NCBI GenBank assembly: GCA_001789965.1
Contig: MGBA01000021.1
Coordinates: 92,507 to 156,506, forward strand
Direction: 5' to 3'
Source of the DNA: Candidatus Roizmanbacteria bacterium RIFCSPLOWO2_02_FULL_40_13
GTDB taxonomy: Bacteria > Patescibacteriota > Microgenomatia > UBA1406 > GWC2-37-13
DNA: 64,000 nucleotides
Below the pieces are notes generated by a model. It was not told where the DNA came from, made no database searches, and saw only the letters and a program-made list of their open reading frames with translations. How positions within the stretch are numbered: position 1 is the first letter of the stretch; each line of letters opens with the position of its first letter. Positions 1 to 64,000 of the stretch are shown piece after piece. The translations under genes were made by a program, and so were the position numbers.

Positions 1-754
1 CAAGCATCTCCATAAATTCCGAACCTGCAATCGAAAAGAATGCAACTCCTGCCTCTCCTGCAACCGCTTTCGCAAGTAGCGTTTTTCCACAACCCGCAGG
101 ACCAATGAGGATCACACCTTTTGGAGTACGCGCTCCAAGTTTTTTGTATTTTTCAGGATTTTTCAAAAAGTCTACAACCTCTTCCAATTCCTTTTTTGCC
201 TCATCGACACCAGCAACATCCTTAAACGTTACTTTGGGGAGATCTTTTGAGAATCTTTTTGCGCGGGATTGTCCAAATGAAAACACCGATTCTTGAGCGC
301 CTTTTGCCTGTCTGAAAAGAAAGATGAAAAACGCTACCATCAGAATGGTTGGAATTATATTTGCTAGAAAATTTACCCAGCCTGCGGATCCTTGAGTATC
401 TTTGACAACCAAGTTGACCTTATCAAGATTTACATTATTGTCCTTAAGTGTCTTTAAAAAACTTTCACCTGTTTCTTTGTACGCAATTGCGAGTTTTTCG
501 TCGTTGTAATAAACAAGTATTTTATTGTCAATAATCTCGACTTTTTTTACTTTTCCTGCTTTTGCCTCCTTAACCACTGTGGTAATTGATTTTTCAGGCA
601 TCACCTGTTTGGCTGCTTTTGAAAGGGATTGAAATGCAAAGAAAAGAAAAAAGCCGATGAAAATAATTATGAAAAGAGTTCGGATGTCTACATTAAAACG
701 GAACTCGGTTAACTTTTTCCCTTTGGAGTTATTTCCTTTTTTTTGGGGAGGCAT
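1..754 (-). CDS. ftsH: FtsH ATP-dependent zinc metalloprotease (N-terminal part, runs off the window)
   Basis: This is a membrane-anchored AAA+ protease that degrades damaged or regulatory membrane and cytosolic proteins. Reading the reverse strand from ATG at 754 gives about 251 residues: a Lys-rich start, a first membrane segment near residues 28-45, a small extracytoplasmic domain, a second membrane segment near 130-150, then the start of the AAA domain with [13 protein letters not shown] and the Walker A GPAGCGKT. The usual Walker A in FtsH is GPPGTGKT; both differences still fit GxxGxGKT. The zinc site (HExxH) lies outside the window. The gene diverges from the tsaC-tsaE gene. The start is favoured by an extended -10 (TGGTACAAT) ending 8 nt upstream. 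Confidence 0.95.
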
Positions 755-762
755 AATGGCTC

Positions 763-786
763 ATTGTACCAAATTTTTGGTAAAAT
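763..786. promoter_or_regulatory. Face-to-face extended -10 promoters between ftsH and tsaC-tsaE
   Basis: The reverse strand reads TGGTACAAT (-10 at 768-763) ending 8 nt before the ftsH ATG. The forward strand reads TGGTAAAAT (-10 at 781-786) 15 nt before the tsaC-tsaE ATG. Both carry the TGn extension, and the two form an inverted repeat (TACCA...TGGTA). No good -35 is visible on either side, which suits extended -10 promoters. Confidence 0.55.
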
Positions 787-801
787 AGCCTGTACGTACA
801 C

Positions 802-1866
802 ATGAAGACCCTATCTATAACTTCAAACTCGCAGAAAGAAATCTTGGAGGAAACCGTTTCACAATTACGAAAAGGAGGATTAGTTGTGTTTCCTTCGGAT
901 ACAGTTTACGGGCTTCTTGTGGACGCGACAAATGAAAAAGCCGTACAAAAACTTCTCAAATTTAAAAACCGTCCAGCCGGAAAACCAATCTCGGTATTTA
1001 CTACATGGAATCAACTTCCTCACCTTGCGAAAGTAGATAAGTTGAGACAAAAGAAATTACATGAACTGTTTCCCGGTCCATATACAATTATTCTATCGTC
1101 TAAACATAAAACATCACTCCTGCTTGAATCTGAAGAAAAAACACTCGGCGTTCGAATACCAAATTCGCGTCTTATTGATGAGTTGACAACGCGATACAGA
1201 AAACCAATCACTGCAACCTCAGCAAATCTTTCAGGCAATTCACCTCATTACTCCGTTTCTTCTCTTTTTAATTCTCTTTCTGAAAAGAAAAAAAATTTGA
1301 TTGATCTTGTTATCGACGCCGGAACTCTCCCAAGAAATAAACCTTCTACGGTAGTCGATATGACGAAAGAGAAAATAAAAATATTACGTCGCGGAGATGT
1401 AGGGTTGCAAGAAAATAAAGTTAATATTTCTAATTCAGAAAATGAAACGAAAAGAATCGCTAAAAATATTCTCAGAAATATTTCGAAAGAAAAAAATACT
1501 AAAGCAATAGCATTTATAATCCGGGGCGAGTTGGGCGCAGGAAAAACTATTTTCGTAAAAGGAATAGGTGAACACTTAGGAATAGATAATATAATTTCTC
1601 CGACATATGTAGTTATGTATGAATACAAAACATCACATAAAAAAGTAAAAAAACTTATTCATGCGGACCTTTATACCATCACCTCTCCCGATGAGTTTAA
1701 ACATCTGGGGATAAAGGAGGCATTGGAGAAAAATAATGTTTTGTGTGTCGAATGGGGAGAAAAAGCAGGTGAGATTCTAGATATTCTTTCCGAGAAAACT
1801 CATATCGTATATGTAGATATTAAATACCTAAATCAAAATAAACGGGAAATTATTTATACAGTTTGA
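802..1866 (+). CDS. tsaC-tsaE: TsaC-TsaE fusion: threonylcarbamoyl-AMP synthase plus t6A ATPase
   Basis: Two t6A37 tRNA-modification enzymes are joined in one 354-residue chain. Residues 1 to about 200 are a YrdC/TsaC domain, which makes threonylcarbamoyl-AMP from Thr, bicarbonate and ATP. It shows FPSDTVYGL at 30-38, KNR at 54-56 and the SANLSG segment. After a Lys/Asn-rich linker, residues about 220-354 are a TsaE domain with Walker A GELGAGKT at 242-249, SPTYV and HADLY, which in bacteria regenerates the TsaB-TsaD complex. The stop is followed 4 nt later by tsaD, so the pair is surely co-transcribed. No tsaB is present here. Both domains keep their signature motifs. The fused order is unusual, and TsaC and TsaE are separate in model bacteria. 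Confidence 0.92.
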   Translation: MKTLSITSNSQKEILEETVSQLRKGGLVVFPSDTVYGLLVDATNEKAVQKLLKFKNRPAGKPISVFTTWNQLPHLAKVDKLRQKKLHELFPGPYTIILSSKHKTSLLLESEEKTLGVRIPNSRLIDELTTRYRKPITATSANLSGNSPHYSVSSLFNSLSEKKKNLIDLVIDAGTLPRNKPSTVVDMTKEKIKILRRGDVGLQENKVNISNSENETKRIAKNILRNISKEKNTKAIAFIIRGELGAGKTIFVKGIGEHLGIDNIISPTYVVMYEYKTSHKKVKKLIHADLYTITSPDEFKHLGIKEALEKNNVLCVEWGEKAGEILDILSEKTHIVYVDIKYLNQNKREIIYTV

Positions 1867-1870
1867 ATAT

Positions 1871-2959
1871 ATGAACATTCTTGCAATCGACACATCCGCC
1901 GATGAAACATCTATTGCAATCACAGAAGGAAGAAGAATAATCTCAAATGGAGTATATTCTCAAATTTTGACTCATACCCAATGGGGCGGCATTGTTCCCT
2001 CTCTTGCAAAACGGGCTCATCAGGAGCGTATAGATTTAGTTATCGAGGAGGCAAGTAAGCGTTTTTTAAAGGCAAAAGGTGAGAAGAAAGAGAGAAAAAC
2101 TACTTATCTTAACGAGGCCATGAAATCTATCGATTGTATTGCGGTGACATATGGACCTGGTCTTGCAATAGCGCTTGAAGTTGGGATTCAAAAAGCAAAA
2201 GATCTTGCAAAAAAGTACAAGAAAAAACTAATCGCGGTAAATCACATGGAAGGACATATTTATTCTTGTTTTGCTCAAAACAGCAAGGGTAAGCCAGATG
2301 TTCCTATAAAATTTCCCTATCTTGCGCTTCTGATTTCAGGAGGTCACACTGAACTCATACTCCTAAAGGATCATCTGTCCTACGAAGTGTTAGGAGAGAC
2401 TGTTGATGATGCGGCAGGAGAGGCGCTTGATAAAGCGGCAAAGCTTTTGGGTTTTGGATATCCGGGGGGACCTATTATAGAACGGTTGGCAAGCGGCGTA
2501 AAAAATAAAGATATCTACAAGCTTCCTAGACCAATGAAAAAATCTCCGGATCTTAACTTTTCATTTTCCGGTTTGAAAACCTCGTTTTACTACATGCTCA
2601 AAAAAATGTCTGAAAAAGAAATAAATAAAAACGCGAAGTTTTTAGCGTCAGCATTTCAGGAGGCAGTATTTGAAAGTCTTCTTATAAAAACAGAAAAGGC
2701 GATTAATCAAACCGGAGTAACTAATATTCTTGTGGGAGGCGGAGTCGTAGCAAATAAACATTTGAGAAGCTATATGCGTAAACTTGCAAAGAGACATAGC
2801 GGACAGGTGATATTTCCACCATTTCCTTATTTGACCGGCGACAATGCGGGGATGATCGGAATAGTCGCTTTCTACAAAGCAGAGTTGGGAAGTTTTTCAA
2901 AAGAAAGCCAGATCGATAGAACTCCACGTCTCAGGCTTTCAGAAAAAGCTGTCGGTTGA
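1871..2959 (+). CDS. tsaD: TsaD tRNA N6-threonylcarbamoyladenosine transferase
   Basis: TsaD is the catalytic Kae1/YgjD subunit that moves the threonylcarbamoyl group onto A37 of ANN-decoding tRNAs. The 362-residue protein has the ASKHA start (MNILAIDTSADETS), the metal-binding HMEGH at about 125-129, LISGGHTEL, the DDAAGEALDKAAKLLG segment and the late GGGVVANKHLR and GDNAGMIG motifs. Length is typical (E. coli about 337). It starts 4 nt after the tsaC-tsaE stop, with no Shine-Dalgarno sequence. Bacterial TsaD normally needs TsaB as a partner, and no TsaB is encoded in this window. The -35 of the suf promoter overlaps its stop codon. Confidence 0.95.
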   Translation: MNILAIDTSADETSIAITEGRRIISNGVYSQILTHTQWGGIVPSLAKRAHQERIDLVIEEASKRFLKAKGEKKERKTTYLNEAMKSIDCIAVTYGPGLAIALEVGIQKAKDLAKKYKKKLIAVNHMEGHIYSCFAQNSKGKPDVPIKFPYLALLISGGHTELILLKDHLSYEVLGETVDDAAGEALDKAAKLLGFGYPGGPIIERLASGVKNKDIYKLPRPMKKSPDLNFSFSGLKTSFYYMLKKMSEKEINKNAKFLASAFQEAVFESLLIKTEKAINQTGVTNILVGGGVVANKHLRSYMRKLAKRHSGQVIFPPFPYLTGDNAGMIGIVAFYKAELGSFSKESQIDRTPRLRLSEKAVG

Positions 2960-2984
2960 TTAATCCTACTCCGTTTTTTACAAT
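2956..2984 (+). promoter_or_regulatory. suf operon promoter, predicted leaderless
   Basis: TTGATT (2956-2961), 17-nt spacer, TACAAT (2979-2984), then only 6 nt to the sufC ATG at 2991. Transcription would start at or next to the A of ATG, so the sufC mRNA would have no leader. The -35 overlaps the tsaD stop codon. Confidence 0.65.
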
Positions 2985-2990
2985 AGAGAT

Positions 2991-3707
2991 ATGCTTAATG
3001 TTAAGAATCTCAGCGTCATGGTGGGAAAAAAGAAGATTATTAAAAACTTCAGCTACAATTTCGCAAAAGGAAAAATATACGTCATCATGGGGCCAAATGG
3101 ATCAGGAAAGTCTTCATTTGCCAACGCAATCATGGGTCATCCGTCGTATACTCTCTCTCCACAAAGCAGGATCGCGCTTGGTAAAGAGCGAATCGACAAA
3201 CTCCAACCTGAAAAAAGATCTGAAAAAGGCATCTTTCTTTCATTTCAGTCCCCTCTTTCTTTAGCCGGAGTTTCCGTACGGGAACTTCTCTATTTGGCCT
3301 TAACTAAAAAGAAAGAGCCACTTGCGGTAAGACAGGAAATCACTCAGTATGCAAAAGAGCTTCATATTTCCGAAGAACTTTTAGGGCGTTCATTAAATGA
3401 AGGCGCGTCAGGAGGAGAGAAAAAGAAACTAGAAACCCTACAAGCTGCGGTTCTCGATAAAAAAGTCATGATCTTTGATGAAATTGATACGGGTGTGGAT
3501 GTCGATGCACTTCGGGCGATCGCAACATTCTTAAAAAAACGAAAAAAAGACAAAACCTTTATTTTGATCACCCACTATAACCGCGTTTTGAGGTATCTTA
3601 TGCCTGACAAAGTCCTTATACTTATGGAAGGAGTACTAAAAAAGGTAGGAGACAAGAAGTTAGCTAAAAAAATCGAAAAGGAAGGATATGAAAAGGCAGT
3701 TAACTAA
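2991..3707 (+). CDS. sufC: SufC Fe-S assembly ATPase
   Basis: SufC is the ABC-type ATPase of the cytosolic SufBCD scaffold, which drives the conformational change used in Fe-S cluster assembly. The 238-residue protein has Walker A GPNGSGKS at 34-41, a Q-loop (LSFQSP), the ABC signature as GASGGEKKK (SGGE, as in SufC), Walker B ([13 protein letters not shown]) and an H-loop (ILITHYNR). Size is close to the family norm of about 250. It is first in the suf operon. sufB starts 8 nt after the stop, following a TAAC direct repeat and without an obvious ribosome-binding site. The ATG sits 6 nt behind a -10 box. Confidence 0.96.
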
Positions 3708-3715
3708 CTAACTAT

Positions 3716-5119
3716 ATGGCGAGTAACGTAGCACCAGTACTGGATTTTGAATATAAATTCGGGTTTTCAATGCCCGAAAAAAACGTCTTCAAGTCCAAAA
3801 AAGGAATTTCTGAAGAGATCGTTTCAATGATCTCAGATATGAAACAGGAGCCTGCGTGGATGAAGGAGTTCCGTTTAAAGTCTTACCGGATCTTTAGAGA
3901 AAAGAAAATGCCTGAATGGGGAGCAGATCTTTCTAAAATAGACTTTGAAAATATTTTTTATTTTATCCGGTCCACCGAAACACAGGCTTCCTCTTGGGAG
4001 GATTTACCTTCTGAAATCAAAGATACGTATGACAAGATCGGTGTACCAGAGGCGGAGAAAAACTTTCTGGCAGGAGTTAGTGCTCAATACGAATCTGAGG
4101 TTGTATATGAAAGTGTAAATAAAGAACTCGAAAAACAGGGAGTGATTTTCTGCGACATGGATACCGGACTTAGAGAACATCCGGAAATAGTAAAAAAATA
4201 TTTTGGAACATTGATTCCCCCACATGATAATAAATTTGCAGCGTTAAACTCAGCAGTTTGGTCAGGAGGGTCGTTTGTATACGTTCCAAAAGGAGTTAAG
4301 GTCACGCTTCCCCTGCAAGCATATTTCCGGATAAACGCCGAACGATTCGGTCAATTTGAAAGAACATTAATCATCGCAGAAGAAGGAAGTTACGTTCATT
4401 ACATCGAAGGATGTACGGCGCCGATTTACACGACTCAATCCCTTCATTCGGCAGTCGTTGAGATCTTTGTAAAAAAAGGAGCACGTGTGCGATACACCAC
4501 GGTACAGAACTGGAGTAAGAATATTTACAATCTGGTTACTAAACGGGCAAAGGCTGAAGAAGATGCCGTCATGGAATGGGTTGACTGCAATCTCGGTTCA
4601 GGAGTCACGATGAAATACCCAAGCGTGTATCTTACTGGTCGCGGCGCACGGGGAGAGGTTCTTTCCATTGCGTTTGCCGGAAAAGATCAACATCAGGACG
4701 CAGGCGCCAAGATGCTTCATCTTGCACCAAACACCTCATCAAGGATAGTTTCCAAATCCATTTCAAAAGACGGAGGAAGGACGTCTTATAGGGGTCTTAT
4801 TGTTGTCCATCCCGGAGCAAAAAATTCATCGGTATATGTCTCCTGCGACGCGCTTATACTTGATGAAAAATCCCGTTCTGATACGTATCCATATATGAAA
4901 ATTAAAGAAAGTGATACGGAGATCCAGCATGAAGCAACCGTTGAAAAATTGGGTGAAGAAAAACTTTTCTATCTTACCTCGCGTGGCATATCAAAGGCTG
5001 ATGCCGAAGGACTTCTCGTAAACGGATTTATCGAACCGATAACAAAAGAGATTCCACTGGAATATTCAGTTGAACTAAATCGACTCATCAATCTTGAGAT
5101 GATTGGGAGCGTAGGATAA
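3716..5119 (+). CDS. sufB: SufB Fe-S cluster scaffold protein
   Basis: SufB is the core scaffold subunit of SufBCD, on which clusters are built from SufS-derived sulfur. It has 467 residues, the family's usual length, with an N-terminal helical region, the long right-handed beta-helix, and the conserved C-terminal block ([36 protein letters not shown], ending IGSVG). The position matching the Cys proposed as sulfur acceptor in E. coli SufB appears to be in a RSDTYPY context, as in many non-proteobacterial SufB proteins. That reading is by eye only. It lies between sufC and sufD in the same direction. Confidence 0.96.
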
Positions 5120-5134
5120 AAGTGAACGATCGCA

Positions 5135-5719
5135 ATGAACAACTCCAAAACTTTTCTAAACTTAAACCTACTGAAACAAAAAAAATTCAACTTTAATAAG
5201 CCGGGAAAATACATAGTTTTTTTCCACAATCTTTCAGGAGAATTAATTTTCAACATAAATGCAAAAGGAGTGGATCTTGACATCTATGGATTATATACGG
5301 GAAAGGACCAGGATAAATTCATAGTTAAAACACAGCAGAGGCATGTCGCACCAAGCGCACGCTCAAATTTATTAATCAAAGGAGTTTTTGATGATACTTC
5401 GAGCTTCCATTACGAAGGGCTAATCAAAATCGAAAAAAAAGCTCAACAAAGTCATGCATATCAAAAAAATCAAAATATAATTCTTGCAGACGGTGTTTTC
5501 ATAAGATCAGAACCATTTTTAGAGATTCTGGCAAACGAGGTTTTCTGCACTCATGGATCAACAACCGGAAAACTGAATGAAGACCAGATTTTTTTTCTCC
5601 AATCACGAGGTCTTAAAAAAACCGATGCCAGAAAAATACTTCTCAAGGGATTTCTGGATGAAATTTACCATAAACTCATGGATGAAAAAATTCAAATTAT
5701 AAAACCAAAATATGATTGA
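5135..5719 (+). CDS. sufD: SufD-like Fe-S assembly protein, short form
   Basis: This is a partner of SufB in the SufBCD scaffold. It has only 194 residues where SufD is usually 420 or more. It covers the beta-helix end and the C-terminal helical part: CTHGSTTGKLNEDQIFFL contains the conserved C-x-HG segment of SufD, and SRGLKKTDARKILLKGFL matches the SufB/SufD tail. The N-terminal half of SufD is absent and no upstream frame continues it, since sufB ends 15 nt earlier. It therefore looks like a naturally reduced subunit rather than a frameshift product. Its end overlaps the sufS start by 8 nt. Function is inferred from the tail motif and operon position. Confidence 0.85.
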   Translation: MNNSKTFLNLNLLKQKKFNFNKPGKYIVFFHNLSGELIFNINAKGVDLDIYGLYTGKDQDKFIVKTQQRHVAPSARSNLLIKGVFDDTSSFHYEGLIKIEKKAQQSHAYQKNQNIILADGVFIRSEPFLEILANEVFCTHGSTTGKLNEDQIFFLQSRGLKKTDARKILLKGFLDEIYHKLMDEKIQIIKPKYD

Positions 5720-6959
5720 TCCGAAGATCATAAAAAAGGAGTTTCCGGTTTTTAAAAATAATTCCAATCTTGTATATCTGGACAGTGCGAATACTTCGCT
5801 GACTCCACAAATCGTTATACACAAACTCGTTGAATATTATGAAAATTATCCTGCGAATATAAAGAGGGGAATTTATTCGCTTAGCGAACGAGCTACCGCA
5901 GAGTTTGAGGAGACGAGAAAGGTAATCGCTTCGTTTATTAATGCGAAAAATAAGAAAGAAGTCATTTTCACCAGAGGAACAACAGAGTCTATAAACCTCG
6001 TTGCGTATTCACTTGGGAGGAAAATAGTAAATGAAAATGATGAGGTTGTAGTATCTGTTTTAGAACACCATTCGAATTTTGTGCCATGGCAGGTACTTGC
6101 TCAGGAAATGGGTGCGGTTTTTAAAGTAATCGATATAAACGATGAAGGAATACTTACAATTGTAAAAGATAATTCTTCAGAGGTTTCCTTGGACGACGTA
6201 ATTACTAAAAAAACAAAAATTCTCGCACTTGCATACATCTCGAATGTTTTAGGAACGGTAAATCCACTCAAGGAAATAATAAAAAAAGCACGACAGATAA
6301 ACCCTCACATAGTAGTTGTAGTTGATGCAGCGCAAGCAGTAGCTCATAGACAGGTTGACGTACAAGATCTGGATTGTGATTTTCTTGCATTTTCAGCTCA
6401 CAAGATGTTTGGGCCAAAAGGCGCCGGAATACTGTGGGGTAAAGAACAACGACTTGAGGAAATGTTTCCATTTCAATACGGAGGAGAGATGATTGAACAG
6501 GTGAAAATAGAAAAAACTACATTTGCCAAACTTCCTGAAAAGTTTGAAGCAGGGACGCCATCTATCGCAGACGTCACAGCATTTAAAGAAGCAGTAAAGC
6601 TAATCCAAAAACTCGGATTTTCTAATATTCAAAAACATGAAAAAGATCTTGTAAAAAAAGCTAGAGCCCAACTTCTTCATATTTTTGGAAAAGATATTAA
6701 TATCTACGGACCTCAAAACGAGTTTTCCAGCATCGTGACATTCAATCTCAAAGGGCTTCATCCTCATGATGTTGCATCGCTTTTAAACGACAAACATGTC
6801 TGTATCCGCGCAGGACATCATTGCACTATGCCGCTTCACACCAGATTCGGCATACCCGCATCATGTAGAGCGAGCTTCAGTATCTATAATAACGAGGACG
6901 ATATAGAGGCTTTAATCAAGGGGCTTTTGACTGCAAGAAAACTCCTTACTCATGCTTGA
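5712..6959 (+). CDS. sufS: SufS cysteine desulfurase
   Basis: SufS is a PLP-dependent group II cysteine desulfurase that supplies persulfide sulfur to Fe-S assembly. It has 415 residues, the usual length. PLP lysine is K231 in SAHKMFGPKGAG and the active-site cysteine is C371 in RAGHHCTMPL. The VVVDAAQAVAH segment carries the PLP Asp and Gln. The start overlaps the sufD end by 8 nt, indicating translational coupling. In organisms with this gene order the sulfur is usually relayed by SufU, whose gene lies one gene downstream. Confidence 0.97.
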   Translation: MIDPKIIKKEFPVFKNNSNLVYLDSANTSLTPQIVIHKLVEYYENYPANIKRGIYSLSERATAEFEETRKVIASFINAKNKKEVIFTRGTTESINLVAYSLGRKIVNENDEVVVSVLEHHSNFVPWQVLAQEMGAVFKVIDINDEGILTIVKDNSSEVSLDDVITKKTKILALAYISNVLGTVNPLKEIIKKARQINPHIVVVVDAAQAVAHRQVDVQDLDCDFLAFSAHKMFGPKGAGILWGKEQRLEEMFPFQYGGEMIEQVKIEKTTFAKLPEKFEAGTPSIADVTAFKEAVKLIQKLGFSNIQKHEKDLVKKARAQLLHIFGKDINIYGPQNEFSSIVTFNLKGLHPHDVASLLNDKHVCIRAGHHCTMPLHTRFGIPASCRASFSIYNNEDDIEALIKGLLTARKLLTHA

Positions 6960-6983
6960 CAATTCTTGCAATACAAGTACAAT
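6956..6983 (+). promoter_or_regulatory. Promoter for the stalked surface protein gene
   Basis: TTGACA (6956-6961), 16-nt spacer, TACAAT (6978-6983), 26 nt before the ATG at 7010. The -35 overlaps the sufS stop. This suggests that the surface protein gene has its own transcript although it sits inside the suf cluster. Confidence 0.55.
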
Positions 6984-7009
6984 CTTTATAAGCAGGGTTA
7001 CTTACTGTT

Positions 7010-8017
7010 ATGGATACGACAAGCTCGAACAATCTTAATATTTCTTTTTCATCACCTTCGCAAACTCCTCCTGCCGCTACCCCACCACCAAAAAAATCAA
7101 AAACAAAGATAAACAAGAAAACATTCATTCTGCTCGGACTCATTCTTTTCATGATCGGTGCGATCGGCGTCGGACTATATCTCATAAATCAACAGCGGTC
7201 ATTGCGAGGAGAAGCTGCAGTTTGCACTCTTTCACCGGTCGGACAAGAAGGTGGTTGGGTGACTACGTCGTGTGGTCCAAAAGGACCGGGAGATAAAAGC
7301 CCCGACGGTTTCCATTATCAGAGATATAACTGTAAAAATTGTAGAGCTGGTGGTTTTACAGGAAACGTAGATCCAAGGCAAGGTCCACTCGGAAAATATC
7401 CGAATGGAGGAGGAGTAGTGCGTTACAAATGTCCACGTACTCAAGCAAACAAGGCTGATCCTGTTGTGATGGACTGGTACCAACGGGGCTGCAATGTAGG
7501 TGTTCCGGGTTTTGGTTCTGCTGATCCGGGAGTGGGATTAGTGGATGAGAAATTCTGCGGAATGCAACAAATTGATAAAAACGGAACCTTTTATTCTTAC
7601 TGGAACTTGACGGATTCAGCCTGTCAGGCAGCTCCTCCTCCCCCTGTTTCTAAAGCGCCAACCGAGACACCGCCACCAGGCGTATCACCTTCACCTACTA
7701 TCCCAGTCATAACGGTTACTCCCACTGAAGGACCGTCACCTACGCCCACGGCTACTCCAACAGCAACGCCCACAGCAACTCCTACTCTTACTCTAACACC
7801 CACTCAAGGACCATCTGCAACACCCGGACCATCGGCAACCCCAACCGCTGGCCCATCAGCTACACCAACAGAAGTAATCCTTGCAAAGAGTACGCCTACA
7901 CCTACAGGTCAACAAGTGACTCAGGCGCCGACCATTGTAGCAGCCGGTTCTCAGGCAGGGACATTCTTCATGGTAACCGCAGGTTTGATCCTCATGACCC
8001 TGTTGTTTGTCTTCTAA
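7010..8017 (+). CDS. Surface-anchored protein with Cys-rich domain and Pro/Thr stalk
   Basis: I do not recognise a named family. The 335-residue protein has a short Pro-rich cytoplasmic start, a membrane segment near 43-64 followed by INQQRSLRGEAA, and an extracytoplasmic domain of about 140 residues with roughly ten cysteines (CKNC, CGPKG and others). A low-complexity Pro/Thr/Ala stalk (about 205-300, repeats of TPTATPT and GPSATPT) precedes a C-terminal membrane segment near 315-335. A Q-rich, charged motif just after the first membrane helix is, to my recollection, common in Microgenomates surface proteins. It separates sufS from sufU and has its own promoter, so a role in Fe-S assembly is unlikely. 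The paired cysteines suggest disulfides or metal binding outside the cell. Confidence 0.75.
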   Translation: MDTTSSNNLNISFSSPSQTPPAATPPPKKSKTKINKKTFILLGLILFMIGAIGVGLYLINQQRSLRGEAAVCTLSPVGQEGGWVTTSCGPKGPGDKSPDGFHYQRYNCKNCRAGGFTGNVDPRQGPLGKYPNGGGVVRYKCPRTQANKADPVVMDWYQRGCNVGVPGFGSADPGVGLVDEKFCGMQQIDKNGTFYSYWNLTDSACQAAPPPPVSKAPTETPPPGVSPSPTIPVITVTPTEGPSPTPTATPTATPTATPTLTLTPTQGPSATPGPSATPTAGPSATPTEVILAKSTPTPTGQQVTQAPTIVAAGSQAGTFFMVTAGLILMTLLFVF

Positions 8018-8023
8018 ACAAGG

Positions 8024-8029
8024 TATAAT
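8024..8029 (+). promoter_or_regulatory. -10 box that decides the sufU start
   Basis: TATAAT at 8024-8029 ends 11 nt before GTG at 8041. Possible weak -35 hexamers lie at 8001-8008 (TGTTGT or TTGTTT). An alternative in-frame TTG at 8029 overlaps the -10 itself and so would not be transcribed from this promoter. Confidence 0.45.
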
Positions 8030-8040
8030 TGCTCGATAGA

Positions 8041-8391
8041 GTGTATAAAGATTTTCTACTGGATCATTACCGAAATCCCCGCAATAACGGGCATTTAAAG
8101 AAGAAAACCCACAGCGCGTCCTTATATAACGCCATGTGTGGAGATAGGATACATCTTGAGATTTTACTCTCAGATGACACCGTACAAGACGCTTCATTTA
8201 CCGGTGAAGGATGCGTAATTTCTACAGCTTCAGCGTCTCTTCTCACAAGCTTCATAAAGAATAAAAAGATCTCAGAGTTGAATAATCTAACCCGAAAGTC
8301 TATGATAGATTTAGTTGGTATCGAGGTAAGTCCCGGACGTATCAAGTGCCTTTTACTGCCGTATGAAGCACTGAAAAAGGCGCTGGAATAG
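8041..8391 (+). CDS. sufU: SufU Fe-S / sulfur-relay protein
   Basis: SufU is an IscU-fold protein that in Gram-positive-type Suf systems accepts sulfur from SufS through a zinc-bound cysteine site. With the GTG start at 8041 it has 116 residues, beginning MYKDFLLDHYRNPRN, the family's normal opening. Metal ligands are C33 with D35 (MCGDRI), C58 (GEGCVIS) and C103 (IKCLLL), the SufU pattern. An in-frame TTG at 8029 would add four residues but lies inside the -10 box. It is followed 1 nt later by the ferredoxin gene. Confidence 0.88.
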   Translation: MYKDFLLDHYRNPRNNGHLKKKTHSASLYNAMCGDRIHLEILLSDDTVQDASFTGEGCVISTASASLLTSFIKNKKISELNNLTRKSMIDLVGIEVSPGRIKCLLLPYEALKKALE

Positions 8392-8392
8392 T

Positions 8393-8668
8393 ATGAGTGA
8401 TTTAAAAGTAAAAGATCCAAAAAACCCGTCCGGTCCGACTACTATACGGAGTCTTGTAGTCCATATCGACCGCGACCTGTGTATAGGAGCTGCAACGTGT
8501 GCAGCTGTTGCTCCTAAAGCTTTTCACATTGACGATGAAGCCAAGGCAATAATCCTCGATACTGTTGAGGAGGAGACAGATGAGGCCATTATTGAGGCAG
8601 CGCGGTCCTGTCCGGTCGCAGCAATCATCGTAAAAAATATAAAAGGAGAAAGGGTTTTTCCCAAATAA
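8393..8668 (+). CDS. Ferredoxin, predicted single [3Fe-4S] cluster
   Basis: This is a 91-residue ferredoxin. Cluster ligands are C30, C36 and C73 (DLCIGAATC and RSCPVAA). In a standard [4Fe-4S] motif, CxxCxxCxxxC, the second Cys would be at 33 and the fourth at 40. Both are Ala here. Keeping Cys I, Cys III and the distal Cys-Pro while losing Cys II is the pattern of [3Fe-4S] ferredoxins. The first 20 residues are a polar extension. It sits between sufU and the oxidoreductase genes, so it is a good candidate electron acceptor for that enzyme. Confidence 0.85.
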   Translation: MSDLKVKDPKNPSGPTTIRSLVVHIDRDLCIGAATCAAVAPKAFHIDDEAKAIILDTVEEETDEAIIEAARSCPVAAIIVKNIKGERVFPK

Positions 8669-8671
8669 ATC

Positions 8672-8827
8672 ATGCAAAAGCAAATAACCGAGATAGAGTT
8701 AACCGCCCTCGACGACAATCTCCGCGAGTGTCCTTCATGCCAGAAACAAACGCTTTCCGGAATGCCCGGAGGAAAAGACGCGATCTGTGAAAACTGTGGA
8801 TATAAAGATCCTTGTTGCTACGATTAA
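8672..8827 (+). CDS. 51-residue zinc-ribbon protein
   Basis: A short frame runs from ATG 8672 to TAA 8827 and encodes 51 residues. It starts 3 nt after the ferredoxin stop and ends 9 nt before the oxidoreductase alpha gene, filling the only gap in the operon. It has CPSC (20-23) and CENC (39-42), a four-Cys zinc ribbon, then a CC pair near the end (48-49). The N-terminal 19 residues are acidic and polar. No family is recognised. Position and cysteine pattern suggest a small accessory or assembly factor for the neighbouring Fe-S enzymes; a redox-active CC pair is possible. Confidence 0.75.
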   Translation: MQKQITEIELTALDDNLRECPSCQKQTLSGMPGGKDAICENCGYKDPCCYD

Positions 8828-8836
8828 TTACATCAT

Positions 8837-10561
8837 ATGAAAGATTTTCTTTGGAAAATAGGAGGAGAGGCTGGATATGGGATCATGACCACTGGCCTGA
8901 CATTCTCGAGAATTGCGACCCGTCTCGGATACCACATTTTTGATTACATTGAGTATCCTTCGCTTATCCGCGGTGGCCACAATGCATTTGAGGTGCTGGT
9001 TTCAGAACAGGAAGTAAGAGCGCTCCAAAATGAAATTAACTTCCTCATCTGTTTAAACAAGGACACGTACGACTTTCATAAAGCCCGATTGACCTCTTCG
9101 AGTGTTGTAGTCTACGACGATGAAGATTTTAAACCTGACGGAGATCACAAGAGCGCTATGGTGCCGTTTACCAAAATACTTAAGGAGGCTCATGGAGAGT
9201 CGATCATGAAAAATACAATTGCCTTTGGAGCATCTCTAGCCCTTCTTGACGGTGACATATCAATGCTTTTTGATATTCTAGAGCAGCAGTTTGGACGAAA
9301 AGGAGCAGAGATTGTAGAGCTTAATAAGAATTTTGCCCAAAAAGGATACGATCATATAAGAGAGAACTACAAAGATCTCATTCAACCATATCTGAAAAAG
9401 CGAGAAGATAAGGAAAAGGCTGTCCTGACGGGTAATGATGCGTTTGCGCTGGCAGCAATCGCAGCAGATTGTAGATTATATTCATCATACCCTATGACAC
9501 CGTCGTCTTCGATCCTGTCCACCCTTGCTGCGTGGCAGAAAGATACGGGAATCGTGGTAAGACACGCAGAGGATGAGATTTCGGTCATAAATACGGCGCT
9601 TGGAGCCTCATTTATGGGCACGAGAGCCGCTGTAGGCACATCCGGAGGTGGATTTGCGCTTATGGTCGAATCTTTGTCTTTTGCAGGCGTGGCAGAGATG
9701 CCGATCGTTGTTTTCCTTTCTCAAAGACCCGGACCTGCTACCGGTATGCCGACATGGACCGAGCAGGGAGATCTCTTATTTGCAGTCCATGCAGGACATG
9801 GAGAGTTTCCAAAGATCGTACTTGCGCCGGGAGATGCTGATGAGATGATCGAACTTACTCTTAAAGCCTTTAATCTTGCAGATATTTACCAGACACCGGT
9901 CATCGTGATGTCAGACATGTGGCTTTCAGAATCTCACAAGTCAGTTGCAACAGAAACGATTAAATCGCTTGTAAAAGCAAACAAGATAGAAAGAGGAAAA
10001 ACCATTACGGCGCCAAAAGGAGAAGTTTATCTGCGGTACAAATTAGAGTCCGACGGAATATCAGAGCGGCTGATCCCCGGCGCAAAAGGATTTTTTTATC
10101 AGGCAAATTCATATGAACATTTTGAGGATGGTCATTCTGCAGAAGATGCTGTTGCACGGCGCCAGCAGGTTGATAAAAGAAATCAGAAAACATCGACCTA
10201 TCTTGCGGCCCATTTTCAAAAACCAAAAGTTTACGGCGATCCAAAAACTGCCAAAAAAGTTTTTGTTTCATGGGGAAGCATGAAAGGACCGATCCTTGAA
10301 GCAATGGAAGATCTCAAAAAAGAAGGGATTGAAACAGCACTGATTCATTTCACTCATATGTTTCCTCTTGATCGTGCACGACTGCAAGATCTTTTTTCTC
10401 AGAGCAAAGATTATGTACTGGTAGAAAATAATTCTCATGCGCAGTTTGGAAGATTACTGCGGCAAGAAACAGGAATCGATCTGCAAAAAACGTTATTAAA
10501 ATACGATGGAAGACCTTTCTGGAAAGAAGAAATTTATAATTTTGTGAAAAGCAACGTATGA
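8837..10561 (+). CDS. korA: 2-oxoacid:ferredoxin oxidoreductase, fused gamma-alpha subunit
   Basis: Together with the next gene this forms an enzyme that oxidatively decarboxylates a 2-oxoacid to acyl-CoA and reduces ferredoxin. It has 574 residues. Residues 1 to about 185 are the gamma domain (GGEAGYGIMTTGL, YPSLIRGGHNAFEVLVS). From about 200 it is the pyrimidine-binding alpha domain (DCRLYSSYPMTPSSSI, GTSGGGFALMVESL, RPGPATGMPTWTEQGDL), followed by the C-terminal transketolase-like domain. No Fe-S ferredoxin domain is fused, consistent with use of the separate ferredoxin upstream. Substrate, 2-oxoglutarate or another 2-oxoacid, cannot be read from the sequence. It overlaps korB by 4 nt. Confidence 0.93.
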   Translation: MKDFLWKIGGEAGYGIMTTGLTFSRIATRLGYHIFDYIEYPSLIRGGHNAFEVLVSEQEVRALQNEINFLICLNKDTYDFHKARLTSSSVVVYDDEDFKPDGDHKSAMVPFTKILKEAHGESIMKNTIAFGASLALLDGDISMLFDILEQQFGRKGAEIVELNKNFAQKGYDHIRENYKDLIQPYLKKREDKEKAVLTGNDAFALAAIAADCRLYSSYPMTPSSSILSTLAAWQKDTGIVVRHAEDEISVINTALGASFMGTRAAVGTSGGGFALMVESLSFAGVAEMPIVVFLSQRPGPATGMPTWTEQGDLLFAVHAGHGEFPKIVLAPGDADEMIELTLKAFNLADIYQTPVIVMSDMWLSESHKSVATETIKSLVKANKIERGKTITAPKGEVYLRYKLESDGISERLIPGAKGFFYQANSYEHFEDGHSAEDAVARRQQVDKRNQKTSTYLAAHFQKPKVYGDPKTAKKVFVSWGSMKGPILEAMEDLKKEGIETALIHFTHMFPLDRARLQDLFSQSKDYVLVENNSHAQFGRLLRQETGIDLQKTLLKYDGRPFWKEEIYNFVKSNV

Positions 10562-11412
10562 CAAAGGTAGAGGATTTTGCAGCTTATACTCCCACGTGGT
10601 GTCCTGGATGTGGCGACTGGGGAATCGGTGCCGCGATCAAAGCAAGCTTTGCTCAACTCGGTCTTGATCCCTCATCACTCGCGATCATATTTGGTATCGG
10701 GTGCTCGGGCAACATGAACGATTTCTTAAACGCTTACGCCATCCACTCTCTTCATGGAAGAGCCCTTCCCAACGCAATAGGAGCAAAGCTCGCAAATCAC
10801 AAGATGCCGGTTGTGGCGATCGTTGGAGACGGGGATTGTTATGGCGAGGGAGGCAATCATTTCCTCCATGCATGTCGTGGAAATCATGATATCACGGTGA
10901 TCGTGCATGACAACGGCGTATACGGGTTGACTACCGGACAGGTTGCTCCAACAGCCTTAAAAGGTGCAAAATCCAAATCAACTCCATCGGGGATTATAGA
11001 AACGTCTGTTTTCCCATTGACCCTTGCGCTTACCCAAGGAGCTACGTTTGTTGCCCAATCTTTTGCAGGAGACATGAAGCATATGGTCGAGATGATAAAA
11101 CTTGGAGTCTCTCACAAAGGATTTTCTCTGGTAAACATCCTTCAACCCTGCGTAACATTCAACAAAGTAAACACGTACCAGTATTATTTGGAGCGTAGCT
11201 ACAAGCTTCCTGAAAATTACGATAAAAGCGATTATAAGCTCGCACTTTCTACGGCAGTTGAGATGAATTATGAAAAATATCCGCTCGGCATACTCTTTCA
11301 AGAGGAAAAACCACCCTATCACGAACAGGTGATAAATTATCATAAAGAGAGTAGTCTTATAGAGCGCGCGCCTTTTAGCAACATAGATTTATTAATTAAA
11401 GAATTTGTCTGA
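10558..11412 (+). CDS. korB: 2-oxoacid:ferredoxin oxidoreductase beta subunit
   Basis: This is the thiamine pyrophosphate-binding subunit of the oxidoreductase, 284 residues. Cluster-ligand motif WCPGCGDWG lies at about 15-23, the third Cys in GIGCSGN, and the TPP/Mg motif GDGDCYGEGGNHFLHA at about 90-105, then VYGLTTGQVAPT. A late Cys (QPCVTFN) completes the usual four ligands of the single [4Fe-4S] cluster. The ATGA overlap with korA indicates coupled translation. It is the last gene of the block. Two hairpins and the lon promoter follow. Confidence 0.94.
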   Translation: MTKVEDFAAYTPTWCPGCGDWGIGAAIKASFAQLGLDPSSLAIIFGIGCSGNMNDFLNAYAIHSLHGRALPNAIGAKLANHKMPVVAIVGDGDCYGEGGNHFLHACRGNHDITVIVHDNGVYGLTTGQVAPTALKGAKSKSTPSGIIETSVFPLTLALTQGATFVAQSFAGDMKHMVEMIKLGVSHKGFSLVNILQPCVTFNKVNTYQYYLERSYKLPENYDKSDYKLALSTAVEMNYEKYPLGILFQEEKPPYHEQVINYHKESSLIERAPFSNIDLLIKEFV

Positions 11413-11423
11413 GTTTGAGGGTT

Positions 11424-11461
11424 GTCACGCGCAGCGTGACTTAACCCCGTCAAGCGGGGTT
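11424..11461. other. Two tandem hairpins overlapping the lon promoter
   Basis: GTCACGC-GCA-GCGTGAC (11424-11440) is followed by AACCCCG-TCAAG-CGGGGTT (11443-11461). The right arm of the second stem contains the first two bases of the lon -35 (TTGACA, 11460-11465). TTGTCA at 11422 can also pair with TGACAA at 11461, so alternative folds exist. There is no T-run, so this is not a standard intrinsic terminator. It could be a korB 3' end or a DNA operator for lon. Confidence 0.5.
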
Positions 11462-11488
11462 GACAATTAGCAATTCTTTATCTATACT
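11460..11488 (+). promoter_or_regulatory. lon promoter, predicted leaderless
   Basis: TTGACA (11460-11465), 17-nt spacer, TATACT (11483-11488), 6 nt to ATG at 11495. A perfect -35 and near-consensus -10 place the start of transcription on the start codon. Confidence 0.7.
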
Positions 11489-11494
11489 GCTAAT

Positions 11495-13954
11495 ATGGCA
11501 TTGTTTAACGAAGCGCCAGAAAAAACACAACTCCCTTTAGTTTCAGTGCGTGACAGCATCGTGTTCCCCAATACTGAAAACGTGCTTGTTTTCGGAAGAC
11601 CAAAGAGTGTCGCTGCGATAAATGAGTCTCTCAAAAGAGACAAACAGATAATTCTTGTCATGCAGAAAAATCCTGCTCAGGATGACCCGGCTAAAAGCGA
11701 TCTCCACACCGTCGGAGTACTCGCAACCATAAAAAACATCGTAACCGGTGAAAAAGGTGAGATCAATGCATTGGTCCGCGGTCTTGAAAAGGTAAAGGTC
11801 CACGAATTTGTAAAAGAAACTCCATATTACGAAGTAAAAACTTCCAAACTAGAAGATGAAATAGTCGAAGATGAAGAAGTGCAGGCAATGGTCAAATATA
11901 TTTCTTCACAGATCAAACGCGCGATCAATCTTGGAAAGACAATAGACTTCATCTTCCTTATGAATATTCTGAATATTTCTTCCCCTCAAGATTTCTCCAA
12001 TCAGGTCGCAATGGTTTTGGATCTTCGTGAAAATGAGAGACAGGGACTTCTTGAAGAATCTAATCTAAAATCCAGACTAAAAAAAGAGGTCGAATATACA
12101 AACCGTGAAATCCGCATTCTTGAAATTGAACAAAATATTTCTTCAAAGACCCAACAGAAATTCGAGCAGGGTATGAAGGAGACCTTACTCCGTGAAAAGA
12201 TGAGGACTATAGAAGAAGAGTTGGGAAGCAAAGGAGAAGACAAAGAAGTAGCATCCTACAAAGAAAAGATCAAGAAAGCCAAGATGCCTCAAGAAGTCGA
12301 AGAAAAAGCGTTTAAGGAACTAAAGAGATTAACACAGATGTCGCAGTTTAATCCTGAGTCTTCTTACATCCGCACCTATTTGGACTGGTTGGTGGAGCTT
12401 CCATGGTCTATCTCCTCTTCACATGATATCGATATCAAACAAGCGGAAAAAATCTTAAATCAGGATCACTATGGACTTAAAAAGATTAAAGAAAGAATTC
12501 TTGAATTTTTGGCAGTAATGGAACTCCGAAAACAACAGGAAGAAAAGTCCAAAAAAACACCGGAAAAACAAACCGGAGACAAGAAACAACTGAAACCAAA
12601 AGAATATCAGCCGACCATTCTTTGTTTCGTAGGACCTCCGGGAGTCGGAAAAACATCCCTTGGCAAATCTATTGCCCGTTCACTGGGTAGAAAGTTCGTC
12701 AAAATGTCATTAGGTGGAATAAGAGATGAAGCTGAGATAAGAGGACACCGAAGAACCTATGTAGGAGCACTTCCGGGAAGAATAATCCAAAGCATTAAAC
12801 AGGCAGGAAGTAAGAATCCGGTATTTATTCTCGACGAGATTGATAAAGTAGGACGTGATTACAGGGGAGATCCGACGGCAGCGCTTCTTGAGACGCTTGA
12901 CCCGGAGCAGAATCACGCATTCTCAGATCATTATCTTGAGGTGCCTTTCGATCTTTCAGATGTGTTTTTCATCACAACCGCAAACATGCTCGATACTATT
13001 CCTGATGCGTTACTTGATAGATTGGAAGTCATTCATTTCCCGGGGTACACAGAAGACGAGAAGTTTAATATTGCAAAGCAGTATCTGATCAGAAAACAGC
13101 TTGACGCCCACAGTCTTCCAAAAGACATTAATATTAGCGACAACACATTAAAGACTATCATACGGCGCTATACGAGAGAAGCAGGAGTCCGGGAACTCGA
13201 GAGACAGGTTGCGACCATCTTTAGAAAAGTAGCACGTGAAATCGTCGAGAAAAAAGCCACAAATAAAGCAGTAGGGATGACCGAGATCTCAAAATACCTT
13301 GGTCCTTATAAGTATCAGTCTCAGATGATCGAAGAGAAGGACACTATTGGAATCTCAACAGGACTTGCATGGACGCAGGCTGGTGGAGACATATTATTCA
13401 TCGAGGTTGTAATAATGCCGGGTAAAGGAAATATCACGCTTACGGGTCACTTGGGAGATGTCATGAAAGAATCATGTCAGGCTGCGCTTTCCTATATAAG
13501 ATCCCGATGGGAGATGTTTGGACTAAACAAAGACTTCTTTAACAAAATCGATATCCACGTACATGTGCCGGAAGGTGCTGTACCAAAAGACGGACCGTCA
13601 GCAGGTAATGCTATAGCAACCGCCATGGTATCAGCGCTCACAAAGATCCCGGTACGTCGCGATGTCGCAATGACAGGAGAAATCACTTTAAGAGGACGCG
13701 CTCTTGAAGTCGGTGGAATTAAGGAGAAAGTGATTGCCGCACACCGCGCACACATTAAAACTATAATCCTTCCTAAAGACAATAAGAAAGATCTCGAAGA
13801 CATACCGAAGTACGTGCTTGACGACTTGAACTTTATATTCGTCCACAACATCGACGAAGTCCTAAGAAACACATTAGTATTCCCCCAAAAAACACAGCCA
13901 TTCCCATTACTGCACAAGTTCACTCCCCTCAAAAAAGAAAAAGAAATAAACTAA
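11495..13954 (+). CDS. lon: Lon ATP-dependent protease
   Basis: Lon is a cytosolic AAA+ serine protease for quality control and regulatory proteolysis. It has 819 residues, typical for LonA. The N-terminal LON substrate-binding domain opens [16 protein letters not shown], followed by a coiled-coil region. The AAA module has Walker A GPPGVGKT at 380-387 and Walker B (FILDEIDKV), and the protease domain has catalytic S702 in PKDGPSAG and K745 in GGIKEK. The ATG lies 6 nt after a strong -10, so the mRNA is probably leaderless. The hairpin pair upstream may control it. A Lys-rich insertion (about residues 345-370) precedes Walker A. Confidence 0.97.
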
Positions 13955-13993
13955 ACCTTTCTAAAGTTGGCAAACGAGTTCATTTTCAACGAC

Positions 13994-14021
13994 TTGAATA
14001 GTGAGCTATTTATCGTAAAAT
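13994..14021 (+). promoter_or_regulatory. Promoter for the PIN-domain gene
   Basis: TTGAAT (13994-13999), 16-nt spacer, TAAAAT (14016-14021), 10 nt to ATG at 14032. The predicted leader is only 3-4 nt. Confidence 0.5.
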
Positions 14022-14031
14022 AGCCATTACT

Positions 14032-15078
14032 ATGTCATCAAAATTAAGGAGCCAATCCTCTCAAGAGAAACCACTCCAACAGTACATGTTGAACGCGAGA
14101 CATTTAATTCAAATTGACAGTATTAATGTTGTAGAACAACATCTAATGTCATTCGAACAAGAGAACTTATTAAAGAGAATGAAAACCGGAAGTGGAAAAG
14201 AAATTTTCGATTTTCTTCAGAGTAAAATTGATTCAATCCCACCAGCTAATACAACAGATATTTTAAGACAAATACTTGGAAATCCAACAGTTACTGACCT
14301 GCGCGCGCTACAGTATAGAATTCTTCAAGAAGATTGGGTTGCTTTGGAAAAAGTCTACTTATACTCTCTTCCGGACAGAAAAGATCATACCACTTTTTTT
14401 ACAAATAAATTTTTAATGATAGTTGTTTATAGAAAAGGCATTGATGGTCGATGGATAGCCGGGTACAGCTCTGCAATTCCTGTAAAACATGCCCACGAAC
14501 TTTTAGGATCTATTCACAATAGATTATTAAATAAGAAAAGGGATCAACAAGACTCTGATAGTAAGGCTCAGCTTCAGGAAACAAAGAGCGCGTCTTTTTT
14601 CTTGAAAATACCTCCCGAAGAAGAAATATATGTTATCGATACGAATGTATTATTGCAAAGTCATGATTTTAGAAATTATTCTTTTTCAAAGAAGAGATGC
14701 TCCATAGTAATACCTAGCGTAGTTATCCAGGAGATAGATAGACTGAAAAAAAACCCAAAGTTAAAAAAGAAATGCCTTTCAATATCTAAAATTATAGATT
14801 CACTCTTTAGGAATAATAGCGATTCAATTCCCATGAAATTAATCAACAAAGGAAAACTAAGAATAGTTCTAGTCTTACTAGAGCCATTAGTCTCATCTTA
14901 CCCACCGGGTTTTACTTTTGAGAATCCTGACGATAGGATAATTATGTATGCAAAATCCATCGCTCTACAGAACAAACAGAATAAAGTGACAGTAGTTAGT
15001 GCGGATACAAACATGCGACTCAAGAGTAAAATCGTAAAGCTAGATTCTCTTCAATTTAAACTGAAGATCAATCATTGA
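14032..15078 (+). CDS. Two-domain protein with C-terminal PIN nuclease domain
   Basis: Residues about 200-348 form a PIN domain, a Mg-dependent ribonuclease fold. The acidic residues are visible: VIDTNVLL (first Asp), VVIQEIDRL (Glu/Asp), NPDDRIIMYA (Asp pair) and VSADTNMRLK (last Asp). The 200-residue N-terminal part is not recognised. It is helical and polar, contains no membrane segment, and is separated from the PIN domain by a polar Gln/Ser/Lys linker. There is no small antitoxin-like gene beside it, so a VapBC toxin role is unlikely. A PhoH-type or RNA-processing role is possible but unproven. It has its own promoter and converges with the FemAB gene, leaving 1 nt between the stops. Confidence 0.75.
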   Translation: MSSKLRSQSSQEKPLQQYMLNARHLIQIDSINVVEQHLMSFEQENLLKRMKTGSGKEIFDFLQSKIDSIPPANTTDILRQILGNPTVTDLRALQYRILQEDWVALEKVYLYSLPDRKDHTTFFTNKFLMIVVYRKGIDGRWIAGYSSAIPVKHAHELLGSIHNRLLNKKRDQQDSDSKAQLQETKSASFFLKIPPEEEIYVIDTNVLLQSHDFRNYSFSKKRCSIVIPSVVIQEIDRLKKNPKLKKKCLSISKIIDSLFRNNSDSIPMKLINKGKLRIVLVLLEPLVSSYPPGFTFENPDDRIIMYAKSIALQNKQNKVTVVSADTNMRLKSKIVKLDSLQFKLKINH

Positions 15079-15079
15079 T

Positions 15080-16066
15080 CTAAACGCCTAAAAAGATGTT
15101 TCTTACGCGTTGCGCAGTATTAAATAAGTGATAGATGAGGGGGTTGAAGACGAGGTCGTACGTTCCTACCATTTCTGTGAATTTGCTGCCATAGCCTTCC
15201 TTAAAGCGAGTAAATCCTGACCAGATATTCTTCTGATCATAATCAGGAGGTAAAGATCCCCACATATCAAAATTCTTAAATCCTTTTTGTTTTCCATATC
15301 TTATCGCTTCCCACATTAGCAGATTAGTCGCCATAAGATTTTTCATCTCTTCAGAAGATCCTCCGTATGGATAGTAGAGTGTGTCTTTATGATAAAAAAG
15401 TTCGTATGCAGCTAGGGGAGTCTTCTCATAAAATGCAACAAGTATGGCTGCGTTGTTTTCCTTTAAAGCTTCAAAGATAGCTTGATGATATTCCTTCGTG
15501 TGGCCAAAGTATTTTTGCCGTTTGGTAGTTTCAAAATAAAGCTTGATAAATATTTCAAAACCTTCGTAGCTTGTCATCTCACGGACAGTTACTCCTTTCT
15601 TTTGTGCAAGTCTTACGTTGTATCGGGTCTTCGGCTTCATCTGTTTCAGTAGTTCGTCTTCTGAAGGAGTAAGATCAAGCGTCATCGTCCATTTGGGAAA
15701 CAGAGTATAAGGAGAGGGTTTCAACATGGAACTTGGAACTTGAAGCTTGGAGCTTGCTTTGGTGTTTGGCTCGAATTTTACAAAGGCAAGTTTTCCTTTG
15801 TGGGCAATCTCTCTGAGATGATCAAGTAGTTCTTTCGACGGAAAGTTAGAGCGTGGGACGTATCCGACATGCTTCCCTGTGTAGGGAATTGGGTGACGCG
15901 TCAGTTGATAAACGTTGACGAGTTTGCTTCCTTTGAATTCACCGATGCGGTATACATCAACCCCCATTTTTTTACGCGCCTCTCCCCACGCCCACAGCTG
16001 CATTGGATGAGCAGCAACTTCATCATACGTCTTCTGATCAAATGTATCCTCTAGAAGTCTTATCAT
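15080..16066 (-). CDS. FemAB-family peptidoglycan bridge aminoacyltransferase
   Basis: Enzymes of the FemAB/FemX family add amino acids from aminoacyl-tRNA to lipid II or related wall precursors. The 328-residue protein shows two GNAT-like halves, MQLWAWGEARKK near the start, LTPSEDELLKQMKPKTRYNVRLAQKKG in pieces at about 130-155, and a PYGGSSEEMKN plus NFDMWGSLP segment typical of the family. Four heptanucleotide repeats encode a loop at about residues 104-113 (SSKLQVPSS). It is the last gene of the surface operon and overlaps the preceding hydrolase gene by 4 nt. The exact amino acid and acceptor cannot be told. Confidence 0.85.
   Translation of the reverse strand: MIRLLEDTFDQKTYDEVAAHPMQLWAWGEARKKMGVDVYRIGEFKGSKLVNVYQLTRHPIPYTGKHVGYVPRSNFPSKELLDHLREIAHKGKLAFVKFEPNTKASSKLQVPSSMLKPSPYTLFPKWTMTLDLTPSEDELLKQMKPKTRYNVRLAQKKGVTVREMTSYEGFEIFIKLYFETTKRQKYFGHTKEYHQAIFEALKENNAAILVAFYEKTPLAAYELFYHKDTLYYPYGGSSEEMKNLMATNLLMWEAIRYGKQKGFKNFDMWGSLPPDYDQKNIWSGFTRFKEGYGSKFTEMVGTYDLVFNPLIYHLFNTAQRVRNIFLGV
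15728..15755. repeat. Four heptanucleotide repeats inside the FemAB gene
   Basis: Plus-strand units GGAACTT, GGAACTT, GAAGCTT, GGAGCTT run without gaps (consensus GGARCTT, period 7). They encode a polar loop, SSKLQVPSS. A related array occurs in the GT4 gene at 18156-18183, read in the same frame. Confidence 0.85.
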
Positions 16067-16842
16067 AGGTATTTTTTGAAAAAATTTATAGTTGCCTGTT
16101 TAGCTATTTGTCCATGTTCCTTATTTTCCTGAAAACCGTGTTCTCCATTCTCTACAGTAACTAACTCTCCATTTTTCAGATTTTTCACATACTCTTCGGA
16201 GTCTGAAAAAGGGACGTAATCGTCATTGGTTCCATGGACGATTAATGTTGGTATGTCTATCTTTTTTAAAGCCTCATAGGGAAATATACCTTCCATTTCA
16301 TCATACAGATGTTTACCTATCGCAAAATTATGACTTCCGATCGTACTCCAACCTTTTTCTTCAAAATCTTTTTTTATACGTTCTTTTTTATCTTTAAGCC
16401 ACGAAGTTATGGGATTTAAAAAAGTATGGTCATAATTTAACGAAGGGTTCCATAGACATAAGCATTTTAGCTGACCTTCATTACTTGATGCGTATAGAGC
16501 TGCAGTAGCCCCTCCAAAGCTTGCTCCTACTAACCCGACTGAATTATAACCCTTGGCTTCTACCTCGGATAGAGCAGCTCCTAAGTCTTCAAGCACGCCT
16601 TTAATACTCATATCTACTGATTTTCCTTCACTCTCTCCATGTCCTCTAAAATCAAAACGCAATACCGCAAAACCATTTTGCACCAGCAGGGGAGAAAACT
16701 CAGTGAAGATCCCTTCCTCTTCTTTATCAACGGTAATTCCATGAGCTAAGACAATTGCTTTATTCGTTTGTCCGTCAGGTGTTTCCCATATTCCGCATAA
16801 TGTTAATCCATCGTTTGTTTTAAAAAATACTTTTTCTTCCAT
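16063..16842 (-). CDS. Alpha/beta hydrolase (serine esterase-like)
   Basis: A 259-residue alpha/beta hydrolase. It has the oxyanion/HG motif VLAHGITVD, the RFDFRGHGES segment, the nucleophile elbow GASFGG, an acid in VHGTNDDYVPF and a catalytic His in VENGEHGF. The start is set at ATG 16842 (MEEKVFFKTNDG), 1 nt after the upstream stop. An upstream in-frame GTG at 16860 would overlap the previous gene. Substrate is unknown. The fold covers esterases, acyl-transferases and peptidases. Its place between a nuclease/phosphatase and FemAB in a glycan operon does not settle the role. Confidence 0.85.
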   Translation of the reverse strand: MEEKVFFKTNDGLTLCGIWETPDGQTNKAIVLAHGITVDKEEEGIFTEFSPLLVQNGFAVLRFDFRGHGESEGKSVDMSIKGVLEDLGAALSEVEAKGYNSVGLVGASFGGATAALYASSNEGQLKCLCLWNPSLNYDHTFLNPITSWLKDKKERIKKDFEEKGWSTIGSHNFAIGKHLYDEMEGIFPYEALKKIDIPTLIVHGTNDDYVPFSDSEEYVKNLKNGELVTVENGEHGFQENKEHGQIAKQATINFFKKYL

Positions 16843-16843
16843 A

Positions 16844-17608
16844 TTAAATTTCAAGTTCACATACTAATGGTAGATGATCGGATACATCTACGTCAGGACA
16901 ATAATGATTGGTTACTTTTATGTCAGGACTTACGAAAATCATATCAACGACTGATGTTGCATAACCACCATCCTTTTTTCTTTTCATATTAAACGTACTT
17001 TTGAGTTCATCTTTGAAAACATTCTTTAAATATTTCTCGATATTTCTAATAGTTTCGGTTTCCGGCCGTACATTAAAATCTCCGGCTAGAATAACGTTCT
17101 TTTCACCTTTAATTTTATCAACTATCATCTGGCTCATCTTCAAACGTCTTTCATTATCTTCTCCATCGAATCCCCAGATTCCATGAACGTTGATGATAGT
17201 AAGTTCCATATTATTTACTTTGATCTCTATTTTTTGAAATGCCTGTGGTATCCGGGTAAAGTCATCTTTGGCAAGTAGCTCATCATGGTTTACGTGACCA
17301 TAGGGGACATCAAAGAATGTATTACTGTGGGAAGTTATCGGGAACTTCGAATAGACTGCATTTCCATGTTCGGTTTTAACTCCCTGCATGATTAAATTGA
17401 CCTGCGAATCAAAGACTGAAAAAGGATAGGCGAGCTCTTTTTTTAAAATCTCAGTGGTGTGAAATTTCTTGTTTGGGTTGTCGGTATCACTTTCTTGCAC
17501 TTCCTGAAGCGCCATAATATCGGCATCCTCTTTTTTTAGAAACGCCAACATCTCATCAAAAAGTTCTCCACCGTGAAGGGTATTAAGTGTCAGGAATTTA
17601 ATCTTCAT
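16844..17608 (-). CDS. Endonuclease/exonuclease/phosphatase-family protein
   Basis: A 254-residue protein of the EEP metal-dependent phosphoesterase superfamily. Motifs run in order: LTLNTLHGG (Asn), ALQEVQE (Glu), NVHGIWG (His), LAGDFNVRPET (Asp, Asn), VDMIFVS (Asp) and VSDHLPLVCEL (Asp-His). There is no signal peptide, so it acts in the cytoplasm. Substrates in this superfamily range from DNA to phosphoinositides and sugar phosphates. Within this operon a sugar-phosphate or lipid-phosphate substrate is possible. It directly abuts the upstream glycosyltransferase with no gap. Confidence 0.85.
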   Translation of the reverse strand: MKIKFLTLNTLHGGELFDEMLAFLKKEDADIMALQEVQESDTDNPNKKFHTTEILKKELAYPFSVFDSQVNLIMQGVKTEHGNAVYSKFPITSHSNTFFDVPYGHVNHDELLAKDDFTRIPQAFQKIEIKVNNMELTIINVHGIWGFDGEDNERRLKMSQMIVDKIKGEKNVILAGDFNVRPETETIRNIEKYLKNVFKDELKSTFNMKRKKDGGYATSVVDMIFVSPDIKVTNHYCPDVDVSDHLPLVCELEI

Positions 17609-18694
17609 TTATTGTGAAACAGCAGACTTGATAATACGAAGAGTTTCTTTTGCGCTTTTTTCCCAAGAGAATTTCTTCACTCTTTCCAGTCCTTTATCAA
17701 TGAGTTTTCCTCGCAGTTCCGGATTTTTCGACTCTTCCATTCTTTTTACAAGTTCATTCACGTTTTTCGGATCAAAGTATAGGCATGCATCTTCACCTAC
17801 TTCCGGGAGACTCGAGGTGTTAGAGGCGATTACCGGGCAACCATACGACATTGCTTCAAGTATCGGGATACCAAAGCCTTCATAAAAAGAGGGAAGTACG
17901 AAGCCGTGGGCATTCTTGTACAGATTTACTAGTTTATCGTCTGAAACAAATCCCTCAAACGTTATTTCTTCTGTTAACTTAAGTTCATCCACCAGACTAA
18001 AAATGTCTTCAAAGATCCAACCCTTTTTTCCTACAATCTTCAGTTTATACTCAGGATTATTTTTTTTGAACTCGTTGAAAGCCTTGATAAGTGCTTTCAA
18101 ATTTTTTCTCGGTTGAAGCGTACCTACATATAAGAAGTAAGGTTCTGAAGAATTTTGAGCTTGGAACTTGGAGCTTGGAACATTCTTCTCAAAACCGTTA
18201 TAGATCACGCTTATTTTATTCTCAGGAACGTTGTAGAACTTCATCAGATCCTTTTTGGTATTTTCAGAGACAGCGATTACCTTCTTTGCTTTTTCTACAC
18301 TGTACTTGGTCCAGTGGGTAAGTTTATGTAAATCTTTTTTAAGAAACTCTTCAGGATAGTAAAAATAAGAAAGATCATGAATAGTTACCACAAGCGGTTT
18401 GGAGAGATATCGGGGCGCATAATGTGCGGGAGAAAAGAACACGTCAAGATTCGTATTTTTAAGCGCTAGCGGGAGAGATATTTGAGACCAGAGAAATGAC
18501 GGTCCGACTACTTTGTATTTAAAATCTTTGGTTTCTGGAGGAAGCGAAGCTTTGGGTTTTTCTTTTAGAAATATTTCAAACTGAAGGTTAGAACTTGCTT
18601 GCTTTTGAAAATACGATAAGAGGTTTTTTGTATACACTGAAACACCAACCAGCTCATCTACATTTGCTTCGTTTCCATCAATTCCGATAATCAT
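17609..18694 (-). CDS. GT4-family glycosyltransferase
   Basis: A 361-residue GT-B glycosyltransferase of the GT4 group. The N-terminal domain has VVTIHDLSYF and VIAVSENTKKDL. The C-terminal domain has FLYVGTLQPRKNL, FVSDDKLVNLY and the EX7E region PSFYEGFGIPILEAM. Size is normal. An array of four heptanucleotide repeats encodes residues about 171-180 (VPSSKFQAQ), in the linker between the two Rossmann domains. It is cytoplasmic and transfers a sugar from a nucleotide donor. It is one of three consecutive GT4 genes. Confidence 0.9.
   Translation of the reverse strand: MIIGIDGNEANVDELVGVSVYTKNLLSYFQKQASSNLQFEIFLKEKPKASLPPETKDFKYKVVGPSFLWSQISLPLALKNTNLDVFFSPAHYAPRYLSKPLVVTIHDLSYFYYPEEFLKKDLHKLTHWTKYSVEKAKKVIAVSENTKKDLMKFYNVPENKISVIYNGFEKNVPSSKFQAQNSSEPYFLYVGTLQPRKNLKALIKAFNEFKKNNPEYKLKIVGKKGWIFEDIFSLVDELKLTEEITFEGFVSDDKLVNLYKNAHGFVLPSFYEGFGIPILEAMSYGCPVIASNTSSLPEVGEDACLYFDPKNVNELVKRMEESKNPELRGKLIDKGLERVKKFSWEKSAKETLRIIKSAVSQ
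18156..18183. repeat. Four heptanucleotide repeats inside the GT4 gene
   Basis: Plus-strand units TGAGCTT, GGAACTT, GGAGCTT, GGAACAT (consensus GGARCTT, period 7). They encode VPSSKFQAQ, closely similar to the SSKLQVPSS encoded by the array at 15728-15755, in the same reading frame of the unit. Confidence 0.85.
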
Positions 18695-18701
18695 AGATTC
18701 A

Positions 18702-19790
18702 TTAAGAGTTCTCCAGAATAGAAATCATTTCTTTATAATATGAATTCCATGAAAATTCACCTCCTCTTTTCAAACCTTTTCTTTTAAGCTCTGCTCTTAA
18801 TTTCTGATTTGTAGTAAGAAGCCTCAGGCAATGTGAAATGTCGCCTACATTCAAGGGGTCAAATAAAAGACCTGCGTCTTGAGCGATTTCCTTTAAAGAA
18901 GAGGTGTTTGAGGTTGCAACAGGTGTTCCATGCTGCATAGCCTCAACTACAGGGTATCCAAAACCTTCCCAGATAGAAGGAAATGTAAAAAACAAACAAG
19001 ACTGATAAAGTGCGTGGAGAGTTGGTTCGTCGACAAATCCGAGAATTCTAGTATTTTTTACCGGTTGGACTTGCTTGCCCCAGCCATAGCCTCCTGCAAT
19101 TACGAGCTCAACGTTTTGAAGATTTAACTTTTCAAAAGCTTCTATTAACCGCTGAATGTTTTTTCTTGGTTCCAGTTTTCCAACCGTCAAGATGAAATTT
19201 TTCTTCAAATCCAGTTTCTGCTTCATCTGTTTTATTTGTTGAGGACTTACTTTCTGAACTGTTACTCCGGGATAGACTCTGTGTATTTGCGAATTGGTGT
19301 TCGGCAAATACTCCCGCGCGTCCTTCAGCGTTGCATCAGAATCTGCAAAAATAACAGAGCTTTCCTGAGATACCCATTCGAGTCTTTTTTTTTGAGTTTT
19401 TAAAATCTTAGTGTCAACGGTCTCAGGATATTTAAATACTGAAAGGTCATGGATTACAGTTGCTTTCCTGCATGACGCAGGTGGCTCTGTCCAATCTGAA
19501 CTGATAAACCAATCCAATTTTCCGGTCAGACGGGTAACAGGAAATATATGAAGATCGTTCCACAGATAAGAAAGAAGGGTTGGAGGAAATGGTAGTTGAG
19601 CTAATTTAAATCCAGATGAAGAAATTTTGTTTCGAATTTCTTTGCCAAGTTTACGACGAAAGCCGGAAAAGAAGAAAACCCATTCATGCTTTGTTTTTTG
19701 AGTACAAATTACATTAACGAGTCCCTCTATAAAACGGCCAACTCCGGTTCCCTCGTATACCACTTGTGAAATATCCAAGCCGATTCTCAT
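18702..19790 (-). CDS. GT4-family glycosyltransferase
   Basis: A 362-residue GT4 glycosyltransferase with the typical bipartite layout: N-terminal VYEGTGVGRFIEG and ATVIHDLSVF, VIFADSDATL, then FILTVGKLEPRKNIQRLIEAF and the donor-site FPSIWEGFGYPVVEAM. It resembles its downstream neighbour, and both probably arose by duplication. There is a 7-nt gap to the next GT4 and a 4-nt overlap with the gene before. Sugar and linkage are not predictable. Confidence 0.9.
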   Translation of the reverse strand: MRIGLDISQVVYEGTGVGRFIEGLVNVICTQKTKHEWVFFFSGFRRKLGKEIRNKISSSGFKLAQLPFPPTLLSYLWNDLHIFPVTRLTGKLDWFISSDWTEPPASCRKATVIHDLSVFKYPETVDTKILKTQKKRLEWVSQESSVIFADSDATLKDAREYLPNTNSQIHRVYPGVTVQKVSPQQIKQMKQKLDLKKNFILTVGKLEPRKNIQRLIEAFEKLNLQNVELVIAGGYGWGKQVQPVKNTRILGFVDEPTLHALYQSCLFFTFPSIWEGFGYPVVEAMQHGTPVATSNTSSLKEIAQDAGLLFDPLNVGDISHCLRLLTTNQKLRAELKRKGLKRGGEFSWNSYYKEMISILENS

Positions 19791-20986
19791 ACTGTTTTAT
19801 TCGAACGGATCTGCTGATAGGCGATTTCAAGCTGTCCGGCAATTTTTTCCCAGTTGTATTTTTCCTTAACTAGTTTATAAGCGTTCTTCCGTATATTTTC
19901 ATAAAGAGATTTGCTGGAGAGTATCAAACTTATTTTTTCTACAAACTTTTCAGGCGTACTTGCAAAAAGAACATTTTTTTCATCTTTTACGTCAAGTCCT
20001 TCGACTCCGATTTTTGTCGAGATAACAGGTAAACCGGATGCCATCGCAGCAAGGATCTTAAGCCGTGTTCCTCCCGGTCCGAAAATAGGAGCAATAAATA
20101 GCGTAGACGTCGTATAGAGTCTTTTTACGGTTGCCGTATCGCTGTGTTCAATATCAACGTATTCCACATCATTTTCCTTTGCGATCTTTTTTGCGTGCTG
20201 CCCTGCGATTATAAGTTTATATCGGGGAAACTTCTTCTTAAGGAGAGGGTGGATTTTTTCTATAAGGTAATTGGCAGCTTCCACATTCTGAAGCCATGAA
20301 AAATTTCCCTGAAAGAGTAGAATCGTTTCCTTATTGTCCTTGGGTTCCAATTTATCTATTAACATGTCTTCTCCTGCACCGTTTGGTATAACTACCGGGC
20401 GTATAGAAGACTCGATGTTTGAAACGATGGTCTGATCAAGATCCGAAACCGTTGCGACAAGCGACGCCTTCTTCCAATAGAATTTTTCCCAGAATTTTAA
20501 TTTGAATATATCTAAGGCAAGGAAAATCCGGAAGATCCACGGAAGAGTCTCTATGAAGTGTTGATACACTTTAAATTCAATTGTCTGCTCAACTAAAAGA
20601 ATAGGAACTTCGGTTTGTGGAATATGAGGCATCACGTAAAAAGTCTCTGAATGAATTACGTCAAAATGTTCCTTAGACAGTAAATCCTCAAGTACCTTTT
20701 TTGCCTCCGGTGAAAAGTTTCTTACGATGAGAAACGGTTGAAAAGAAAAAAGCGACTTTAATATATTTTTAGGCTGCCACGGATTTTCAGATCTTTTACA
20801 CAAATAGACTTTTTCACAATATTCCTGAAGATGGGAGACGTATTTTTTATCGTGATCAGTTTTGTATAGCGCAACAAGAACAATATCGTTTTTTTTGCTT
20901 AAGTATTTTAGTAGGTTGAAGGTCCGTATCTGTCCTCCTGAAGCCGGCGGGTACGGAAGGTACGGAGTCACCATCAAAATTTTCAT
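19787..20986 (-). CDS. GT4-family glycosyltransferase
   Basis: A 399-residue GT4 glycosyltransferase. The N-terminal donor/acceptor domain starts MKILMVTPYLPYPPASGGQ and contains VIHSETFYV. The C-terminal domain has LLFQGNFSWLQNVEAANYL, YVDIEHSDTATVKRLY and the FGPGGTRLKILAAMASG donor site. It differs more from the two following GT4 proteins than they do from each other. The 124 bases upstream (20987-21110) hold no gene. Weak reverse-strand -10-like boxes are visible there, but no convincing promoter. The gene is probably also read through from the GT-C gene. Confidence 0.9.
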   Translation of the reverse strand: MKILMVTPYLPYPPASGGQIRTFNLLKYLSKKNDIVLVALYKTDHDKKYVSHLQEYCEKVYLCKRSENPWQPKNILKSLFSFQPFLIVRNFSPEAKKVLEDLLSKEHFDVIHSETFYVMPHIPQTEVPILLVEQTIEFKVYQHFIETLPWIFRIFLALDIFKLKFWEKFYWKKASLVATVSDLDQTIVSNIESSIRPVVIPNGAGEDMLIDKLEPKDNKETILLFQGNFSWLQNVEAANYLIEKIHPLLKKKFPRYKLIIAGQHAKKIAKENDVEYVDIEHSDTATVKRLYTTSTLFIAPIFGPGGTRLKILAAMASGLPVISTKIGVEGLDVKDEKNVLFASTPEKFVEKISLILSSKSLYENIRKNAYKLVKEKYNWEKIAGQLEIAYQQIRSNKTV

Positions 20987-21110
20987 ACCACTTCGTTTTC
21001 AAATTTAAATTCTAAACAACTTCGAGGCATGACACTATAGATTGGAGCTTGTAGGGTACACCTCGTAGCCATTATATAAATGATACCTTTCAAATTATGG
21101 CGTAGTGGTG

Positions 21111-22604
21111 TCATAAAGCGAAGATCGCAAATTGATTGTTTTCAAAAAGGACAGCGTACACCTTCTCCTTTTTTATTTGCGAAATAACATCCTGTTTCGA
21201 GGTGACAAAGTATTCATAGCCGTCATTTTTAAGATCGGGCAACGATTTAAAGACCGAAGGTGATCCTTCTCTTTCCGATAGATACAAAAGGGTAGTATCA
21301 CCCAAAGTATCTGTTACGATTTTACTGTTTGACTTGGTAAGATCGCGGACAACCCTTGCCATATTGACCTGATCTTGTGAATAGTTAAAATAGCCCCTTA
21401 CATGATAAAAAGAGATGAAAAATGAAAATCCAAAGAGTCCGATGATAAGTAAAAAGGTTACCATCTGAGAAATGAATATCTTATTGTGAGCTGCGAAAAG
21501 GTTTACGCCAATTCCAATAAGGGCAGCAAGTGCAGGGAGAATAAGCGTTTGATAATATTCATGTTGGACATTCCCACCTTGAAAAACAAGAATATACACG
21601 AGAGAGGAAAACCACAAGCTATGAATGAAATAGCGTTTTGGCTTGATAAAAAATCCTAAGACAAAAAAGACTGTTAGATACCCACCGAGAATAATATTGT
21701 TTATTCTTTCAAAAAAAATCCAACGGAAAAAAGACGGTTTAAAGAAAATATCTTGCAAGCCGCCCGTAGTATTAACATACTTCATAAGCCACGTGATGGT
21801 TCCTTCGGGACAAGTGGGACAGCTGGGGATACCCGCAGGGTACTGACTGATATAAAGAGTCCAGAGTCCATAGGGTATTGCCGTTGCGATAAAAAATAAA
21901 TACGGAAGTATCTTTTTGTGTATATTCCAGCGGTATTTAATAATAAACAGTGTGAGGAAAGAAAAGGAATAAAAAATCACTGTTGGTTTTGCAAGGACAC
22001 CGATTATAAAGAATAACAGAGCGAGCGAATACGAAATGGTATTTCTTACTTTGTTTTTTCCAAAAGTAAAGAAATAGAGAAATAGCAAGGCAAGGAATGT
22101 AAATGCAAGCGCCGTAGTTTCAGGGAGAATGACGCGGGAGAAAAAAACAAAAAAGGGGAAGACCGCGTAGGTGAAAGTCGCGGCAACAGCTGCAATTCTT
22201 CCGGTTTCTTTTAAGAGAAAGTAATACAGGATTCCAATAATGCTCAGGGAGAAAAATATCGTGACGAGTCTTCCATATATTTCAAGAGACGTAAGGGGAA
22301 TGTATTTCCACAAAGCTGCAATGATCGCATTGTAAACCGGAAATTCTACGAATCGGTATCCTTGAGGATTTTCCAGACCTGACTGAATGTTTGAGAAGTC
22401 ATGGTATCGTGGCTTTAACAGGTTGAAGTCTTTCGTGGCAAAATTTCTTGCAACAGAGGCGGTATCTGCTTGTCTCCATGAATGAAAATCTCCAAGAGGT
22501 GCGCTTATTTTGTAGAGTCTAAAAACAAGAGCTAGGAGAAGAATAACTCCAAGAAGTATAAAGTCGATCCTTTTAAAAAGCTTACTTGGTTTTTCTTTTT
22601 TCAT
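21111..22604 (-). CDS. GT-C membrane glycosyltransferase (dolichyl-P-mannose mannosyltransferase-like)
   Basis: A 497-residue polytopic protein with about ten membrane helices and a soluble C-terminal tail. The first extracytoplasmic loop carries APLGDFHSWRQADTASVARN, the acidic catalytic loop typical of GT39/ArnT-like GT-C enzymes, which use a lipid-phosphate sugar donor outside the membrane. A proline-rich cysteine pair (PSCPTCPEG) lies in a large loop. It overlaps the preceding polymerase/ligase gene by 23 nt. The likely task is adding a sugar to a surface glycan or protein on the outer face. Donor and acceptor are unknown. Confidence 0.85.
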   Translation of the reverse strand: MKKEKPSKLFKRIDFILLGVILLLALVFRLYKISAPLGDFHSWRQADTASVARNFATKDFNLLKPRYHDFSNIQSGLENPQGYRFVEFPVYNAIIAALWKYIPLTSLEIYGRLVTIFFSLSIIGILYYFLLKETGRIAAVAATFTYAVFPFFVFFSRVILPETTALAFTFLALLFLYFFTFGKNKVRNTISYSLALLFFIIGVLAKPTVIFYSFSFLTLFIIKYRWNIHKKILPYLFFIATAIPYGLWTLYISQYPAGIPSCPTCPEGTITWLMKYVNTTGGLQDIFFKPSFFRWIFFERINNIILGGYLTVFFVLGFFIKPKRYFIHSLWFSSLVYILVFQGGNVQHEYYQTLILPALAALIGIGVNLFAAHNKIFISQMVTFLLIIGLFGFSFFISFYHVRGYFNYSQDQVNMARVVRDLTKSNSKIVTDTLGDTTLLYLSEREGSPSVFKSLPDLKNDGYEYFVTSKQDVISQIKKEKVYAVLFENNQFAIFAL

Positions 22605-24102
22605 ATTTTTTTACAGGGTTAGACTGAAGACCGATAAGACCGACATAAAGACCGGCTACCAGCCAAAAATTGTACGCTACTTTTGATGCTTCAAAAACAT
22701 CAATATATAAGCCGTTTACCAAAAGAGCAAGAACTCCAAAGGAGAATGCGTAATAAATATACCGCATCTCGCCTGTACTGGCTCTTGCTGCCTTATTTAC
22801 ATATCTTACGAGAGATGCGAGGAGGAATACAAAAATACTAAATCCCAGGAGTCCAAATTCACCGAGCCACCTTAAGAAGTCATTATCTGTCGCCTCGGTG
22901 ATTGACGATGCTCCTGTTCCCAAAATGGGGTTATATAAGAACGCTCCTATTGCCCGTGGCCATTCAAGTTGAAGACGTGTCGCGCATGAGATGTCGCAGA
23001 GGACGGTCCGCTCGGGTTTAATAAACTGGGAGATATAGTCCGCTCTTTTCTGAATCTCAATCATATTGACGGCCTTTCCTTTCCTTTTTGCTTCATCAAT
23101 TGCCTGTTCAAGTGCGATCTGGCGTATTTTTGCAGGATCTACCGCAATCGACTTTTTTGATAGGGGGACTTTTAAACCACCAGCAGGAAGCTTTTTTACG
23201 GTAATAAGCTGGTCAATATTTTCCTGACCGGTCTTTGAATTTACGAAAACCGTTTTGACCTGAAACATCTGTTGAAAACGTTTCGTCATGTCTCCTGTTA
23301 TCAGTAGTAGAATGGCGGTCAAGACAATTATGAGAGCATATAATTTAAACTTTCTTAAAAATAACAAAAACGCTGTAATAGAGACTAAGTAGCCCCCGAA
23401 TGAAGATCTTGCGGTCGTATAAAGAAGTACCAAAAGAGAGAGAAGGAAAAGTAAAAAGTATCTCTTTTTCTTCGTATAGAAAAAAAATCCCAGTATGATA
23501 GGCATTGAAAAAGTAAGGTAGGCTGCAAGGTCAAAATGTCCACCAAAAGTGGAGTTGACTCGGTCCTCCGGATTTAGCGTTAGAAGTCTGCCATCGACGT
23601 ATGCTGGATTCATTGACTGAATTGAAGGAAAGGCGAGGAATTTTTGACCCAGTGCATATACGCAAACTACGAAGAGCGTCCCCAAGTACACTCTTAGATA
23701 TTGTAAAAAGTTTTTTTCCGAAACCACCGCCGATGAGGCAATAAAAAATATTGCCATGTATTGGATTCGTCTCAAGCTGTGAAGCAGGCCAACGTTATGG
23801 ACCACGACAGTGTTTTGAATGTATGCGCCATAGGCAAAAGATAAGAAGACTGCGCCCCAAAAAAAGATCACAGGGATAAGGAATTTAGTATTAAGGCGTA
23901 TCTTTCGGCGAAGCCATTGGATAAAAAAAACAAATCCGATAACGATCGGCACAAGATCATCGTATCGTATCTTTATATACGTATATTCGACATGCTGAAG
24001 AGGAAATTTCGGAAGAAGCGGCACGATAACGATATACAAAAGAAGGAAAAAATGGACAAGATTATCGTCAATCTTCTTGAGTAAGTTTAAGAGCTTTTTC
24101 AT
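22582..24102 (-). CDS. O-antigen ligase / Wzy-like membrane protein
   Basis: A 506-residue protein with about eleven membrane helices and one large external loop of roughly 110 polar residues (about 285-400) before NPILGTGASSITEATDNDFLRWLGEFGLLG. The last stretch matches the conserved C-terminal region of WaaL/Wzy family proteins, which polymerise glycan repeats or ligate glycan to a carrier. TARSSFGGY in the middle fits the same family. It overlaps the GT2 gene by 35 nt and the GT-C gene by 23 nt. Whether it polymerises or ligates cannot be read from sequence. Confidence 0.85.
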   Translation of the reverse strand: MKKLLNLLKKIDDNLVHFFLLLYIVIVPLLPKFPLQHVEYTYIKIRYDDLVPIVIGFVFFIQWLRRKIRLNTKFLIPVIFFWGAVFLSFAYGAYIQNTVVVHNVGLLHSLRRIQYMAIFFIASSAVVSEKNFLQYLRVYLGTLFVVCVYALGQKFLAFPSIQSMNPAYVDGRLLTLNPEDRVNSTFGGHFDLAAYLTFSMPIILGFFFYTKKKRYFLLFLLSLLVLLYTTARSSFGGYLVSITAFLLFLRKFKLYALIIVLTAILLLITGDMTKRFQQMFQVKTVFVNSKTGQENIDQLITVKKLPAGGLKVPLSKKSIAVDPAKIRQIALEQAIDEAKRKGKAVNMIEIQKRADYISQFIKPERTVLCDISCATRLQLEWPRAIGAFLYNPILGTGASSITEATDNDFLRWLGEFGLLGFSIFVFLLASLVRYVNKAARASTGEMRYIYYAFSFGVLALLVNGLYIDVFEASKVAYNFWLVAGLYVGLIGLQSNPVKKYEKRKTK

Positions 24103-24964
24103 ACGTTTCTATAAGGTATTTATTGCGTGTAGCCCGTCCCATTGCAACAGAGATTACTGCCTTTAATTGTAGCATAAACTTAAGCAGATTAAGCTCAAGT
24201 TTGGAGCGGTGTGTCCGATATAGATAGAGAAATCCGCCATATACCTGCAAGATCGGGTAGGTTCTTCCCCTTGAGGAAGCTGATCCTAGGTGAATAAACT
24301 GTGCCTGAGGGTAAAAAAAGACCTTGTAGCCTTGTTTTTTTGCCCGATAAAGAAGATCTATCTCCTCCATATACATAAAGATTTCCTCGTCAAATCCTCC
24401 TAGTTTTTGAAAATACTCTTTTTTTGCCATAATACAGGCACCTGAGACCCAATCTACCTCCTTCGTAGCGTTGGGAGAATAGCGCGTGAGATTCCAGTGG
24501 TCGCCTCGCAAAAAGAGCGCTCCAAAAACAATGGGGAGCGTGTAAAAAGGACCACAGGAGGGTTGGGGAGTCATGTCTTTATTCAGGAGTTTTCCCCCTA
24601 CAAAGTCGACCTTATTGTCATTTTTATAAAACTCGAATAATTTTTCAATCGCATCCTCAAGTGCAACAGTGTCGGAATTTAACAGGAGGATATATGGCGC
24701 TTTGGTCTGCTTTACACCCTGATTGTTTGCTTTCCCGAAACCGATATTGGTCTTGTTTTGTATGAGTTGAAATATAGAAGGGTGCGAAAGTTGGAATTTC
24801 TGAAGCATCTCCAGACTACCGTCTTTGGAATCATTATCCACGACTACAATTTCATAGGACAAAGCTGTTTTTTCAAGCGACTTGAAGATCGACTCAAGGC
24901 AGTTTTTTGTGACTTCACGGGTGTTGAAAGAGACTATTACGATCGATAGATCCGGTGATTTCAT
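24068..24964 (-). CDS. GT2-family glycosyltransferase
   Basis: A 298-residue GT-A glycosyltransferase, first gene of the ten-kilobase reverse-strand operon. It has LSIVIVSFNTREVTKNCLES, VVVDNDSKDGS, LLLNSDTV (DxD-like), VDWVSGACIMAKKEYF and FMYMEEIDLLYRAKKQG, the rhamnosyltransferase-like layout. I chose ATG 24964 (MKSPDLS). The reading frame stays open further upstream, but an upstream start would lie within tRNA-Met, and a -10 box lies at 24983-24978, 13 nt before this ATG. Substrate is unknown. Confidence 0.9.
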   Translation of the reverse strand: MKSPDLSIVIVSFNTREVTKNCLESIFKSLEKTALSYEIVVVDNDSKDGSLEMLQKFQLSHPSIFQLIQNKTNIGFGKANNQGVKQTKAPYILLLNSDTVALEDAIEKLFEFYKNDNKVDFVGGKLLNKDMTPQPSCGPFYTLPIVFGALFLRGDHWNLTRYSPNATKEVDWVSGACIMAKKEYFQKLGGFDEEIFMYMEEIDLLYRAKKQGYKVFFYPQAQFIHLGSASSRGRTYPILQVYGGFLYLYRTHRSKLELNLLKFMLQLKAVISVAMGRATRNKYLIETYEKALKLTQED

Positions 24965-24970
24965 GGAATT

Positions 24971-24986
24971 TAGTATAATTATACTA
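24971..24986. promoter_or_regulatory. Palindromic bidirectional -10 between tRNA-Met and GT2
   Basis: TAGTATAATTATACTA is a perfect 16-bp palindrome that gives TATAAT on both strands: 24974-24979 forward, 14 nt before the tRNA, and 24983-24978 reverse, 13 nt before the GT2 ATG. No strong -35 is visible on either side. Confidence 0.55.
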
Positions 24987-24993
24987 GACTTAT

Positions 24994-25068
24994 GCCTCCG
25001 TAGCTCAGTGGTAGAGCACACGTTTCATAAGCGTTAGGTCAGAGGTTCAATTCCTCTCGGAGGCACCA
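24994..25068 (+). tRNA. tRNA-Met(CAT), elongator type
   Basis: A full cloverleaf of 75 nt with encoded CCA. Acceptor GCCTCCG pairs with CGGAGGC, the D arm is GCTC-AGTGGTA-GAGC, the anticodon loop is TTCATAA, the variable loop AGGTC, and the T arm AGAGG-TTCAATT-CCTCT, with discriminator A. The G1-C72 pair argues against an initiator tRNA. Ile2 (lysidine-modified CAT) cannot be fully excluded. One C-T mismatch closes the anticodon stem at 27-43. Confidence 0.95.
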
Positions 25069-25078
25069 TCAAACTTTC

Positions 25079-25106
25079 TTGGAGTTGGGAATCATGGATT
25101 TGGAGT
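25079..25106. repeat. Degenerate heptanucleotide array at the class A PBP 3' end
   Basis: TTGGAGT, TGGGAAT, CATGGAT, TTGGAGT run in register at period 7, spanning the PBP stop codon at 25092-25094. First and last units are identical. It resembles the GGARCTT arrays only loosely and may be a decayed copy. Confidence 0.4.
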
Positions 25107-27341
25107 GGGAGATGCGGATGGTTGGTCTCCTGCGCAGTCCATACAGTATGTTGAGATGCCATCTGTCACAATGGTTTTTTCTTTCTCCTCGATGTTCGAA
25201 TCTCCGGGATTTGGATTCTCTACGTATTTATCGCTGTCTTTAGTAACCCAGACTTTTTTCTTTTCCGTTTTAATTGAACCTGAGCCGGTTTTACCGTCGG
25301 TTCCTCGAATAAAGTATTCAAAGCGGGTTGGACATGCTCCACCTGGTTGGTCCTTCGGTTGATCCTGACCTTGAGGTGTTCCTGTAGTCCAACATACCTG
25401 TCGTCCCACGACGTTGGCAGGACGTATAGGTTTGAGATCCGGTTGGTCTTTCAGAACGTGCGTCATGATTCCATTCCAGATGGGAGACGCTCCGGTGAGA
25501 CCCGACGTAATATAAGGATTCATTGGCGTATTGTCATTGTTTCCTACCCATACTACGGTGAGAAAATTAGGCGTATATCCGATAGTCCAGTTATCTTTTT
25601 TGTCATCAGTTGTTCCTGTTTTTACTGAGACAGTATGTCGTGGAATAACCAACTGAGAAGTAGATCCAAAGGCCTGAGATCGGGCAAAATTATCAAGAAG
25701 AATGTGCGATATAAGAAACGCTGTTTCCTGAGAGATTGCGCGTTTTCCCTGGATTGCAAGGGAATTAGGATGTTTAAGAGGTTTGCGGACATCCTGTATA
25801 AAATTGGGATCTTCGAATTTATACAGTTCTTTTCCGGATTTATCCTGCACCTTTAATATACTTACCAACTTCTGTGGTTTTCCACGGTTTGCAAATGCAG
25901 AAAATGCCTGGGCCATTTCTGTCATTCTTAACTCGCCACCACCTAAAGTGAGAGAAAGTCCATAATTTGAAGGATCTTTAAATGAGGTTATTAAAAATGC
26001 CGGTGCAGAAGCCACAAAAGTGCGCACGCCGTTGAGTGAAAGCATTTTTACGGCCGGAATATTATACGAGTTTCCCAGAGCGAGACGTAGTGGGACCGGC
26101 CCGTGAAATTTACCATCGTAGTTTACAGGACAGTATCGTTTGGGTACGCTTGGAAAACAGGTTGCGACGTCAAGAAAGATAGTCGCAGGAGTTACAATTT
26201 TTCGGTCGATGCCGATCGCATAGTTAATAGGCTTTATAGATGATCCAGGTTGACGAAATGCGGTTGTCACATTAAAAGCGCCTGAGGGTGATGCAAAATA
26301 ATCGGTTGATCCGACCATGGCTAAAATCTCACCGGTGGGAGGCCGGGTCACGAGACTTGCTCCGTTTGAGACCTGATATCCTTTCAGATCTTCGATTTCC
26401 TCACGTACTATCTTTTCCGCTTCCTCTTCAATATCAAGATCAAGAGTGGTCGTTACTTTCAAACCGCCCTCTTCTACAGTTTGAATTCCGAAAGCCTCTT
26501 CAAGCTCCCTTTTTACATGAAAGACAAAATGTGGCGCTTTTATATTGGTTTCAGGAGGATTTACATCCAGCTTTTGCGCAACCGCCTGATCATACGTTTT
26601 TTTGTCAATATACTTTTCGTCCAACATTTGTTGGAGCACTTCATTTCTACGTCTAAGGGAAAGCTCTGGATTGTTATAAGGCGAATAGAGAGAAGGCGCT
26701 TGCGGAAGACCTGCAAGAAAGGCCGCTTCATGAAGTTTCAGATCTTTTGCATGTTTATTGAAATAAGACCGTGCGGCAACTTCGATACCATAGCTTTGGC
26801 CTCCGTACGGTACTTCGTTGAGATACAGCTCGAGAATCTCATCTTTTGAAAATATCCGTTCGGTCCATACGGCAAGGATGATTTCCCGTACTTTTCTTCG
26901 GATCGTCCGCTCCGGTGTAAGAAGTGCCGACTTAATAAGTTGCTGAGTAAGCGTTGAACCTCCCTGAAGTTTTCTGTTCACTACCATTTCTTTTGCCGCC
27001 CGGAGTATTCCTCCGAATATCGAAACTCCTCCGTGTCTGTAAAAATCCTTATCCTCAATCGAAATAGTTGACTGGGAGACATAAGGTGGAAGATCTTTTA
27101 ACTTGACTGCAGTCCGATTTTGTTCCTTATAGATTTCGTACAGAAGTTTTCCGTTTCGGTCATAAATCTGCGTTGACAGGGGGATCGCCTTATAGTCGAT
27201 AAGCTTGTAAGGATTGGGGAGTTTGAAAAAGATAAAGAAGTAAATGAAAAGGACAAGTCCGATTCCAAAAGCGCTTGTTATAAGAGTTTTTCTGTCGGCG
27301 TTCTTGATTTTTTCTATAGGATTTTGCTCTGGTTGTTCCAT
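25092..27341 (-). CDS. mrcA: Class A penicillin-binding protein (PBP1A-type)
   Basis: A bifunctional peptidoglycan synthase of 749 residues. It has a membrane anchor near residues 24-45, a GT51 glycosyltransferase domain (SIEDKDFYRHGGVS, GGSTLTQQLIK, YLNEVPYGGQSYG), and a transpeptidase domain with SSIK (active Ser), NSYNIP (SxN) and KTGTTDD. A C-terminal extension contains cysteine pairs (VCWTTG, GACPTR, CMDCAG) and a Pro/Ser tail. The late cysteines could form disulfides outside the cell. It sits downstream of metG, but an extended -10 inside the metG end suggests its own near-leaderless transcript. Confidence 0.95.
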   Translation of the reverse strand: MEQPEQNPIEKIKNADRKTLITSAFGIGLVLFIYFFIFFKLPNPYKLIDYKAIPLSTQIYDRNGKLLYEIYKEQNRTAVKLKDLPPYVSQSTISIEDKDFYRHGGVSIFGGILRAAKEMVVNRKLQGGSTLTQQLIKSALLTPERTIRRKVREIILAVWTERIFSKDEILELYLNEVPYGGQSYGIEVAARSYFNKHAKDLKLHEAAFLAGLPQAPSLYSPYNNPELSLRRRNEVLQQMLDEKYIDKKTYDQAVAQKLDVNPPETNIKAPHFVFHVKRELEEAFGIQTVEEGGLKVTTTLDLDIEEEAEKIVREEIEDLKGYQVSNGASLVTRPPTGEILAMVGSTDYFASPSGAFNVTTAFRQPGSSIKPINYAIGIDRKIVTPATIFLDVATCFPSVPKRYCPVNYDGKFHGPVPLRLALGNSYNIPAVKMLSLNGVRTFVASAPAFLITSFKDPSNYGLSLTLGGGELRMTEMAQAFSAFANRGKPQKLVSILKVQDKSGKELYKFEDPNFIQDVRKPLKHPNSLAIQGKRAISQETAFLISHILLDNFARSQAFGSTSQLVIPRHTVSVKTGTTDDKKDNWTIGYTPNFLTVVWVGNNDNTPMNPYITSGLTGASPIWNGIMTHVLKDQPDLKPIRPANVVGRQVCWTTGTPQGQDQPKDQPGGACPTRFEYFIRGTDGKTGSGSIKTEKKKVWVTKDSDKYVENPNPGDSNIEEKEKTIVTDGISTYCMDCAGDQPSASPTPNP

Positions 27342-27349
27342 AAAATTTG

Positions 27350-27358
27350 ATTGTATCA
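27350..27358 (-). promoter_or_regulatory. Extended -10 for the class A PBP gene
   Basis: The reverse strand reads TGATACAAT (27358-27350), a TGn-extended -10 whose end lies 8 nt before the ATG at 27341. It overlaps the metG stop codon. No clear -35. Confidence 0.45.
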
Positions 27359-28789
27359 GACTTCAAGTCGGGGAAAAAGGACAGGCGCTTTTTTAATTTT
27401 CCCTGTTGTTGAACTGATAATTTTTTCTGCAGTCTCCGGTAAAAAAGGCTGAAGTCGATGACCCACCAGATTAAGAGTGTTCAAGATATCCTTTAGGAAT
27501 TTTGCCCTTTCTGTAGAGTTTTTTTTCCATGGCGTAAAATCATCCGTTTTTTTATTCAGGGCTTTTAAATCTACCCAGATCAATTCGAGCATCTTGTGAA
27601 ATTCAAAATTATTAAAATGTTTGCGTAGGTCTCCTATGAATACGTCTTCATGTTTCTGTTGGTTTAATTCCACTCCGTCTTGTTCAGCAATATGAGTTAT
27701 ACGCAGGAGGAGGTTTCCCAGTTCGTTTGCAAGATCAGAAGAGTACACTTCCTGCATTCTTGATTCAGAAAAATCTCCATCTTCAGTGGATGGAATTTCA
27801 CGGAGTAAATAATAACGAAGGGCCTCAACACCAAATTTTTTAATAAGTAAGTTTGGATCAATCACATTTCCAATAGACTTGGACATCTTTTGTCCGTTGA
27901 TTGTTAGATATCCATGGACAAAGAGCTTTTTCGGGAGTGGCAATTTAGCAGAGGTAAGAAATGCCGGCCAGAAGATTGCGTGAAATCTTGTAATTCCTTT
28001 TCCAATCACGTGGACATCAGCGGGCCACCACTTTTTGTATTTTTCTTCATCCCATCCGTATCCGACTCCCGATTGGTAAATGTTTAAAGCGTCGAACCAT
28101 ACGTATATACGTTGAGTATTATCGCCGGGAACAGGAACGCCCCAATTTTTCGCTCTTTCATTAGATCTAGATATGCTAATATCATGGAGATCATTCTCAA
28201 TGAAGGATAAAACCTCATTTTTTCTTTTTTGAGGAACGATCTCCAACTCACCGGATTCGATGATTTTTTTAATCTGGTCTTTGTACTTTGAAAGTCTAAA
28301 AAAATAATTAGTCTCTGCGACTATGTCGAGTTTTTTTCCTGGATGTTCAAAACATTCTCCGTTTTTATCGAGCTCGTCCTTAGTGTAAAACATTTCACAC
28401 CCGACACAATATAATCCCTCATAGTCTTTCTTATAGATGTCTCCGTTTTTTTCACAGAGTTTCCACAATTTTTGACTTGAAGGAAAATGCCGTTCCTGAT
28501 TAGTACCCCGTTGAAACACGTTGAATTTTACATTGAGATTTTCAGCTAAATTCTGAAATAGGGAGGCATGGTGATCAATAAATTCTTGGATTGGTTTTCC
28601 AGCTTTTTCTGCGGCTTGGACATTTTTTAAAGCGTTCTCATCTCCGCCGGATAACAGTAAGACTTCTTCACCTTTGAGCCGGTGGTAACGGGCGATGAAG
28701 TCTGTCTGTACAAATTCAAAAGCATGACCGATGTGAGGCGGGGCGTTCAAATAAGGGATGGCTGTGGTGATGTAAAATTTTTTCTTCAC
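27356..28789 (-). CDS. metG: Methionyl-tRNA synthetase
   Basis: Class I synthetase charging tRNA-Met, 477 residues, shorter than the E. coli enzyme (677) because the C-terminal dimerisation/tRNA-binding extension is missing. HIGH appears as APPHIGHAFE near residue 16, a zinc-knuckle Cys pair as CVGCEMF, and KMSKS as KMSKSIGN. The C-terminal anticodon-binding helical domain (ELGNLLLRIT) is present. The start is GTG at 28789, since the next in-frame start would remove the first strand. A membrane protein gene lies 19 nt upstream. The matching tRNA-Met gene is about 2.3 kb away. Confidence 0.96.
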   Translation of the reverse strand: MKKKFYITTAIPYLNAPPHIGHAFEFVQTDFIARYHRLKGEEVLLLSGGDENALKNVQAAEKAGKPIQEFIDHHASLFQNLAENLNVKFNVFQRGTNQERHFPSSQKLWKLCEKNGDIYKKDYEGLYCVGCEMFYTKDELDKNGECFEHPGKKLDIVAETNYFFRLSKYKDQIKKIIESGELEIVPQKRKNEVLSFIENDLHDISISRSNERAKNWGVPVPGDNTQRIYVWFDALNIYQSGVGYGWDEEKYKKWWPADVHVIGKGITRFHAIFWPAFLTSAKLPLPKKLFVHGYLTINGQKMSKSIGNVIDPNLLIKKFGVEALRYYLLREIPSTEDGDFSESRMQEVYSSDLANELGNLLLRITHIAEQDGVELNQQKHEDVFIGDLRKHFNNFEFHKMLELIWVDLKALNKKTDDFTPWKKNSTERAKFLKDILNTLNLVGHRLQPFLPETAEKIISSTTGKIKKAPVLFPRLEV

Positions 28790-28808
28790 GTAAGTAATTT
28801 GAGAATTC

Positions 28809-29117
28809 TTAACGGAAAAGAAGTCTGACTCCTATTATAAAGGAAATGAGCAGGATCGTGTTGAGAACGTTAAAGCCGGCAAACAGATTTGCAGAAAGAA
28901 AAAACAGGAGAAAAAGAGGTATAAGAATCTGATTGTTTAATTTTTTCGAAAAATGAGTGGATATTTGAAAGGTGGTCGCCGTGGACAGTATAATTAAGCC
29001 AAGTACAAAAAAAATATTGGATGGTGGAAGAAAAACAATATACGAAATGGTCCCTCCTACTAAAAGAGCTGTGATAAAGGGTTTAAGTGAAACAGGGTTT
29101 TTTCTGCGTTTAGTCAT
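28809..29117 (-). CDS. Small membrane protein of unknown function
   Basis: A 102-residue protein with a basic N-terminus (MTKRRKNPVS) and three to four predicted membrane helices: about 14-30, 34-50, 63-82 and 83-100. No motif or family is recognised. It starts divergently from rpsO with 57 nt between the ATGs and ends 19 nt before metG, so it probably heads the metG transcript. The basic start predicts a cytoplasmic N-terminus. Codon use looks like its neighbours. Confidence 0.65.
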   Translation of the reverse strand: MTKRRKNPVSLKPFITALLVGGTISYIVFLPPSNIFFVLGLIILSTATTFQISTHFSKKLNNQILIPLFLLFFLSANLFAGFNVLNTILLISFIIGVRLLFR

Positions 29118-29134
29118 AGACCGATTAGATACTG

Positions 29135-29163
29135 TTGAAAAGATTTTCCAAAACTAGTATAAT
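29135..29163 (+). promoter_or_regulatory. rpsO-pnp promoter
   Basis: TTGAAA (29135-29140), 17-nt spacer, TATAAT (29158-29163), 11 nt to the rpsO ATG. The leader is predicted at 4-5 nt, too short for the structured autoregulatory leader known upstream of rpsO in E. coli. Confidence 0.65.
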
Positions 29164-29174
29164 TTTAACATTCA

Positions 29175-29444
29175 ATGAAAAATCTTCCTGTAGATAAGCA
29201 AAAAATAATTGAACAATTCGCACAGAGAAAAGGAGATACAGGTTCCCCGGAAGTTCAGGTAGCACTATTATCTCACAAGATTTCTAAGTTGACCGGGCAT
29301 CTGGACGAAAATAAAAAAGACAATCATTCACGAAGAGGGTTATTAAAAGTTGTAGCAAAACGAAGACGAATTTTAAATTATCTTCAAAAAATTGACGGAA
29401 AGCGTTATAAAAAACTTATAGGCGAACTTAGCTTAAAAAAATAA
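29175..29444 (+). CDS. rpsO: Small ribosomal subunit protein uS15
   Basis: An 89-residue S15, binding 16S rRNA in the platform of the small subunit. It matches the family from end to end: IEQFAQRKGDTGSPEVQVALL, the HLDENKKDNHSRRGLL helix pair and KRRRILNYLQ. It is followed 39 nt later by pnp, the same rpsO-pnp order as in E. coli and many other bacteria. A short-leader promoter precedes it. No SD-like sequence precedes the ATG (context AACATTCA). Confidence 0.97.
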   Translation: MKNLPVDKQKIIEQFAQRKGDTGSPEVQVALLSHKISKLTGHLDENKKDNHSRRGLLKVVAKRRRILNYLQKIDGKRYKKLIGELSLKK

Positions 29445-29483
29445 AATCTTCTTCACCACAATAAAAAACAAAGAACATACTAT

Positions 29484-31568
29484 ATGAAATTCACCGAAGT
29501 GACCACTGAACTAAATAATTCTAAACTTACATTTCAGGTCGGTAAACTCGCAAAAGCCTCCCACGTATCAATCTTAGGAAGACTTGGAGATACGTGCGTG
29601 TTGATTACCATCAATACAGCTGCTGCGAAAGAAGACATGGATTACCTGCCGCTTTCAGTAGAATACGTTGAAAAACTTTATGCTGGAGGAAGGATCAAGG
29701 GATCACGATGGGTTAAAAGAGAAGGAAAGCCTTCAGACGAGGCTATCTTAAACGCTCGACTTATCGACCGATCTATCCGCCCTTTGTTCCCAAAATCATA
29801 CAGAAAAGCTATTCAGGTCGTAATAACCCTTCTTTCTGTTGACGGTGTTAATTCACCCGAAATCTTAGCAGCACTTACTGTATCTGCGGCGCTTCAAATC
29901 TCAGCGATTCCATGGAATGGTCCACTCGCTACCACACGGATTGGGCATGTAATCAATGAAGGTGTTGATTCTTTCATCATAAATCCTAAAGAAGAAGAAC
30001 AAAAATATTCTGATCTTGATCTTGTGGTTGCTTCTTCCAAGAAAAAAGCAGTAATGATAGAAACTCAGGCAGAGCAACTTCCTGAGAAAACGATCCTTGA
30101 AGGTATAAAAAAAGCACAAGAGGAAAACATACGTCTCATCGGATTCATCGAAGATTTGCAAAAAAAAGTTGGTTTGAAAAAAGAAGAATTTGTCGAGGTT
30201 GGAATGGATGAAAAGCTTGAAAAAATTCTAAAAAAAGATTTTTCAAAACAAATCGATGAACTCAATGCGCAAAAAGCTCAAAAGGAATTCGAAGACAAGG
30301 ATGCTCTTAACGGCATAGTTAGCGAAGTAGTAGAAAAGTATAAAGATGAATTTGATAAAAAGACCGTCGCAAAGGCAATCGACACCATATCAAAAGAAAA
30401 AATAAAAGAAAATGTTTTAAAAACAAAAAAGCGAATTGATGGAAGAGGTCCTGACGAAATCCGCGAAATTGTAGTTGAAGCTTCTGTACTTCCGCGTATT
30501 CATGGATCTGCTATTTTTCAACGGGGAGACACGCAGGTGCTTTCCATTGTAACCCTTGGTGCGCCAAGCTTGGAACAGTTAATAGAGGGACCTGAAGGCG
30601 AAGAGGCTAAAAGATATATACATCACTATTTCATGCCTCCTTACTCATTGGGAGAAGTAGGAAGAATCGGTTTTCCTTCACGTCGTGAGATTGGTCATGG
30701 AGCTCTTGCTGAAAAAGCAATAGAGCCTGTTTTACCCGATCAAAAGGATTTTCCTTATACGATAAGAGTAGTATCTGAAATTCTTTCCTCAAACGGATCA
30801 ACTTCTCAGGCTTCGGTCTGTGGTTCAACTCTCGCTCTTATGGATGCGGGTGTTCCGATTAAAGCGCCTATCGCAGGTATTGCCATGGGATTATACGGAG
30901 ATCCAGAAAAAGACTACGTGATCCTTACGGACATAATGGGTGTCGAAGACTTTACCGGTGAGATGGACTTTAAGGTTGCTGGTTCGGACAAGGGTATTAC
31001 CGCGATTCAGCTTGATGTAAAAAATGACGGATTGCCGGAGAAGTTCATCATTGAGACACTTGAGAAGGCAAAAAAAGCACGGGACTTTATTCTTTCAAAA
31101 ATGAATGCAGTGCTCGACAAGCCTCGAACTGAGATCTCACAGTTTGCTCCAAAAGTGGTCGTACTTACACCTCCTCAGGAAAAGATTGGTGAGATTATCG
31201 GCCCAGGAGGAAAAAACATTAAAAATCTTATCGCAAAAACAGACACCGACATAAATGTGAGTTCTGATGGAACGGTCACGATAAGCGGATTAAGTAAAGA
31301 GAAGGTAGACGAAGCAGCTCAAATGATTGAAAACATGATACGAGAGGTTGAAGAAGGAGAAGAGTTTGAAGGAGAGGTAAAGCGCATCCTTCCATTTGGA
31401 GCGTTTGTCGAAGTGCTTCCTGGAAAAGAAGGAATGGTACATGTCTCAAAGATGGGAAAAGGATTTGTGAAAGATCCCAGTGAAGTTGTCAAGATCGGTC
31501 AGAAGGTAAGGGTTAAGGTAATTCAGATTGACAATCAGAACCGTATCAATCTCCAACTGCTTTCGTAA
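29484..31568 (+). CDS. pnp: Polyribonucleotide nucleotidyltransferase (PNPase)
   Basis: Phosphorolytic 3'-5' exoribonuclease of mRNA decay, 694 residues. Two RNase PH domains (LGRLGDTCVLITIN; RRIDGRG-type KRIDGRGPDEIREI at about 313 and GEVGRIGFPSRREIGHGALAEKA), a helical linker, then KH (IGEIIGPGGKNIKNLI at about 567) and S1 (EGEVKRILPFGAFVEVLPG) RNA-binding domains are all present. The length matches the family. The rpsO-pnp pairing is conserved. The start context ACTATATG has no Shine-Dalgarno sequence. Confidence 0.97.
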   Translation: MKFTEVTTELNNSKLTFQVGKLAKASHVSILGRLGDTCVLITINTAAAKEDMDYLPLSVEYVEKLYAGGRIKGSRWVKREGKPSDEAILNARLIDRSIRPLFPKSYRKAIQVVITLLSVDGVNSPEILAALTVSAALQISAIPWNGPLATTRIGHVINEGVDSFIINPKEEEQKYSDLDLVVASSKKKAVMIETQAEQLPEKTILEGIKKAQEENIRLIGFIEDLQKKVGLKKEEFVEVGMDEKLEKILKKDFSKQIDELNAQKAQKEFEDKDALNGIVSEVVEKYKDEFDKKTVAKAIDTISKEKIKENVLKTKKRIDGRGPDEIREIVVEASVLPRIHGSAIFQRGDTQVLSIVTLGAPSLEQLIEGPEGEEAKRYIHHYFMPPYSLGEVGRIGFPSRREIGHGALAEKAIEPVLPDQKDFPYTIRVVSEILSSNGSTSQASVCGSTLALMDAGVPIKAPIAGIAMGLYGDPEKDYVILTDIMGVEDFTGEMDFKVAGSDKGITAIQLDVKNDGLPEKFIIETLEKAKKARDFILSKMNAVLDKPRTEISQFAPKVVVLTPPQEKIGEIIGPGGKNIKNLIAKTDTDINVSSDGTVTISGLSKEKVDEAAQMIENMIREVEEGEEFEGEVKRILPFGAFVEVLPGKEGMVHVSKMGKGFVKDPSEVVKIGQKVRVKVIQIDNQNRINLQLLS

Positions 31569-31579
31569 AAGCGATTTAA

Positions 31580-31608
31580 TTGATTTTACATATCCCCTTC
31601 ATTACAAT
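31580..31608 (+). promoter_or_regulatory. ftsK promoter
   Basis: TTGATT (31580-31585), 17-nt spacer, TACAAT (31603-31608), 11 nt to the ATG at 31620. The predicted leader is about 4-5 nt. Confidence 0.6.
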
Positions 31609-31619
31609 AAATACTATAT

Positions 31620-33758
31620 ATGGCAAGAAGAAAGTCTCTTTTTAAACTTCCCTTTGTAAAAGCCAAAGTAAACAAAAAATCATTTTTCAACATCCTTGGA
31701 TTTATATTTATCGCAACGGGTGTAATTCTTCTTATTTCCTTCTTTCAATTTTTTTCTGGGGAAGAGGACGGCGGCAGAATTTTAAATACCTTAAATGACG
31801 GTCTTACCTTTCGATTTGGATTCTTGAGTGTTTTGTTACCGTTTATTCTTTTCCTTATTTCAGGCCATTTTTTTAATTCAAAAAAACTAAAGTTCATCAA
31901 GCCCAATATTACAATTGGAAGCATTCTTGTCTTTATTTCTCTTCTGGGAATAGTGCAGACTGGACAATGGGGTAAGTTTATCTACGACAATCTCACTCTG
32001 GATTTTTCGACAGTCGGCGCAGTCGTAATTCTAACCATCTCATTTTTTATGGGTCTGATTCTATTACTGGATACCTCAGTTGACGCCTTTGTGTTGTTTA
32101 TTCTAAAACTGGCCTCTTCTTTTTATCAATTTATCAAAACATATCTTTTTAGAGAAACACTTGATAAAGACAAAGTTAGAGAAAAAGATGATGATCAGGA
32201 GAGATTTATAAAAGACCGAACAATAAACAAACCCAAGCCGATGGAGACAAAACCACAGGTGCAGTCTGCAGGAGCAGCAAAGGACATGCTCATTCGACCT
32301 ATTACGACAAGTGCTTCATCCACATGGGTATATCCACCACTTAACATTCTTCAGGATGTTCCTCAGGTAGAGGCAGACCGAGGAGATGTGAAGAAGAATG
32401 CAGACGTCATTGAAAAAACTCTGGAAAGTTTCGGAATCCGCGCACGTGTCGGAGAGATTAATTTTGGTCCGACCGTTACCCAATATGCGCTTGAGATCAC
32501 CATGGGAACAAAGCTTTCGAAAATTACAACGCTTGCAAATGACTTAGCTCTTGCACTTGCCGCACCTACCGGCCAAATCAGAATTGAGGCGCCTATTCCA
32601 GGAAGGTCTCTTGTCGGTATGGAGATTCCAAACAAAAAACCTGAAATAGTTACGCTTAAAAAAATGTTGGCATCAGATGCATTTAAGAATAAACCAGACC
32701 CACTTCTTGTACCGATGGGACTTGACGTATCAGGTCAACCACAGGCGGCAAGTATCGGAAGAATGCCTCATGCACTTATAGCAGGTACCACGGGCTCGGG
32801 TAAATCCGTCATGCTTAACGCATGGATTTCGACATTCCTTTTCCGTACCAAACCTGAAGAACTCCGGATGATCTTGGTTGATCCAAAGAGGGTAGAGTTA
32901 ACGTTATATAACGGAATTCCTCACTTGCTTACCGAAGTTATCGTTGATCCGGATAAAATCATCTCAGCACTTCGATGGACAGTGGCCGAGATGGAATCAC
33001 GGTATAAGGAATTCTCGAAAGTGGGAGCGCGCAATCTTGAAGGGTTTAACGCTACCGCGGGGGTCCAAAAAAAACCATACATTCTTTTTGTCATTGATGA
33101 GCTTGCTGATATTATGATTTTTGCGCCAGGTGATGCAGAGGATCTCATCACCCGAATTGCCCAGATGGCGCGTGCAACAGGAATACATCTCATCCTTGCA
33201 ACACAAAGACCGTCTGTCGACGTCATCACCGGACTTATGAAGGCAAATATTCCCACCAGAATCGCATTCAACGTCTCATCTCTTGTTGACTCCCGAGTTA
33301 TTATCGACACACCTGGTGCAGAAAAACTTCTTGGAAAAGGAGACATGTTATATCTGCCGCCTGATCAGGCAAAGCCAAGGAGAATTCAGGGACCATTTAT
33401 CACGGAAAAAGAAGTAGGAGATCTGGTGAGATTCTTGAGGGCTAAGGGACCTGAGGTTCATTACACAGAGGAGATCACGCAACTTGACACTACACCTGGT
33501 ACATTTAGTGGAGGATTTGCAGGCGCAGGTAACGGAGGAGATAACGATCCGTTATTTAATAAAGCACTTGAACTTATTGGGCAGACAGATAAAGCATCAG
33601 CTTCTCTTATTCAAAGAAAACTTTCAGTAGGATATGCGCGAGCAGCAAGAATCTTGGACCAACTAGAAGCAGCCGGATATGTGGGACCTGCAGAAGGCTC
33701 TAAGCCCCGTGAAATACTTCGTCGTGGAGTGGTGGAGACTCAGGAAATCGAAGAGTAA
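31620..33758 (+). CDS. ftsK: FtsK/SpoIIIE DNA translocase
   Basis: Septum-located DNA pump that clears chromosomes from the closing division site, 712 residues. Four N-terminal membrane helices (about 22-45, 58-80, 92-108, 117-140), a short charged linker, then the RecA-like motor with GTTGSGKSVMLNAW (Walker A, about residue 391) and LFVIDELADIMI (Walker B). A C-terminal winged-helix gamma domain (SASLIQRKLSVGYARAARILDQLE) reads polar DNA motifs. The linker is far shorter than in E. coli. The 3' end converges with mltG. Confidence 0.96.
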   Translation: MARRKSLFKLPFVKAKVNKKSFFNILGFIFIATGVILLISFFQFFSGEEDGGRILNTLNDGLTFRFGFLSVLLPFILFLISGHFFNSKKLKFIKPNITIGSILVFISLLGIVQTGQWGKFIYDNLTLDFSTVGAVVILTISFFMGLILLLDTSVDAFVLFILKLASSFYQFIKTYLFRETLDKDKVREKDDDQERFIKDRTINKPKPMETKPQVQSAGAAKDMLIRPITTSASSTWVYPPLNILQDVPQVEADRGDVKKNADVIEKTLESFGIRARVGEINFGPTVTQYALEITMGTKLSKITTLANDLALALAAPTGQIRIEAPIPGRSLVGMEIPNKKPEIVTLKKMLASDAFKNKPDPLLVPMGLDVSGQPQAASIGRMPHALIAGTTGSGKSVMLNAWISTFLFRTKPEELRMILVDPKRVELTLYNGIPHLLTEVIVDPDKIISALRWTVAEMESRYKEFSKVGARNLEGFNATAGVQKKPYILFVIDELADIMIFAPGDAEDLITRIAQMARATGIHLILATQRPSVDVITGLMKANIPTRIAFNVSSLVDSRVIIDTPGAEKLLGKGDMLYLPPDQAKPRRIQGPFITEKEVGDLVRFLRAKGPEVHYTEEITQLDTTPGTFSGGFAGAGNGGDNDPLFNKALELIGQTDKASASLIQRKLSVGYARAARILDQLEAAGYVGPAEGSKPREILRRGVVETQEIEE

Positions 33759-33766
33759 AGTTTTTT

Positions 33767-34738
33767 TTATCGAAGATATCTTTGAATATTCCTTTCGTGT
33801 TCATCACCGTTTCTTGCATAATGAGTTCTTCCGCTTTTGTCATGAATGTAAAAAAGATACGGAGTACTTTCATCCGCATTAACAACTGCCTCTAAAGAGG
33901 CAAAGCCCGGATTGCTGATGGGACCTGGAGGTAAACCATCATTTACATAGGTGTTGTAAGGAGATGGCGTTTTCAGTTCTTCTATAGAAAGTTCTCTCCA
34001 CCATCTTTTTTGGGCAGAGTCATATCCCAGAGCGTATTGAACGGTGGCGTCGATTTGAAGTCTCATTCCATTTCTCATTCTTCTCAAGAGGATACTTGCG
34101 ATCGGTTGTCTGTCTTTGTCAAACTTCGCCTCTCGTTCTACAAGAGATGCAAGTGTTACTGTTTGATCTTCAGTTAGTCCTATTTTTTTCCTTTTTTCCT
34201 CAAGTGGAGCAAACTTGCTTTCAAAATTGTTAGTAAAGATAGCGACGATAGTGTCAATTGTTGCATCTTTTGGGATAAGATACGTGTCTGGAAAAAGACG
34301 TCCTTCCGGTGCTTGTTGTGCAAAGTCGACAGCGGAAATATCGAAATCCTTAGTAATTCGCTCGGCGATCTCTTCTTTTCTCCAACCTTCGGGAATAGTA
34401 ACCCACTTGTCCAGCGTTCCATGGGTTAAGTTTTTTGCCAGATCGAATGCATTCATGGACTGAGAAAGACGGAAATCTCCTGCTTGTATCTTTTTATCAA
34501 TTCCCGTCTGATACACAATTGCAAAAAAAACAATTCGGTTTCTGATCAGTCTGTGTTCATTTAAGTTATTTATGATTGCATTCAAGCCTTCACCCGGTTT
34601 AATCACAAAAATTTGAGACTCTCTACTATTTTTATCCACAGGAAGGGTTCCTTCGCGAAAAAGAATATATGCCGAGACCATTGCAAGGAGTAAGACAATA
34701 AAAACAATCCTTAGTTTGGATTTAGCTCTTGATCTCAT
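33767..34738 (-). CDS. mltG: MltG-type endolytic murein transglycosylase
   Basis: YceG-family enzyme that cuts nascent glycan strands and sets their length. The 323-residue protein has an N-terminal membrane anchor (about 9-27), a LysM-like first domain, and the catalytic domain with the conserved Glu in LASLVEREAKF, followed by MRLQIDATVQYALG, SPYNTYVNDGLPPGPISNPG and the terminal FYIHDKSGRTHYARN. The catalytic domain lies outside the membrane. It overlaps the upstream phosphorylase gene by 17 nt and is third in the murJ operon, fitting a role in wall assembly. Confidence 0.95.
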   Translation of the reverse strand: MRSRAKSKLRIVFIVLLLAMVSAYILFREGTLPVDKNSRESQIFVIKPGEGLNAIINNLNEHRLIRNRIVFFAIVYQTGIDKKIQAGDFRLSQSMNAFDLAKNLTHGTLDKWVTIPEGWRKEEIAERITKDFDISAVDFAQQAPEGRLFPDTYLIPKDATIDTIVAIFTNNFESKFAPLEEKRKKIGLTEDQTVTLASLVEREAKFDKDRQPIASILLRRMRNGMRLQIDATVQYALGYDSAQKRWWRELSIEELKTPSPYNTYVNDGLPPGPISNPGFASLEAVVNADESTPYLFYIHDKSGRTHYARNGDEHERNIQRYLR

Positions 34739-35984
34739 AAATTGGAAAACTTGTCATGGTATCCAGGGCCTCATTTAATCGATGCTTATCACTGGAATAA
34801 AATATAAGCACGGGCTCGTTTTTTTCGACTCTATCATCAATTTTTCGCTCCAGATAAATTCCAGCCTGAATGTCATTGGGCGCTCCTAAAACTTTTGCTA
34901 AAGTATTCAAGTTATAATTATTTAGCTTCGTTATGGTTCCTCGATGTGACGCTTTCACTTCATGCTTGTGCGCCCTTATTTTAAGCTTCTCTATTGAAAT
35001 TTGATCATTTCCACCTTGTGCTTTTAAAATCTCACGAAACTTTCTTAATGCCGATCCGTTTTCGAGTAATTTTTTTGCCTCATCCTTGCCGTTCTTCTTA
35101 ATTTTAGCATCTTCAAAACAAATATCCAAAAGTTTTCCCGCAAGTCTGATCGTTTTTTCTTCAAGCATCAACGAACGGCTTTTTCTTTGCTCGAGAACGC
35201 TGAGGACGTCGCGCGCTTCAAGTACCGGTCCTACACCATATCCGGCAGGTTGTCTTACCTCATTGATATCAACGACAATTTCCATATCAAACTTTTTTCC
35301 GAGTGTTTTAAACTTCCTCTCGATTTTTTCAGCATCCTCTCGTCTCCGGATCTTCATCGTTGGTCCAATAGGAATATCGAGCACCATATGATTAGTTGAA
35401 ACCGCAACTTTTTTCGCCATTATAGAGACGATTACCTTATCAAATGATTCAAAGGAAAGTTCTTCCTCGACGTCTATAATCACGTCATCGGCCGGTGCGA
35501 TCCCAAGTTTTCCACCCCATACGATACAGCCTCCCACTTTTTCCACAATTTTCTTAATCTGATCTGGTGTAAAAGTAACATTTGCAAGGACTTCCATAAC
35601 GTCTGCGGTTCCGGCTGAGGATGTGATTGCCCGTGAAGATGTTTTTGGAATAAGAAAACCTGCGGCAGCGATAATAGGGACAAGAATCATGGTAGTTCTG
35701 GTACCTGCGACCCCACCAGTTGAATGTTTATCTGCAACAATGCCTGGAAACTGTATAGTGGTACCGGTTTCAACCATTGCCTTTGTCAAGTAATAAAGTT
35801 CATCGGCTGTGAATCCTTCTTTAAAAGATGCTGCTACAAAATAGGTCGTCAAAACGTCGCTTAGGCGCTCGTGGGCGATTTCATCCATCAAATGATAGAC
35901 TTCACGATAGTTCAACTTTTTCCCGAGAAGTTTCTTCTGGATTGTTTTTACTGCTTCAAGAGAAGGATCTTGCTTGTTCATCAT
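34722..35984 (-). CDS. AMP phosphorylase-like enzyme (thymidine phosphorylase superfamily)
   Basis: A 420-residue nucleoside/nucleotide phosphorylase. The phosphate-binding KHSTGGV motif is followed by AAAGFLIPKTSSRAITSSAGTADVMEVLA in pieces and GGCIVWGGKLGIAPADD. These match archaeal AMP phosphorylases as I recall them rather than thymidine phosphorylase, which has SGRGLGHTGGTLDKLE at that place. AMP phosphorylase converts AMP plus phosphate to adenine and ribose 1,5-bisphosphate, feeding a RuBisCO-linked AMP salvage route reported in some CPR. The extra N-terminal domain of the archaeal enzyme is absent. RuBisCO and ribose-1,5-bisphosphate isomerase are not in the window. It is cotranscribed between murJ and mltG. 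Confidence 0.82.
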   Translation of the reverse strand: MMNKQDPSLEAVKTIQKKLLGKKLNYREVYHLMDEIAHERLSDVLTTYFVAASFKEGFTADELYYLTKAMVETGTTIQFPGIVADKHSTGGVAGTRTTMILVPIIAAAGFLIPKTSSRAITSSAGTADVMEVLANVTFTPDQIKKIVEKVGGCIVWGGKLGIAPADDVIIDVEEELSFESFDKVIVSIMAKKVAVSTNHMVLDIPIGPTMKIRRREDAEKIERKFKTLGKKFDMEIVVDINEVRQPAGYGVGPVLEARDVLSVLEQRKSRSLMLEEKTIRLAGKLLDICFEDAKIKKNGKDEAKKLLENGSALRKFREILKAQGGNDQISIEKLKIRAHKHEVKASHRGTITKLNNYNLNTLAKVLGAPNDIQAGIYLERKIDDRVEKNEPVLIFYSSDKHRLNEALDTMTSFPIYEIKS

Positions 35985-37609
35985 TCAATATCAGTATAAA
36001 CTTCTACTACTTTTTTTCGGTAGGCACGCGCTTTGCGGATAAACTTTCCGATAAGTCGGAATTCCTGAACTCCTAAAATCCAAGATAAAAATAAATAGAG
36101 TGAAAAATATACTGTTACGCCTATCACCAGAAGAAAGAAGATGTTTATAGTGCGGGAAGTATCTAAGATAAGTCCGTCAAGAACCTTCATAAGATAGTAG
36201 ACAAAAAAAGAGGAAATAAACGTCGTGATAAATATCTTTACGGTTTCAAAAAAAACCAGGCGATAACTTAATCCGTTAATTCTTCTCGCCAGAATGATAA
36301 GAAGAAGAAATACATTTACGTGAATAGATATGGTAAATGCAGCACCAAGCGCCCAGACTGGGAGCCGCCATACAAATACAAAGAAAAAACTCAAAATAAT
36401 ATTCAGGATGATCGAAAAAACACTGATCACGAAAGGAGTTTTACTATCAAGAAACGCATAAAAGCATCTGGTGAGAAAATAGTAAATAGAATGCGCCGGG
36501 ATGGAAAGGGCAAAGTACGATAAGGTAAGCGCCGTCTGATTGGTCGCCTGCCAGTCAAATTTTTCTCCACCAAAAAAAAGACGAACCAATGGAGTGCGAG
36601 CGAAAATAAAAAACGTCATAAGGGGAAAGGTTAGAAAAAATGTACTCAACAGAGACTCAGTAATGATTTTTTTAAATTCTTCTAATTTTTTTTGTTGAAA
36701 TACTTCGGAAAGATACGGAAGCGACGCCTGACCAAATGCAATTCCTATAACCGAGACAGGAAGGAGCTGAAGTCTTTGGGCAAGATAGAACGTCGTATAA
36801 GAACCGGGTTGAAGCAATGTAGTAAGGGTGAGATCAACCGTTGCATCGATTTGTGCTGCTATAACGGTTATTACTCGTGGAATAACCAGCGTAAAAAAAT
36901 CTCTCAAAGCCTTGGTTACTTTGAGAATAGGCCTATATATAAATCCAGACGAGAAATATAAAGGAAGTTGAACGACGAAAAGACAGAATGAACCGATTAC
37001 GACTCCAAAGATCGGGCCCAAAAGATGCATTGTTGGCGCAAGCATAATCGTGGAGATGATAACAACGAGATTATAGACCACAGGAGCAATTGCCGAGATA
37101 AAAAATGTTTTATTAGCTTGTCCGATTCCGGTCAAAAAATTTCCAAATACAAGAAAAGGAAGTTGACCTATAAGAAGTATTCTCGAGAAGAAAACCACCT
37201 GATCTACCTTTTCCTTAGAAAATCCTGTAGTAATAACAGGAAATATCTTATCCGCGAAAATAACAATCAAGACAACGAAGCTGAATAAAAACAAAGAAAT
37301 AACATTTATGATAGAAGAAATGTTTTCGTTGAGATCCTTTTTATCCTGTTTGTACTTGATAAAAATAGGAATAAACGAGGAGGTAAGCGCCCCGGTGATG
37401 AGAATCTCAAAAATGATGTCCGGGATTCGAAATGAAGCAAAAAACACATCAAGTTCCTCTTTAGTGAAGTAATTGGCAAGGGTGCGGTATCGTAAAAAGC
37501 CGATCAGGCTGGAAATGATAATCATAACCGCAACGATCATAGCCGAAGAAAAAATGGTTCTCTGCTTGCTTAAGATGAGGTTCTTCGTACTAGAGAAAAG
37601 TTTATTCAT
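35981..37609 (-). CDS. murJ: MurJ lipid II flippase
   Basis: MviN/MurJ family, MOP superfamily, moving lipid II from the inner to the outer face of the membrane. It has 542 residues with about 14 membrane helices. Characteristic segments are RYRTLANYFTKEELDVFFASFRIPD near the start, EVFQQKKLEEFKK, and RCFYAFLDSKTPFVIS. It starts the murJ-phosphorylase-mltG operon, with a 4-nt overlap to the next gene. A TGGTG box identical to the MraZ repeats lies 3 nt upstream of its ATG, so MraZ may also control it. It diverges from mraZ. Confidence 0.95.
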   Translation of the reverse strand: MNKLFSSTKNLILSKQRTIFSSAMIVAVMIIISSLIGFLRYRTLANYFTKEELDVFFASFRIPDIIFEILITGALTSSFIPIFIKYKQDKKDLNENISSIINVISLFLFSFVVLIVIFADKIFPVITTGFSKEKVDQVVFFSRILLIGQLPFLVFGNFLTGIGQANKTFFISAIAPVVYNLVVIISTIMLAPTMHLLGPIFGVVIGSFCLFVVQLPLYFSSGFIYRPILKVTKALRDFFTLVIPRVITVIAAQIDATVDLTLTTLLQPGSYTTFYLAQRLQLLPVSVIGIAFGQASLPYLSEVFQQKKLEEFKKIITESLLSTFFLTFPLMTFFIFARTPLVRLFFGGEKFDWQATNQTALTLSYFALSIPAHSIYYFLTRCFYAFLDSKTPFVISVFSIILNIILSFFFVFVWRLPVWALGAAFTISIHVNVFLLLIILARRINGLSYRLVFFETVKIFITTFISSFFVYYLMKVLDGLILDTSRTINIFFLLVIGVTVYFSLYLFLSWILGVQEFRLIGKFIRKARAYRKKVVEVYTDIE

Positions 37610-37678
37610 AAATGGTGATTTACCCTTGACAACAGTCTAAAAATGGTGCAAAATGGTTTAATATGGTGTTTTTTGGTG
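37610..37678. promoter_or_regulatory. MraZ operator: five TGGT[G/T] boxes between murJ and mraZ
   Basis: TGGTG, TGGTT, TGGTG, TGGTG begin at 37644, 37654, 37664 and 37674, an exact 10-bp period. A fifth box begins at 37613 in the sequence AAATGGTG, identical to the 37641 copy, just upstream of murJ. Boxes 2-3 cover the -10 region and the mraZ ATG. MraZ is known to bind short direct repeats of this spacing upstream of its own gene. Confidence 0.8.
37626..37654 (+). promoter_or_regulatory. mraZ promoter
   Basis: TTGACA (37626-37631), 17-nt spacer, CAAAAT (37649-37654), 8 nt to ATG 37663. The -10 is weak but the -35 is perfect. The downstream half is covered by MraZ boxes, so bound MraZ would block it. 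Confidence 0.55.
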
Positions 37679-38058
37679 AATATCTGGTATCTTTCACTGG
37701 TCCCGGAAGAGTGGTTCTTCCAAAAAAACTGCGCGAACTTCTTCAGGGAAACATCTTTATTGTAACAAAAGGTTTTAATTTTTGTCTTGCAGGATATGAT
37801 AAACGCGATTGGGAGAAAAGAGCTTCGGAGCTTCTGGACGTTTCGCTTCTCGAACAGGACAATCTTGAAAAAAGACGTTTTATCTTTTCTTCCACCTCTT
37901 ATCTTGAAATCGATGAACAGGGCAGGTTTGTCATTCCCAAGCCTATGCTCGAATACGCCAAGCTCGATAAAAAAGCCCTTGTCGTGGGTGTCGGTGACCA
38001 TTTTGAGATCTGGAGTCCCGAAGAGTGGGAAAAGTACCTGAAGCAAGTTCGAACCTGA
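37663..38058 (+). CDS. mraZ: MraZ transcriptional regulator of the dcw cluster
   Basis: A 131-residue protein with two SpoVT-AbrB-like repeats: GEYLVSFTGPGRVVLPKKLREL near the N-terminus and YLEIDEQGRFVIPKPMLEYA in the second half. MraZ forms a ring that binds direct repeats ahead of its own operon and represses or tunes dcw expression. The operator is visible, with four boxes at 10-bp spacing, two of them at or inside its first codons. It heads mraZ-rsmH-ftsL-ftsI-murE. The first base of the ATG lies inside box 3. Confidence 0.95.
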   Translation: MVFFGEYLVSFTGPGRVVLPKKLRELLQGNIFIVTKGFNFCLAGYDKRDWEKRASELLDVSLLEQDNLEKRRFIFSSTSYLEIDEQGRFVIPKPMLEYAKLDKKALVVGVGDHFEIWSPEEWEKYLKQVRT

Positions 38059-38125
38059 TTATGCTACGAAACATGATTTATCACATAATTCAACTCTTTT
38101 ATCCGGAAATCACGCGTTACAGATT

Positions 38126-38974
38126 TTGCGCAGTAAGCGTATAGTACACACACCTGTTCTTTTACATGAAGTTCTAGAGGGTTTAGATCTCAAGACCGAG
38201 GGAAGCTATATTGATGCAACCGGAGGAGAAGGAGGACACCTTAAGGAGATTGCAAAAAAAGTAAAGCAAGCGCTTGGAATAGAGAGAAATAAGGAGCAAT
38301 TAGCAAGAATTCAGGAATTGGAACTGACAAATGTAGTCCTAGAGAAGGGAAATTTCGCAGAGATCGAAAAAATTGCGAAAAAGCACGGTTTTGAGAATAT
38401 TGACGGAATATTATTTGATCTCGGGCTTTCTTTCTGGGAGCTTGTACATTTAAAAAAAGGTTTTTCATACAAAAAAGATGAAGAAAATTTAGACATGACA
38501 CTTGACGAGACTGGGCAAGAAAAAGCATCGGATATTCTCAATAAATATTCAAAAGAAGAGTTGTATGAAATGTTTTCCAGAAACGCTGAGGAGCCAAAGT
38601 CAGAAAAGATTGCAGAGGAAGTTGTACGCCAGAGACGAGAAGGAAAATTTGTAAACGTTTCCGATCTTAAACGTGCGATTGACAGTGTTTTCGGGGCTGA
38701 GGATAGAAGAGTGTATTCGCGCATTTTTCAGGCTCTTAGAATGCAAGTGAACAACGAGAAGGAAAATCTGGAAAAAGGATTGGAAGGAGCGGTCAAAATA
38801 TTAAAAATAGGTGGAAGATTGGTGGTGATTTCATTTCATTCGGTAGAAGACCGGATAGTTAAAAAAATCATGAAAAAAAATAATATGGAACTTATTACAA
38901 AAAGAATTTCGCGCTATGACGATATGAGTTTTGAGCGCTCAGCGACGTTGCGCGTGGCAGTTAAAAAAATATGA
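38126..38974 (+). CDS. rsmH: RsmH 16S rRNA C1402 N4-methyltransferase
   Basis: MraW/RsmH SAM-dependent methyltransferase, 282 residues, modifying 16S rRNA at the decoding centre. It opens HTPVLLHEVLEGL and has the SAM motif DATGGEGGH, GILFDLGLSFWEL, the helical insertion domain, RIFQALRMQVNNE and VVISFHSVEDRIVK. The start is TTG at 38126 because no ATG or GTG lies in frame between the mraZ stop and the first conserved residues. The 67 bases after mraZ hold no other feature. It overlaps ftsL by 4 nt. Confidence 0.94.
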   Translation: MRSKRIVHTPVLLHEVLEGLDLKTEGSYIDATGGEGGHLKEIAKKVKQALGIERNKEQLARIQELELTNVVLEKGNFAEIEKIAKKHGFENIDGILFDLGLSFWELVHLKKGFSYKKDEENLDMTLDETGQEKASDILNKYSKEELYEMFSRNAEEPKSEKIAEEVVRQRREGKFVNVSDLKRAIDSVFGAEDRRVYSRIFQALRMQVNNEKENLEKGLEGAVKILKIGGRLVVISFHSVEDRIVKKIMKKNNMELITKRISRYDDMSFERSATLRVAVKKI

Positions 38975-39252
38975 AAAATTTTATAAAACCAGCAATATGG
39001 ATGGCATTTCTTGTTCTTATCGGAGCAAATATCTTCATTTTTTTGTCAGGAATGAAACTAAGCGAACAAATCAATTTTTACGAAACCGAAACGAAAAGAC
39101 TTCATCAGGAAAATATCGATCTTGAAAAAAAAGCATATGAGGCAAATTCACTGCAACATGCGGCTTCAATAGCAGGAGAGCTGGATTTTACAAAAAAAGC
39201 AGAGCCATATTTTTTGGAAAGTCTTCGATTTGCTTTAAAGGGAAAAGAATAG
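38971..39252 (+). CDS. ftsL: FtsL-like septum protein
   Basis: A 93-residue bitopic protein with one membrane helix (about 7-25) and a following heptad-rich helix (about 28-55) predicted to be a coiled coil, as in FtsL/DivIC. Sequence identity in this family is low, so the call rests mainly on topology, size and position between rsmH and ftsI, where ftsL normally lies. In other bacteria FtsL bridges FtsQ and FtsI/FtsW in the divisome. It overlaps rsmH by 4 nt and ends 3 nt before ftsI. Confidence 0.75.
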   Translation: MKNFIKPAIWMAFLVLIGANIFIFLSGMKLSEQINFYETETKRLHQENIDLEKKAYEANSLQHAASIAGELDFTKKAEPYFLESLRFALKGKE

Positions 39253-39255
39253 ACT

Positions 39256-40917
39256 ATGTTTAAACTGCGTATAGTTTTTCTTCTTTTTGCATTTTTCTTT
39301 TTGTTTATCATAATCAGATTATTTTACATCCAGATCATTGACCCTCTTTCATCTGCTGCAAACGGATATTTGAAATACAAAAAAATACTTCCTCAACGGG
39401 GAAAAATCTACGATCGCAATTATGAACCCATTGCCATAAACCAAAGCCACTATCGTCTATTCATTGAGCCAAAGAAAATGAAAGATAAAGATAAATTGGT
39501 TAAAGGTCTTGAAGAAGTTTTAAAACTGGGCGAGGCGACATTGGAGGCGAAAATAGACGAAACCAAGGTATGGCTTGCAGTAACCTCGGGTCTCACAAAA
39601 GAACAAAAGCAAAAAATAGAACGATATAAATTTCCAGAAGTAGGATTTGAAGACGAACTTGATAGGTACTACCCCGAAGCCTCTCTTGCCGCGCATCTCG
39701 TAGGATTTGTCGGAAAAAATCAGAAAAATGAAGACATAGGTTATTTTGGAGTTGAGGGCTATTATGACAAAGAGTTGGGAGGACTTCCAGGATTTTTAAA
39801 AGCAGAGCGTGATCTTCTTGGTAGGCCGATTCTTTTGGGAAATCAGGAAAAGATAGAGCCGGAAAACGGACACGATGTCATACTGACCATAGACAAATCG
39901 GTGCAAGAGATCATAAAACAGAAATTGAAAAATGGAGTAGAACGCTATAAGGCAAAAGAAGGATGCGTGATAGTCGCGGATCCTTTTACCATGGAAATAG
40001 TTGCGCTTGCCTGTCTTCCCGATTTTGATGTTGAAAATTATTTCAAATTTTCAGAAAGCTACTTTACCAATCATGCAATCTCCTCGGTATATGAACCAGG
40101 TTCAACCTTTAAGCCACTTGTAGTTGCAGCAGCCCTACAGGAGAAAAAAATAAAATCTGATGATTTTTATAATGAAAAAGGGCCAGTGCAGTTTGGACAG
40201 TATCAGATAAAAACATGGAATGATAAGTATGAAGGAAAAATAAGCATAACCAGAATTCTTGAAAAATCGTCAAACGTTGGGATGGTTTTTATTGGAGAAA
40301 AGCTTGGGCAAAAAAACATTATTTCCTATCTTAAAAAATATGGGTTTGGAGACCTAACCGGGATAGATCTCCAAGGTGAGGCCGGAGGAGTTGTAAAACA
40401 AGAGAGTGATTTCAAAGCGATTGATTATGCAACGGCCACGTTTGGTCAGGGAATCGGCGTGACGCCGATGCAGATGATAACTGCGTTTTCTGCACTTGTA
40501 AACGGGGGAGAACTTTTGAAACCACATGTGGTTAAAAAGATTATTGATGGTGACGAAGAGAGAATAGTCGGAAAACGAGAGGTGAGAAAGATCCTCAACG
40601 AAAGAACGTCGGAAATTATAAAAAGAATGCTCGTTGCAACCGTAGAAAACGGCGAGTATAAGTGGGATCGGCCAAAAGGATATAGAATCGGAGGGAAAAC
40701 AGGGACTGCTCAGATTCCGGTGCAGGGCAAGTATGACGCTTCAAAAACAATAGCGTCGTTTATTGGGTTTGCACCTGCAGATAAACCACGTTTCATCGCG
40801 ATAGTAATCTTAAAGGAGCCAAAAACCTCCATTTATGGATCTGAAACCGCAGCTCCGCTTTTTTTCGAGATAGCCAAGGATCTTCTGGTTTACTATAATA
40901 TAGCACCGGTGCAGTAA
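39256..40917 (+). CDS. ftsI: FtsI / class B penicillin-binding protein (septal transpeptidase)
   Basis: Septal transpeptidase working with FtsW, 553 residues. One N-terminal membrane helix (about 7-25), the PBP dimerisation region (LPQRGKIYDRNYEPIAINQ, FGVEGYYDKELGG), and a transpeptidase domain with SxxK as GSTFKPLV, SxN as KSSNVGM and KTG as GGKTGTAQIP. There is no PASTA domain. Order and spacing within dcw are normal. It is followed 8 nt later by murE. Confidence 0.95.
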   Translation: MFKLRIVFLLFAFFFLFIIIRLFYIQIIDPLSSAANGYLKYKKILPQRGKIYDRNYEPIAINQSHYRLFIEPKKMKDKDKLVKGLEEVLKLGEATLEAKIDETKVWLAVTSGLTKEQKQKIERYKFPEVGFEDELDRYYPEASLAAHLVGFVGKNQKNEDIGYFGVEGYYDKELGGLPGFLKAERDLLGRPILLGNQEKIEPENGHDVILTIDKSVQEIIKQKLKNGVERYKAKEGCVIVADPFTMEIVALACLPDFDVENYFKFSESYFTNHAISSVYEPGSTFKPLVVAAALQEKKIKSDDFYNEKGPVQFGQYQIKTWNDKYEGKISITRILEKSSNVGMVFIGEKLGQKNIISYLKKYGFGDLTGIDLQGEAGGVVKQESDFKAIDYATATFGQGIGVTPMQMITAFSALVNGGELLKPHVVKKIIDGDEERIVGKREVRKILNERTSEIIKRMLVATVENGEYKWDRPKGYRIGGKTGTAQIPVQGKYDASKTIASFIGFAPADKPRFIAIVILKEPKTSIYGSETAAPLFFEIAKDLLVYYNIAPVQ

Positions 40918-40925
40918 CTTCATCC

Positions 40926-42173
40926 ATGTACGAACGACTCAAGCGCAGATTTCAAAAATTTATCAACGTCTATCATTTCATAAAGGCGGTTTTAGCCAAC
41001 ATTTTTTATGGTTTTCCTAGTAAAAAACTTAAGGTAATCGGCGTGACCGGCACAGACGGAAAGACTACGACTTCCTTTCTCATTTACCACATCCTAAAGG
41101 AAGCCGGCAAAAAGGTCTCTATGACCTCAAGTATTTACGCAAATATCGGAGGTGACGAATTCAGCACCGGACTTCATGTGACAACGCCCGACGTAATATA
41201 TATGCAAAAACTATTAAAGAAGGCTGGTGATCACAATGATGAATATTTTATTTTAGAGACAACCTCCCACGCGCTTGACCAGAACAGAGTTGCCGGCATT
41301 AGATTTGAGATCGGCGTAATCACAAATATTACTTCCGAACATCTTGACTATCACAAGACTAGAGAGAACTATGTAAAAGCAAAGGCAAAGCTTCTCCTTC
41401 AATCAAAAAAAAGCGTAATTAACAGAGACGACAGCTCATACGAACTCCTGTTTCCAATTTTAACCAACAACAACAAGGAATTCGTTACCTATGGGTTAAA
41501 AAACAAAACGGATTACAGCATTGATCTTAATAGAAAACTTAATCTTTCCCTCGCAGATTTTAATAACTATAACTATCTTGCAGCGTATACTACAACAAAA
41601 CTTTTAGGTGTTCAGGAGGAGGAAATTTTAAAAGCACTAAAAACTTTCAAACTTCCCAAAGGAAGAATTGAAACGGTTTACGATAAGGAATTTAAAGTGA
41701 TTATTGACTTTGCTCATACAGAGAATTCTTTACGACAGGTATTAAAAAGCATTAAAAGAAATACCAAAGGAAGACTTATTCATGTATTTGGTGCAGCAGG
41801 TCTACGCGACCACGTAAAGCGTCCAGGCATGGGTGGTGCCAGTGGAGCAAGTGCTGATGTAACAATTCTTACGGAAGAGGATTACCGGACAGAAGATCCT
41901 GAAAAGATTTGTATAGAGATCGCAGCAGGCTTAGAAACACAAAAATTTGAAAAAGTTGAGAAAGAGCTTTTAGATAAAACTTCAAGGAAAAAATATTCAG
42001 TTATTATAAATCGTGAGGGTGCTATTAAAAGAGCGCTGGAAATTGCCACGAGGGGAGATGTGATTGTTTTAACCGGTAAGAGTCATGAGAAAAGTCTGGC
42101 GAGGGGGAATCGAGAATATCCGTACAACGAAGAAGAAACAGTCCGTATTCTACTCGACCTCATCAAGGCATGA
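40926..42173 (+). CDS. murE: MurE-like Mur ligase with reduced N-terminal domain
   Basis: Ligase adding the third amino acid to UDP-MurNAc-dipeptide. ATP site GVTGTDGKTTT, substrate motif ETTSHALDQNRVAGI and the ligase C-domain (GAAGLRDHVKRPGMG) identify MurE. It has 415 residues, about 70-80 fewer than E. coli MurE, because only about 35 residues precede the ATP-binding core where domain 1 (UDP binding) normally sits. The specificity motif, DNPR in meso-DAP enzymes, reads EEDYRTEDPE here, so the amino acid added may be neither DAP nor assigned by the usual rule. It ends the first dcw block. Confidence 0.88.
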   Translation: MYERLKRRFQKFINVYHFIKAVLANIFYGFPSKKLKVIGVTGTDGKTTTSFLIYHILKEAGKKVSMTSSIYANIGGDEFSTGLHVTTPDVIYMQKLLKKAGDHNDEYFILETTSHALDQNRVAGIRFEIGVITNITSEHLDYHKTRENYVKAKAKLLLQSKKSVINRDDSSYELLFPILTNNNKEFVTYGLKNKTDYSIDLNRKLNLSLADFNNYNYLAAYTTTKLLGVQEEEILKALKTFKLPKGRIETVYDKEFKVIIDFAHTENSLRQVLKSIKRNTKGRLIHVFGAAGLRDHVKRPGMGGASGASADVTILTEEDYRTEDPEKICIEIAAGLETQKFEKVEKELLDKTSRKKYSVIINREGAIKRALEIATRGDVIVLTGKSHEKSLARGNREYPYNEEETVRILLDLIKA

Positions 42174-42191
42174 GATTCATCCATAGATGAA

Positions 42192-42878
42192 TTAAGAATC
42201 TTCGTCTTGATGATGATCATTGTACTTTTTTACAAATTCGTCAACCTGTTCTTGTTTGCGCCATCCAATGCCGCCTTCTGGGCCCAGCGAGTGAGGAGAA
42301 GTTACGATATGAAAAAGCGGCGAATCTTCTCCGTTTCCGGCAAGTGCTTCGGCGTGTTGAAGTAAAATGAGGTCTTCAAGCGCAAAAAGAATCTCGTCTT
42401 TCATCCATTGATCAAACCCTTCTGTTTGAAGCCTTGTAAAAAGAGCTCGTTCAAGAATATGCGCTGCAGTTCCTACGATAAGAGATTGAGTATTAGTTTC
42501 CGCAGAGGGACTCATAATTGCAGCGCCTTTTAACTTCTCTGGAAGCTTACCCTTCTTTATGTCCTGGCCGATTTCTATAAACTTGTTTGCTGCACGCAGT
42601 CCCCTTATAAGATCTTTCTTACCCAATTCTGCAATTGTTGGGAGTTTAGCACTGCCTAGTTTTTGCTTAAGTGTCATAACGTCTGGAAGAAGTTCTTGAT
42701 TAGGATCATCATCGTTCATAGCGTTAAATCTTTCAATTAGGTCGTTAAAGCCTTGAAAGACCACACGTTCCACAAAATCTGGGTTTCTTTTTGCTTCGCG
42801 AGCCATCAAGGGAGCTCTGTTCACATTAGGGAGTCTTTTTGTGATAGTGTCAATCTCCGGGCGCCCAGAATCACTCAT
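42192..42878 (-). CDS. Hypothetical cytosolic protein
   Basis: No family recognised. With ATG 42878 (MSDSGRPEID) it has 228 residues, is mostly helical and polar, lacks membrane segments or cysteine motifs, and ends in an acidic/His tail. The upstream open frame to 42998 is rejected because an extended -10 (TGCTATAAT, 42893-42885) ends 6 nt before this ATG, predicting a leaderless mRNA. It is a single gene converging on murE and diverging from typA. Nothing in the sequence suggests a function. Confidence 0.7.
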   Translation of the reverse strand: MSDSGRPEIDTITKRLPNVNRAPLMAREAKRNPDFVERVVFQGFNDLIERFNAMNDDDPNQELLPDVMTLKQKLGSAKLPTIAELGKKDLIRGLRAANKFIEIGQDIKKGKLPEKLKGAAIMSPSAETNTQSLIVGTAAHILERALFTRLQTEGFDQWMKDEILFALEDLILLQHAEALAGNGEDSPLFHIVTSPHSLGPEGGIGWRKQEQVDEFVKKYNDHHQDEDS

Positions 42879-42884
42879 GTGAGT

Positions 42885-42893
42885 ATTATAGCA
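42885..42893 (-). promoter_or_regulatory. Extended -10, predicted leaderless
   Basis: The reverse strand reads TGCTATAAT (42893-42885), consensus -10 with TGn extension, then 6 nt to ATG 42878. It moves the start of the downstream gene to MSDSGRP. Confidence 0.6.
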
Positions 42894-42916
42894 CGCAAGA
42901 ATTCTTCGGTTTTTTG

Positions 42917-42925
42917 TGGTAAAAT
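42917..42925 (+). promoter_or_regulatory. Extended -10 upstream of typA
   Basis: TGGTAAAAT at 42917-42925, the same nonamer as ahead of tsaC-tsaE. Transcription from about 42932 would run through a terminator hairpin before reaching typA at 42982. Confidence 0.5.
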
Positions 42926-42950
42926 AGAGGTAGTTAATTCTTACAGTTTT

Positions 42951-42974
42951 AACCGAGCTGAGCTCGGTTTTTTT
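42951..42974 (+). terminator. Intrinsic terminator in the typA leader (possible attenuator)
   Basis: AACCGAGC (42951-42958), loop TGA, GCTCGGTT (42962-42969), T-run 42968-42974. It is an 8-bp stem with U-tract on the forward strand only, 8 nt before typA. It sits between an extended -10 and the gene it would serve, so it either attenuates typA or stops readthrough from the murE side. Confidence 0.8.
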
Positions 42975-42981
42975 ATAGCAT

Positions 42982-44832
42982 ATGCAAATTAGAAACATCG
43001 CAATTATTGCGCACGTTGATCATGGTAAGACCACTTTGGTTGATGCAATGCTCAAACAGACTCACACCTTTCGCGACAATCAGAAAGAGATGAGCCAGAC
43101 CCTCATCATGGACTCAAATGACTTGGAGCGTGAAAAGGGGATTACTATTCTCGCAAAGAACACCTCGGTCTTTTATAAAGACACCAAAATAAACATCATA
43201 GATACTCCGGGCCACGCGGATTTTGGAGGAGAGGTTGAAAGAACGATTAATATGGCGCAAGCCGCAGTATTGCTTGTAGACGCTGCTGAAGGGTGTCTTC
43301 CACAAACCCGATTTGTTTTAAAAAAAGCACTGGAAGCAAAACTTAAAATAATTCTTCTTATAAACAAAATAGACAAGAAAGATGCAAGGCCTGATGAAGT
43401 AAAACGAGAGGTTGAAAATCTTTTCTTATCACTTGCCCATGACGAGAGTGCACTTCATTTTGAAACTATCTATTCGGTAGGTCGAGACGGCAAAGCCTTC
43501 TTAGTTCTTCCCGAGAAATACAGTTCAGAAACAAAAGGGGACCTCTCCCCTCTTTTTGAAACAATTTTAGAACAGGTTCCTGATGCGCATAACGAGAATG
43601 ATGAACCTTTCCAGATGCTTATCTCAACGCTTGATTATGACAACTATGTCGGAAAACTATGTATTGGAAGGGTCACACGAGGAAAATTAAAAATCAATCA
43701 AAGTGTTTCCTTAATTGATGGAGAAAAAATACTGGGAACATATAAGGTGCAAAAACTTTATACGACAATGGGTTTAAATAGAATGGATGCGCAAGAAGTC
43801 TCAACCGGAGATATTGTGACGATTGCAGGAATTCCTGAATTGACTATTGGGCAGACGCTTACCGACCCTGCAAAACCTGAGAGTCTTCCCACTATCGCTA
43901 TCGAAGAACCAACTATTAAAATCACGATTGGACCAAACACCAGTCCGTTTGCCGGAAAAGAAGGAAAGTTTACCACTTCGCGTCAGATTAAAGAAAGACT
44001 TCTCAAGGAAAAAGAAACCAATCTGGGTCTGAAGATCGAACCTGATCCTGAGGGCGTTAAGTTTGTCGTTCATGGCAGGGGGGAGCTCCATCTCGCGGTA
44101 CTTATTGAAAACATGAGAAGAGAGGGATTTGAACTTGAAGTTTCAAAGCCGCAGGTCATTTATAAAAAGGTTGACGGTGTGGTCTGCGAACCATATGAAG
44201 AAGTAACTATTGAGGTCGATAAGGAACACATTGGACTTATTAGCGAAGAGATGGGAAAGAGAAAAGGAATCATGATCGACATGAAAGATGAACTTTCCGG
44301 ACAGGTGGAAACCGTTTATAAAATTTCAAGCGCTAACTTACTCGGCATAAGAAATTCTCTTCTTACTAAAACAAGAGGAACCGTGCAGATCAACTCATAC
44401 TTTTTAGGATTTGAAAAAAAAGGAACGAAAATGGAATCGGTTCGGAACGGAGCGCTTATTGCAAGTAAAGCAGGAACCACTGTTGCCTACGGACTTATTA
44501 ATGCGCAGGACAGAGGAACGTTATTTATCGGTACTGATGTTACGGTATACGAAGGAATGGTTGTCGGTGTGGCAAATAGAGATATGGATATTGAACTAAA
44601 TGTCTGCAAAACCAAACAACTCACTAATAATCGTTCAAGGGGAGAAGGAGTGTCCGCTCAAGTAGTCCCCCATACTGAATTGAGTTTAGAGCAAAGTCTT
44701 GATTTTCTCGGAGATGATGAGCTGCTTGAAGTGACCCCTGTTAATTTAAGACTGAGGAAACAATATCTTACAATGACCGAGCGGAAAACCCACTCACGCC
44801 GCGCATATCACCAATCCCAAGCAAGCGTCTAA
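42982..44832 (+). CDS. typA: TypA/BipA ribosome-associated GTPase
   Basis: EF-G-like translational GTPase linked to ribosome assembly and stress growth, 616 residues as usual. G1 AHVDHGKTT near residue 11, G3 DTPGHADFGGEVERT, G4 NKIDKKDARP, domain 2 beta barrel, then EF-G-like domains III/V and the BipA-specific C-terminal domain (NGALIASKAGTTVAYGL, LSLEQSLDFLGDDELLEVTP). The leader carries a promoter followed by an intrinsic terminator. It overlaps the convergent gene at 44829 by 4 nt. Confidence 0.96.
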   Translation: MQIRNIAIIAHVDHGKTTLVDAMLKQTHTFRDNQKEMSQTLIMDSNDLEREKGITILAKNTSVFYKDTKINIIDTPGHADFGGEVERTINMAQAAVLLVDAAEGCLPQTRFVLKKALEAKLKIILLINKIDKKDARPDEVKREVENLFLSLAHDESALHFETIYSVGRDGKAFLVLPEKYSSETKGDLSPLFETILEQVPDAHNENDEPFQMLISTLDYDNYVGKLCIGRVTRGKLKINQSVSLIDGEKILGTYKVQKLYTTMGLNRMDAQEVSTGDIVTIAGIPELTIGQTLTDPAKPESLPTIAIEEPTIKITIGPNTSPFAGKEGKFTTSRQIKERLLKEKETNLGLKIEPDPEGVKFVVHGRGELHLAVLIENMRREGFELEVSKPQVIYKKVDGVVCEPYEEVTIEVDKEHIGLISEEMGKRKGIMIDMKDELSGQVETVYKISSANLLGIRNSLLTKTRGTVQINSYFLGFEKKGTKMESVRNGALIASKAGTTVAYGLINAQDRGTLFIGTDVTVYEGMVVGVANRDMDIELNVCKTKQLTNNRSRGEGVSAQVVPHTELSLEQSLDFLGDDELLEVTPVNLRLRKQYLTMTERKTHSRRAYHQSQASV

Positions 44833-45224
44833 CCTGGTCGGTACTCTACGTGTATATTTCCTATATCACCTTCAGGATGATCTTTATCCAAACGAAGTTC
44901 TTCTGGACCTACTCTTAAAAACGCATGACCGTCAGGTCTGTCTACTTCAGGTCTGATTCTGTAATCTTCTATCCTGTGTTCAACACCACCAACTCTCGCT
45001 ATTACTCCACCACCATTAGGAATCGTTAATAGATCTGAGTTTCTACTAAGACGAGCCCTCCTTTTTTTATATACAGTTTTTCCTAAAGAGGCAAGCCTTT
45101 CTATTCTATGCGAACTTAGAGGAGTTACGATAGTTTCTCCAAGAAGGGAAAGCACGACAGGAAGTAATGACATTTGTAATCTAAAAAATCCAATATCACG
45201 TGGTTCGTTCTCACAAGCTCTCAT
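44829..45224 (-). CDS. Small hypothetical protein, paralogue of the gene at 46548
   Basis: 131 residues, no known family. It has a hydrophobic stretch (about 17-36) that may be a membrane anchor, a basic segment (KKRRARLSRN), then LTIPNGGGVIARVGGVEHRIEDYRIRP in pieces, ending in GNIHVEYRPG. The protein at 46548 has the same order of elements: IPxGxxV, IxDYxxRP, a GP turn and a terminal GxIxxxYxP. The two are therefore paralogues, 1.3 kb apart on opposite strands. A TTGTAT-17-TATAAT promoter lies upstream. Confidence 0.72.
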   Translation of the reverse strand: MRACENEPRDIGFFRLQMSLLPVVLSLLGETIVTPLSSHRIERLASLGKTVYKKRRARLSRNSDLLTIPNGGGVIARVGGVEHRIEDYRIRPEVDRPDGHAFLRVGPEELRLDKDHPEGDIGNIHVEYRPG

Positions 45225-45235
45225 AACAGATTGCC

Positions 45236-45264
45236 ATTATACAATCTTAAAATTAACTATACAA
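45236..45264 (-). promoter_or_regulatory. Promoter of the gene at 44829-45224
   Basis: Reverse strand TTGTAT (45264-45259), 17-nt spacer, TATAAT (45241-45236), 11 nt to the ATG at 45224. AGATTG/CAATCT arms (45228-45233 and 45242-45247) flank the -10 symmetrically and could be an operator. Confidence 0.55.
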
Positions 45265-45342
45265 GCTATAGGATGAGGCGAAATATTAAAAAATACATGT
45301 TGCGCTATCATTAAACTGAAATAAAGCGTACACTATAAGCAC

Positions 45343-45525
45343 ATGTTTAAAGCAAAAAGAGATATAAGAGCGCGGTACATCTGTCCTTTTTGCAAAATAG
45401 AGATTGTTTCTTCAAAGAAAACAGAAATTTATTACAGAAGTAGCTGGATAAAAGGATGTAACGACTGTTTCGATCTTTCAATAGGAGCGCTTACAAACAC
45501 AGATTTTCAAACTAAAGTTTACTAA
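45343..45525 (+). CDS. 60-residue zinc-finger-like protein
   Basis: A 60-residue protein with CPFC (14-17) and CNDC (39-42), spaced as a zinc ribbon or knuckle. The start is basic (MFKAKRDIRARY). No family recognised. A -10-like TACACT or TATAAG lies just upstream (45329-45339). Its 3' end overlaps the convergent EF-like gene by 4 nt. Size and cysteine spacing suggest a nucleic-acid-binding or structural zinc module. The frame is short but has a clear Cys pattern and a plausible start. Confidence 0.55.
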   Translation: MFKAKRDIRARYICPFCKIEIVSSKKTEIYYRSSWIKGCNDCFDLSIGALTNTDFQTKVY

Positions 45526-45770
45526 ACCTTAGTCACTTCGTCTCCGTCCTTTACGACTTTGTCGACCTTCACTCCAACGAGTTGTCCTTTCTTAGCTTTT
45601 TGGAGTTTTTCATGTTCAAGCTGAATTGAAGAAACGTCTTGAACGAGTTCATTTCCATGTCCCGCGATTTTTATTTTATCGCCAACAGAAAGACCATTGG
45701 CGAGTTTAATTATCGCGACACCGAGCTTGTCGTAGTAATGAGTTATTTTGCCGATTTTTTTATCTGCCAT
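45522..45770 (-). CDS. Translation elongation factor-like small protein
   Basis: An 82-residue beta-barrel protein resembling domain 2 of EF-Tu-type factors: KIGKITHYYDKLGVAII, LSVGDKIKIAGHG, QLEHEKLQKAKKGQLVGVKV, DGDEVTKV. Proteins of this size, usually annotated elongation factor-like, are common in CPR and archaea. The function is not established. It has the best Shine-Dalgarno sequence in the window (AAGGAGGTGA), in contrast to most neighbours, which suggests high and SD-driven translation. Confidence 0.8.
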   Translation of the reverse strand: MADKKIGKITHYYDKLGVAIIKLANGLSVGDKIKIAGHGNELVQDVSSIQLEHEKLQKAKKGQLVGVKVDKVVKDGDEVTKV

Positions 45771-45777
45771 ACTCCCT

Positions 45778-45787
45778 TCACCTCCTT
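45778..45787 (-). promoter_or_regulatory. Strong Shine-Dalgarno sequence
   Basis: The reverse strand reads AAGGAGGTGA (45787-45778), with 10 nt between the GGAGG core and ATG 45770. It would match the 16S anti-SD over ten bases. Most genes in the window have nothing comparable. Confidence 0.85.
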
Positions 45788-45859
45788 ACATTCAAAGTCT
45801 ACCACAATAAATATCGTACCTTGACATTTTTGCACGTTTATAGAAAAATGGGAGGAAGC

Positions 45860-46480
45860 ATGAAAAAAGCATTGGTTGAAATGATCGGTACTTTCTTCCT
45901 CGTGCTCGTCATTGCTTTAACCGGCAATCCCCTTGCTATTGGTGTAGCGCTTATGGCTTTAGTCTATGCTGGAGGCCATATCTCAGGTGGTCATTACAAT
46001 CCGGCTGTAACGCTGGCTGTACTAATGCAAAAAAAAATAAGGCAAAAAGAAGTAGGAGTTTACATATTTTCTCAGCTGATTGGTGCAATACTCGCATCTT
46101 TAGCTGTAATTTATCTAAAAGGTACGCCACTTGTCGTTTCTCCCGCACTGACTACGACATATTCTCAAGCCTTGTTAACCGAGGTTTTATTTACCTTTGC
46201 TCTAGTAACCGTGGTGTTAAACGTAGCAGTATCTGAAAAAAACACCCCTAATGATTTTTACGGATTAGCGATTGGATTTACTGTTATGGCCGGAGCTTTT
46301 GCCGGTGGGGCAATATCAGGCGGAGCGTATAATCCTGCAGTAGGAGTTGGACCCATGATAGTTAATTCATTTCGTGGTGGGGGACTGACTCCAACTCTTT
46401 TTTCACTTTATACTATTGGACCATTCTTAGGAGCAATTCTTGCTTCGTTAGTCTATAAATACGTCACCTCCAAAAAGTAA
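45860..46480 (+). CDS. Aquaporin / glycerol facilitator family channel
   Basis: MIP-family channel for water or small neutral solutes, 206 residues and six membrane helices. Both pore motifs are present: HYNPAVTLAV in the first half and AYNPAVGVGP in the second. The start is ATG 45860, 4 nt after GGAGG. The open frame extends up to a TTG at 45821, but that TTG belongs to a TTGACA box. The Arg usually following the second NPA is not visible (NPAVGVGP), so the selectivity filter may differ from classical aquaporins. Confidence 0.9.
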   Translation: MKKALVEMIGTFFLVLVIALTGNPLAIGVALMALVYAGGHISGGHYNPAVTLAVLMQKKIRQKEVGVYIFSQLIGAILASLAVIYLKGTPLVVSPALTTTYSQALLTEVLFTFALVTVVLNVAVSEKNTPNDFYGLAIGFTVMAGAFAGGAISGGAYNPAVGVGPMIVNSFRGGGLTPTLFSLYTIGPFLGAILASLVYKYVTSKK

Positions 46481-46510
46481 AACTATTTTTACAGCTGTAG
46501 CTCCGAGAGA

Positions 46511-46539
46511 TTGATTTTTTTTCCTGAAAATGGTATTCT
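46511..46539 (+). promoter_or_regulatory. Promoter for the gene at 46548, predicted leaderless
   Basis: TTGATT (46511-46516), 17-nt spacer, TATTCT (46534-46539), 8 nt to ATG 46548. An upstream in-frame ATG at 46530 would lie across the -10 and is rejected as a start. Confidence 0.6.
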
Positions 46540-46547
46540 ACACTTTT

Positions 46548-46952
46548 ATGGCAGAGCGTCACAGAGGTGAAAACCCCTCATTTATCAACTCCATTTTGAC
46601 TCCATTGATTATTCCTACTATTGTAGCCATGGCAACAAGTCTTCGTTTCCCCCGTGGTAGAAAAGTAATATTTAAAACAGAAGGAGTCGGTAGAGCTGGA
46701 GAAAAAGCTTATTTAAATAGAAAAACTAATACTTTACATATACCTTCTGGGGCAACGGTAGTTACCTTCTCAAGAGGATTGCGAATTCTAGTGAAGGATT
46801 ACAAAAAAAGACCAAAATTAAGAGATGAGCCAAAAGCACACATTGAGTATGGTCCTAAAAACAAAAAGGAAGTAGTCGATCTAACCGTAAGCAATCAGAG
46901 ACATGTACTTGGCAACTCCGGAATTATTGCTAGATATCACCCTGACTCATAA
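46548..46952 (+). CDS. Small hypothetical protein, paralogue of the gene at 44829
   Basis: 134 residues from ATG 46548 (MAERHRGENPS). A hydrophobic stretch (about 12-30) is followed by a basic segment, then LHIPSGATVV, LRILVKDYKKRPKL, AHIEYGPKNKK and a tail ending GIIARYHPDS. The same elements in the same order occur in the reverse-strand gene at 44829-45224. No outside family is recognised. It could be an inner-membrane-anchored protein with a small beta-rich domain. Confidence 0.72.
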   Translation: MAERHRGENPSFINSILTPLIIPTIVAMATSLRFPRGRKVIFKTEGVGRAGEKAYLNRKTNTLHIPSGATVVTFSRGLRILVKDYKKRPKLRDEPKAHIEYGPKNKKEVVDLTVSNQRHVLGNSGIIARYHPDS

Positions 46953-46969
46953 AGCTTTTTCGAAGTAGA

Positions 46970-47416
46970 CTACTGGGGTTTAATGGAGAGGAGTTCGAGA
47001 TCGAAGATTAATGTTGAGTTAGGTGGAATGCTTCCCGTTGCTTGATCTCCATAGCCCATTGATGGAGGAATCGTAAGTTTTCTTTTTCCACCGATCTTCA
47101 TCCCGATTACTCCCTCGTCCCATCCCTGAATCACATTCCCTACTCCAATCTGAGTTTCAAATGGTTCATCTCTATCGTAGGAGCTGTCAAACTTCTGTCC
47201 ATTTTCTAAAGTACCGCTGTAGTGGATGACAATAATGTCGCCTTTTTTGACAGCTTCTCCAGTACCTTCTTTTACATCTTCGACTTTAAGTTTGTCTTCG
47301 TTTTGCATAGTAGATGGTACCACAGGCTCTGTCTTTTGTGAAGCATTGCGGCTGTTCAGTACTACGGCGATGACAATAAGAACTCCGACTAAAAGAACAA
47401 TTATCATTTTATTCAT
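46970..47416 (-). CDS. Membrane-anchored FKBP-type peptidyl-prolyl isomerase
   Basis: A 148-residue protein with an N-terminal membrane anchor or signal (about 4-21, no lipobox Cys), a Ser/Thr-rich linker, and a complete FKBP domain: GDIIVIHYSGTLENGQKFDSSYDR, FETQIGVGNVIQGWDEGVIGMKIGGKRKL in pieces, PPSMGYGDQATGSIPPNSTLIFDLELL. It catalyses Pro isomerisation in proteins outside the membrane. It has a near-leaderless promoter (TACAAT at 47429-47424, 7 nt before ATG) that overlaps the divergent promoter of the RRM gene. Confidence 0.93.
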   Translation of the reverse strand: MNKMIIVLLVGVLIVIAVVLNSRNASQKTEPVVPSTMQNEDKLKVEDVKEGTGEAVKKGDIIVIHYSGTLENGQKFDSSYDRDEPFETQIGVGNVIQGWDEGVIGMKIGGKRKLTIPPSMGYGDQATGSIPPNSTLIFDLELLSIKPQ

Positions 47417-47417
47417 A

Positions 47418-47446
47418 TTGATTATTGTAATAAAAAGTGAGATAAT
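47418..47446. promoter_or_regulatory. Overlapping divergent promoters, fkbp and RRM genes
   Basis: Forward: TTGATT (47418-47423), 17-nt spacer, GATAAT (47441-47446), 12 nt to ATG 47459. Reverse: TACAAT (47429-47424), 7 nt to the FKBP ATG at 47416. The two share bases, so use of one should hinder the other. Confidence 0.5.
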
Positions 47447-47458
47447 ATATGCACGCTT

Positions 47459-47758
47459 ATGACAAAAAACAAACTATTCGTTGGAAATCTTCCCTCTTCA
47501 CTCAGTAGTTTTTCATTAGAGCGATTATTTACTTCATTCGGCAAAATCACCGATGCGTCTATTATCCCAGAAAGTAGCACCGGAAGATCTAAAGGCTTTG
47601 GATTTGTAACATTTAAAAAAGAAGCTGATGCCAAAAAGGCTCAGAAAGAAATGAACGGAAAAGACGTGGAAGGACAAGGGATCGTGGTAAATATCATTGA
47701 TCCAAAAGACGAAGAGGCTCTGACGAATTCATATCACGCAAAAAGATCCTACGCGTAA
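47459..47758 (+). CDS. RRM-domain RNA-binding protein
   Basis: A 99-residue single RNA recognition motif protein: RNP2 KLFVGNLP near residue 5 and RNP1 KGFGFVTF near 48, with the usual beta-alpha-beta fold. It is close in sequence to the RRM protein at 49405. Bacterial RRM proteins of this kind are often cold-induced RNA chaperones. It converges with the DEAD-box helicase gene, leaving 6 nt between the stops. Unlike its paralogue it has no Gly/Arg tail. Confidence 0.93.
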   Translation: MTKNKLFVGNLPSSLSSFSLERLFTSFGKITDASIIPESSTGRSKGFGFVTFKKEADAKKAQKEMNGKDVEGQGIVVNIIDPKDEEALTNSYHAKRSYA

Positions 47759-47764
47759 AGAGAG

Positions 47765-49027
47765 TTAATCTACGAAAGTAAGCGCGGTTCCTGATTTGTG
47801 CGCTCTACCGGTTCTTCCGATCCGGTGAATGTAGTCTTCATATGTAGCGGGCATATCATAGTTTATGACGTGGCTTACATCATCAATATCGAGTCCGCGT
47901 GCAGCAACATCTGTCGCAAGTAAAATCTGAATCTCGTCTCTTTTAAATTTTTGCAAGATTGCTTGCCTTTGAAACTGCGATCTGTTTCCGTGTATAGCCC
48001 CTGCTTTAAATCCTCTTTTTATCAGTTCCTCTGAAAGTCTTTGGACTCCCCACTTGGTTCTTCCAAAAATTAGCACCTTATCAAAGTTTTTCTGATTGAG
48101 CAAATCATGTAGTTGATCTACTTTTTTTGATCGATCGATGGTTTTTACGACCTCTTGTGAAATATTTTCCAGCGTATCTTTTGTTTTCACAGAAATAGTA
48201 ACCGGATCTTTGACAAAGGCTTTCAATACCTCTTTTTCCTTCTCACCGATTGTCGCGGTAAAGAAAAGAGATTGTCGGCTTTGCGGAGTTCGTGAAATTA
48301 AGAATTTTATGTCATCAATAAATCCCATATCAACCATGTGATCTGCTTCGTCTAAGACCACCACGGTAAACTTCGAAAGATCCAAAGTTCTGTGGGTCAG
48401 TACGTGATCCTTGAGTCGCCCAGGCGTGCCGATCACAAAATTTGGATCTCTTCGAAGGTCTTGTATTTGGGGTCGTGAGTTTACTCCACCTATAGCTAAT
48501 GCCGAATAGATCCGGAGATTTTTTGTAAACTCAAAAAGTTCTTCTTTAATTTGCGCCGCAAGTTCCCTTGTCGGTGTAACTATAAGAACCTTCGTACTTC
48601 TGTTTTTTAAAACTCTATCGATTAAAGGAATGAGAAAAGCAGCGGTCTTGCCGGTTCCGGTATTTGCGATTCCGATAACATCTTTATTTTCAAGTATTTT
48701 ATGAATTGTCTGGTCTTGAATCGGAGTAGGCGAAGTGTATCCTTTTTGAAGAATGTTTTTCTTAAGATCTTCGTTAACAGGAAGGCTTTCGAAAGAATGA
48801 GTAGCTACATACTCTTTTTCTTCTTGAGGAGCTGTAGCCTGAGACACTAAATGAGAAGGATTAAATGCTCTTGCACTAAAACGGGCAGCCCGTGAAGGAC
48901 TTCTTCGGAAACCATTAGAATTGCCTCTAAATCCACCAGTAGATCGGCCTTTGAATCCGCCTGGACGTCCACCTCTGAAGTGGTTTCCGCCTCCGGTTCT
49001 TTGACTGCGATTATTAGAATATCTCAT
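47765..49027 (-). CDS. DEAD-box RNA helicase with N-terminal RGG region
   Basis: A 420-residue helicase. The N-terminal 45 residues are Arg/Gly-rich (GGGNHFRGGRPGGFKGR and FRGNSNGFRRSPS), then Q motif (PTPIQDQ), Walker A ANTGTGKT, DEAD as LDEADHM, SAT as FFTATIG, and the C-terminal RecA domain with ARGLDIDDV and HRIGRTGRA. It ends right after the core, so there is no C-terminal RNA-binding extension. RGG regions usually bind RNA, and here the region precedes the core rather than following it. It sits between two RRM genes, suggesting an RNA-remodelling or cold-shock set. Confidence 0.93.
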   Translation of the reverse strand: MRYSNNRSQRTGGGNHFRGGRPGGFKGRSTGGFRGNSNGFRRSPSRAARFSARAFNPSHLVSQATAPQEEKEYVATHSFESLPVNEDLKKNILQKGYTSPTPIQDQTIHKILENKDVIGIANTGTGKTAAFLIPLIDRVLKNRSTKVLIVTPTRELAAQIKEELFEFTKNLRIYSALAIGGVNSRPQIQDLRRDPNFVIGTPGRLKDHVLTHRTLDLSKFTVVVLDEADHMVDMGFIDDIKFLISRTPQSRQSLFFTATIGEKEKEVLKAFVKDPVTISVKTKDTLENISQEVVKTIDRSKKVDQLHDLLNQKNFDKVLIFGRTKWGVQRLSEELIKRGFKAGAIHGNRSQFQRQAILQKFKRDEIQILLATDVAARGLDIDDVSHVINYDMPATYEDYIHRIGRTGRAHKSGTALTFVD

Positions 49028-49184
49028 ATGAATAATACAAATAGATTAGTTCTCGTAACTTTATGGGAGTCTTAATAGTGAGTAGGTGAAGGATTAAACT
49101 GAAGTTTTCTTCTTGACCGATGTCAGTATCGTAACTCTGTAATAAGTATACCATAGAAAAGACCTAAAGTCGAATAGTAATTGA

Positions 49185-49213
49185 TTGACAACCGGAAAGG
49201 AATTGATTATTCT
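49185..49213 (+). promoter_or_regulatory. Promoter of the 54-residue membrane protein, predicted leaderless
   Basis: TTGACA (49185-49190), 17-nt spacer, TATTCT (49208-49213), 7 nt to ATG 49221. The TTG of the -35 is in frame with the gene and could be mistaken for its start codon. Confidence 0.65.
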
Positions 49214-49220
49214 TTTTTCC

Positions 49221-49385
49221 ATGGCAGGATCTAAAGGTTACGGAAAAAAACCTTTGTGGTTCTGGGTGTTAGTATACGTCGTCATAGGAGGTATCGTATA
49301 CTACGGTATATATTACCTTATGTCCGGAAAATCCGGAGGGAATATGTATAAAGCACCTGGTTCTACAAATGAAACAGGATATTAA
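49221..49385 (+). CDS. 54-residue single-pass membrane protein
   Basis: From ATG 49221 the protein is MAGSKGYGKKPLWFW followed by one strongly hydrophobic helix (about 13-35, VLVYVVIGGIVYYGIYYLM) and a Gly/Ser/Asn tail. The basic N-terminus predicts N-in. Small proteins with a YGKxPLW start and one helix are, to my recollection, frequent in Microgenomates genomes, but I know of no function. Start choice is supported by the -35/-10 pair that occupies the upstream part of the open frame. Confidence 0.75.
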   Translation: MAGSKGYGKKPLWFWVLVYVVIGGIVYYGIYYLMSGKSGGNMYKAPGSTNETGY

Positions 49386-49404
49386 TTTTCTTTTCTAAAG
49401 CGGT

Positions 49405-49743
49405 TTATCTTCGGTTTTTACGAAAGTTGTTGTTTCGGCCACCTCCAAAATTATCTCTTCGGAAACCGCCTCCACCACCACCTGGTCTTTCTTCTCTTGG
49501 TTTTGCAAAGTTAACGATAATATTTCGTCCTTCAACTTCTTTTTCGTTCATTTCTTTCTGAGCTTTATCAGCAGATTCTTCAGTAGAAAATGTTACGAAA
49601 CCAAAACCTTTAGATCTTCCTGTTGCGCTGTCTGAAATGACTACTACGTCAACGATTTCACCAAAAGGAGAAAACAAGTCTTTTAAGGATTGGCTACTAA
49701 GAGACCACGGTAAACTTCCTACAAATAGTTTTTTCTTATCCAT
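49405..49743 (-). CDS. RRM-domain RNA-binding protein with Gly/Arg tail
   Basis: 112 residues: RNP2 KLFVGSLP near residue 4, RNP1 KGFGFVTF near 46, then a Gly/Arg/Asn-rich tail (about 88-112, PGGGGGGFRRDNFGGG) like that of cold-induced RNA-binding proteins in cyanobacteria. It is paralogous to the RRM protein at 47459. It has an unusually long Shine-Dalgarno match (AAAGGTGGTGAT), rare in this window, which suggests strong, possibly regulated, translation. Confidence 0.94.
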   Translation of the reverse strand: MDKKKLFVGSLPWSLSSQSLKDLFSPFGEIVDVVVISDSATGRSKGFGFVTFSTEESADKAQKEMNEKEVEGRNIIVNFAKPREERPGGGGGGFRRDNFGGGRNNNFRKNRR

Positions 49744-49748
49744 ATATA

Positions 49749-49760
49749 ATCACCACCTTT
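49749..49760 (-). promoter_or_regulatory. Extended Shine-Dalgarno sequence of the RRM gene
   Basis: The reverse strand reads AAAGGTGGTGAT (49760-49749), differing from the full anti-SD complement AAAGGAGGTGAT by one base, about 9-10 nt from ATG 49743. The wider 49744-49915 gap also contains the promoter of the next gene and no further gene. Confidence 0.75.
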
Positions 49761-49872
49761 CGTATTCTTATTAATGAAGTTAAGCGAACTGATTATTGGA
49801 TAATGCGAGTGCTAATTCCTTCCTAAGAATAGTACATTATCTCACAACTATAGAAACATTGCTAGTGTCAAA

Positions 49873-49901
49873 TTGTCCGAATGAACTTCTACCTTTATAA
49901 T
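49873..49901 (+). promoter_or_regulatory. Promoter of the IMP cyclohydrolase gene
   Basis: TTGTCC (49873-49878), 17-nt spacer, TATAAT (49896-49901), 14 nt to ATG 49916, giving a leader of about 7-8 nt. Confidence 0.55.
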
Positions 49902-49915
49902 ATACTAATCTACAT

Positions 49916-50626
49916 ATGAAGAACGATATCTCTAAAAACGTGGAGAGACTCAGAAAAAACTCTTATTCTGGAAGGGGAATAGTCATGGGGCTTAATAAAT
50001 CCGGTGATTCTGCTGTGCAGGTCTATTGGGTCATGGGCAGAAGTGAAAATTCAAGAAATAGGATACTTGTGGAGCAAGATAATGTGGTCAGGACCGTCCC
50101 TTTTGACGAGAGCAAAGTAGAGGATCCCAGCCTTATAATCTACAATGCCTTGGTTCAGGTCGGCGACTCGCATATAGTCTCAAATGGCGATCAGATAGAC
50201 ACCATTGCAAACGGCCTTAGTAAACAGCAAACAATGGAGGAATCGCTCAAATCACGGACATATGAGTCTGACGAGCCAAATTACACACCTAGGATATCTG
50301 GAGTCGTAAAGCTTCGAGAAACGCCTGAGTTTACATTCGGCATTATAAGAAGAGAAGATTCTCCTGAGCCTATACGCCAATACTTTACGTTTTCCAAAGA
50401 AATCGAAAAGGGAATGGGTCACTGTATTCACACCTACAAAGAAGACGGAAATCCACTGCCGTCCTTTGACTCGGAGCCTTACATCGTTCCATTAGGTGAA
50501 AGCGCAAATGAAATAGCAAAGTTCTACTGGAATCTTCTCAATAAAGAGAATAGAGTAGGAATCGTGGCTAAAATCGTGGATTTAAAGACAAAGAAGGTAG
50601 ATTTTACCATCCTGAACCAACTTTAG
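49916..50626 (+). CDS. IMP cyclohydrolase, PurO-like family
   Basis: A 236-residue protein matching the IMP_cyclohyd family, the archaeal-type enzyme that closes FAICAR to IMP, as opposed to bacterial PurH. Recognised segments are GRGIVMGLNKSGDSAVQVYW, MGRSENSRNRI, DPSLIIYNAL, VSNGDQIDTI, EPNYTPRISGVV, and GMGHCIHTYKEDGNPLPSF. All are conserved blocks of the bacterial members as I remember them. No other purine gene lies nearby, so it stands alone behind its own promoter. The family call is firm. The in vivo reaction is inferred. Confidence 0.87.
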   Translation: MKNDISKNVERLRKNSYSGRGIVMGLNKSGDSAVQVYWVMGRSENSRNRILVEQDNVVRTVPFDESKVEDPSLIIYNALVQVGDSHIVSNGDQIDTIANGLSKQQTMEESLKSRTYESDEPNYTPRISGVVKLRETPEFTFGIIRREDSPEPIRQYFTFSKEIEKGMGHCIHTYKEDGNPLPSFDSEPYIVPLGESANEIAKFYWNLLNKENRVGIVAKIVDLKTKKVDFTILNQL

Positions 50627-50675
50627 TACTCAAAGTCCACTTAAAACTCGATTAGCCTCAAGACATATCTCATAG

Positions 50676-50681
50676 TATAAT
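50676..50681 (+). promoter_or_regulatory. -10 box, predicted leaderless
   Basis: TATAAT at 50676-50681 ends 6 nt before ATG 50688. The -35 is weak (TTAGCC at 50652, spacer 18). Confidence 0.45.
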
Positions 50682-50687
50682 ATAGGC

Positions 50688-51506
50688 ATGTTAGATCGTG
50701 AGAAAGAAAGTCTAGAACAATGGCCAACTTTATTTGAAAAACATATTTATAGCCTACCAATAGTTAGAGCGAATCCCGATAACGTTTTTATAGTACCGGA
50801 ACAATTTTTCCACATTCTTGGGAGGCCTGGCGCTCCTCGTATAACGAGAAGATATTATGGATTGCCGAGAAATGGAAAAGAATTTACAGGCACGGATATT
50901 CAGGCTGAGACTTCCTTTGAGTTGCGGAATGGAGTATACGTGCCAATCTCTATTGACCAAAATGGTGAAAATTACTGGGATCAGGCTACGCTATGGTTTA
51001 ATTCAGGAAATGGTTTGGTTAAGCCCGGGGAGATTCGCTATCAAGGTTATAAAAAATCGAAAACTCACCCCTTTGAAGAATTGATTGTCGTATACAATTC
51101 CAATGGAGAAGTGAGATTTATTTCTAGAAATCCAGGACGACTCGTTCACGATGGAGGAAGCGCTGTTTTAAGTAGAGACCCCAACCATGTGGACATTAGT
51201 AAATTGCTAGCAGGAGAAACTGTAGAGTTTCTATATGAAGGCCTTCTTTTTTCATACGAAGTTTCATTAGATCAGAAAGACGGACAAGTAGTCGTTAGAA
51301 GAAGGGATCCTCAATCAGAGGATAAGGTTAAATTCGATAAGCAAGTTTATAGGGAGGAGCTTCTTGAAGAATTGTTTGATCCTCAATTATTAGAAGAACC
51401 TTGGACTCTCGATACAACTTTAGATAGAAAATGGCGTGGCGCAAGTCTTCTTAGGGTGATTGGTGGAGAGTGGAAATCGATCAAGGATGGGCAACCTGAA
51501 GAGTAA
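50688..51506 (+). CDS. Hypothetical cytosolic protein
   Basis: 272 residues; no family recognised. It has no membrane segments and no cysteines, and is rich in aromatic, charged and Gly residues, with a likely beta-rich middle (about 60-200: RYYGLPRNGKEF, LWFNSGNG, PGEIRYQGYKKSK, EELIVVYNSNGEVRFISRN) and an acidic helical end (YREELLEELFDPQLLEEPW). The TATAAT box 6 nt upstream indicates a leaderless, separately transcribed gene. It lies between IMP cyclohydrolase and murC, but nothing ties it to either. Codon use is like its neighbours. Confidence 0.65.
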   Translation: MLDREKESLEQWPTLFEKHIYSLPIVRANPDNVFIVPEQFFHILGRPGAPRITRRYYGLPRNGKEFTGTDIQAETSFELRNGVYVPISIDQNGENYWDQATLWFNSGNGLVKPGEIRYQGYKKSKTHPFEELIVVYNSNGEVRFISRNPGRLVHDGGSAVLSRDPNHVDISKLLAGETVEFLYEGLLFSYEVSLDQKDGQVVVRRRDPQSEDKVKFDKQVYREELLEELFDPQLLEEPWTLDTTLDRKWRGASLLRVIGGEWKSIKDGQPEE

Positions 51507-51529
51507 CGCTTCAATTAATACTATTTAGT

Positions 51530-51535
51530 TATAAT
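51530..51535 (+). promoter_or_regulatory. -10 box of the second dcw block, predicted leaderless
   Basis: TATAAT at 51530-51535 ends 5 nt before the murC ATG at 51541. No good -35 at the standard spacing. Confidence 0.45.
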
Positions 51536-51540
51536 CAAGC

Positions 51541-52959
51541 ATGGATTTATCCAATAAGCACAATATATTTTTAATAGGAATAAAGGGAGTAGCAATGGCA
51601 GGGCTTGCTGTTATCTTCTTAAAAATGGGAAAATCTGTAACGGGAGTTGACGTTGACGAACCTCAAATTACAGATGAACTTCTCAAAAAACATAATATTT
51701 CATACTTAATTGGCTTCGATAGTAAAAATTTTCCTGAGGATGTTGATCTTCTTGTTTACTCAGCAGCTCATGGAGGAGCTGATAATCCTTTAGTAAAACT
51801 CGCAAAAGAAAAAGGAATAGTAGTAATAAATCAGGCTGAGCTTCTCGGGAAGCTCATGGATCTTTTTAAAACCCGTATTGCTGTAACCGGAACGCATGGA
51901 AAAACAACTACCAGCTCTCTACTTACCTACGCACTAATCAGACTTGGCGTTTCACCGAGTTATATGGTAGGCGCTCCTTCCTTTTCAGGATATGAAGGAG
52001 GGGATTATGGTAAGAAAGACTATTTTGTTATAGAGGCTGACGAGTACGCTGTGGATCCTCCAAAAGATAAAACCGTGAAGTTTTTACATCTCAGACCCAC
52101 TCACATTCTCGTTACTAACATAGATTTTGACCATCCTGATGTTTTTGCAACACTGGACGATGTAAAAAAAGAATTTGCGAAGTTCTTTAAAGGAAGGAAG
52201 TTAACTGTGTGCGCTGACGATACGAATCTTATGGATGTAGTTTCGCAATTTCCAAAGGACTCATATACGACCTATGGGTTTGACACGGAAGCTCATATAC
52301 GAATAGGGGATATTTTAAAATCACCCGATCATACGGAGTTTGAGCTTTTTGAGAATGGCGCCCCACAAGGAATATTTAGTATTAAACTTTTCGGCCGGAA
52401 GAGCGTTTCAAATGCAGCTGGCGTTTATGCAACGCTTCGACAACTGGGATTTGAGAGCGATAAGATAAGAGCAGCCATAAAGGATTTTTCAGGGGTAAAA
52501 CGAAGATTCGAAGAGAAGTTTTATGTTAATAAAACATATCTATTTGATGATTACGCCCATCACCCTGCAGAGATAGAGTCAGTTATAGAGGCGACCCGTT
52601 CACGTTTTCCCAAACATAAAATCGTTATTGCTTTTCAACCTCACACATACTCCCGTACAAAAGCATTGCTTCCGGAATTCGCCACAGCTCTTTCAAAGGC
52701 AGATCAAGCTTTTGTATTTCCGATTTTTTCTTCTGCCCGCGAAAAGAAAAAGGAGTTTAATGTATCCGTTAAAGATATAGAGCAGAGAGCAAAAGAACTG
52801 GGATCAGAAACCGTTATTGCGGTAGAGTCGAAAGAAGATCTGCTTGCAAAATTAAAAGGGGTATTAGCTGACAATCAAGTCGTTTTTACGATGGGAGCGG
52901 GAGACATTTATACCCTCTCAGGTGATATAATTAAACTGTTAAAAAATACTGTCAAATAA
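51541..52959 (+). CDS. murC: MurC-type UDP-N-acetylmuramate--amino acid ligase
   Basis: Mur ligase adding the first amino acid (normally L-Ala) to UDP-MurNAc, 472 residues. The N-terminal Rossmann motif reads GIKGVAMAGLA where MurC usually has GIGGxGMxG. The ATP loop is TGTHGKTTTSSL, followed by EADEYAVDPP, NIDFDHPDVF, RRFEEKF and FDDYAHHPAEI. Some features, the altered first loop and the EADEY context, also occur in Mpl, the murein tripeptide ligase, so Mpl is an alternative. Its place directly before murB favours MurC. It starts the second dcw block. Confidence 0.88.
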   Translation: MDLSNKHNIFLIGIKGVAMAGLAVIFLKMGKSVTGVDVDEPQITDELLKKHNISYLIGFDSKNFPEDVDLLVYSAAHGGADNPLVKLAKEKGIVVINQAELLGKLMDLFKTRIAVTGTHGKTTTSSLLTYALIRLGVSPSYMVGAPSFSGYEGGDYGKKDYFVIEADEYAVDPPKDKTVKFLHLRPTHILVTNIDFDHPDVFATLDDVKKEFAKFFKGRKLTVCADDTNLMDVVSQFPKDSYTTYGFDTEAHIRIGDILKSPDHTEFELFENGAPQGIFSIKLFGRKSVSNAAGVYATLRQLGFESDKIRAAIKDFSGVKRRFEEKFYVNKTYLFDDYAHHPAEIESVIEATRSRFPKHKIVIAFQPHTYSRTKALLPEFATALSKADQAFVFPIFSSAREKKKEFNVSVKDIEQRAKELGSETVIAVESKEDLLAKLKGVLADNQVVFTMGAGDIYTLSGDIIKLLKNTVK

Positions 52960-52967
52960 GCCCAAAT

Positions 52968-53882
52968 ATGCAAAACAATATGGTTCAAAAGCAGGTAGAT
53001 TTGTTTCCCCACAACACACTTCGTATGAGAGCAAAAGCAGAGAGTTTTTTTATTGCAAAATCAAAGGGAGATCTAATAGACGCGGTGAAATATGCGAATG
53101 AGCAAAGCATTCCTCTTTTCGTCATAGGAGGAGGTTCAAATATTGCACTTACAGCAAAAGAAATAAAAGGTTTGGTTATTAAAAACCTCTATATGAAGAG
53201 TGAAGTTGTTGCTGAAACAGAGACAACGGTTGACTTAAAGGTTTCCTCAGGGTATCCGGTGACAAAGCTGATAAATGAGAATATTGAAGCAGGCTATGAG
53301 GGACTAGAGTATCATCTTGGTCTTCCGGGGACGGTTGGAGGGGCTCTTTACATGAATTCAAAATGGACTCACCCCGAATGTTATTTTGGCGATCCGCTTA
53401 TTTCTGCAACTTTGTTATCTCCTGACGGAGTAGTTAGAGAAGTAGACAAGGCATATTTTGATTTCGCTTACGATTACAGTACTATTCAAAAAACAAAAGA
53501 AATAGTTCTTAACGCGGTTTTTCGTTTAAAAAAAGAGAAACCTTCAGTAGTTAAACAAAGAGCTGAGGAATCAAAAGAGTATCGATTCAAAACGCAGCCT
53601 CACGGAGTTGCCTCAAGCGGCTGTTTCTTTCAAAACATCACAAAGGAGGAGATGAAGGAAATAAACGTAGAGACGCAGTCTGCAGGAAATCTTATTGACA
53701 AATCGGGATTAAAGGGATACCAGCTCGGAAACTTTACTATTTCGCCTGAGCATGCAAACTTCGTGATCAATCAAGGAGAGGGAAGCCCGGATGATCTTGC
53801 AAAACTTATTCAAACCATGAAGCAAAAAGTAAAAGAAAAATTTGGAGTTGAGCTTAAGGAAGAAGTTGTAGTAAAACAATAA
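52968..53882 (+). CDS. murB: MurB UDP-N-acetylenolpyruvoylglucosamine reductase
   Basis: FAD enzyme reducing enolpyruvyl-UDP-GlcNAc to UDP-MurNAc with NADPH, 304 residues. FAD-binding IGGGSNIALT at about 50-60, LGLPGTVGGALYMNSK, YRFKTQPHGVASSGCFFQN with the region of the catalytic Ser, and the late EHANFVIN segment with Glu and Asn. The length and the absence of a large insertion fit the type II group. The start could also be the second ATG at 52980. It lies between murC and murA with gaps of 8 and 2 nt. Confidence 0.94.
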   Translation: MQNNMVQKQVDLFPHNTLRMRAKAESFFIAKSKGDLIDAVKYANEQSIPLFVIGGGSNIALTAKEIKGLVIKNLYMKSEVVAETETTVDLKVSSGYPVTKLINENIEAGYEGLEYHLGLPGTVGGALYMNSKWTHPECYFGDPLISATLLSPDGVVREVDKAYFDFAYDYSTIQKTKEIVLNAVFRLKKEKPSVVKQRAEESKEYRFKTQPHGVASSGCFFQNITKEEMKEINVETQSAGNLIDKSGLKGYQLGNFTISPEHANFVINQGEGSPDDLAKLIQTMKQKVKEKFGVELKEEVVVKQ

Positions 53883-53884
53883 GT

Positions 53885-55210
53885 ATGGAAGACGCATTAG
53901 TAATTCGAGGAGGAAATACATTAAAGGGCGAAGTTGTTCTCTCAGGTGCAAAAAATGTTGCCCTAAAAGCAATAATCGCGGCGCTTCTTTTTGACTCAAA
54001 AGTGGTAATTCAGAATGTTCCTCGTATTAACGATGTGATCGAACTCGTCCATTTGATTACAAAACTGGGAGCCCATGCGGAATTTACTGAAAAAAACACC
54101 CTAGAGATTGACAGTTCCAAACTAACCAGTAATAGAGTAGATCTTCTTCACGCCTCAAAGATCAGAGTTTCATTTTTATTATTCGCCCCGCTTCTTCACC
54201 GCTTTAAAGAGTGCTATATCCCCAATCCCGGAGGCTGCCGTATTGGGGAGCGTTCAATTGCACGAATCACGAAAGGAATGAGAAGTCTTGGTATAAAGGT
54301 CGCGTATGATTCGAAAAACGGCTATTACAAAGCGACCATGCCAAAGCTCCCTTCAGGTTCTTACAAGTTTGAGAAGCAAACCCATACAGGCACAGAGCTT
54401 CTAATTCTTCTTTCAGTCTTGGGAAATAAAAAGATAGTAATAGATAATGCCGCTCTTGAGCCTGAAATCGATTGGCTTACTTCTTTCTTAAATAAAGCTG
54501 GCGCAAAAATCATACGAAAAGGTAAAAGAATTACAATCGAAGGCGTTGAAAAACTTGTCCAGCAAAAACCTTACAGAATTCCTTCTGATCGAAATGAAGC
54601 AGTGACGTTTGCAATACTTGCAATCGCATCAAAAGGAGACATCACGGTTGGTCCTATCTCAGAGGCAGTTCTTAGTTCATTTATCGATGCGTTAAAAGAG
54701 ACCGGAGCTGGAGTAGAAAATCTTTCTGACAATCGTATCCGCTTTTTTTACAAAAAAGAGATTAAACCGGTAAGTATTGTGACCGACGCACATCCCAAAT
54801 TTATGACCGATTGGCAATCTACTTGGGCGGTTCTTATGACTCAGGCGTCTGGAACATCAACTATTCACGAGCGGGTTTTTGAAGGACGATTTGGATACGT
54901 CGAAGAATTGAAAAAACTAGGAGCAGATATAGAATTTATCGATAAAAAAGTTTCAAATCCTGAAAAGTTTTACCACTTCAACTATCAGAATAATCGGAAG
55001 CACCGACAAGCAATACAAATAAAAGGTCAGCAGGCTCTTCATAATGGAGTACTTCATATAACGGATTTACGAGCAGGTGCAACCCTTGCCATCGCTTCTC
55101 TTATTGTGAATGGGGAGTCAATCGTTGAGGGAGCGTCAACGCTGGAGCGCGGATACGAGGATTTTCCGGAAAAAATCCGAGCTCTAGGCGGGAATATAAA
55201 AAAAGTTTAG
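53885..55210 (+). CDS. murA: MurA UDP-N-acetylglucosamine 1-carboxyvinyltransferase
   Basis: First committed step of peptidoglycan synthesis, transferring enolpyruvate from PEP to UDP-GlcNAc. 441 residues. The UDP-GlcNAc-binding SGAKNVALKAIIAALL contains the conserved Lys-Asn pair, and the catalytic loop PNPGGCRIGERS keeps the active-site Cys that fosfomycin alkylates. DLRAGATLAIASL and LERGYEDF close the fold. It starts 2 nt after murB, so the two are tightly coupled. Confidence 0.95.
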   Translation: MEDALVIRGGNTLKGEVVLSGAKNVALKAIIAALLFDSKVVIQNVPRINDVIELVHLITKLGAHAEFTEKNTLEIDSSKLTSNRVDLLHASKIRVSFLLFAPLLHRFKECYIPNPGGCRIGERSIARITKGMRSLGIKVAYDSKNGYYKATMPKLPSGSYKFEKQTHTGTELLILLSVLGNKKIVIDNAALEPEIDWLTSFLNKAGAKIIRKGKRITIEGVEKLVQQKPYRIPSDRNEAVTFAILAIASKGDITVGPISEAVLSSFIDALKETGAGVENLSDNRIRFFYKKEIKPVSIVTDAHPKFMTDWQSTWAVLMTQASGTSTIHERVFEGRFGYVEELKKLGADIEFIDKKVSNPEKFYHFNYQNNRKHRQAIQIKGQQALHNGVLHITDLRAGATLAIASLIVNGESIVEGASTLERGYEDFPEKIRALGGNIKKV

Positions 55211-55213
55211 ATA

Positions 55214-55222
55214 TGCTACAAT
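55214..55222 (+). promoter_or_regulatory. Extended -10 upstream of dgkA
   Basis: TGCTACAAT at 55214-55222, TGn-extended -10, 17 nt before ATG 55240. It suggests an internal promoter within the dcw block. Confidence 0.4.
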
Positions 55223-55239
55223 AGAAAAGAATTTTTATT

Positions 55240-55605
55240 ATGATAAAGCGACACTCCATAAGTATCAAGCATGCATTAGAAGGTCTCCATTGGGTTATCA
55301 GGACGCAGCCAAATTATAAAATTCATATCACTCTATCAATTCTTAGTCTTCTCGGAGCATGGCTTTTTAAAATTTCATATGGGGAGTTTTTAACGATCAT
55401 AACTCTTATCACAATGGGTTTCGTAATAGAAACTATAAATACGGGAATAGAAGCCACTACCGACGCAATCGATAAAAAAATACGCGAAGACATAAAAATA
55501 GCAAAAGACGTATCGGCAGCTGCAATGCTTATTTTCGCAATCGGTTCATTCACAATTGCAAGTATCATATTCATTCCCAGAATTCTCATGTTTTGGGGAT
55601 CGTAA
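55240..55605 (+). CDS. dgkA: Undecaprenol / diacylglycerol kinase (DgkA family)
   Basis: A 121-residue membrane kinase with three helices. The family signature ETINTGIEATTD (E-x2-NT-xIE) lies in the second half of the protein and RTQPNYKIHI near the start. In Gram-positive bacteria this family phosphorylates undecaprenol, supplying the lipid carrier that MraY uses. Its position directly before mraY supports the undecaprenol role over diacylglycerol. It is preceded by a probable internal promoter. Confidence 0.92.
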   Translation: MIKRHSISIKHALEGLHWVIRTQPNYKIHITLSILSLLGAWLFKISYGEFLTIITLITMGFVIETINTGIEATTDAIDKKIREDIKIAKDVSAAAMLIFAIGSFTIASIIFIPRILMFWGS

Positions 55606-55617
55606 GTTTTTCAAACT

Positions 55618-56655
55618 ATGTCAGTTTATTTTTTCGCACTTCTCATATCCTTTGCATTAAATGCAGCACTGATCGTGCCTTTTATTGATTTTTTATACAA
55701 ACTTAAGTTTCAGAGAGCTCATCAACAGACAAAGGACGCGTTTAATAAGGCTACGCCGGTTTTTGACAAGTTTCACTCTCATAAAGCAGGTACGCCAGTA
55801 GGAGGTGGAGTGTTAACTGTTGTCACCACAGTATTCCTTTATGCCTTTCTACTCCTTCTTTTTGTGTTTTTTGATCGTCCGATTCAGTCTAACTACCCAT
55901 CGGTTATCGCAGAAATTAAAATTATTCTTTTTACGTTCATCAGCTTTGCCCTATTAGGAGTATATGACGATCTGAGCAAAATATTTTTTTGGAAAAAAGA
56001 CCAGTTTTTTGGGTTGCGACTCAGACATAAACTAATTTTTGAGACCGTACTTGCCTTTATTATTTCTTACTGGTTATTCCAAGAGTTAAAAATAGACATC
56101 ATTCACATTCCTTTTTTTGGAGTCTTTGAGCTCTCTTATTTTTACTTGATCTTTTCGACGTTTATAATCGTTGCTTTCGCTAACGCAGTTAATGTGACTG
56201 ATGGATTAGACGGTCTAGCCTCAGGCGTTCTTCTTATTGCACTTGCAGGATTCTGGATTATTTCAAGTTCTATTCTTGACGTCCCAACCTCTCTTTTTAT
56301 TGCTATTTGGCTCGGTGGCCTTATCGCGTTTCTTTACTTTAATATCTGGCCGGCACGTCTGTATCTTGGTGATACTGGAGCTCTTTCCTTTGGAGCAACG
56401 TTTGCAGTCATCGGTCTTATTCTTGGGAAGGCCTTTACTCTTTCTATCATGGGTGGAATTTTTGTTGTGGAAATAGCGAGTTCATTCGTTCAACTTATGA
56501 GCAAACGGTTTATGAAGAAAAAAGCATTTCCCGTTGCACCGCTTCATTTGTATTTACAGTACAAAGGTTGGGAGGAACCAAAAATTGTAATGCGTTTTTG
56601 GATTTTATCGGTCCTTTTTGCTATTTTTGGTCTAATGTTTGCGGTAATGAGGTAA
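55618..56655 (+). CDS. mraY: MraY phospho-MurNAc-pentapeptide transferase
   Basis: Integral membrane enzyme making lipid I from UDP-MurNAc-peptide and undecaprenyl phosphate. 345 residues and about ten helices. GVYDDLSK carries the conserved Asp pair, NVTDGLDGLASG the second Asp motif, and YLGDTGALSFGA the third. The GGG/His motif is seen as AGTPVGGGVL and AFPVAPLHLYLQYKGW. Its stop abuts the stop of the opposing murD gene with no bases between. Confidence 0.95.
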   Translation: MSVYFFALLISFALNAALIVPFIDFLYKLKFQRAHQQTKDAFNKATPVFDKFHSHKAGTPVGGGVLTVVTTVFLYAFLLLLFVFFDRPIQSNYPSVIAEIKIILFTFISFALLGVYDDLSKIFFWKKDQFFGLRLRHKLIFETVLAFIISYWLFQELKIDIIHIPFFGVFELSYFYLIFSTFIIVAFANAVNVTDGLDGLASGVLLIALAGFWIISSSILDVPTSLFIAIWLGGLIAFLYFNIWPARLYLGDTGALSFGATFAVIGLILGKAFTLSIMGGIFVVEIASSFVQLMSKRFMKKKAFPVAPLHLYLQYKGWEEPKIVMRFWILSVLFAIFGLMFAVMR

Positions 56656-58002
56656 TTAGGAAAGTTTTTTTACTTCTTCTTTAAATTGAGCTCCCCTATC
56701 TTCAAAATTCTTAAATAAACCAAAACTCGGCGAGCCAGGTGAAAGAAGACAAATGGTACCGGGTGAGCTAACCTCGGAAGCTCTAAGAACTGCTTCTTTC
56801 ATAGAGTTTACATGGTAAGTTGAGATGTCAGTTCTTTCTTTTTTCATTTCTTTTTCCATGAGCTTTCCGGTTTCAGGAAAAAGAATAAGATTTTTGATTT
56901 GGCTTTGTGCGGTTGTTTTTACTAATTTTTTCAAATCCTGATTTCTATTATGCCCGCCAGCAATGAGAGTCTCTACTTTATTTCCAAGTGCCTGTATCGC
57001 ATGAATAGCCGCTTCCGGAACACTAGCAATTGAATCATCATAATACCTAACTCCGTTTTTTTCAGCAACAAATTCGAGTCGATGCTCCAAAGGTTTAAAG
57101 TTGGCAATTCCTTTTTGAATCTGCTTTTTCGAAACACCTAAAAGATTTAAAACAAGTACTGCGGCAAGCGTATTTTCCAAATTGCCATGGCCAATAAGAG
57201 GGATAGATTTAACTGGCATTATTGAGATTTCTCCCTCTTCGTTTTTAAAGTAAATATTTTCGTCTTTTATAAAACAATTGGTCGATTGATCTTCGGAAGA
57301 GTAGGTATATTTTGTCGCCTGGGATTCCGAGATGAATTTATCAACTTCGCTATGTTTTGGATTGTAAATCATGAAATCTTCTTTTTTTTGGAACGTCAAA
57401 ATATTTCTTTTTGCCGCTACATAGTCTTCAAAAGAAGGGTGAACGTCAAGATGCCCCGGAAAAATATCAAGAAGAACCGCGATATGAGGTGAATATAAAA
57501 TATATTCAAGTTGAAAACTTGAGAGTTCAAGTACAAAAATTGTCGAGTCGTTGGAATCATTAATAAGATCTAAAGCCGGGAGTCCGATATTGCCGCCAAA
57601 ACGAACGTCATCATACTTTTCTTTTAAAATGGTGTGAATGAGACTCGAAGTGGTACTTTTCCCTTTCGATCCGGTTACACCGATTGCGACACCGGAATAA
57701 TTTTCAAAAAAAAGATTCATATGAGAGGTTATTTTTCCATTCTCTTTTAGATACTTTTGAATTTCAGGAAGACGTGTTGGTATTCCGGGTGACTTAATAA
57801 CCAGTTCAAACTCTGATAGATGCTTTAGGTAGTCTTTACCGGTATATTTGTTTTCTACTCCGAGAGGAGTGGGTGAAAGCTCCTGTTCATCGGCAACCGA
57901 GATCTTCACATCAGGAAAATACTTCGAGAGAAATTTGTGCGTGCTTTTTCCTTCTCTACCGTATCCTAGAATTAATACTTTTTTCGCAGAAAGATTTTTC
58001 AT
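56656..58002 (-). CDS. murD: MurD2-type UDP-MurNAc-L-alanine--L-glutamate ligase
   Basis: Mur ligase of 448 residues adding the second amino acid. N-terminal LGYGREGKST, ATP loop GVTGSKGKSTTSSL, ELSSFQLE, PGHLDVH, HRLEF and YYDDSIASVPEAA, IAGGHNRNQDL, LLSPGSPSFGLFKNFEDRG. The last three differ from standard MurD, which has NDSKATN, and resemble MurD2 of Xanthomonas, the L-Glu-specific form that works with MurL. It overlaps the upstream murL by 4 nt on the reverse strand, opposite to the rest of dcw. L-Glu specificity is inferred from the MurL partner and these motifs. Confidence 0.88.
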   Translation of the reverse strand: MKNLSAKKVLILGYGREGKSTHKFLSKYFPDVKISVADEQELSPTPLGVENKYTGKDYLKHLSEFELVIKSPGIPTRLPEIQKYLKENGKITSHMNLFFENYSGVAIGVTGSKGKSTTSSLIHTILKEKYDDVRFGGNIGLPALDLINDSNDSTIFVLELSSFQLEYILYSPHIAVLLDIFPGHLDVHPSFEDYVAAKRNILTFQKKEDFMIYNPKHSEVDKFISESQATKYTYSSEDQSTNCFIKDENIYFKNEEGEISIMPVKSIPLIGHGNLENTLAAVLVLNLLGVSKKQIQKGIANFKPLEHRLEFVAEKNGVRYYDDSIASVPEAAIHAIQALGNKVETLIAGGHNRNQDLKKLVKTTAQSQIKNLILFPETGKLMEKEMKKERTDISTYHVNSMKEAVLRASEVSSPGTICLLSPGSPSFGLFKNFEDRGAQFKEEVKKLS

Positions 58003-59375
58003 AGATTATTTGTGACTTCCTTTTTTAGGATTTCGGCAAATTCTAATGGTAGAAAATTTTGTTTATCCCAACCATTCAAAACTTCATGTTTTAAATCTTC
58101 AAGAGGAGTTTGATTTTGTGCTTCGACCTTCGCGGTTAGCTCTTCAAATAAAATAGGTTTTGTAAGATTCTGCTTTTCATATGCCTGATTGCTTAAAAGT
58201 ACTGCTAATATGGATTCTTTTTTAGTTCCCACGCATTCAAAAGGTTTGCTTTTAGCAAGACCCGTCAATTTATAAAAATACCCAGTAAGTTCCTTTTTTG
58301 CAAAGAGATCTTCATTAAAGATAGTCATAAGTTTATCGTAGGAGATGAATGGAAAAAGAGTAAGGTATGCAAATGCACATTTTGCGCAATTTTTACACCA
58401 GAGATCTTCATTCATGCCGACATTACAACTTCTAAACGATAAGTACTGTTGGGGGTAGTTTTTTAACATCTTTCCAATTTGAAGTTCGTAAAGAGGTCTC
58501 AAAAAACTAAAATAATTTACATCTGCCGTGATGAAAGTAGATATATATTCTCGAAATTTTTTCTCAAATTTGTAACTTTTTGAATACTGATGATTAATAG
58601 AAACACCTTTAAATATCGCACTTTCTTCATTTGCGCTTCTTTCATTGGAAACAATCACATTAGTAAAGCCGTTTAGCGCAGCTGTGCAGATTCCCATAAA
58701 TGCAAGAAAAGCTGAAAAGGGGGTGTGGCCATTAAGATAGCCGTTATTATTTAGCTTTAAAAGAAGAGGGTCTATCGTAGACGAAGCCTTAAGATTATCA
58801 GTAAATCCTGCATTTTTTGTTGTTTTTTCTACTGCAGGGTCAGATCCTACATGAAACGTGTTTTTCTCATGAGAAAGTTCTTTTAGTACTTCAAGCGTAA
58901 CGACTGATTCCTTACCTCCTCCTACAAGTATAAGGTCTTTCTTTGTGGTTTTCCATTTTTCCACAGGAAAGAGTGCTTTTTCTGAGTTTGAAGTAATCGT
59001 GAGAAAGCCGGGAATAGTAAAGTCGATGGCGTTAAGGTAAAAAAACTCTCCTAATCCGTTTAACAAAAGATCTTTCAACCAGTCGATTTGACGCGATTCA
59101 AGATTGCCGGCTTCAATATGAAAAGCGGGCGAACATGTCGCCTTCCAGTAACTGATTCCAATGACAAGTCCTATATGAAAAATAAGATTTTGAACCTGTT
59201 GATCGTCAAACTGTTCCCGCGACGGCAAAGTTATAACATGGGTGAATGAAAAGTCAGGTTCGGTTTTATACTTATACGACACTTCCAGCCGATGATCTTT
59301 TTTTACAGCTGAGTACGCTTGATAGATAAATCGAGGGTGGGCTCGTCGTAACTGATCGGTAGTTTTACTAGTCAT
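57999..59375 (-). CDS. murL: MurL UDP-MurNAc-L-Ala-L-Glu epimerase
   Basis: 458 residues matching the MurL family, described in Xanthomonas, which epimerises the terminal L-Glu of UDP-MurNAc-L-Ala-L-Glu to D-Glu in an ATP-dependent reaction. Recognisable blocks are the nucleotide loop LVGGGKESVVTLEVL near 170, VSNERSANEESA, NHQYSKSYKFE, FLRPLYELQIG, a cysteine cluster SFRSCN followed by LWCKNCAKCAFAYL, and KPFECVG. The length is the same as the Xanthomonas enzyme (about 455). It is translationally coupled to murD by a 4-nt overlap. A TAAAAT box lies 10 nt before its ATG, in a region shared with the divergent ftsW promoter. Confidence 0.88.
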   Translation of the reverse strand: MTSKTTDQLRRAHPRFIYQAYSAVKKDHRLEVSYKYKTEPDFSFTHVITLPSREQFDDQQVQNLIFHIGLVIGISYWKATCSPAFHIEAGNLESRQIDWLKDLLLNGLGEFFYLNAIDFTIPGFLTITSNSEKALFPVEKWKTTKKDLILVGGGKESVVTLEVLKELSHEKNTFHVGSDPAVEKTTKNAGFTDNLKASSTIDPLLLKLNNNGYLNGHTPFSAFLAFMGICTAALNGFTNVIVSNERSANEESAIFKGVSINHQYSKSYKFEKKFREYISTFITADVNYFSFLRPLYELQIGKMLKNYPQQYLSFRSCNVGMNEDLWCKNCAKCAFAYLTLFPFISYDKLMTIFNEDLFAKKELTGYFYKLTGLAKSKPFECVGTKKESILAVLLSNQAYEKQNLTKPILFEELTAKVEAQNQTPLEDLKHEVLNGWDKQNFLPLEFAEILKKEVTNNL

Positions 59376-59409
59376 GTTTTGATTAATTTTACTAAACTTA
59401 TCGGGCTAA

Positions 59410-59438
59410 TTGAGATTAAGCGAATTTCCCGCTAGAAT
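59410..59438 (+). promoter_or_regulatory. ftsW promoter, predicted leaderless
   Basis: TTGAGA (59410-59415), 17-nt spacer, TAGAAT (59433-59438), 6 nt to ATG 59445. It restarts transcription of dcw after the inverted murL-murD pair. A reverse -10 (TAAAAT, 59391-59386) for murL lies just upstream. Confidence 0.65.
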
Positions 59439-59444
59439 GATGTA

Positions 59445-60548
59445 ATGAGGATAAAAAAGGAAGTAAGAGCAAAAAAACTATCCTCTTTGATATTTATCCC
59501 CCTCACGCTTTCATTTATTGGTTTATTCTTTGTATTTGAGGCTTCGTCTGTAAAAAGTTTTAGTGAGGTAGGGAACAGCTTCCATTATTTCAAACTTCAG
59601 TTTCTTTGGATAGCTTTGGGAATCGGAGTTATGTTTTTCTTATCTTTTTTCGATTACCATAAATTTTACTATCTTTCATTTCCCTTGATGATGATGACCA
59701 TTATACTTCTCATCGTCGTCCTCATACCGGGCCTTGGAACTCAAGCCGGAGGAGCAAGGAGATGGCTTGATTTGGGTATTATCAATTTTCAACCAACTGA
59801 AATTGCAAAATTCAGCGTTATCGTATATTTATCTTCTTGGTTTATCCACAGGGAGCGGAAACGCTTTTTCTCTTTCGTGACACTTCTTGGGGCCTTGATC
59901 TTTCTGATTATACTTCAGCCAGATATGGGTACCGCAATAATAGTTTTCGCACTAAGCATCATCATTTATTTTCTCGCCGGAGTTGAACTTTCATATTTAT
60001 TTCTCCTTCTCCCGGTTTCATTTGCAGGATTTTTGCTGCTCATAAAAACCTCTCCTTATCGCTTCAGGCGGCTGAGCGCGTTTCTTGACCCATCGAGTGA
60101 CCCTTTAGGTATTGGATATCATGTAAATCAAATATTGATCTCGCTGGGTAATGGTGGATTACTTGGTCAGGGTTTTGGCGCCTCCCGTCAAAAATACCTA
60201 TTCCTCCCGGAAGCTCATACCGACTCCATTTTTGCAATTATCGGTGAAGAGTTTGGCTTTATTGGTGGATTTCTTTTAATCTTTGTTTTTTTTACTCTCA
60301 TGTATTATGTGTATCGCGTTTCTGCAGGTGCTCCTGACAGATATGGAAGACTCCTTACCGGAGGAATTTTTGCCTATTTCGCGCTTCAGATAATAATCAA
60401 CCTTGGTGGAGTGGTAGGACTGATGCCGTTAACAGGAGTTCCATTGCCCTTTATTTCATATGGAGGATCAAATCTTCTCGTTTCTTTTGCGCTCTTAGGA
60501 ATACTTTTAAATGTCGCAAAAAAATCAAAGAAGTTTACGGTACAATAA
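59445..60548 (+). CDS. ftsW: FtsW SEDS peptidoglycan polymerase
   Basis: Glycan strand polymerase of the division machinery, 367 residues and ten membrane helices. SEDS signatures are visible: GGARRWLDLGIINFQPTEIAK, QPDMGTAII, GQGFGASRQKYLFLPEAHTDSIFAIIGEE in pieces, and VVGLMPLTGVPLPFISYGGSNL. RodA is the alternative, but its place between murD/murL and murG with ftsQAZ following favours FtsW. The murG start lies 7 nt after its stop. Confidence 0.93.
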   Translation: MRIKKEVRAKKLSSLIFIPLTLSFIGLFFVFEASSVKSFSEVGNSFHYFKLQFLWIALGIGVMFFLSFFDYHKFYYLSFPLMMMTIILLIVVLIPGLGTQAGGARRWLDLGIINFQPTEIAKFSVIVYLSSWFIHRERKRFFSFVTLLGALIFLIILQPDMGTAIIVFALSIIIYFLAGVELSYLFLLLPVSFAGFLLLIKTSPYRFRRLSAFLDPSSDPLGIGYHVNQILISLGNGGLLGQGFGASRQKYLFLPEAHTDSIFAIIGEEFGFIGGFLLIFVFFTLMYYVYRVSAGAPDRYGRLLTGGIFAYFALQIIINLGGVVGLMPLTGVPLPFISYGGSNLLVSFALLGILLNVAKKSKKFTVQ

Positions 60549-60555
60549 TTACGTC

Positions 60556-61638
60556 ATGAAGATTCTTATTACAGGCGGTCACGTCACGCCAGCCCTTGCA
60601 GTAATTGAAGAGTTGCGTGGACATGAGCTGGTGTTTGTTGGCCGAAAGTACGCACTCGAGCAAGAGCAAACGCTTTCCTTTGAATTTAAAGAGATTGCGA
60701 AAAGAAAAGTAAAATTTATACCGATAACGACAGGAAGGAGCTTGTCATTTCTAAATCTTTTTAGTTTTTTTAAAATTCCCTTTGGTTTTTATCAAGCATA
60801 TAAGATAATTCGTGAAGAAAAGCCTGATATCGTACTAACATTTGGAAGCTATCTTGCGGTTCCAATAGCATGTTGGGCGCGTATTTTTGACATCCCAGTA
60901 TATTTGCACGAGCAAACCAGCATCCCAGGAAAAGCTACAAAATTTATAGGGAAATTTGCTAAGAAAATTTTCATTTCTTTTCCGGAGACTAAAACTTATT
61001 TTCCCTCAGAAAAAGTGCGTTTGACGGGTAATCCCATACGAAAAGCCGTCTCACTGATTTTAAAGAAACCTTTTCCTCTACAAAAAGAACAAGTTGTATT
61101 ATACGTAACAGGAGGGTCGCTCGGATCACATAGCATTAATCAACATATCGAAAACTTATTAGCGAGACTCTTGAAAAAATACACTGTTATACATCAAGTG
61201 GGTGATACGAGACGATACAATGATTTTGAGCGACTACTGGAGAAAAAAAGCAAACTTCCAGAAGAGTTAAAAAATCAATATTTTGTTTTTAAGCACTTTT
61301 CCGAAGAAGAAGTAGGTTATGTCTATTCGTTGGCTGATGTTGTTGTTGGACGTGCTGGAGCAAATACTTTTTTTGAGCTTGTATCGCTTGAAAAACCTGC
61401 TGTATTTATTCCGCTTCCATGGTCTGCTGAAAAAGAACAACAAAAACAGGCTAAAATCTTCAAAGATGCAGGAGTGGGGGAGATATTTAATCAGACTGAG
61501 AAGAGCGAAAATCTTTTGAGCATAATAAATGCGATATTCCAAAACCTTGCGAAATATAAGTCGAATTTTAGAAATTTAAAAAAACTCTACAAAGAAAATG
61601 CTGCCAGAACAATCGCAAAAGAAATTCTCAAAAATTAA
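60556..61638 (+). CDS. murG: MurG lipid II synthase
   Basis: GT28 glycosyltransferase adding GlcNAc to lipid I at the inner membrane face. From ATG 60556 it has 360 residues, starting MKILITGGHVTPALAV. The first glycine loop is shortened, with TGGH where most MurG have GGTGGH. Other motifs are normal: FGSYLAVP, LHEQTSIPGKATK, VTGGSLGSHSIN, VVGRAGANTFFEL, and IPLPWSAEKEQQKQA for the donor site. An upstream start at 60511 is rejected because it overlaps the end of ftsW. ftsQ begins 41 nt before its stop. Confidence 0.93.
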   Translation: MKILITGGHVTPALAVIEELRGHELVFVGRKYALEQEQTLSFEFKEIAKRKVKFIPITTGRSLSFLNLFSFFKIPFGFYQAYKIIREEKPDIVLTFGSYLAVPIACWARIFDIPVYLHEQTSIPGKATKFIGKFAKKIFISFPETKTYFPSEKVRLTGNPIRKAVSLILKKPFPLQKEQVVLYVTGGSLGSHSINQHIENLLARLLKKYTVIHQVGDTRRYNDFERLLEKKSKLPEELKNQYFVFKHFSEEEVGYVYSLADVVVGRAGANTFFELVSLEKPAVFIPLPWSAEKEQQKQAKIFKDAGVGEIFNQTEKSENLLSIINAIFQNLAKYKSNFRNLKKLYKENAARTIAKEILKN

Positions 61639-62326
61639 ACGAGTTCACATTTTTTTTCTTCTCACCTTCTTCTTAACGAGCATCATACTGTACTGCATTT
61701 TTTTTGCACTCCAGATTACAAAAGTTGAACTTTCCTCTTCTCAGGAAGGTCCAAAAGTATTAGGTATAGAAAATTACTATCACAAAAGTCTTTTTTTACT
61801 TCAAGAGGGCGAAGTGCAAAGAACTCTTCTTGAAAATAATCCTATGGTAAAGAAGGTTCAGGTTGAAAAGAAATATCCCGATACCTTGAAGATTCAAATT
61901 GAGACAGATAAATCAGTTTCTCTACTGGCTGTAGATCAAGGCTATTTTGCGCTCTCCCCGAGAGGAAGGATTCTCCTTAAAACAAAAAGTAAGCAAAGCA
62001 ACGTCCCCATCATAAACTACTACCAAAAACTTCATTATTCGGCATTCCAGACAGGAGACGTATTAGACCTTAAAGATATACTTACTGCGCTTCATTTCCT
62101 CAAGAAAACACAAGAGCTAGGACTGAAGATTCTAAGTATTGATATTAACGGCTTCAATATGATACGATTACAGTTAGAAAATAAAATGATTTTTTTCACG
62201 ACAGAAAAAAGTACTGCCGAACAAGATTATGAATTGGAAACCCTTATTCGCCAGTTTAAGATCGAAGGTCGTGATTTCAAAATGCTTGATTTTCGTTTTG
62301 ACAAGCCTATCATCACATTACAGTAA
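61598..62326 (+). CDS. ftsQ: FtsQ/DivIB cell division protein
   Basis: A 242-residue bitopic protein: basic N-terminus, one membrane helix (about 18-38), then a POTRA-like domain (LQEGEVQRTLLENNPMVKKVQVEKKYPDTLKIQI in pieces) and a beta domain. The family is poorly conserved, so topology, the POTRA motif and the position between murG and ftsA carry the call. FtsQ links FtsL/FtsI to the cytoplasmic ring. The start overlaps the murG end by 41 nt. A later start is possible but would shorten the cytoplasmic segment. Confidence 0.88.
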   Translation: MLPEQSQKKFSKIKRVHIFFLLTFFLTSIILYCIFFALQITKVELSSSQEGPKVLGIENYYHKSLFLLQEGEVQRTLLENNPMVKKVQVEKKYPDTLKIQIETDKSVSLLAVDQGYFALSPRGRILLKTKSKQSNVPIINYYQKLHYSAFQTGDVLDLKDILTALHFLKKTQELGLKILSIDINGFNMIRLQLENKMIFFTTEKSTAEQDYELETLIRQFKIEGRDFKMLDFRFDKPIITLQ

Positions 62327-62329
62327 TAT

Positions 62330-63601
62330 ATGGCCGAAAACTTAATTTGTGGAATTGACATTGGGAGCACAAAAATAGCAACGGTGGTTGCGATACAAAC
62401 AAATGACGAGGAAGATCTCCGCGTAATCGGTTTCAACTCTACAAAATCGCGCGGAGTTAAGCGTGGTCTTATTATCGATATAGATCAGGTAACTAATGCG
62501 ATTGAGGAAAGCGTAGAAAAGGCAGAACGGATGGCAGGACATAAGATTACTCACGCGTTTGCCTCGGTCGGCGGTCCACATATTTCCTCTCTCAACTCAC
62601 ACGGAGTAGTGGCAGTCTCAAATCCCCAGGGAGATATAAACGAAACTGATGTAGAACGAGTAGTTGAAGCTGCACGTGCAATATCACTTTCTACGACAAG
62701 ACAGATCATCGAAGTACTTCCGCGCGAATACATGGTAGATGGGCAATCCGGAATTAAAAATCCAGCGGGAATGAGCGGAGTACGATTGGAGGTTGACACT
62801 CATTTGATTACCGCCTCAATAACAAATCTTAAAAATATTGACAGATGTCTTTCTGATCTGGGAATTGAAAATGACGGCTTTATTTTTTCAGGATTAGCCT
62901 CGGCAGAAGCGGTTCTTACCGATACAGAAAAAGAACTTGGTGTCGTTTTAGTAGACATAGGCGGCGGAAAGACCGATATTTGCTTATATGCTGACGGCGC
63001 ACTTTCATACTCAAGCTCGATTCCTGTAGGCGCACGACATGTGACCAATGATATTGCAGTAGGGCTTAGAGTTTCGTTGGAGTCAGCGGAAAAAATTAAA
63101 TTACTTCTCAGTAAGACCTTAAAGCTTTCACAAGGAAAAGATCAGAAAAAGCCGGATTCTCTCGCCCTCAATGAGCTGAATTTGCCGGAAGACGTAAGTG
63201 ATGTTTCTCCCAAAACATTAATTGATAATATTATCGGAGCACGTTTGGAAGAGATTTACCGACTAATAGGTGAAGAGATTGAAAAAAGCGGTTTCGGTCA
63301 AAACATCCCATCAGGTTTGGTAGTAACCGGAGGAGGAGCTCATACAATCGGTATGATTGAAACCGGAAGAAAAGTCATTGGTCTTCCAATTCGTCTCGGA
63401 ATTCCGACTAAAGTAATAGGACTTCTTGACGAAGTTCTGGAACCGGAATATGCTTCTACTGTTGGTTTGATTTTATGGGGGAGAAAAAATATAATAGGGT
63501 ACGAATCGGGCATAAAAAAATTCAATAAAATTTTCAAAGATTTTTCGATAGAAAGTTCCATAGGAAAAGTCAAGAATCTGGTCAAACAATTTATACCATA
63601 A
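62330..63601 (+). CDS. ftsA: FtsA divisome actin homologue
   Basis: Actin-fold ATPase tethering FtsZ to the membrane. 423 residues. Phosphate 1 motif [15 protein letters not shown], the SHS2 1C domain ([25 protein letters not shown] in pieces), phosphate 2 as [16 protein letters not shown], adenosine motif [12 protein letters not shown], and a C-terminal amphipathic stretch ([15 protein letters not shown]) that fits membrane targeting. It starts 3 nt after ftsQ and ends 1 nt before ftsZ. Confidence 0.96.
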
Positions 63602-63602
63602 C

Positions 63603-64000
63603 ATGTTAGTTAAACCACGAGCGGGACAACCTGCAAAGATAAAGGTCATAGGTGTTGGAGGCGGTGGCGGGAATGCAATTTCTTCAATGATCAATGATGG
63701 AGGAATTCCTGGGGTGGAGTTCGTTGTTGTCAACACAGACGCTCAGGCGCTTCTTCATAACAAAGCTGAAACAAAAATTCAAATTGGTGAAAATCTTACC
63801 CGGGGTTTGGGATCAGGAGGAGATCCTGATATAGGTCAGCAAGCTGCAGAAGAATCAAGAGAAAAACTTCAGGAAGAGCTTGCGGGGGCAGACATGATCT
63901 TTATTACCTGCGGAGAAGGAGGGGGAACCGGAACAGGATCCTCTCCGATAATCGCAGAGATCGCGCAGGAAACAGGAGCTCTTACGGTCGCGGTTGTCAC
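63603..64000 (+). CDS. ftsZ: FtsZ cell division GTPase (N-terminal part, runs off the window)
   Basis: Tubulin-like GTPase forming the division ring. The first 132 residues are present: a short N-terminus ([20 protein letters not shown]), [26 protein letters not shown], and the tubulin signature as [17 protein letters not shown], where many FtsZ have GGGTGTGAAP. It starts 1 nt after the ftsA stop. No stop codon is reached by 64000. Confidence 0.96.

Follow-up and report, generated by a model that had tools for sequence, protein, structure and literature searches.

A route to D-glutamate that does without a glutamate racemase has been described in Xanthomonas. MurD2 adds L-Glu to UDP-MurNAc-L-Ala, and MurL then epimerizes the terminal residue to D-Glu with release of AMP. 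In X. oryzae, MurD2 and MurL are XOO_1320 and XOO_1319, respectively (Feng et al. 2017, reviewed in PMC8788868). At the positions D182, K348, A414, and L416 of E. coli MurD, X. oryzae MurD2 has E, R, P, and F, and the double change E197D/R358K yields a D-Glu enzyme (PMC8788868). The K319T variant of E. coli MurD accepts L-Glu, and the MurD of S. mutans has an Arg at position 348 (PMC8788868). Reviews describe MurL as a protein with no known conserved domains that uses one ATP, forms AMP, and works from L to D only. Activation of the α-carboxylate as an adenylate by MurL has already been proposed (PMC8788868). Published lists place MurL in rare actinobacteria and in some Gamma- and Alphaproteobacteria, and orthologues of low similarity are named for cyanobacteria, a fungus, and an amoeba; no earlier report of MurL in CPR bacteria was found in the literature searched. 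A 2024 paper (PMID 38558504), as cited in PMC11974145, reports racemase activity for another CPR lineage, and the supply of D-Glu in CPR is therefore a live question. Bacteria need D-Glu to build their wall, for which its supply is essential, and this supply is a drug target. The QueC family, with which MurL is compared below, carries an SGGxDS loop and a zinc-binding C(x)8CxxCxxC motif (PMC13329287). With ATP, QueC converts a carboxylate to an amide and then to a nitrile.

The window, that is, the whole stretch of 64,000 nucleotides analyzed here, comes from a CPR genome of the Microgenomates branch (925 kb, 94.3% complete). It contains a peptidoglycan and division (dcw) cluster in the order murC-murB-murA-dagK-mraY-[murD2 murL, inverted]-ftsW-murG-ftsQ-ftsA-ftsZ, and murJ, a class B PBP, and murE are also present in the window. 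The open reading frames of MurL (458 aa) and of the Mur ligase (448 aa) overlap by 4 nt at an ATGA junction, which is what translationally coupled partners would show. Both frames, their overlap, their reverse orientation, and the mraY and ftsW flanks are as the first-pass annotation had described them, and each of the motifs it quoted (VGGGKES, SNERSANE, NHQYSKS, WCKNCAKC, and KPFECVG) is found in MurL. The features of the locus are collected in Table 1. A scan for promoters and terminators at the locus gave no more signals than shuffled sequence. Just upstream of murC (49916–51506), the window also has a gene resembling IMP cyclohydrolase (PF07826) and, after it, a 272-aa ORF that belongs to no known family.

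Table 1. Features of the murL-murD2 locus; positions are those of the window.
Feature	Position	Strand	Basis
MurL	57999..59375	-	NF041275 E 8e-75; 36-46% identity to MurL-like proteins; in almost all of 80 other loci, these adjoin MurD2
PP-loop GGGKES, MurL residues 152-157 (GGGKDS in relatives)	58905..58922	-	alignments; aligned with SGGKDS of TtuA (E 3.5e-5) and SGGQDS of QueC
Cys4 motif C317, C327, C330, C333 (C-x9-C-x2-C-x2-C), predicted Zn site as in QueC	58377..58427	-	in register with QueC Zn motif
MurD2 ligase	56656..58002	-	TIGR01087 murD 363 bits, E 2e-108
MurD2 Arg353 (E. coli Lys348; X. oryzae MurD2 Arg358)	56944..56946	-	alignment; mutagenesis PMC8788868
MurD2 Ile325 (E. coli Lys319)	57028..57030	-	almost all linked MurDs have Ile or Leu; 28/30 unlinked have Thr
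MurD2 Gly183 (E. coli Asp182)	57454..57456	-	departure peculiar to the window
MurD2 Pro425-Ser-Phe427 (E. coli A414-S415-L416; X. oryzae MurD2 P433, F435)	56722..56730	-	alignment
mraY, convergent neighbor	55618-56655	+	TIGR00445 182 bits, E 1e-53; last base abuts murD2 end
ftsW, divergent neighbor	59445-60548	+	69 bp from murL start; other family members show the same position relative to ftsW

We put at roughly 0.84 the probability that this pair is a working MurL-MurD2 route to D-Glu, in which MurL is a QueC-type PP-loop epimerase, and that the pair came as a unit into the place of murD, in reversed orientation. The present analysis shows the identity of the genes, the specificity residues, the lack of MurI and class IV aminotransferase, the exclusion of MurI across genomes, the linkage and fusion of the two genes, and the resemblance in fold; the reactions and the AMP release are published for Xanthomonas. 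That these particular proteins are active, that an adenylate forms at their PP-loop, and that the pair is of horizontal origin is what we infer. The points counted against this reading are the 94% completeness of the genome, the presence of an asp_race-type racemase, the score of MurL below the curated cut-off, departures from conserved residues at MurD2 positions 182 and 321 and at MurL residue 156, an AU test on MurD that leaves a place among the unlinked MurDs unrejected, and a MurL-to-QueC profile match that by itself is no better than some unrelated short matches (see below).

The profile matches of the two frames to MurL and to murD are far beyond chance. The MurL profile search proposed in the first-pass annotation gave a match to NF041275 of 251.9 bits over residues 14–403. 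This is below the cut-off of 700 bits, which was set for Xanthomonadales; none of the CPR MurLs found here passes it. In an alignment of 74 MurL sequences, 30 columns are invariant, and the window MurL keeps all 30. It has Glu156 in the PP-loop where Asp is otherwise conserved, which is a conservative change; the loss of catalytic residues that would have spoken against MurL was thus not seen. The four Cys of the Cys4 motif are present in 74 of 74 sequences, 58 of which have the x9 spacing.

The ligase was aligned with E. coli MurD, with 93 other MurL-linked MurDs (21 from the family of the window and 72 from elsewhere), and with 30 unlinked MurDs of the family. At position 348 of E. coli MurD, 94/94 linked ligases have Arg and 30/30 unlinked ones have Lys (Fisher p 2e-29, for related sequences that are not independent). 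By E. coli numbering, the window ligase has R348, P414, F416, and I319. Where E. coli has Asp182, 85 of the 93 other linked MurDs have Glu, 8 have Asp, and the window ligase has Gly, so a Glu at 182 is, on these alignments, not strictly defining for MurD2. At position 321, the window ligase has Ser and other linked MurDs have Thr. A phmmer search with the window ligase gave about 240–340 bits for linked MurDs and at most 164 for unlinked ones; the exceptions are a divergent MurD of genome G038 (238 bits) and two linked frames truncated at contig ends. The divergent MurD (L186/L061, G038:C119) scores closer to MurD2 yet has Lys348, and G038 has no strong MurL; it is possibly an intermediate. 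In the MurD tree, the linked MurDs, that of the window included, cluster together (96% SH-aLRT), and the window ligase is placed next to those of Gottesmanbacteria and Curtissbacteria (93%). A placement of the window ligase basal to the unlinked MurDs is not rejected by an AU test (p 0.29), and we therefore let the residues and the linkage outweigh this tree.

The departures from near-invariant sites could also mean that the pair is altered, with changed or weakened activity through G182 and S321 of MurD2 and E156 of MurL, and that D-Glu or muropeptides are taken from a host. CPR bacteria are often symbiotic and have small genomes, which would fit such a dependence. However, the frames are intact, all invariant MurL residues are kept, and the genome has murA, B, C, E, G, and J, mraY, ftsW, and a PBP. 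Departures are equally frequent in several other MurL sequences, and the family of MurL paralogues described below tolerates SFGKDS and SFGKES alike. An altered pair is thus very improbable.

Other sources of D-Glu were looked for in the genome by family searches. At 94.3% completeness, it has no MurI (TIGR00067) above the cut-off, the sole match being an asp_race-type protein at 34 bits, and no class IV aminotransferase was found. There is also no second MurD; the other Mur ligase matches, which include murC and murE, reach at most 81 bits. The asp_race-type protein is the only member of the Asp/Glu racemase family in the genome. It adjoins a hisS-like gene (L001:1465-2166; G000:C1:62744-63385). 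With both catalytic Cys motifs and a TIGR00035 score of 150 bits (cut-off 93), this protein is what would speak for an ordinary, D-Glu-adding MurD that is supplied by a racemase, with MurL doing something else. In eight genomes of the family (G015, G028, G033, G040, G042, G043, G067, and G068), however, proteins of this type occur together with a separate MurI and so are no replacement for it in these genomes, and the asp_race protein is an unlikely source of D-Glu. The ligase itself has Arg348 and lies by sequence with the MurL-linked MurDs, and MurL and MurI exclude each other across CPR genomes (see below). We give this arrangement very little credence. The proposal that the organism bypasses glutamate racemase is supported by the missing MurI and class IV aminotransferase and by the MurD2 residues of the ligase.

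Among 333 sampled CPR genomes, in which MurI was counted at >100 bits, 50 have MurL, 101 have MurI, and none has both (Fisher p 4.5e-9). In the 72 genomes of the window's own family, the corresponding numbers are 26, 28, and 1 (G003). At these frequencies, the route is not unusual in CPR, contrary to the first-pass annotation. Of 35 MurL genomes from other loci (CPR, Bacteroidota, Bacillota, Acidobacteriota, and Pseudomonadota bins among them), none has a MurI above the cut-off, and one has a 79-bit match. The ligase search (E 1e-35) found a single MurD in 20 of 25 of these genomes. A scan of the collection gave at least 569 relatives of MurL; 80 were kept, and almost all of these have a MurD as the next gene. 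In three cases (L015 of G061, L098:8824-11484, and L115:6530-8851), MurL and MurD2 are fused in a single polypeptide of 774–888 aa with MurL first. Several phylum matches with open frames of 774–907 aa are probably further fusions. These sequence surveys indicate that many genomes of CPR, Bacteroidota, and Bacillota have MurL-MurD2 in place of MurI, a range much wider than the published list. A missing murI is, for this reason, no ground for inferring D-Glu auxotrophy. Other genomes of the family, including G001, G009, G031, G053, G057, and G058, have a canonical MurD and neither MurL nor MurI; some of the genomes with neither have a class IV aminotransferase, and others are without a recognized D-Glu source.

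The place between mraY and ftsW is filled in different ways in the family. It holds murD-murI in line (G016 and G024), murD with an inverted murI (G039), murD alone (G053 and G009), or murL-murD2 in line (G013, G037, G051, and G069). In G002 and G003, an inverted murL-murD2 abuts ftsW; in G001 and G006, of the same genus, this place is taken by a canonical murD in co-orientation. This comparison means that the canonical murD was replaced in place more than once. The idea that the pair is a later replacement of a standard murD is supported by these relatives, which hold a co-oriented murD or murD-murI in this place; the inverted orientation, in turn, is not the rule, since the dcw pair lies in line in most relatives examined.

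The MurL tree has two deep groups. One contains 21 members of the family (type A); the window, G002/G003, and G046 lie at separate places in the other. The AU test rejects a grouping of the window with type A (p-AU 2e-119) and rejects one with G002/G003 only marginally (p 0.04). The window MurL groups with Gottesmanbacteria and Curtissbacteria (99% SH-aLRT). Most MurLs of the family fall in the deep clade that does not include the window MurL, which makes a replacement by transfer likely on phylogenetic grounds. The inverted orientation could instead reflect a local inversion of a vertically inherited family pair, with no replacement from outside, and the four family genomes with the pair in line at this very place are in favor of this. 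These in-line pairs belong to the other MurL clade, however, the one from which the AU test separates the window, and the Gottesmanbacteria and Curtissbacteria affinity also argues against it. We consider a local inversion rather unlikely. Low GC was examined as a sign of transfer and set aside, the difference (0.34–0.37 against 0.38–0.40 nearby) being too weak. In the preferred reading, murL-murD2 would have entered the lineage as a unit and taken the place of murD between mraY and ftsW in reverse orientation.

The structure of MurL was predicted from the 74-sequence alignment (mean pLDDT 96.6, pTM 0.94). In this model, the GGGK(D/E)S loop lies between a strand (144–150) and a helix (155–164). 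The top three PDB matches in Foldseek are QueC (2pg3, E 3e-4), QatC (9y01), and QueC (3bl5), with E from 3e-4 to 9e-4 and a probability of 1.00. They are followed by TtuA (probability 0.91–1.00 in the best rows), MJ0690, Cap9, and MnmA; the lower ranks include some unrelated Rossmann proteins, mostly at low probability. The profile of the 74-sequence alignment matches TtuA through the PP-loop (E 3.5e-5). Taken together, the predicted fold and the profiles make it very probable that MurL is a PP-loop enzyme. In a direct hhalign comparison with QueC, E was 0.0045 for one sequence and 0.001 for 8 sequences, and the two motifs were aligned in register across 185–194 columns; two unrelated window proteins score about equally, over 16–34 columns. 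The PF06508 profile has no match to the window MurL and gives 12.5 bits for L091 (cut-off 22). Because the pairwise profile score does not exceed the controls and PF06508 does not match, QueC is only moderately likely, on the modeled structure, to be the nearest kin of MurL.

The PP-loop fold and the invariant QueC-like Cys4 motif suggest an AMP-forming activation of the glutamate carboxylate. In the mechanism we propose, MurL would invert the terminal L-Glu to D-Glu with ATP, in place of glutamate racemase. It would adenylate the α-carboxylate of the glutamate, which would acidify the Cα proton; this proton would be removed and returned on the other face. Hydrolysis would then release the product and AMP. 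As a QueC-type adenylating enzyme, MurL would have an explanation for how it works, and the PP-loop assignment offers a testable mechanism for an enzyme that has been described as without a known domain.

The same genome encodes a paralogue of MurL (L210:2142-3536; G000:C1:90141-91535) of 464 aa with SFGKES and WCQNCSKC and no Pfam match. The genes lined up in a row with it encode a fused amino-acid-ligase/D-Ala-D-Ala-ligase-like ATP-grasp protein, a PLP decarboxylase of the Orn/DAP/Arg type, and a GNAT protein. The same row of four genes is present in G041, and in G004, G005, and G022 two ATP-grasp genes lie next to the paralogue. The row may encode a peptide pathway that has no name so far and includes an epimerase.

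We lean towards a broader view, in which MurL would be an unrecognized QueC-like PP-loop enzyme that adenylates the C-terminal carboxylate of a peptide to epimerize it. It would be one branch of a wider epimerase family, to which the paralogue with its ATP-grasp ligases in the same genome would belong. With MurD2, it would form a third major route to D-Glu, spread by transfer through CPR, Bacteroidota, and Bacillota. The pathway itself is already known. To judge by the literature searched, the new points are how widely it occurs, the exclusion of MurI, the rule at position 348 in these lineages, the fusions, and the PP-loop/QueC-like assignment of MurL. Within these lineages, Arg or Lys at 348 is a one-residue discriminator between MurD2 and MurD; it does not apply everywhere, as the Arg in the MurD of S. 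mutans shows (PMC8788868).

The pair of the window can be compared with three known systems. Compared with canonical MurD and MurI, the ligase is of the same superfamily and its gene is at the same place in dcw, but Lys348 is replaced by Arg and the partner gene is murL, not murI. QueC (PF06508) and QatC/Cap9 (PMC13329287, PMC13279940) have in common with MurL the predicted PP-loop fold, an SGGxDS-like loop, a C-terminal Cys4 motif with CxxCxxC, and the use of ATP. In contrast to QueC, the MurL alignment does not contain the motifs YxQxHxxE, VPxRN, and YPDC, the first Cys of the Cys4 motif is spaced by x9 instead of x8, and there is an extra N-terminal domain; MurL would epimerize its substrate and not form an amide or a nitrile. 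The comparison with X. oryzae is based on the NCBI model and on residues taken from the literature, as the alignments contain no Xanthomonas sequence. The host here is a CPR bacterium, and the pair is inverted inside dcw. The window MurL scores 252 bits against the 700-bit Xanthomonadales cut-off and has Glu for Asp in the PP-loop, and the window MurD2 has Gly where that of X. oryzae has Glu197. Like MurD2 and MurL of X. oryzae, the two genes are adjacent in a genome where neither MurI nor a D-amino-acid aminotransferase was found, Arg358, Pro433, and Phe435 of MurD2 are matched, and MurL is homologous over 390 residues.
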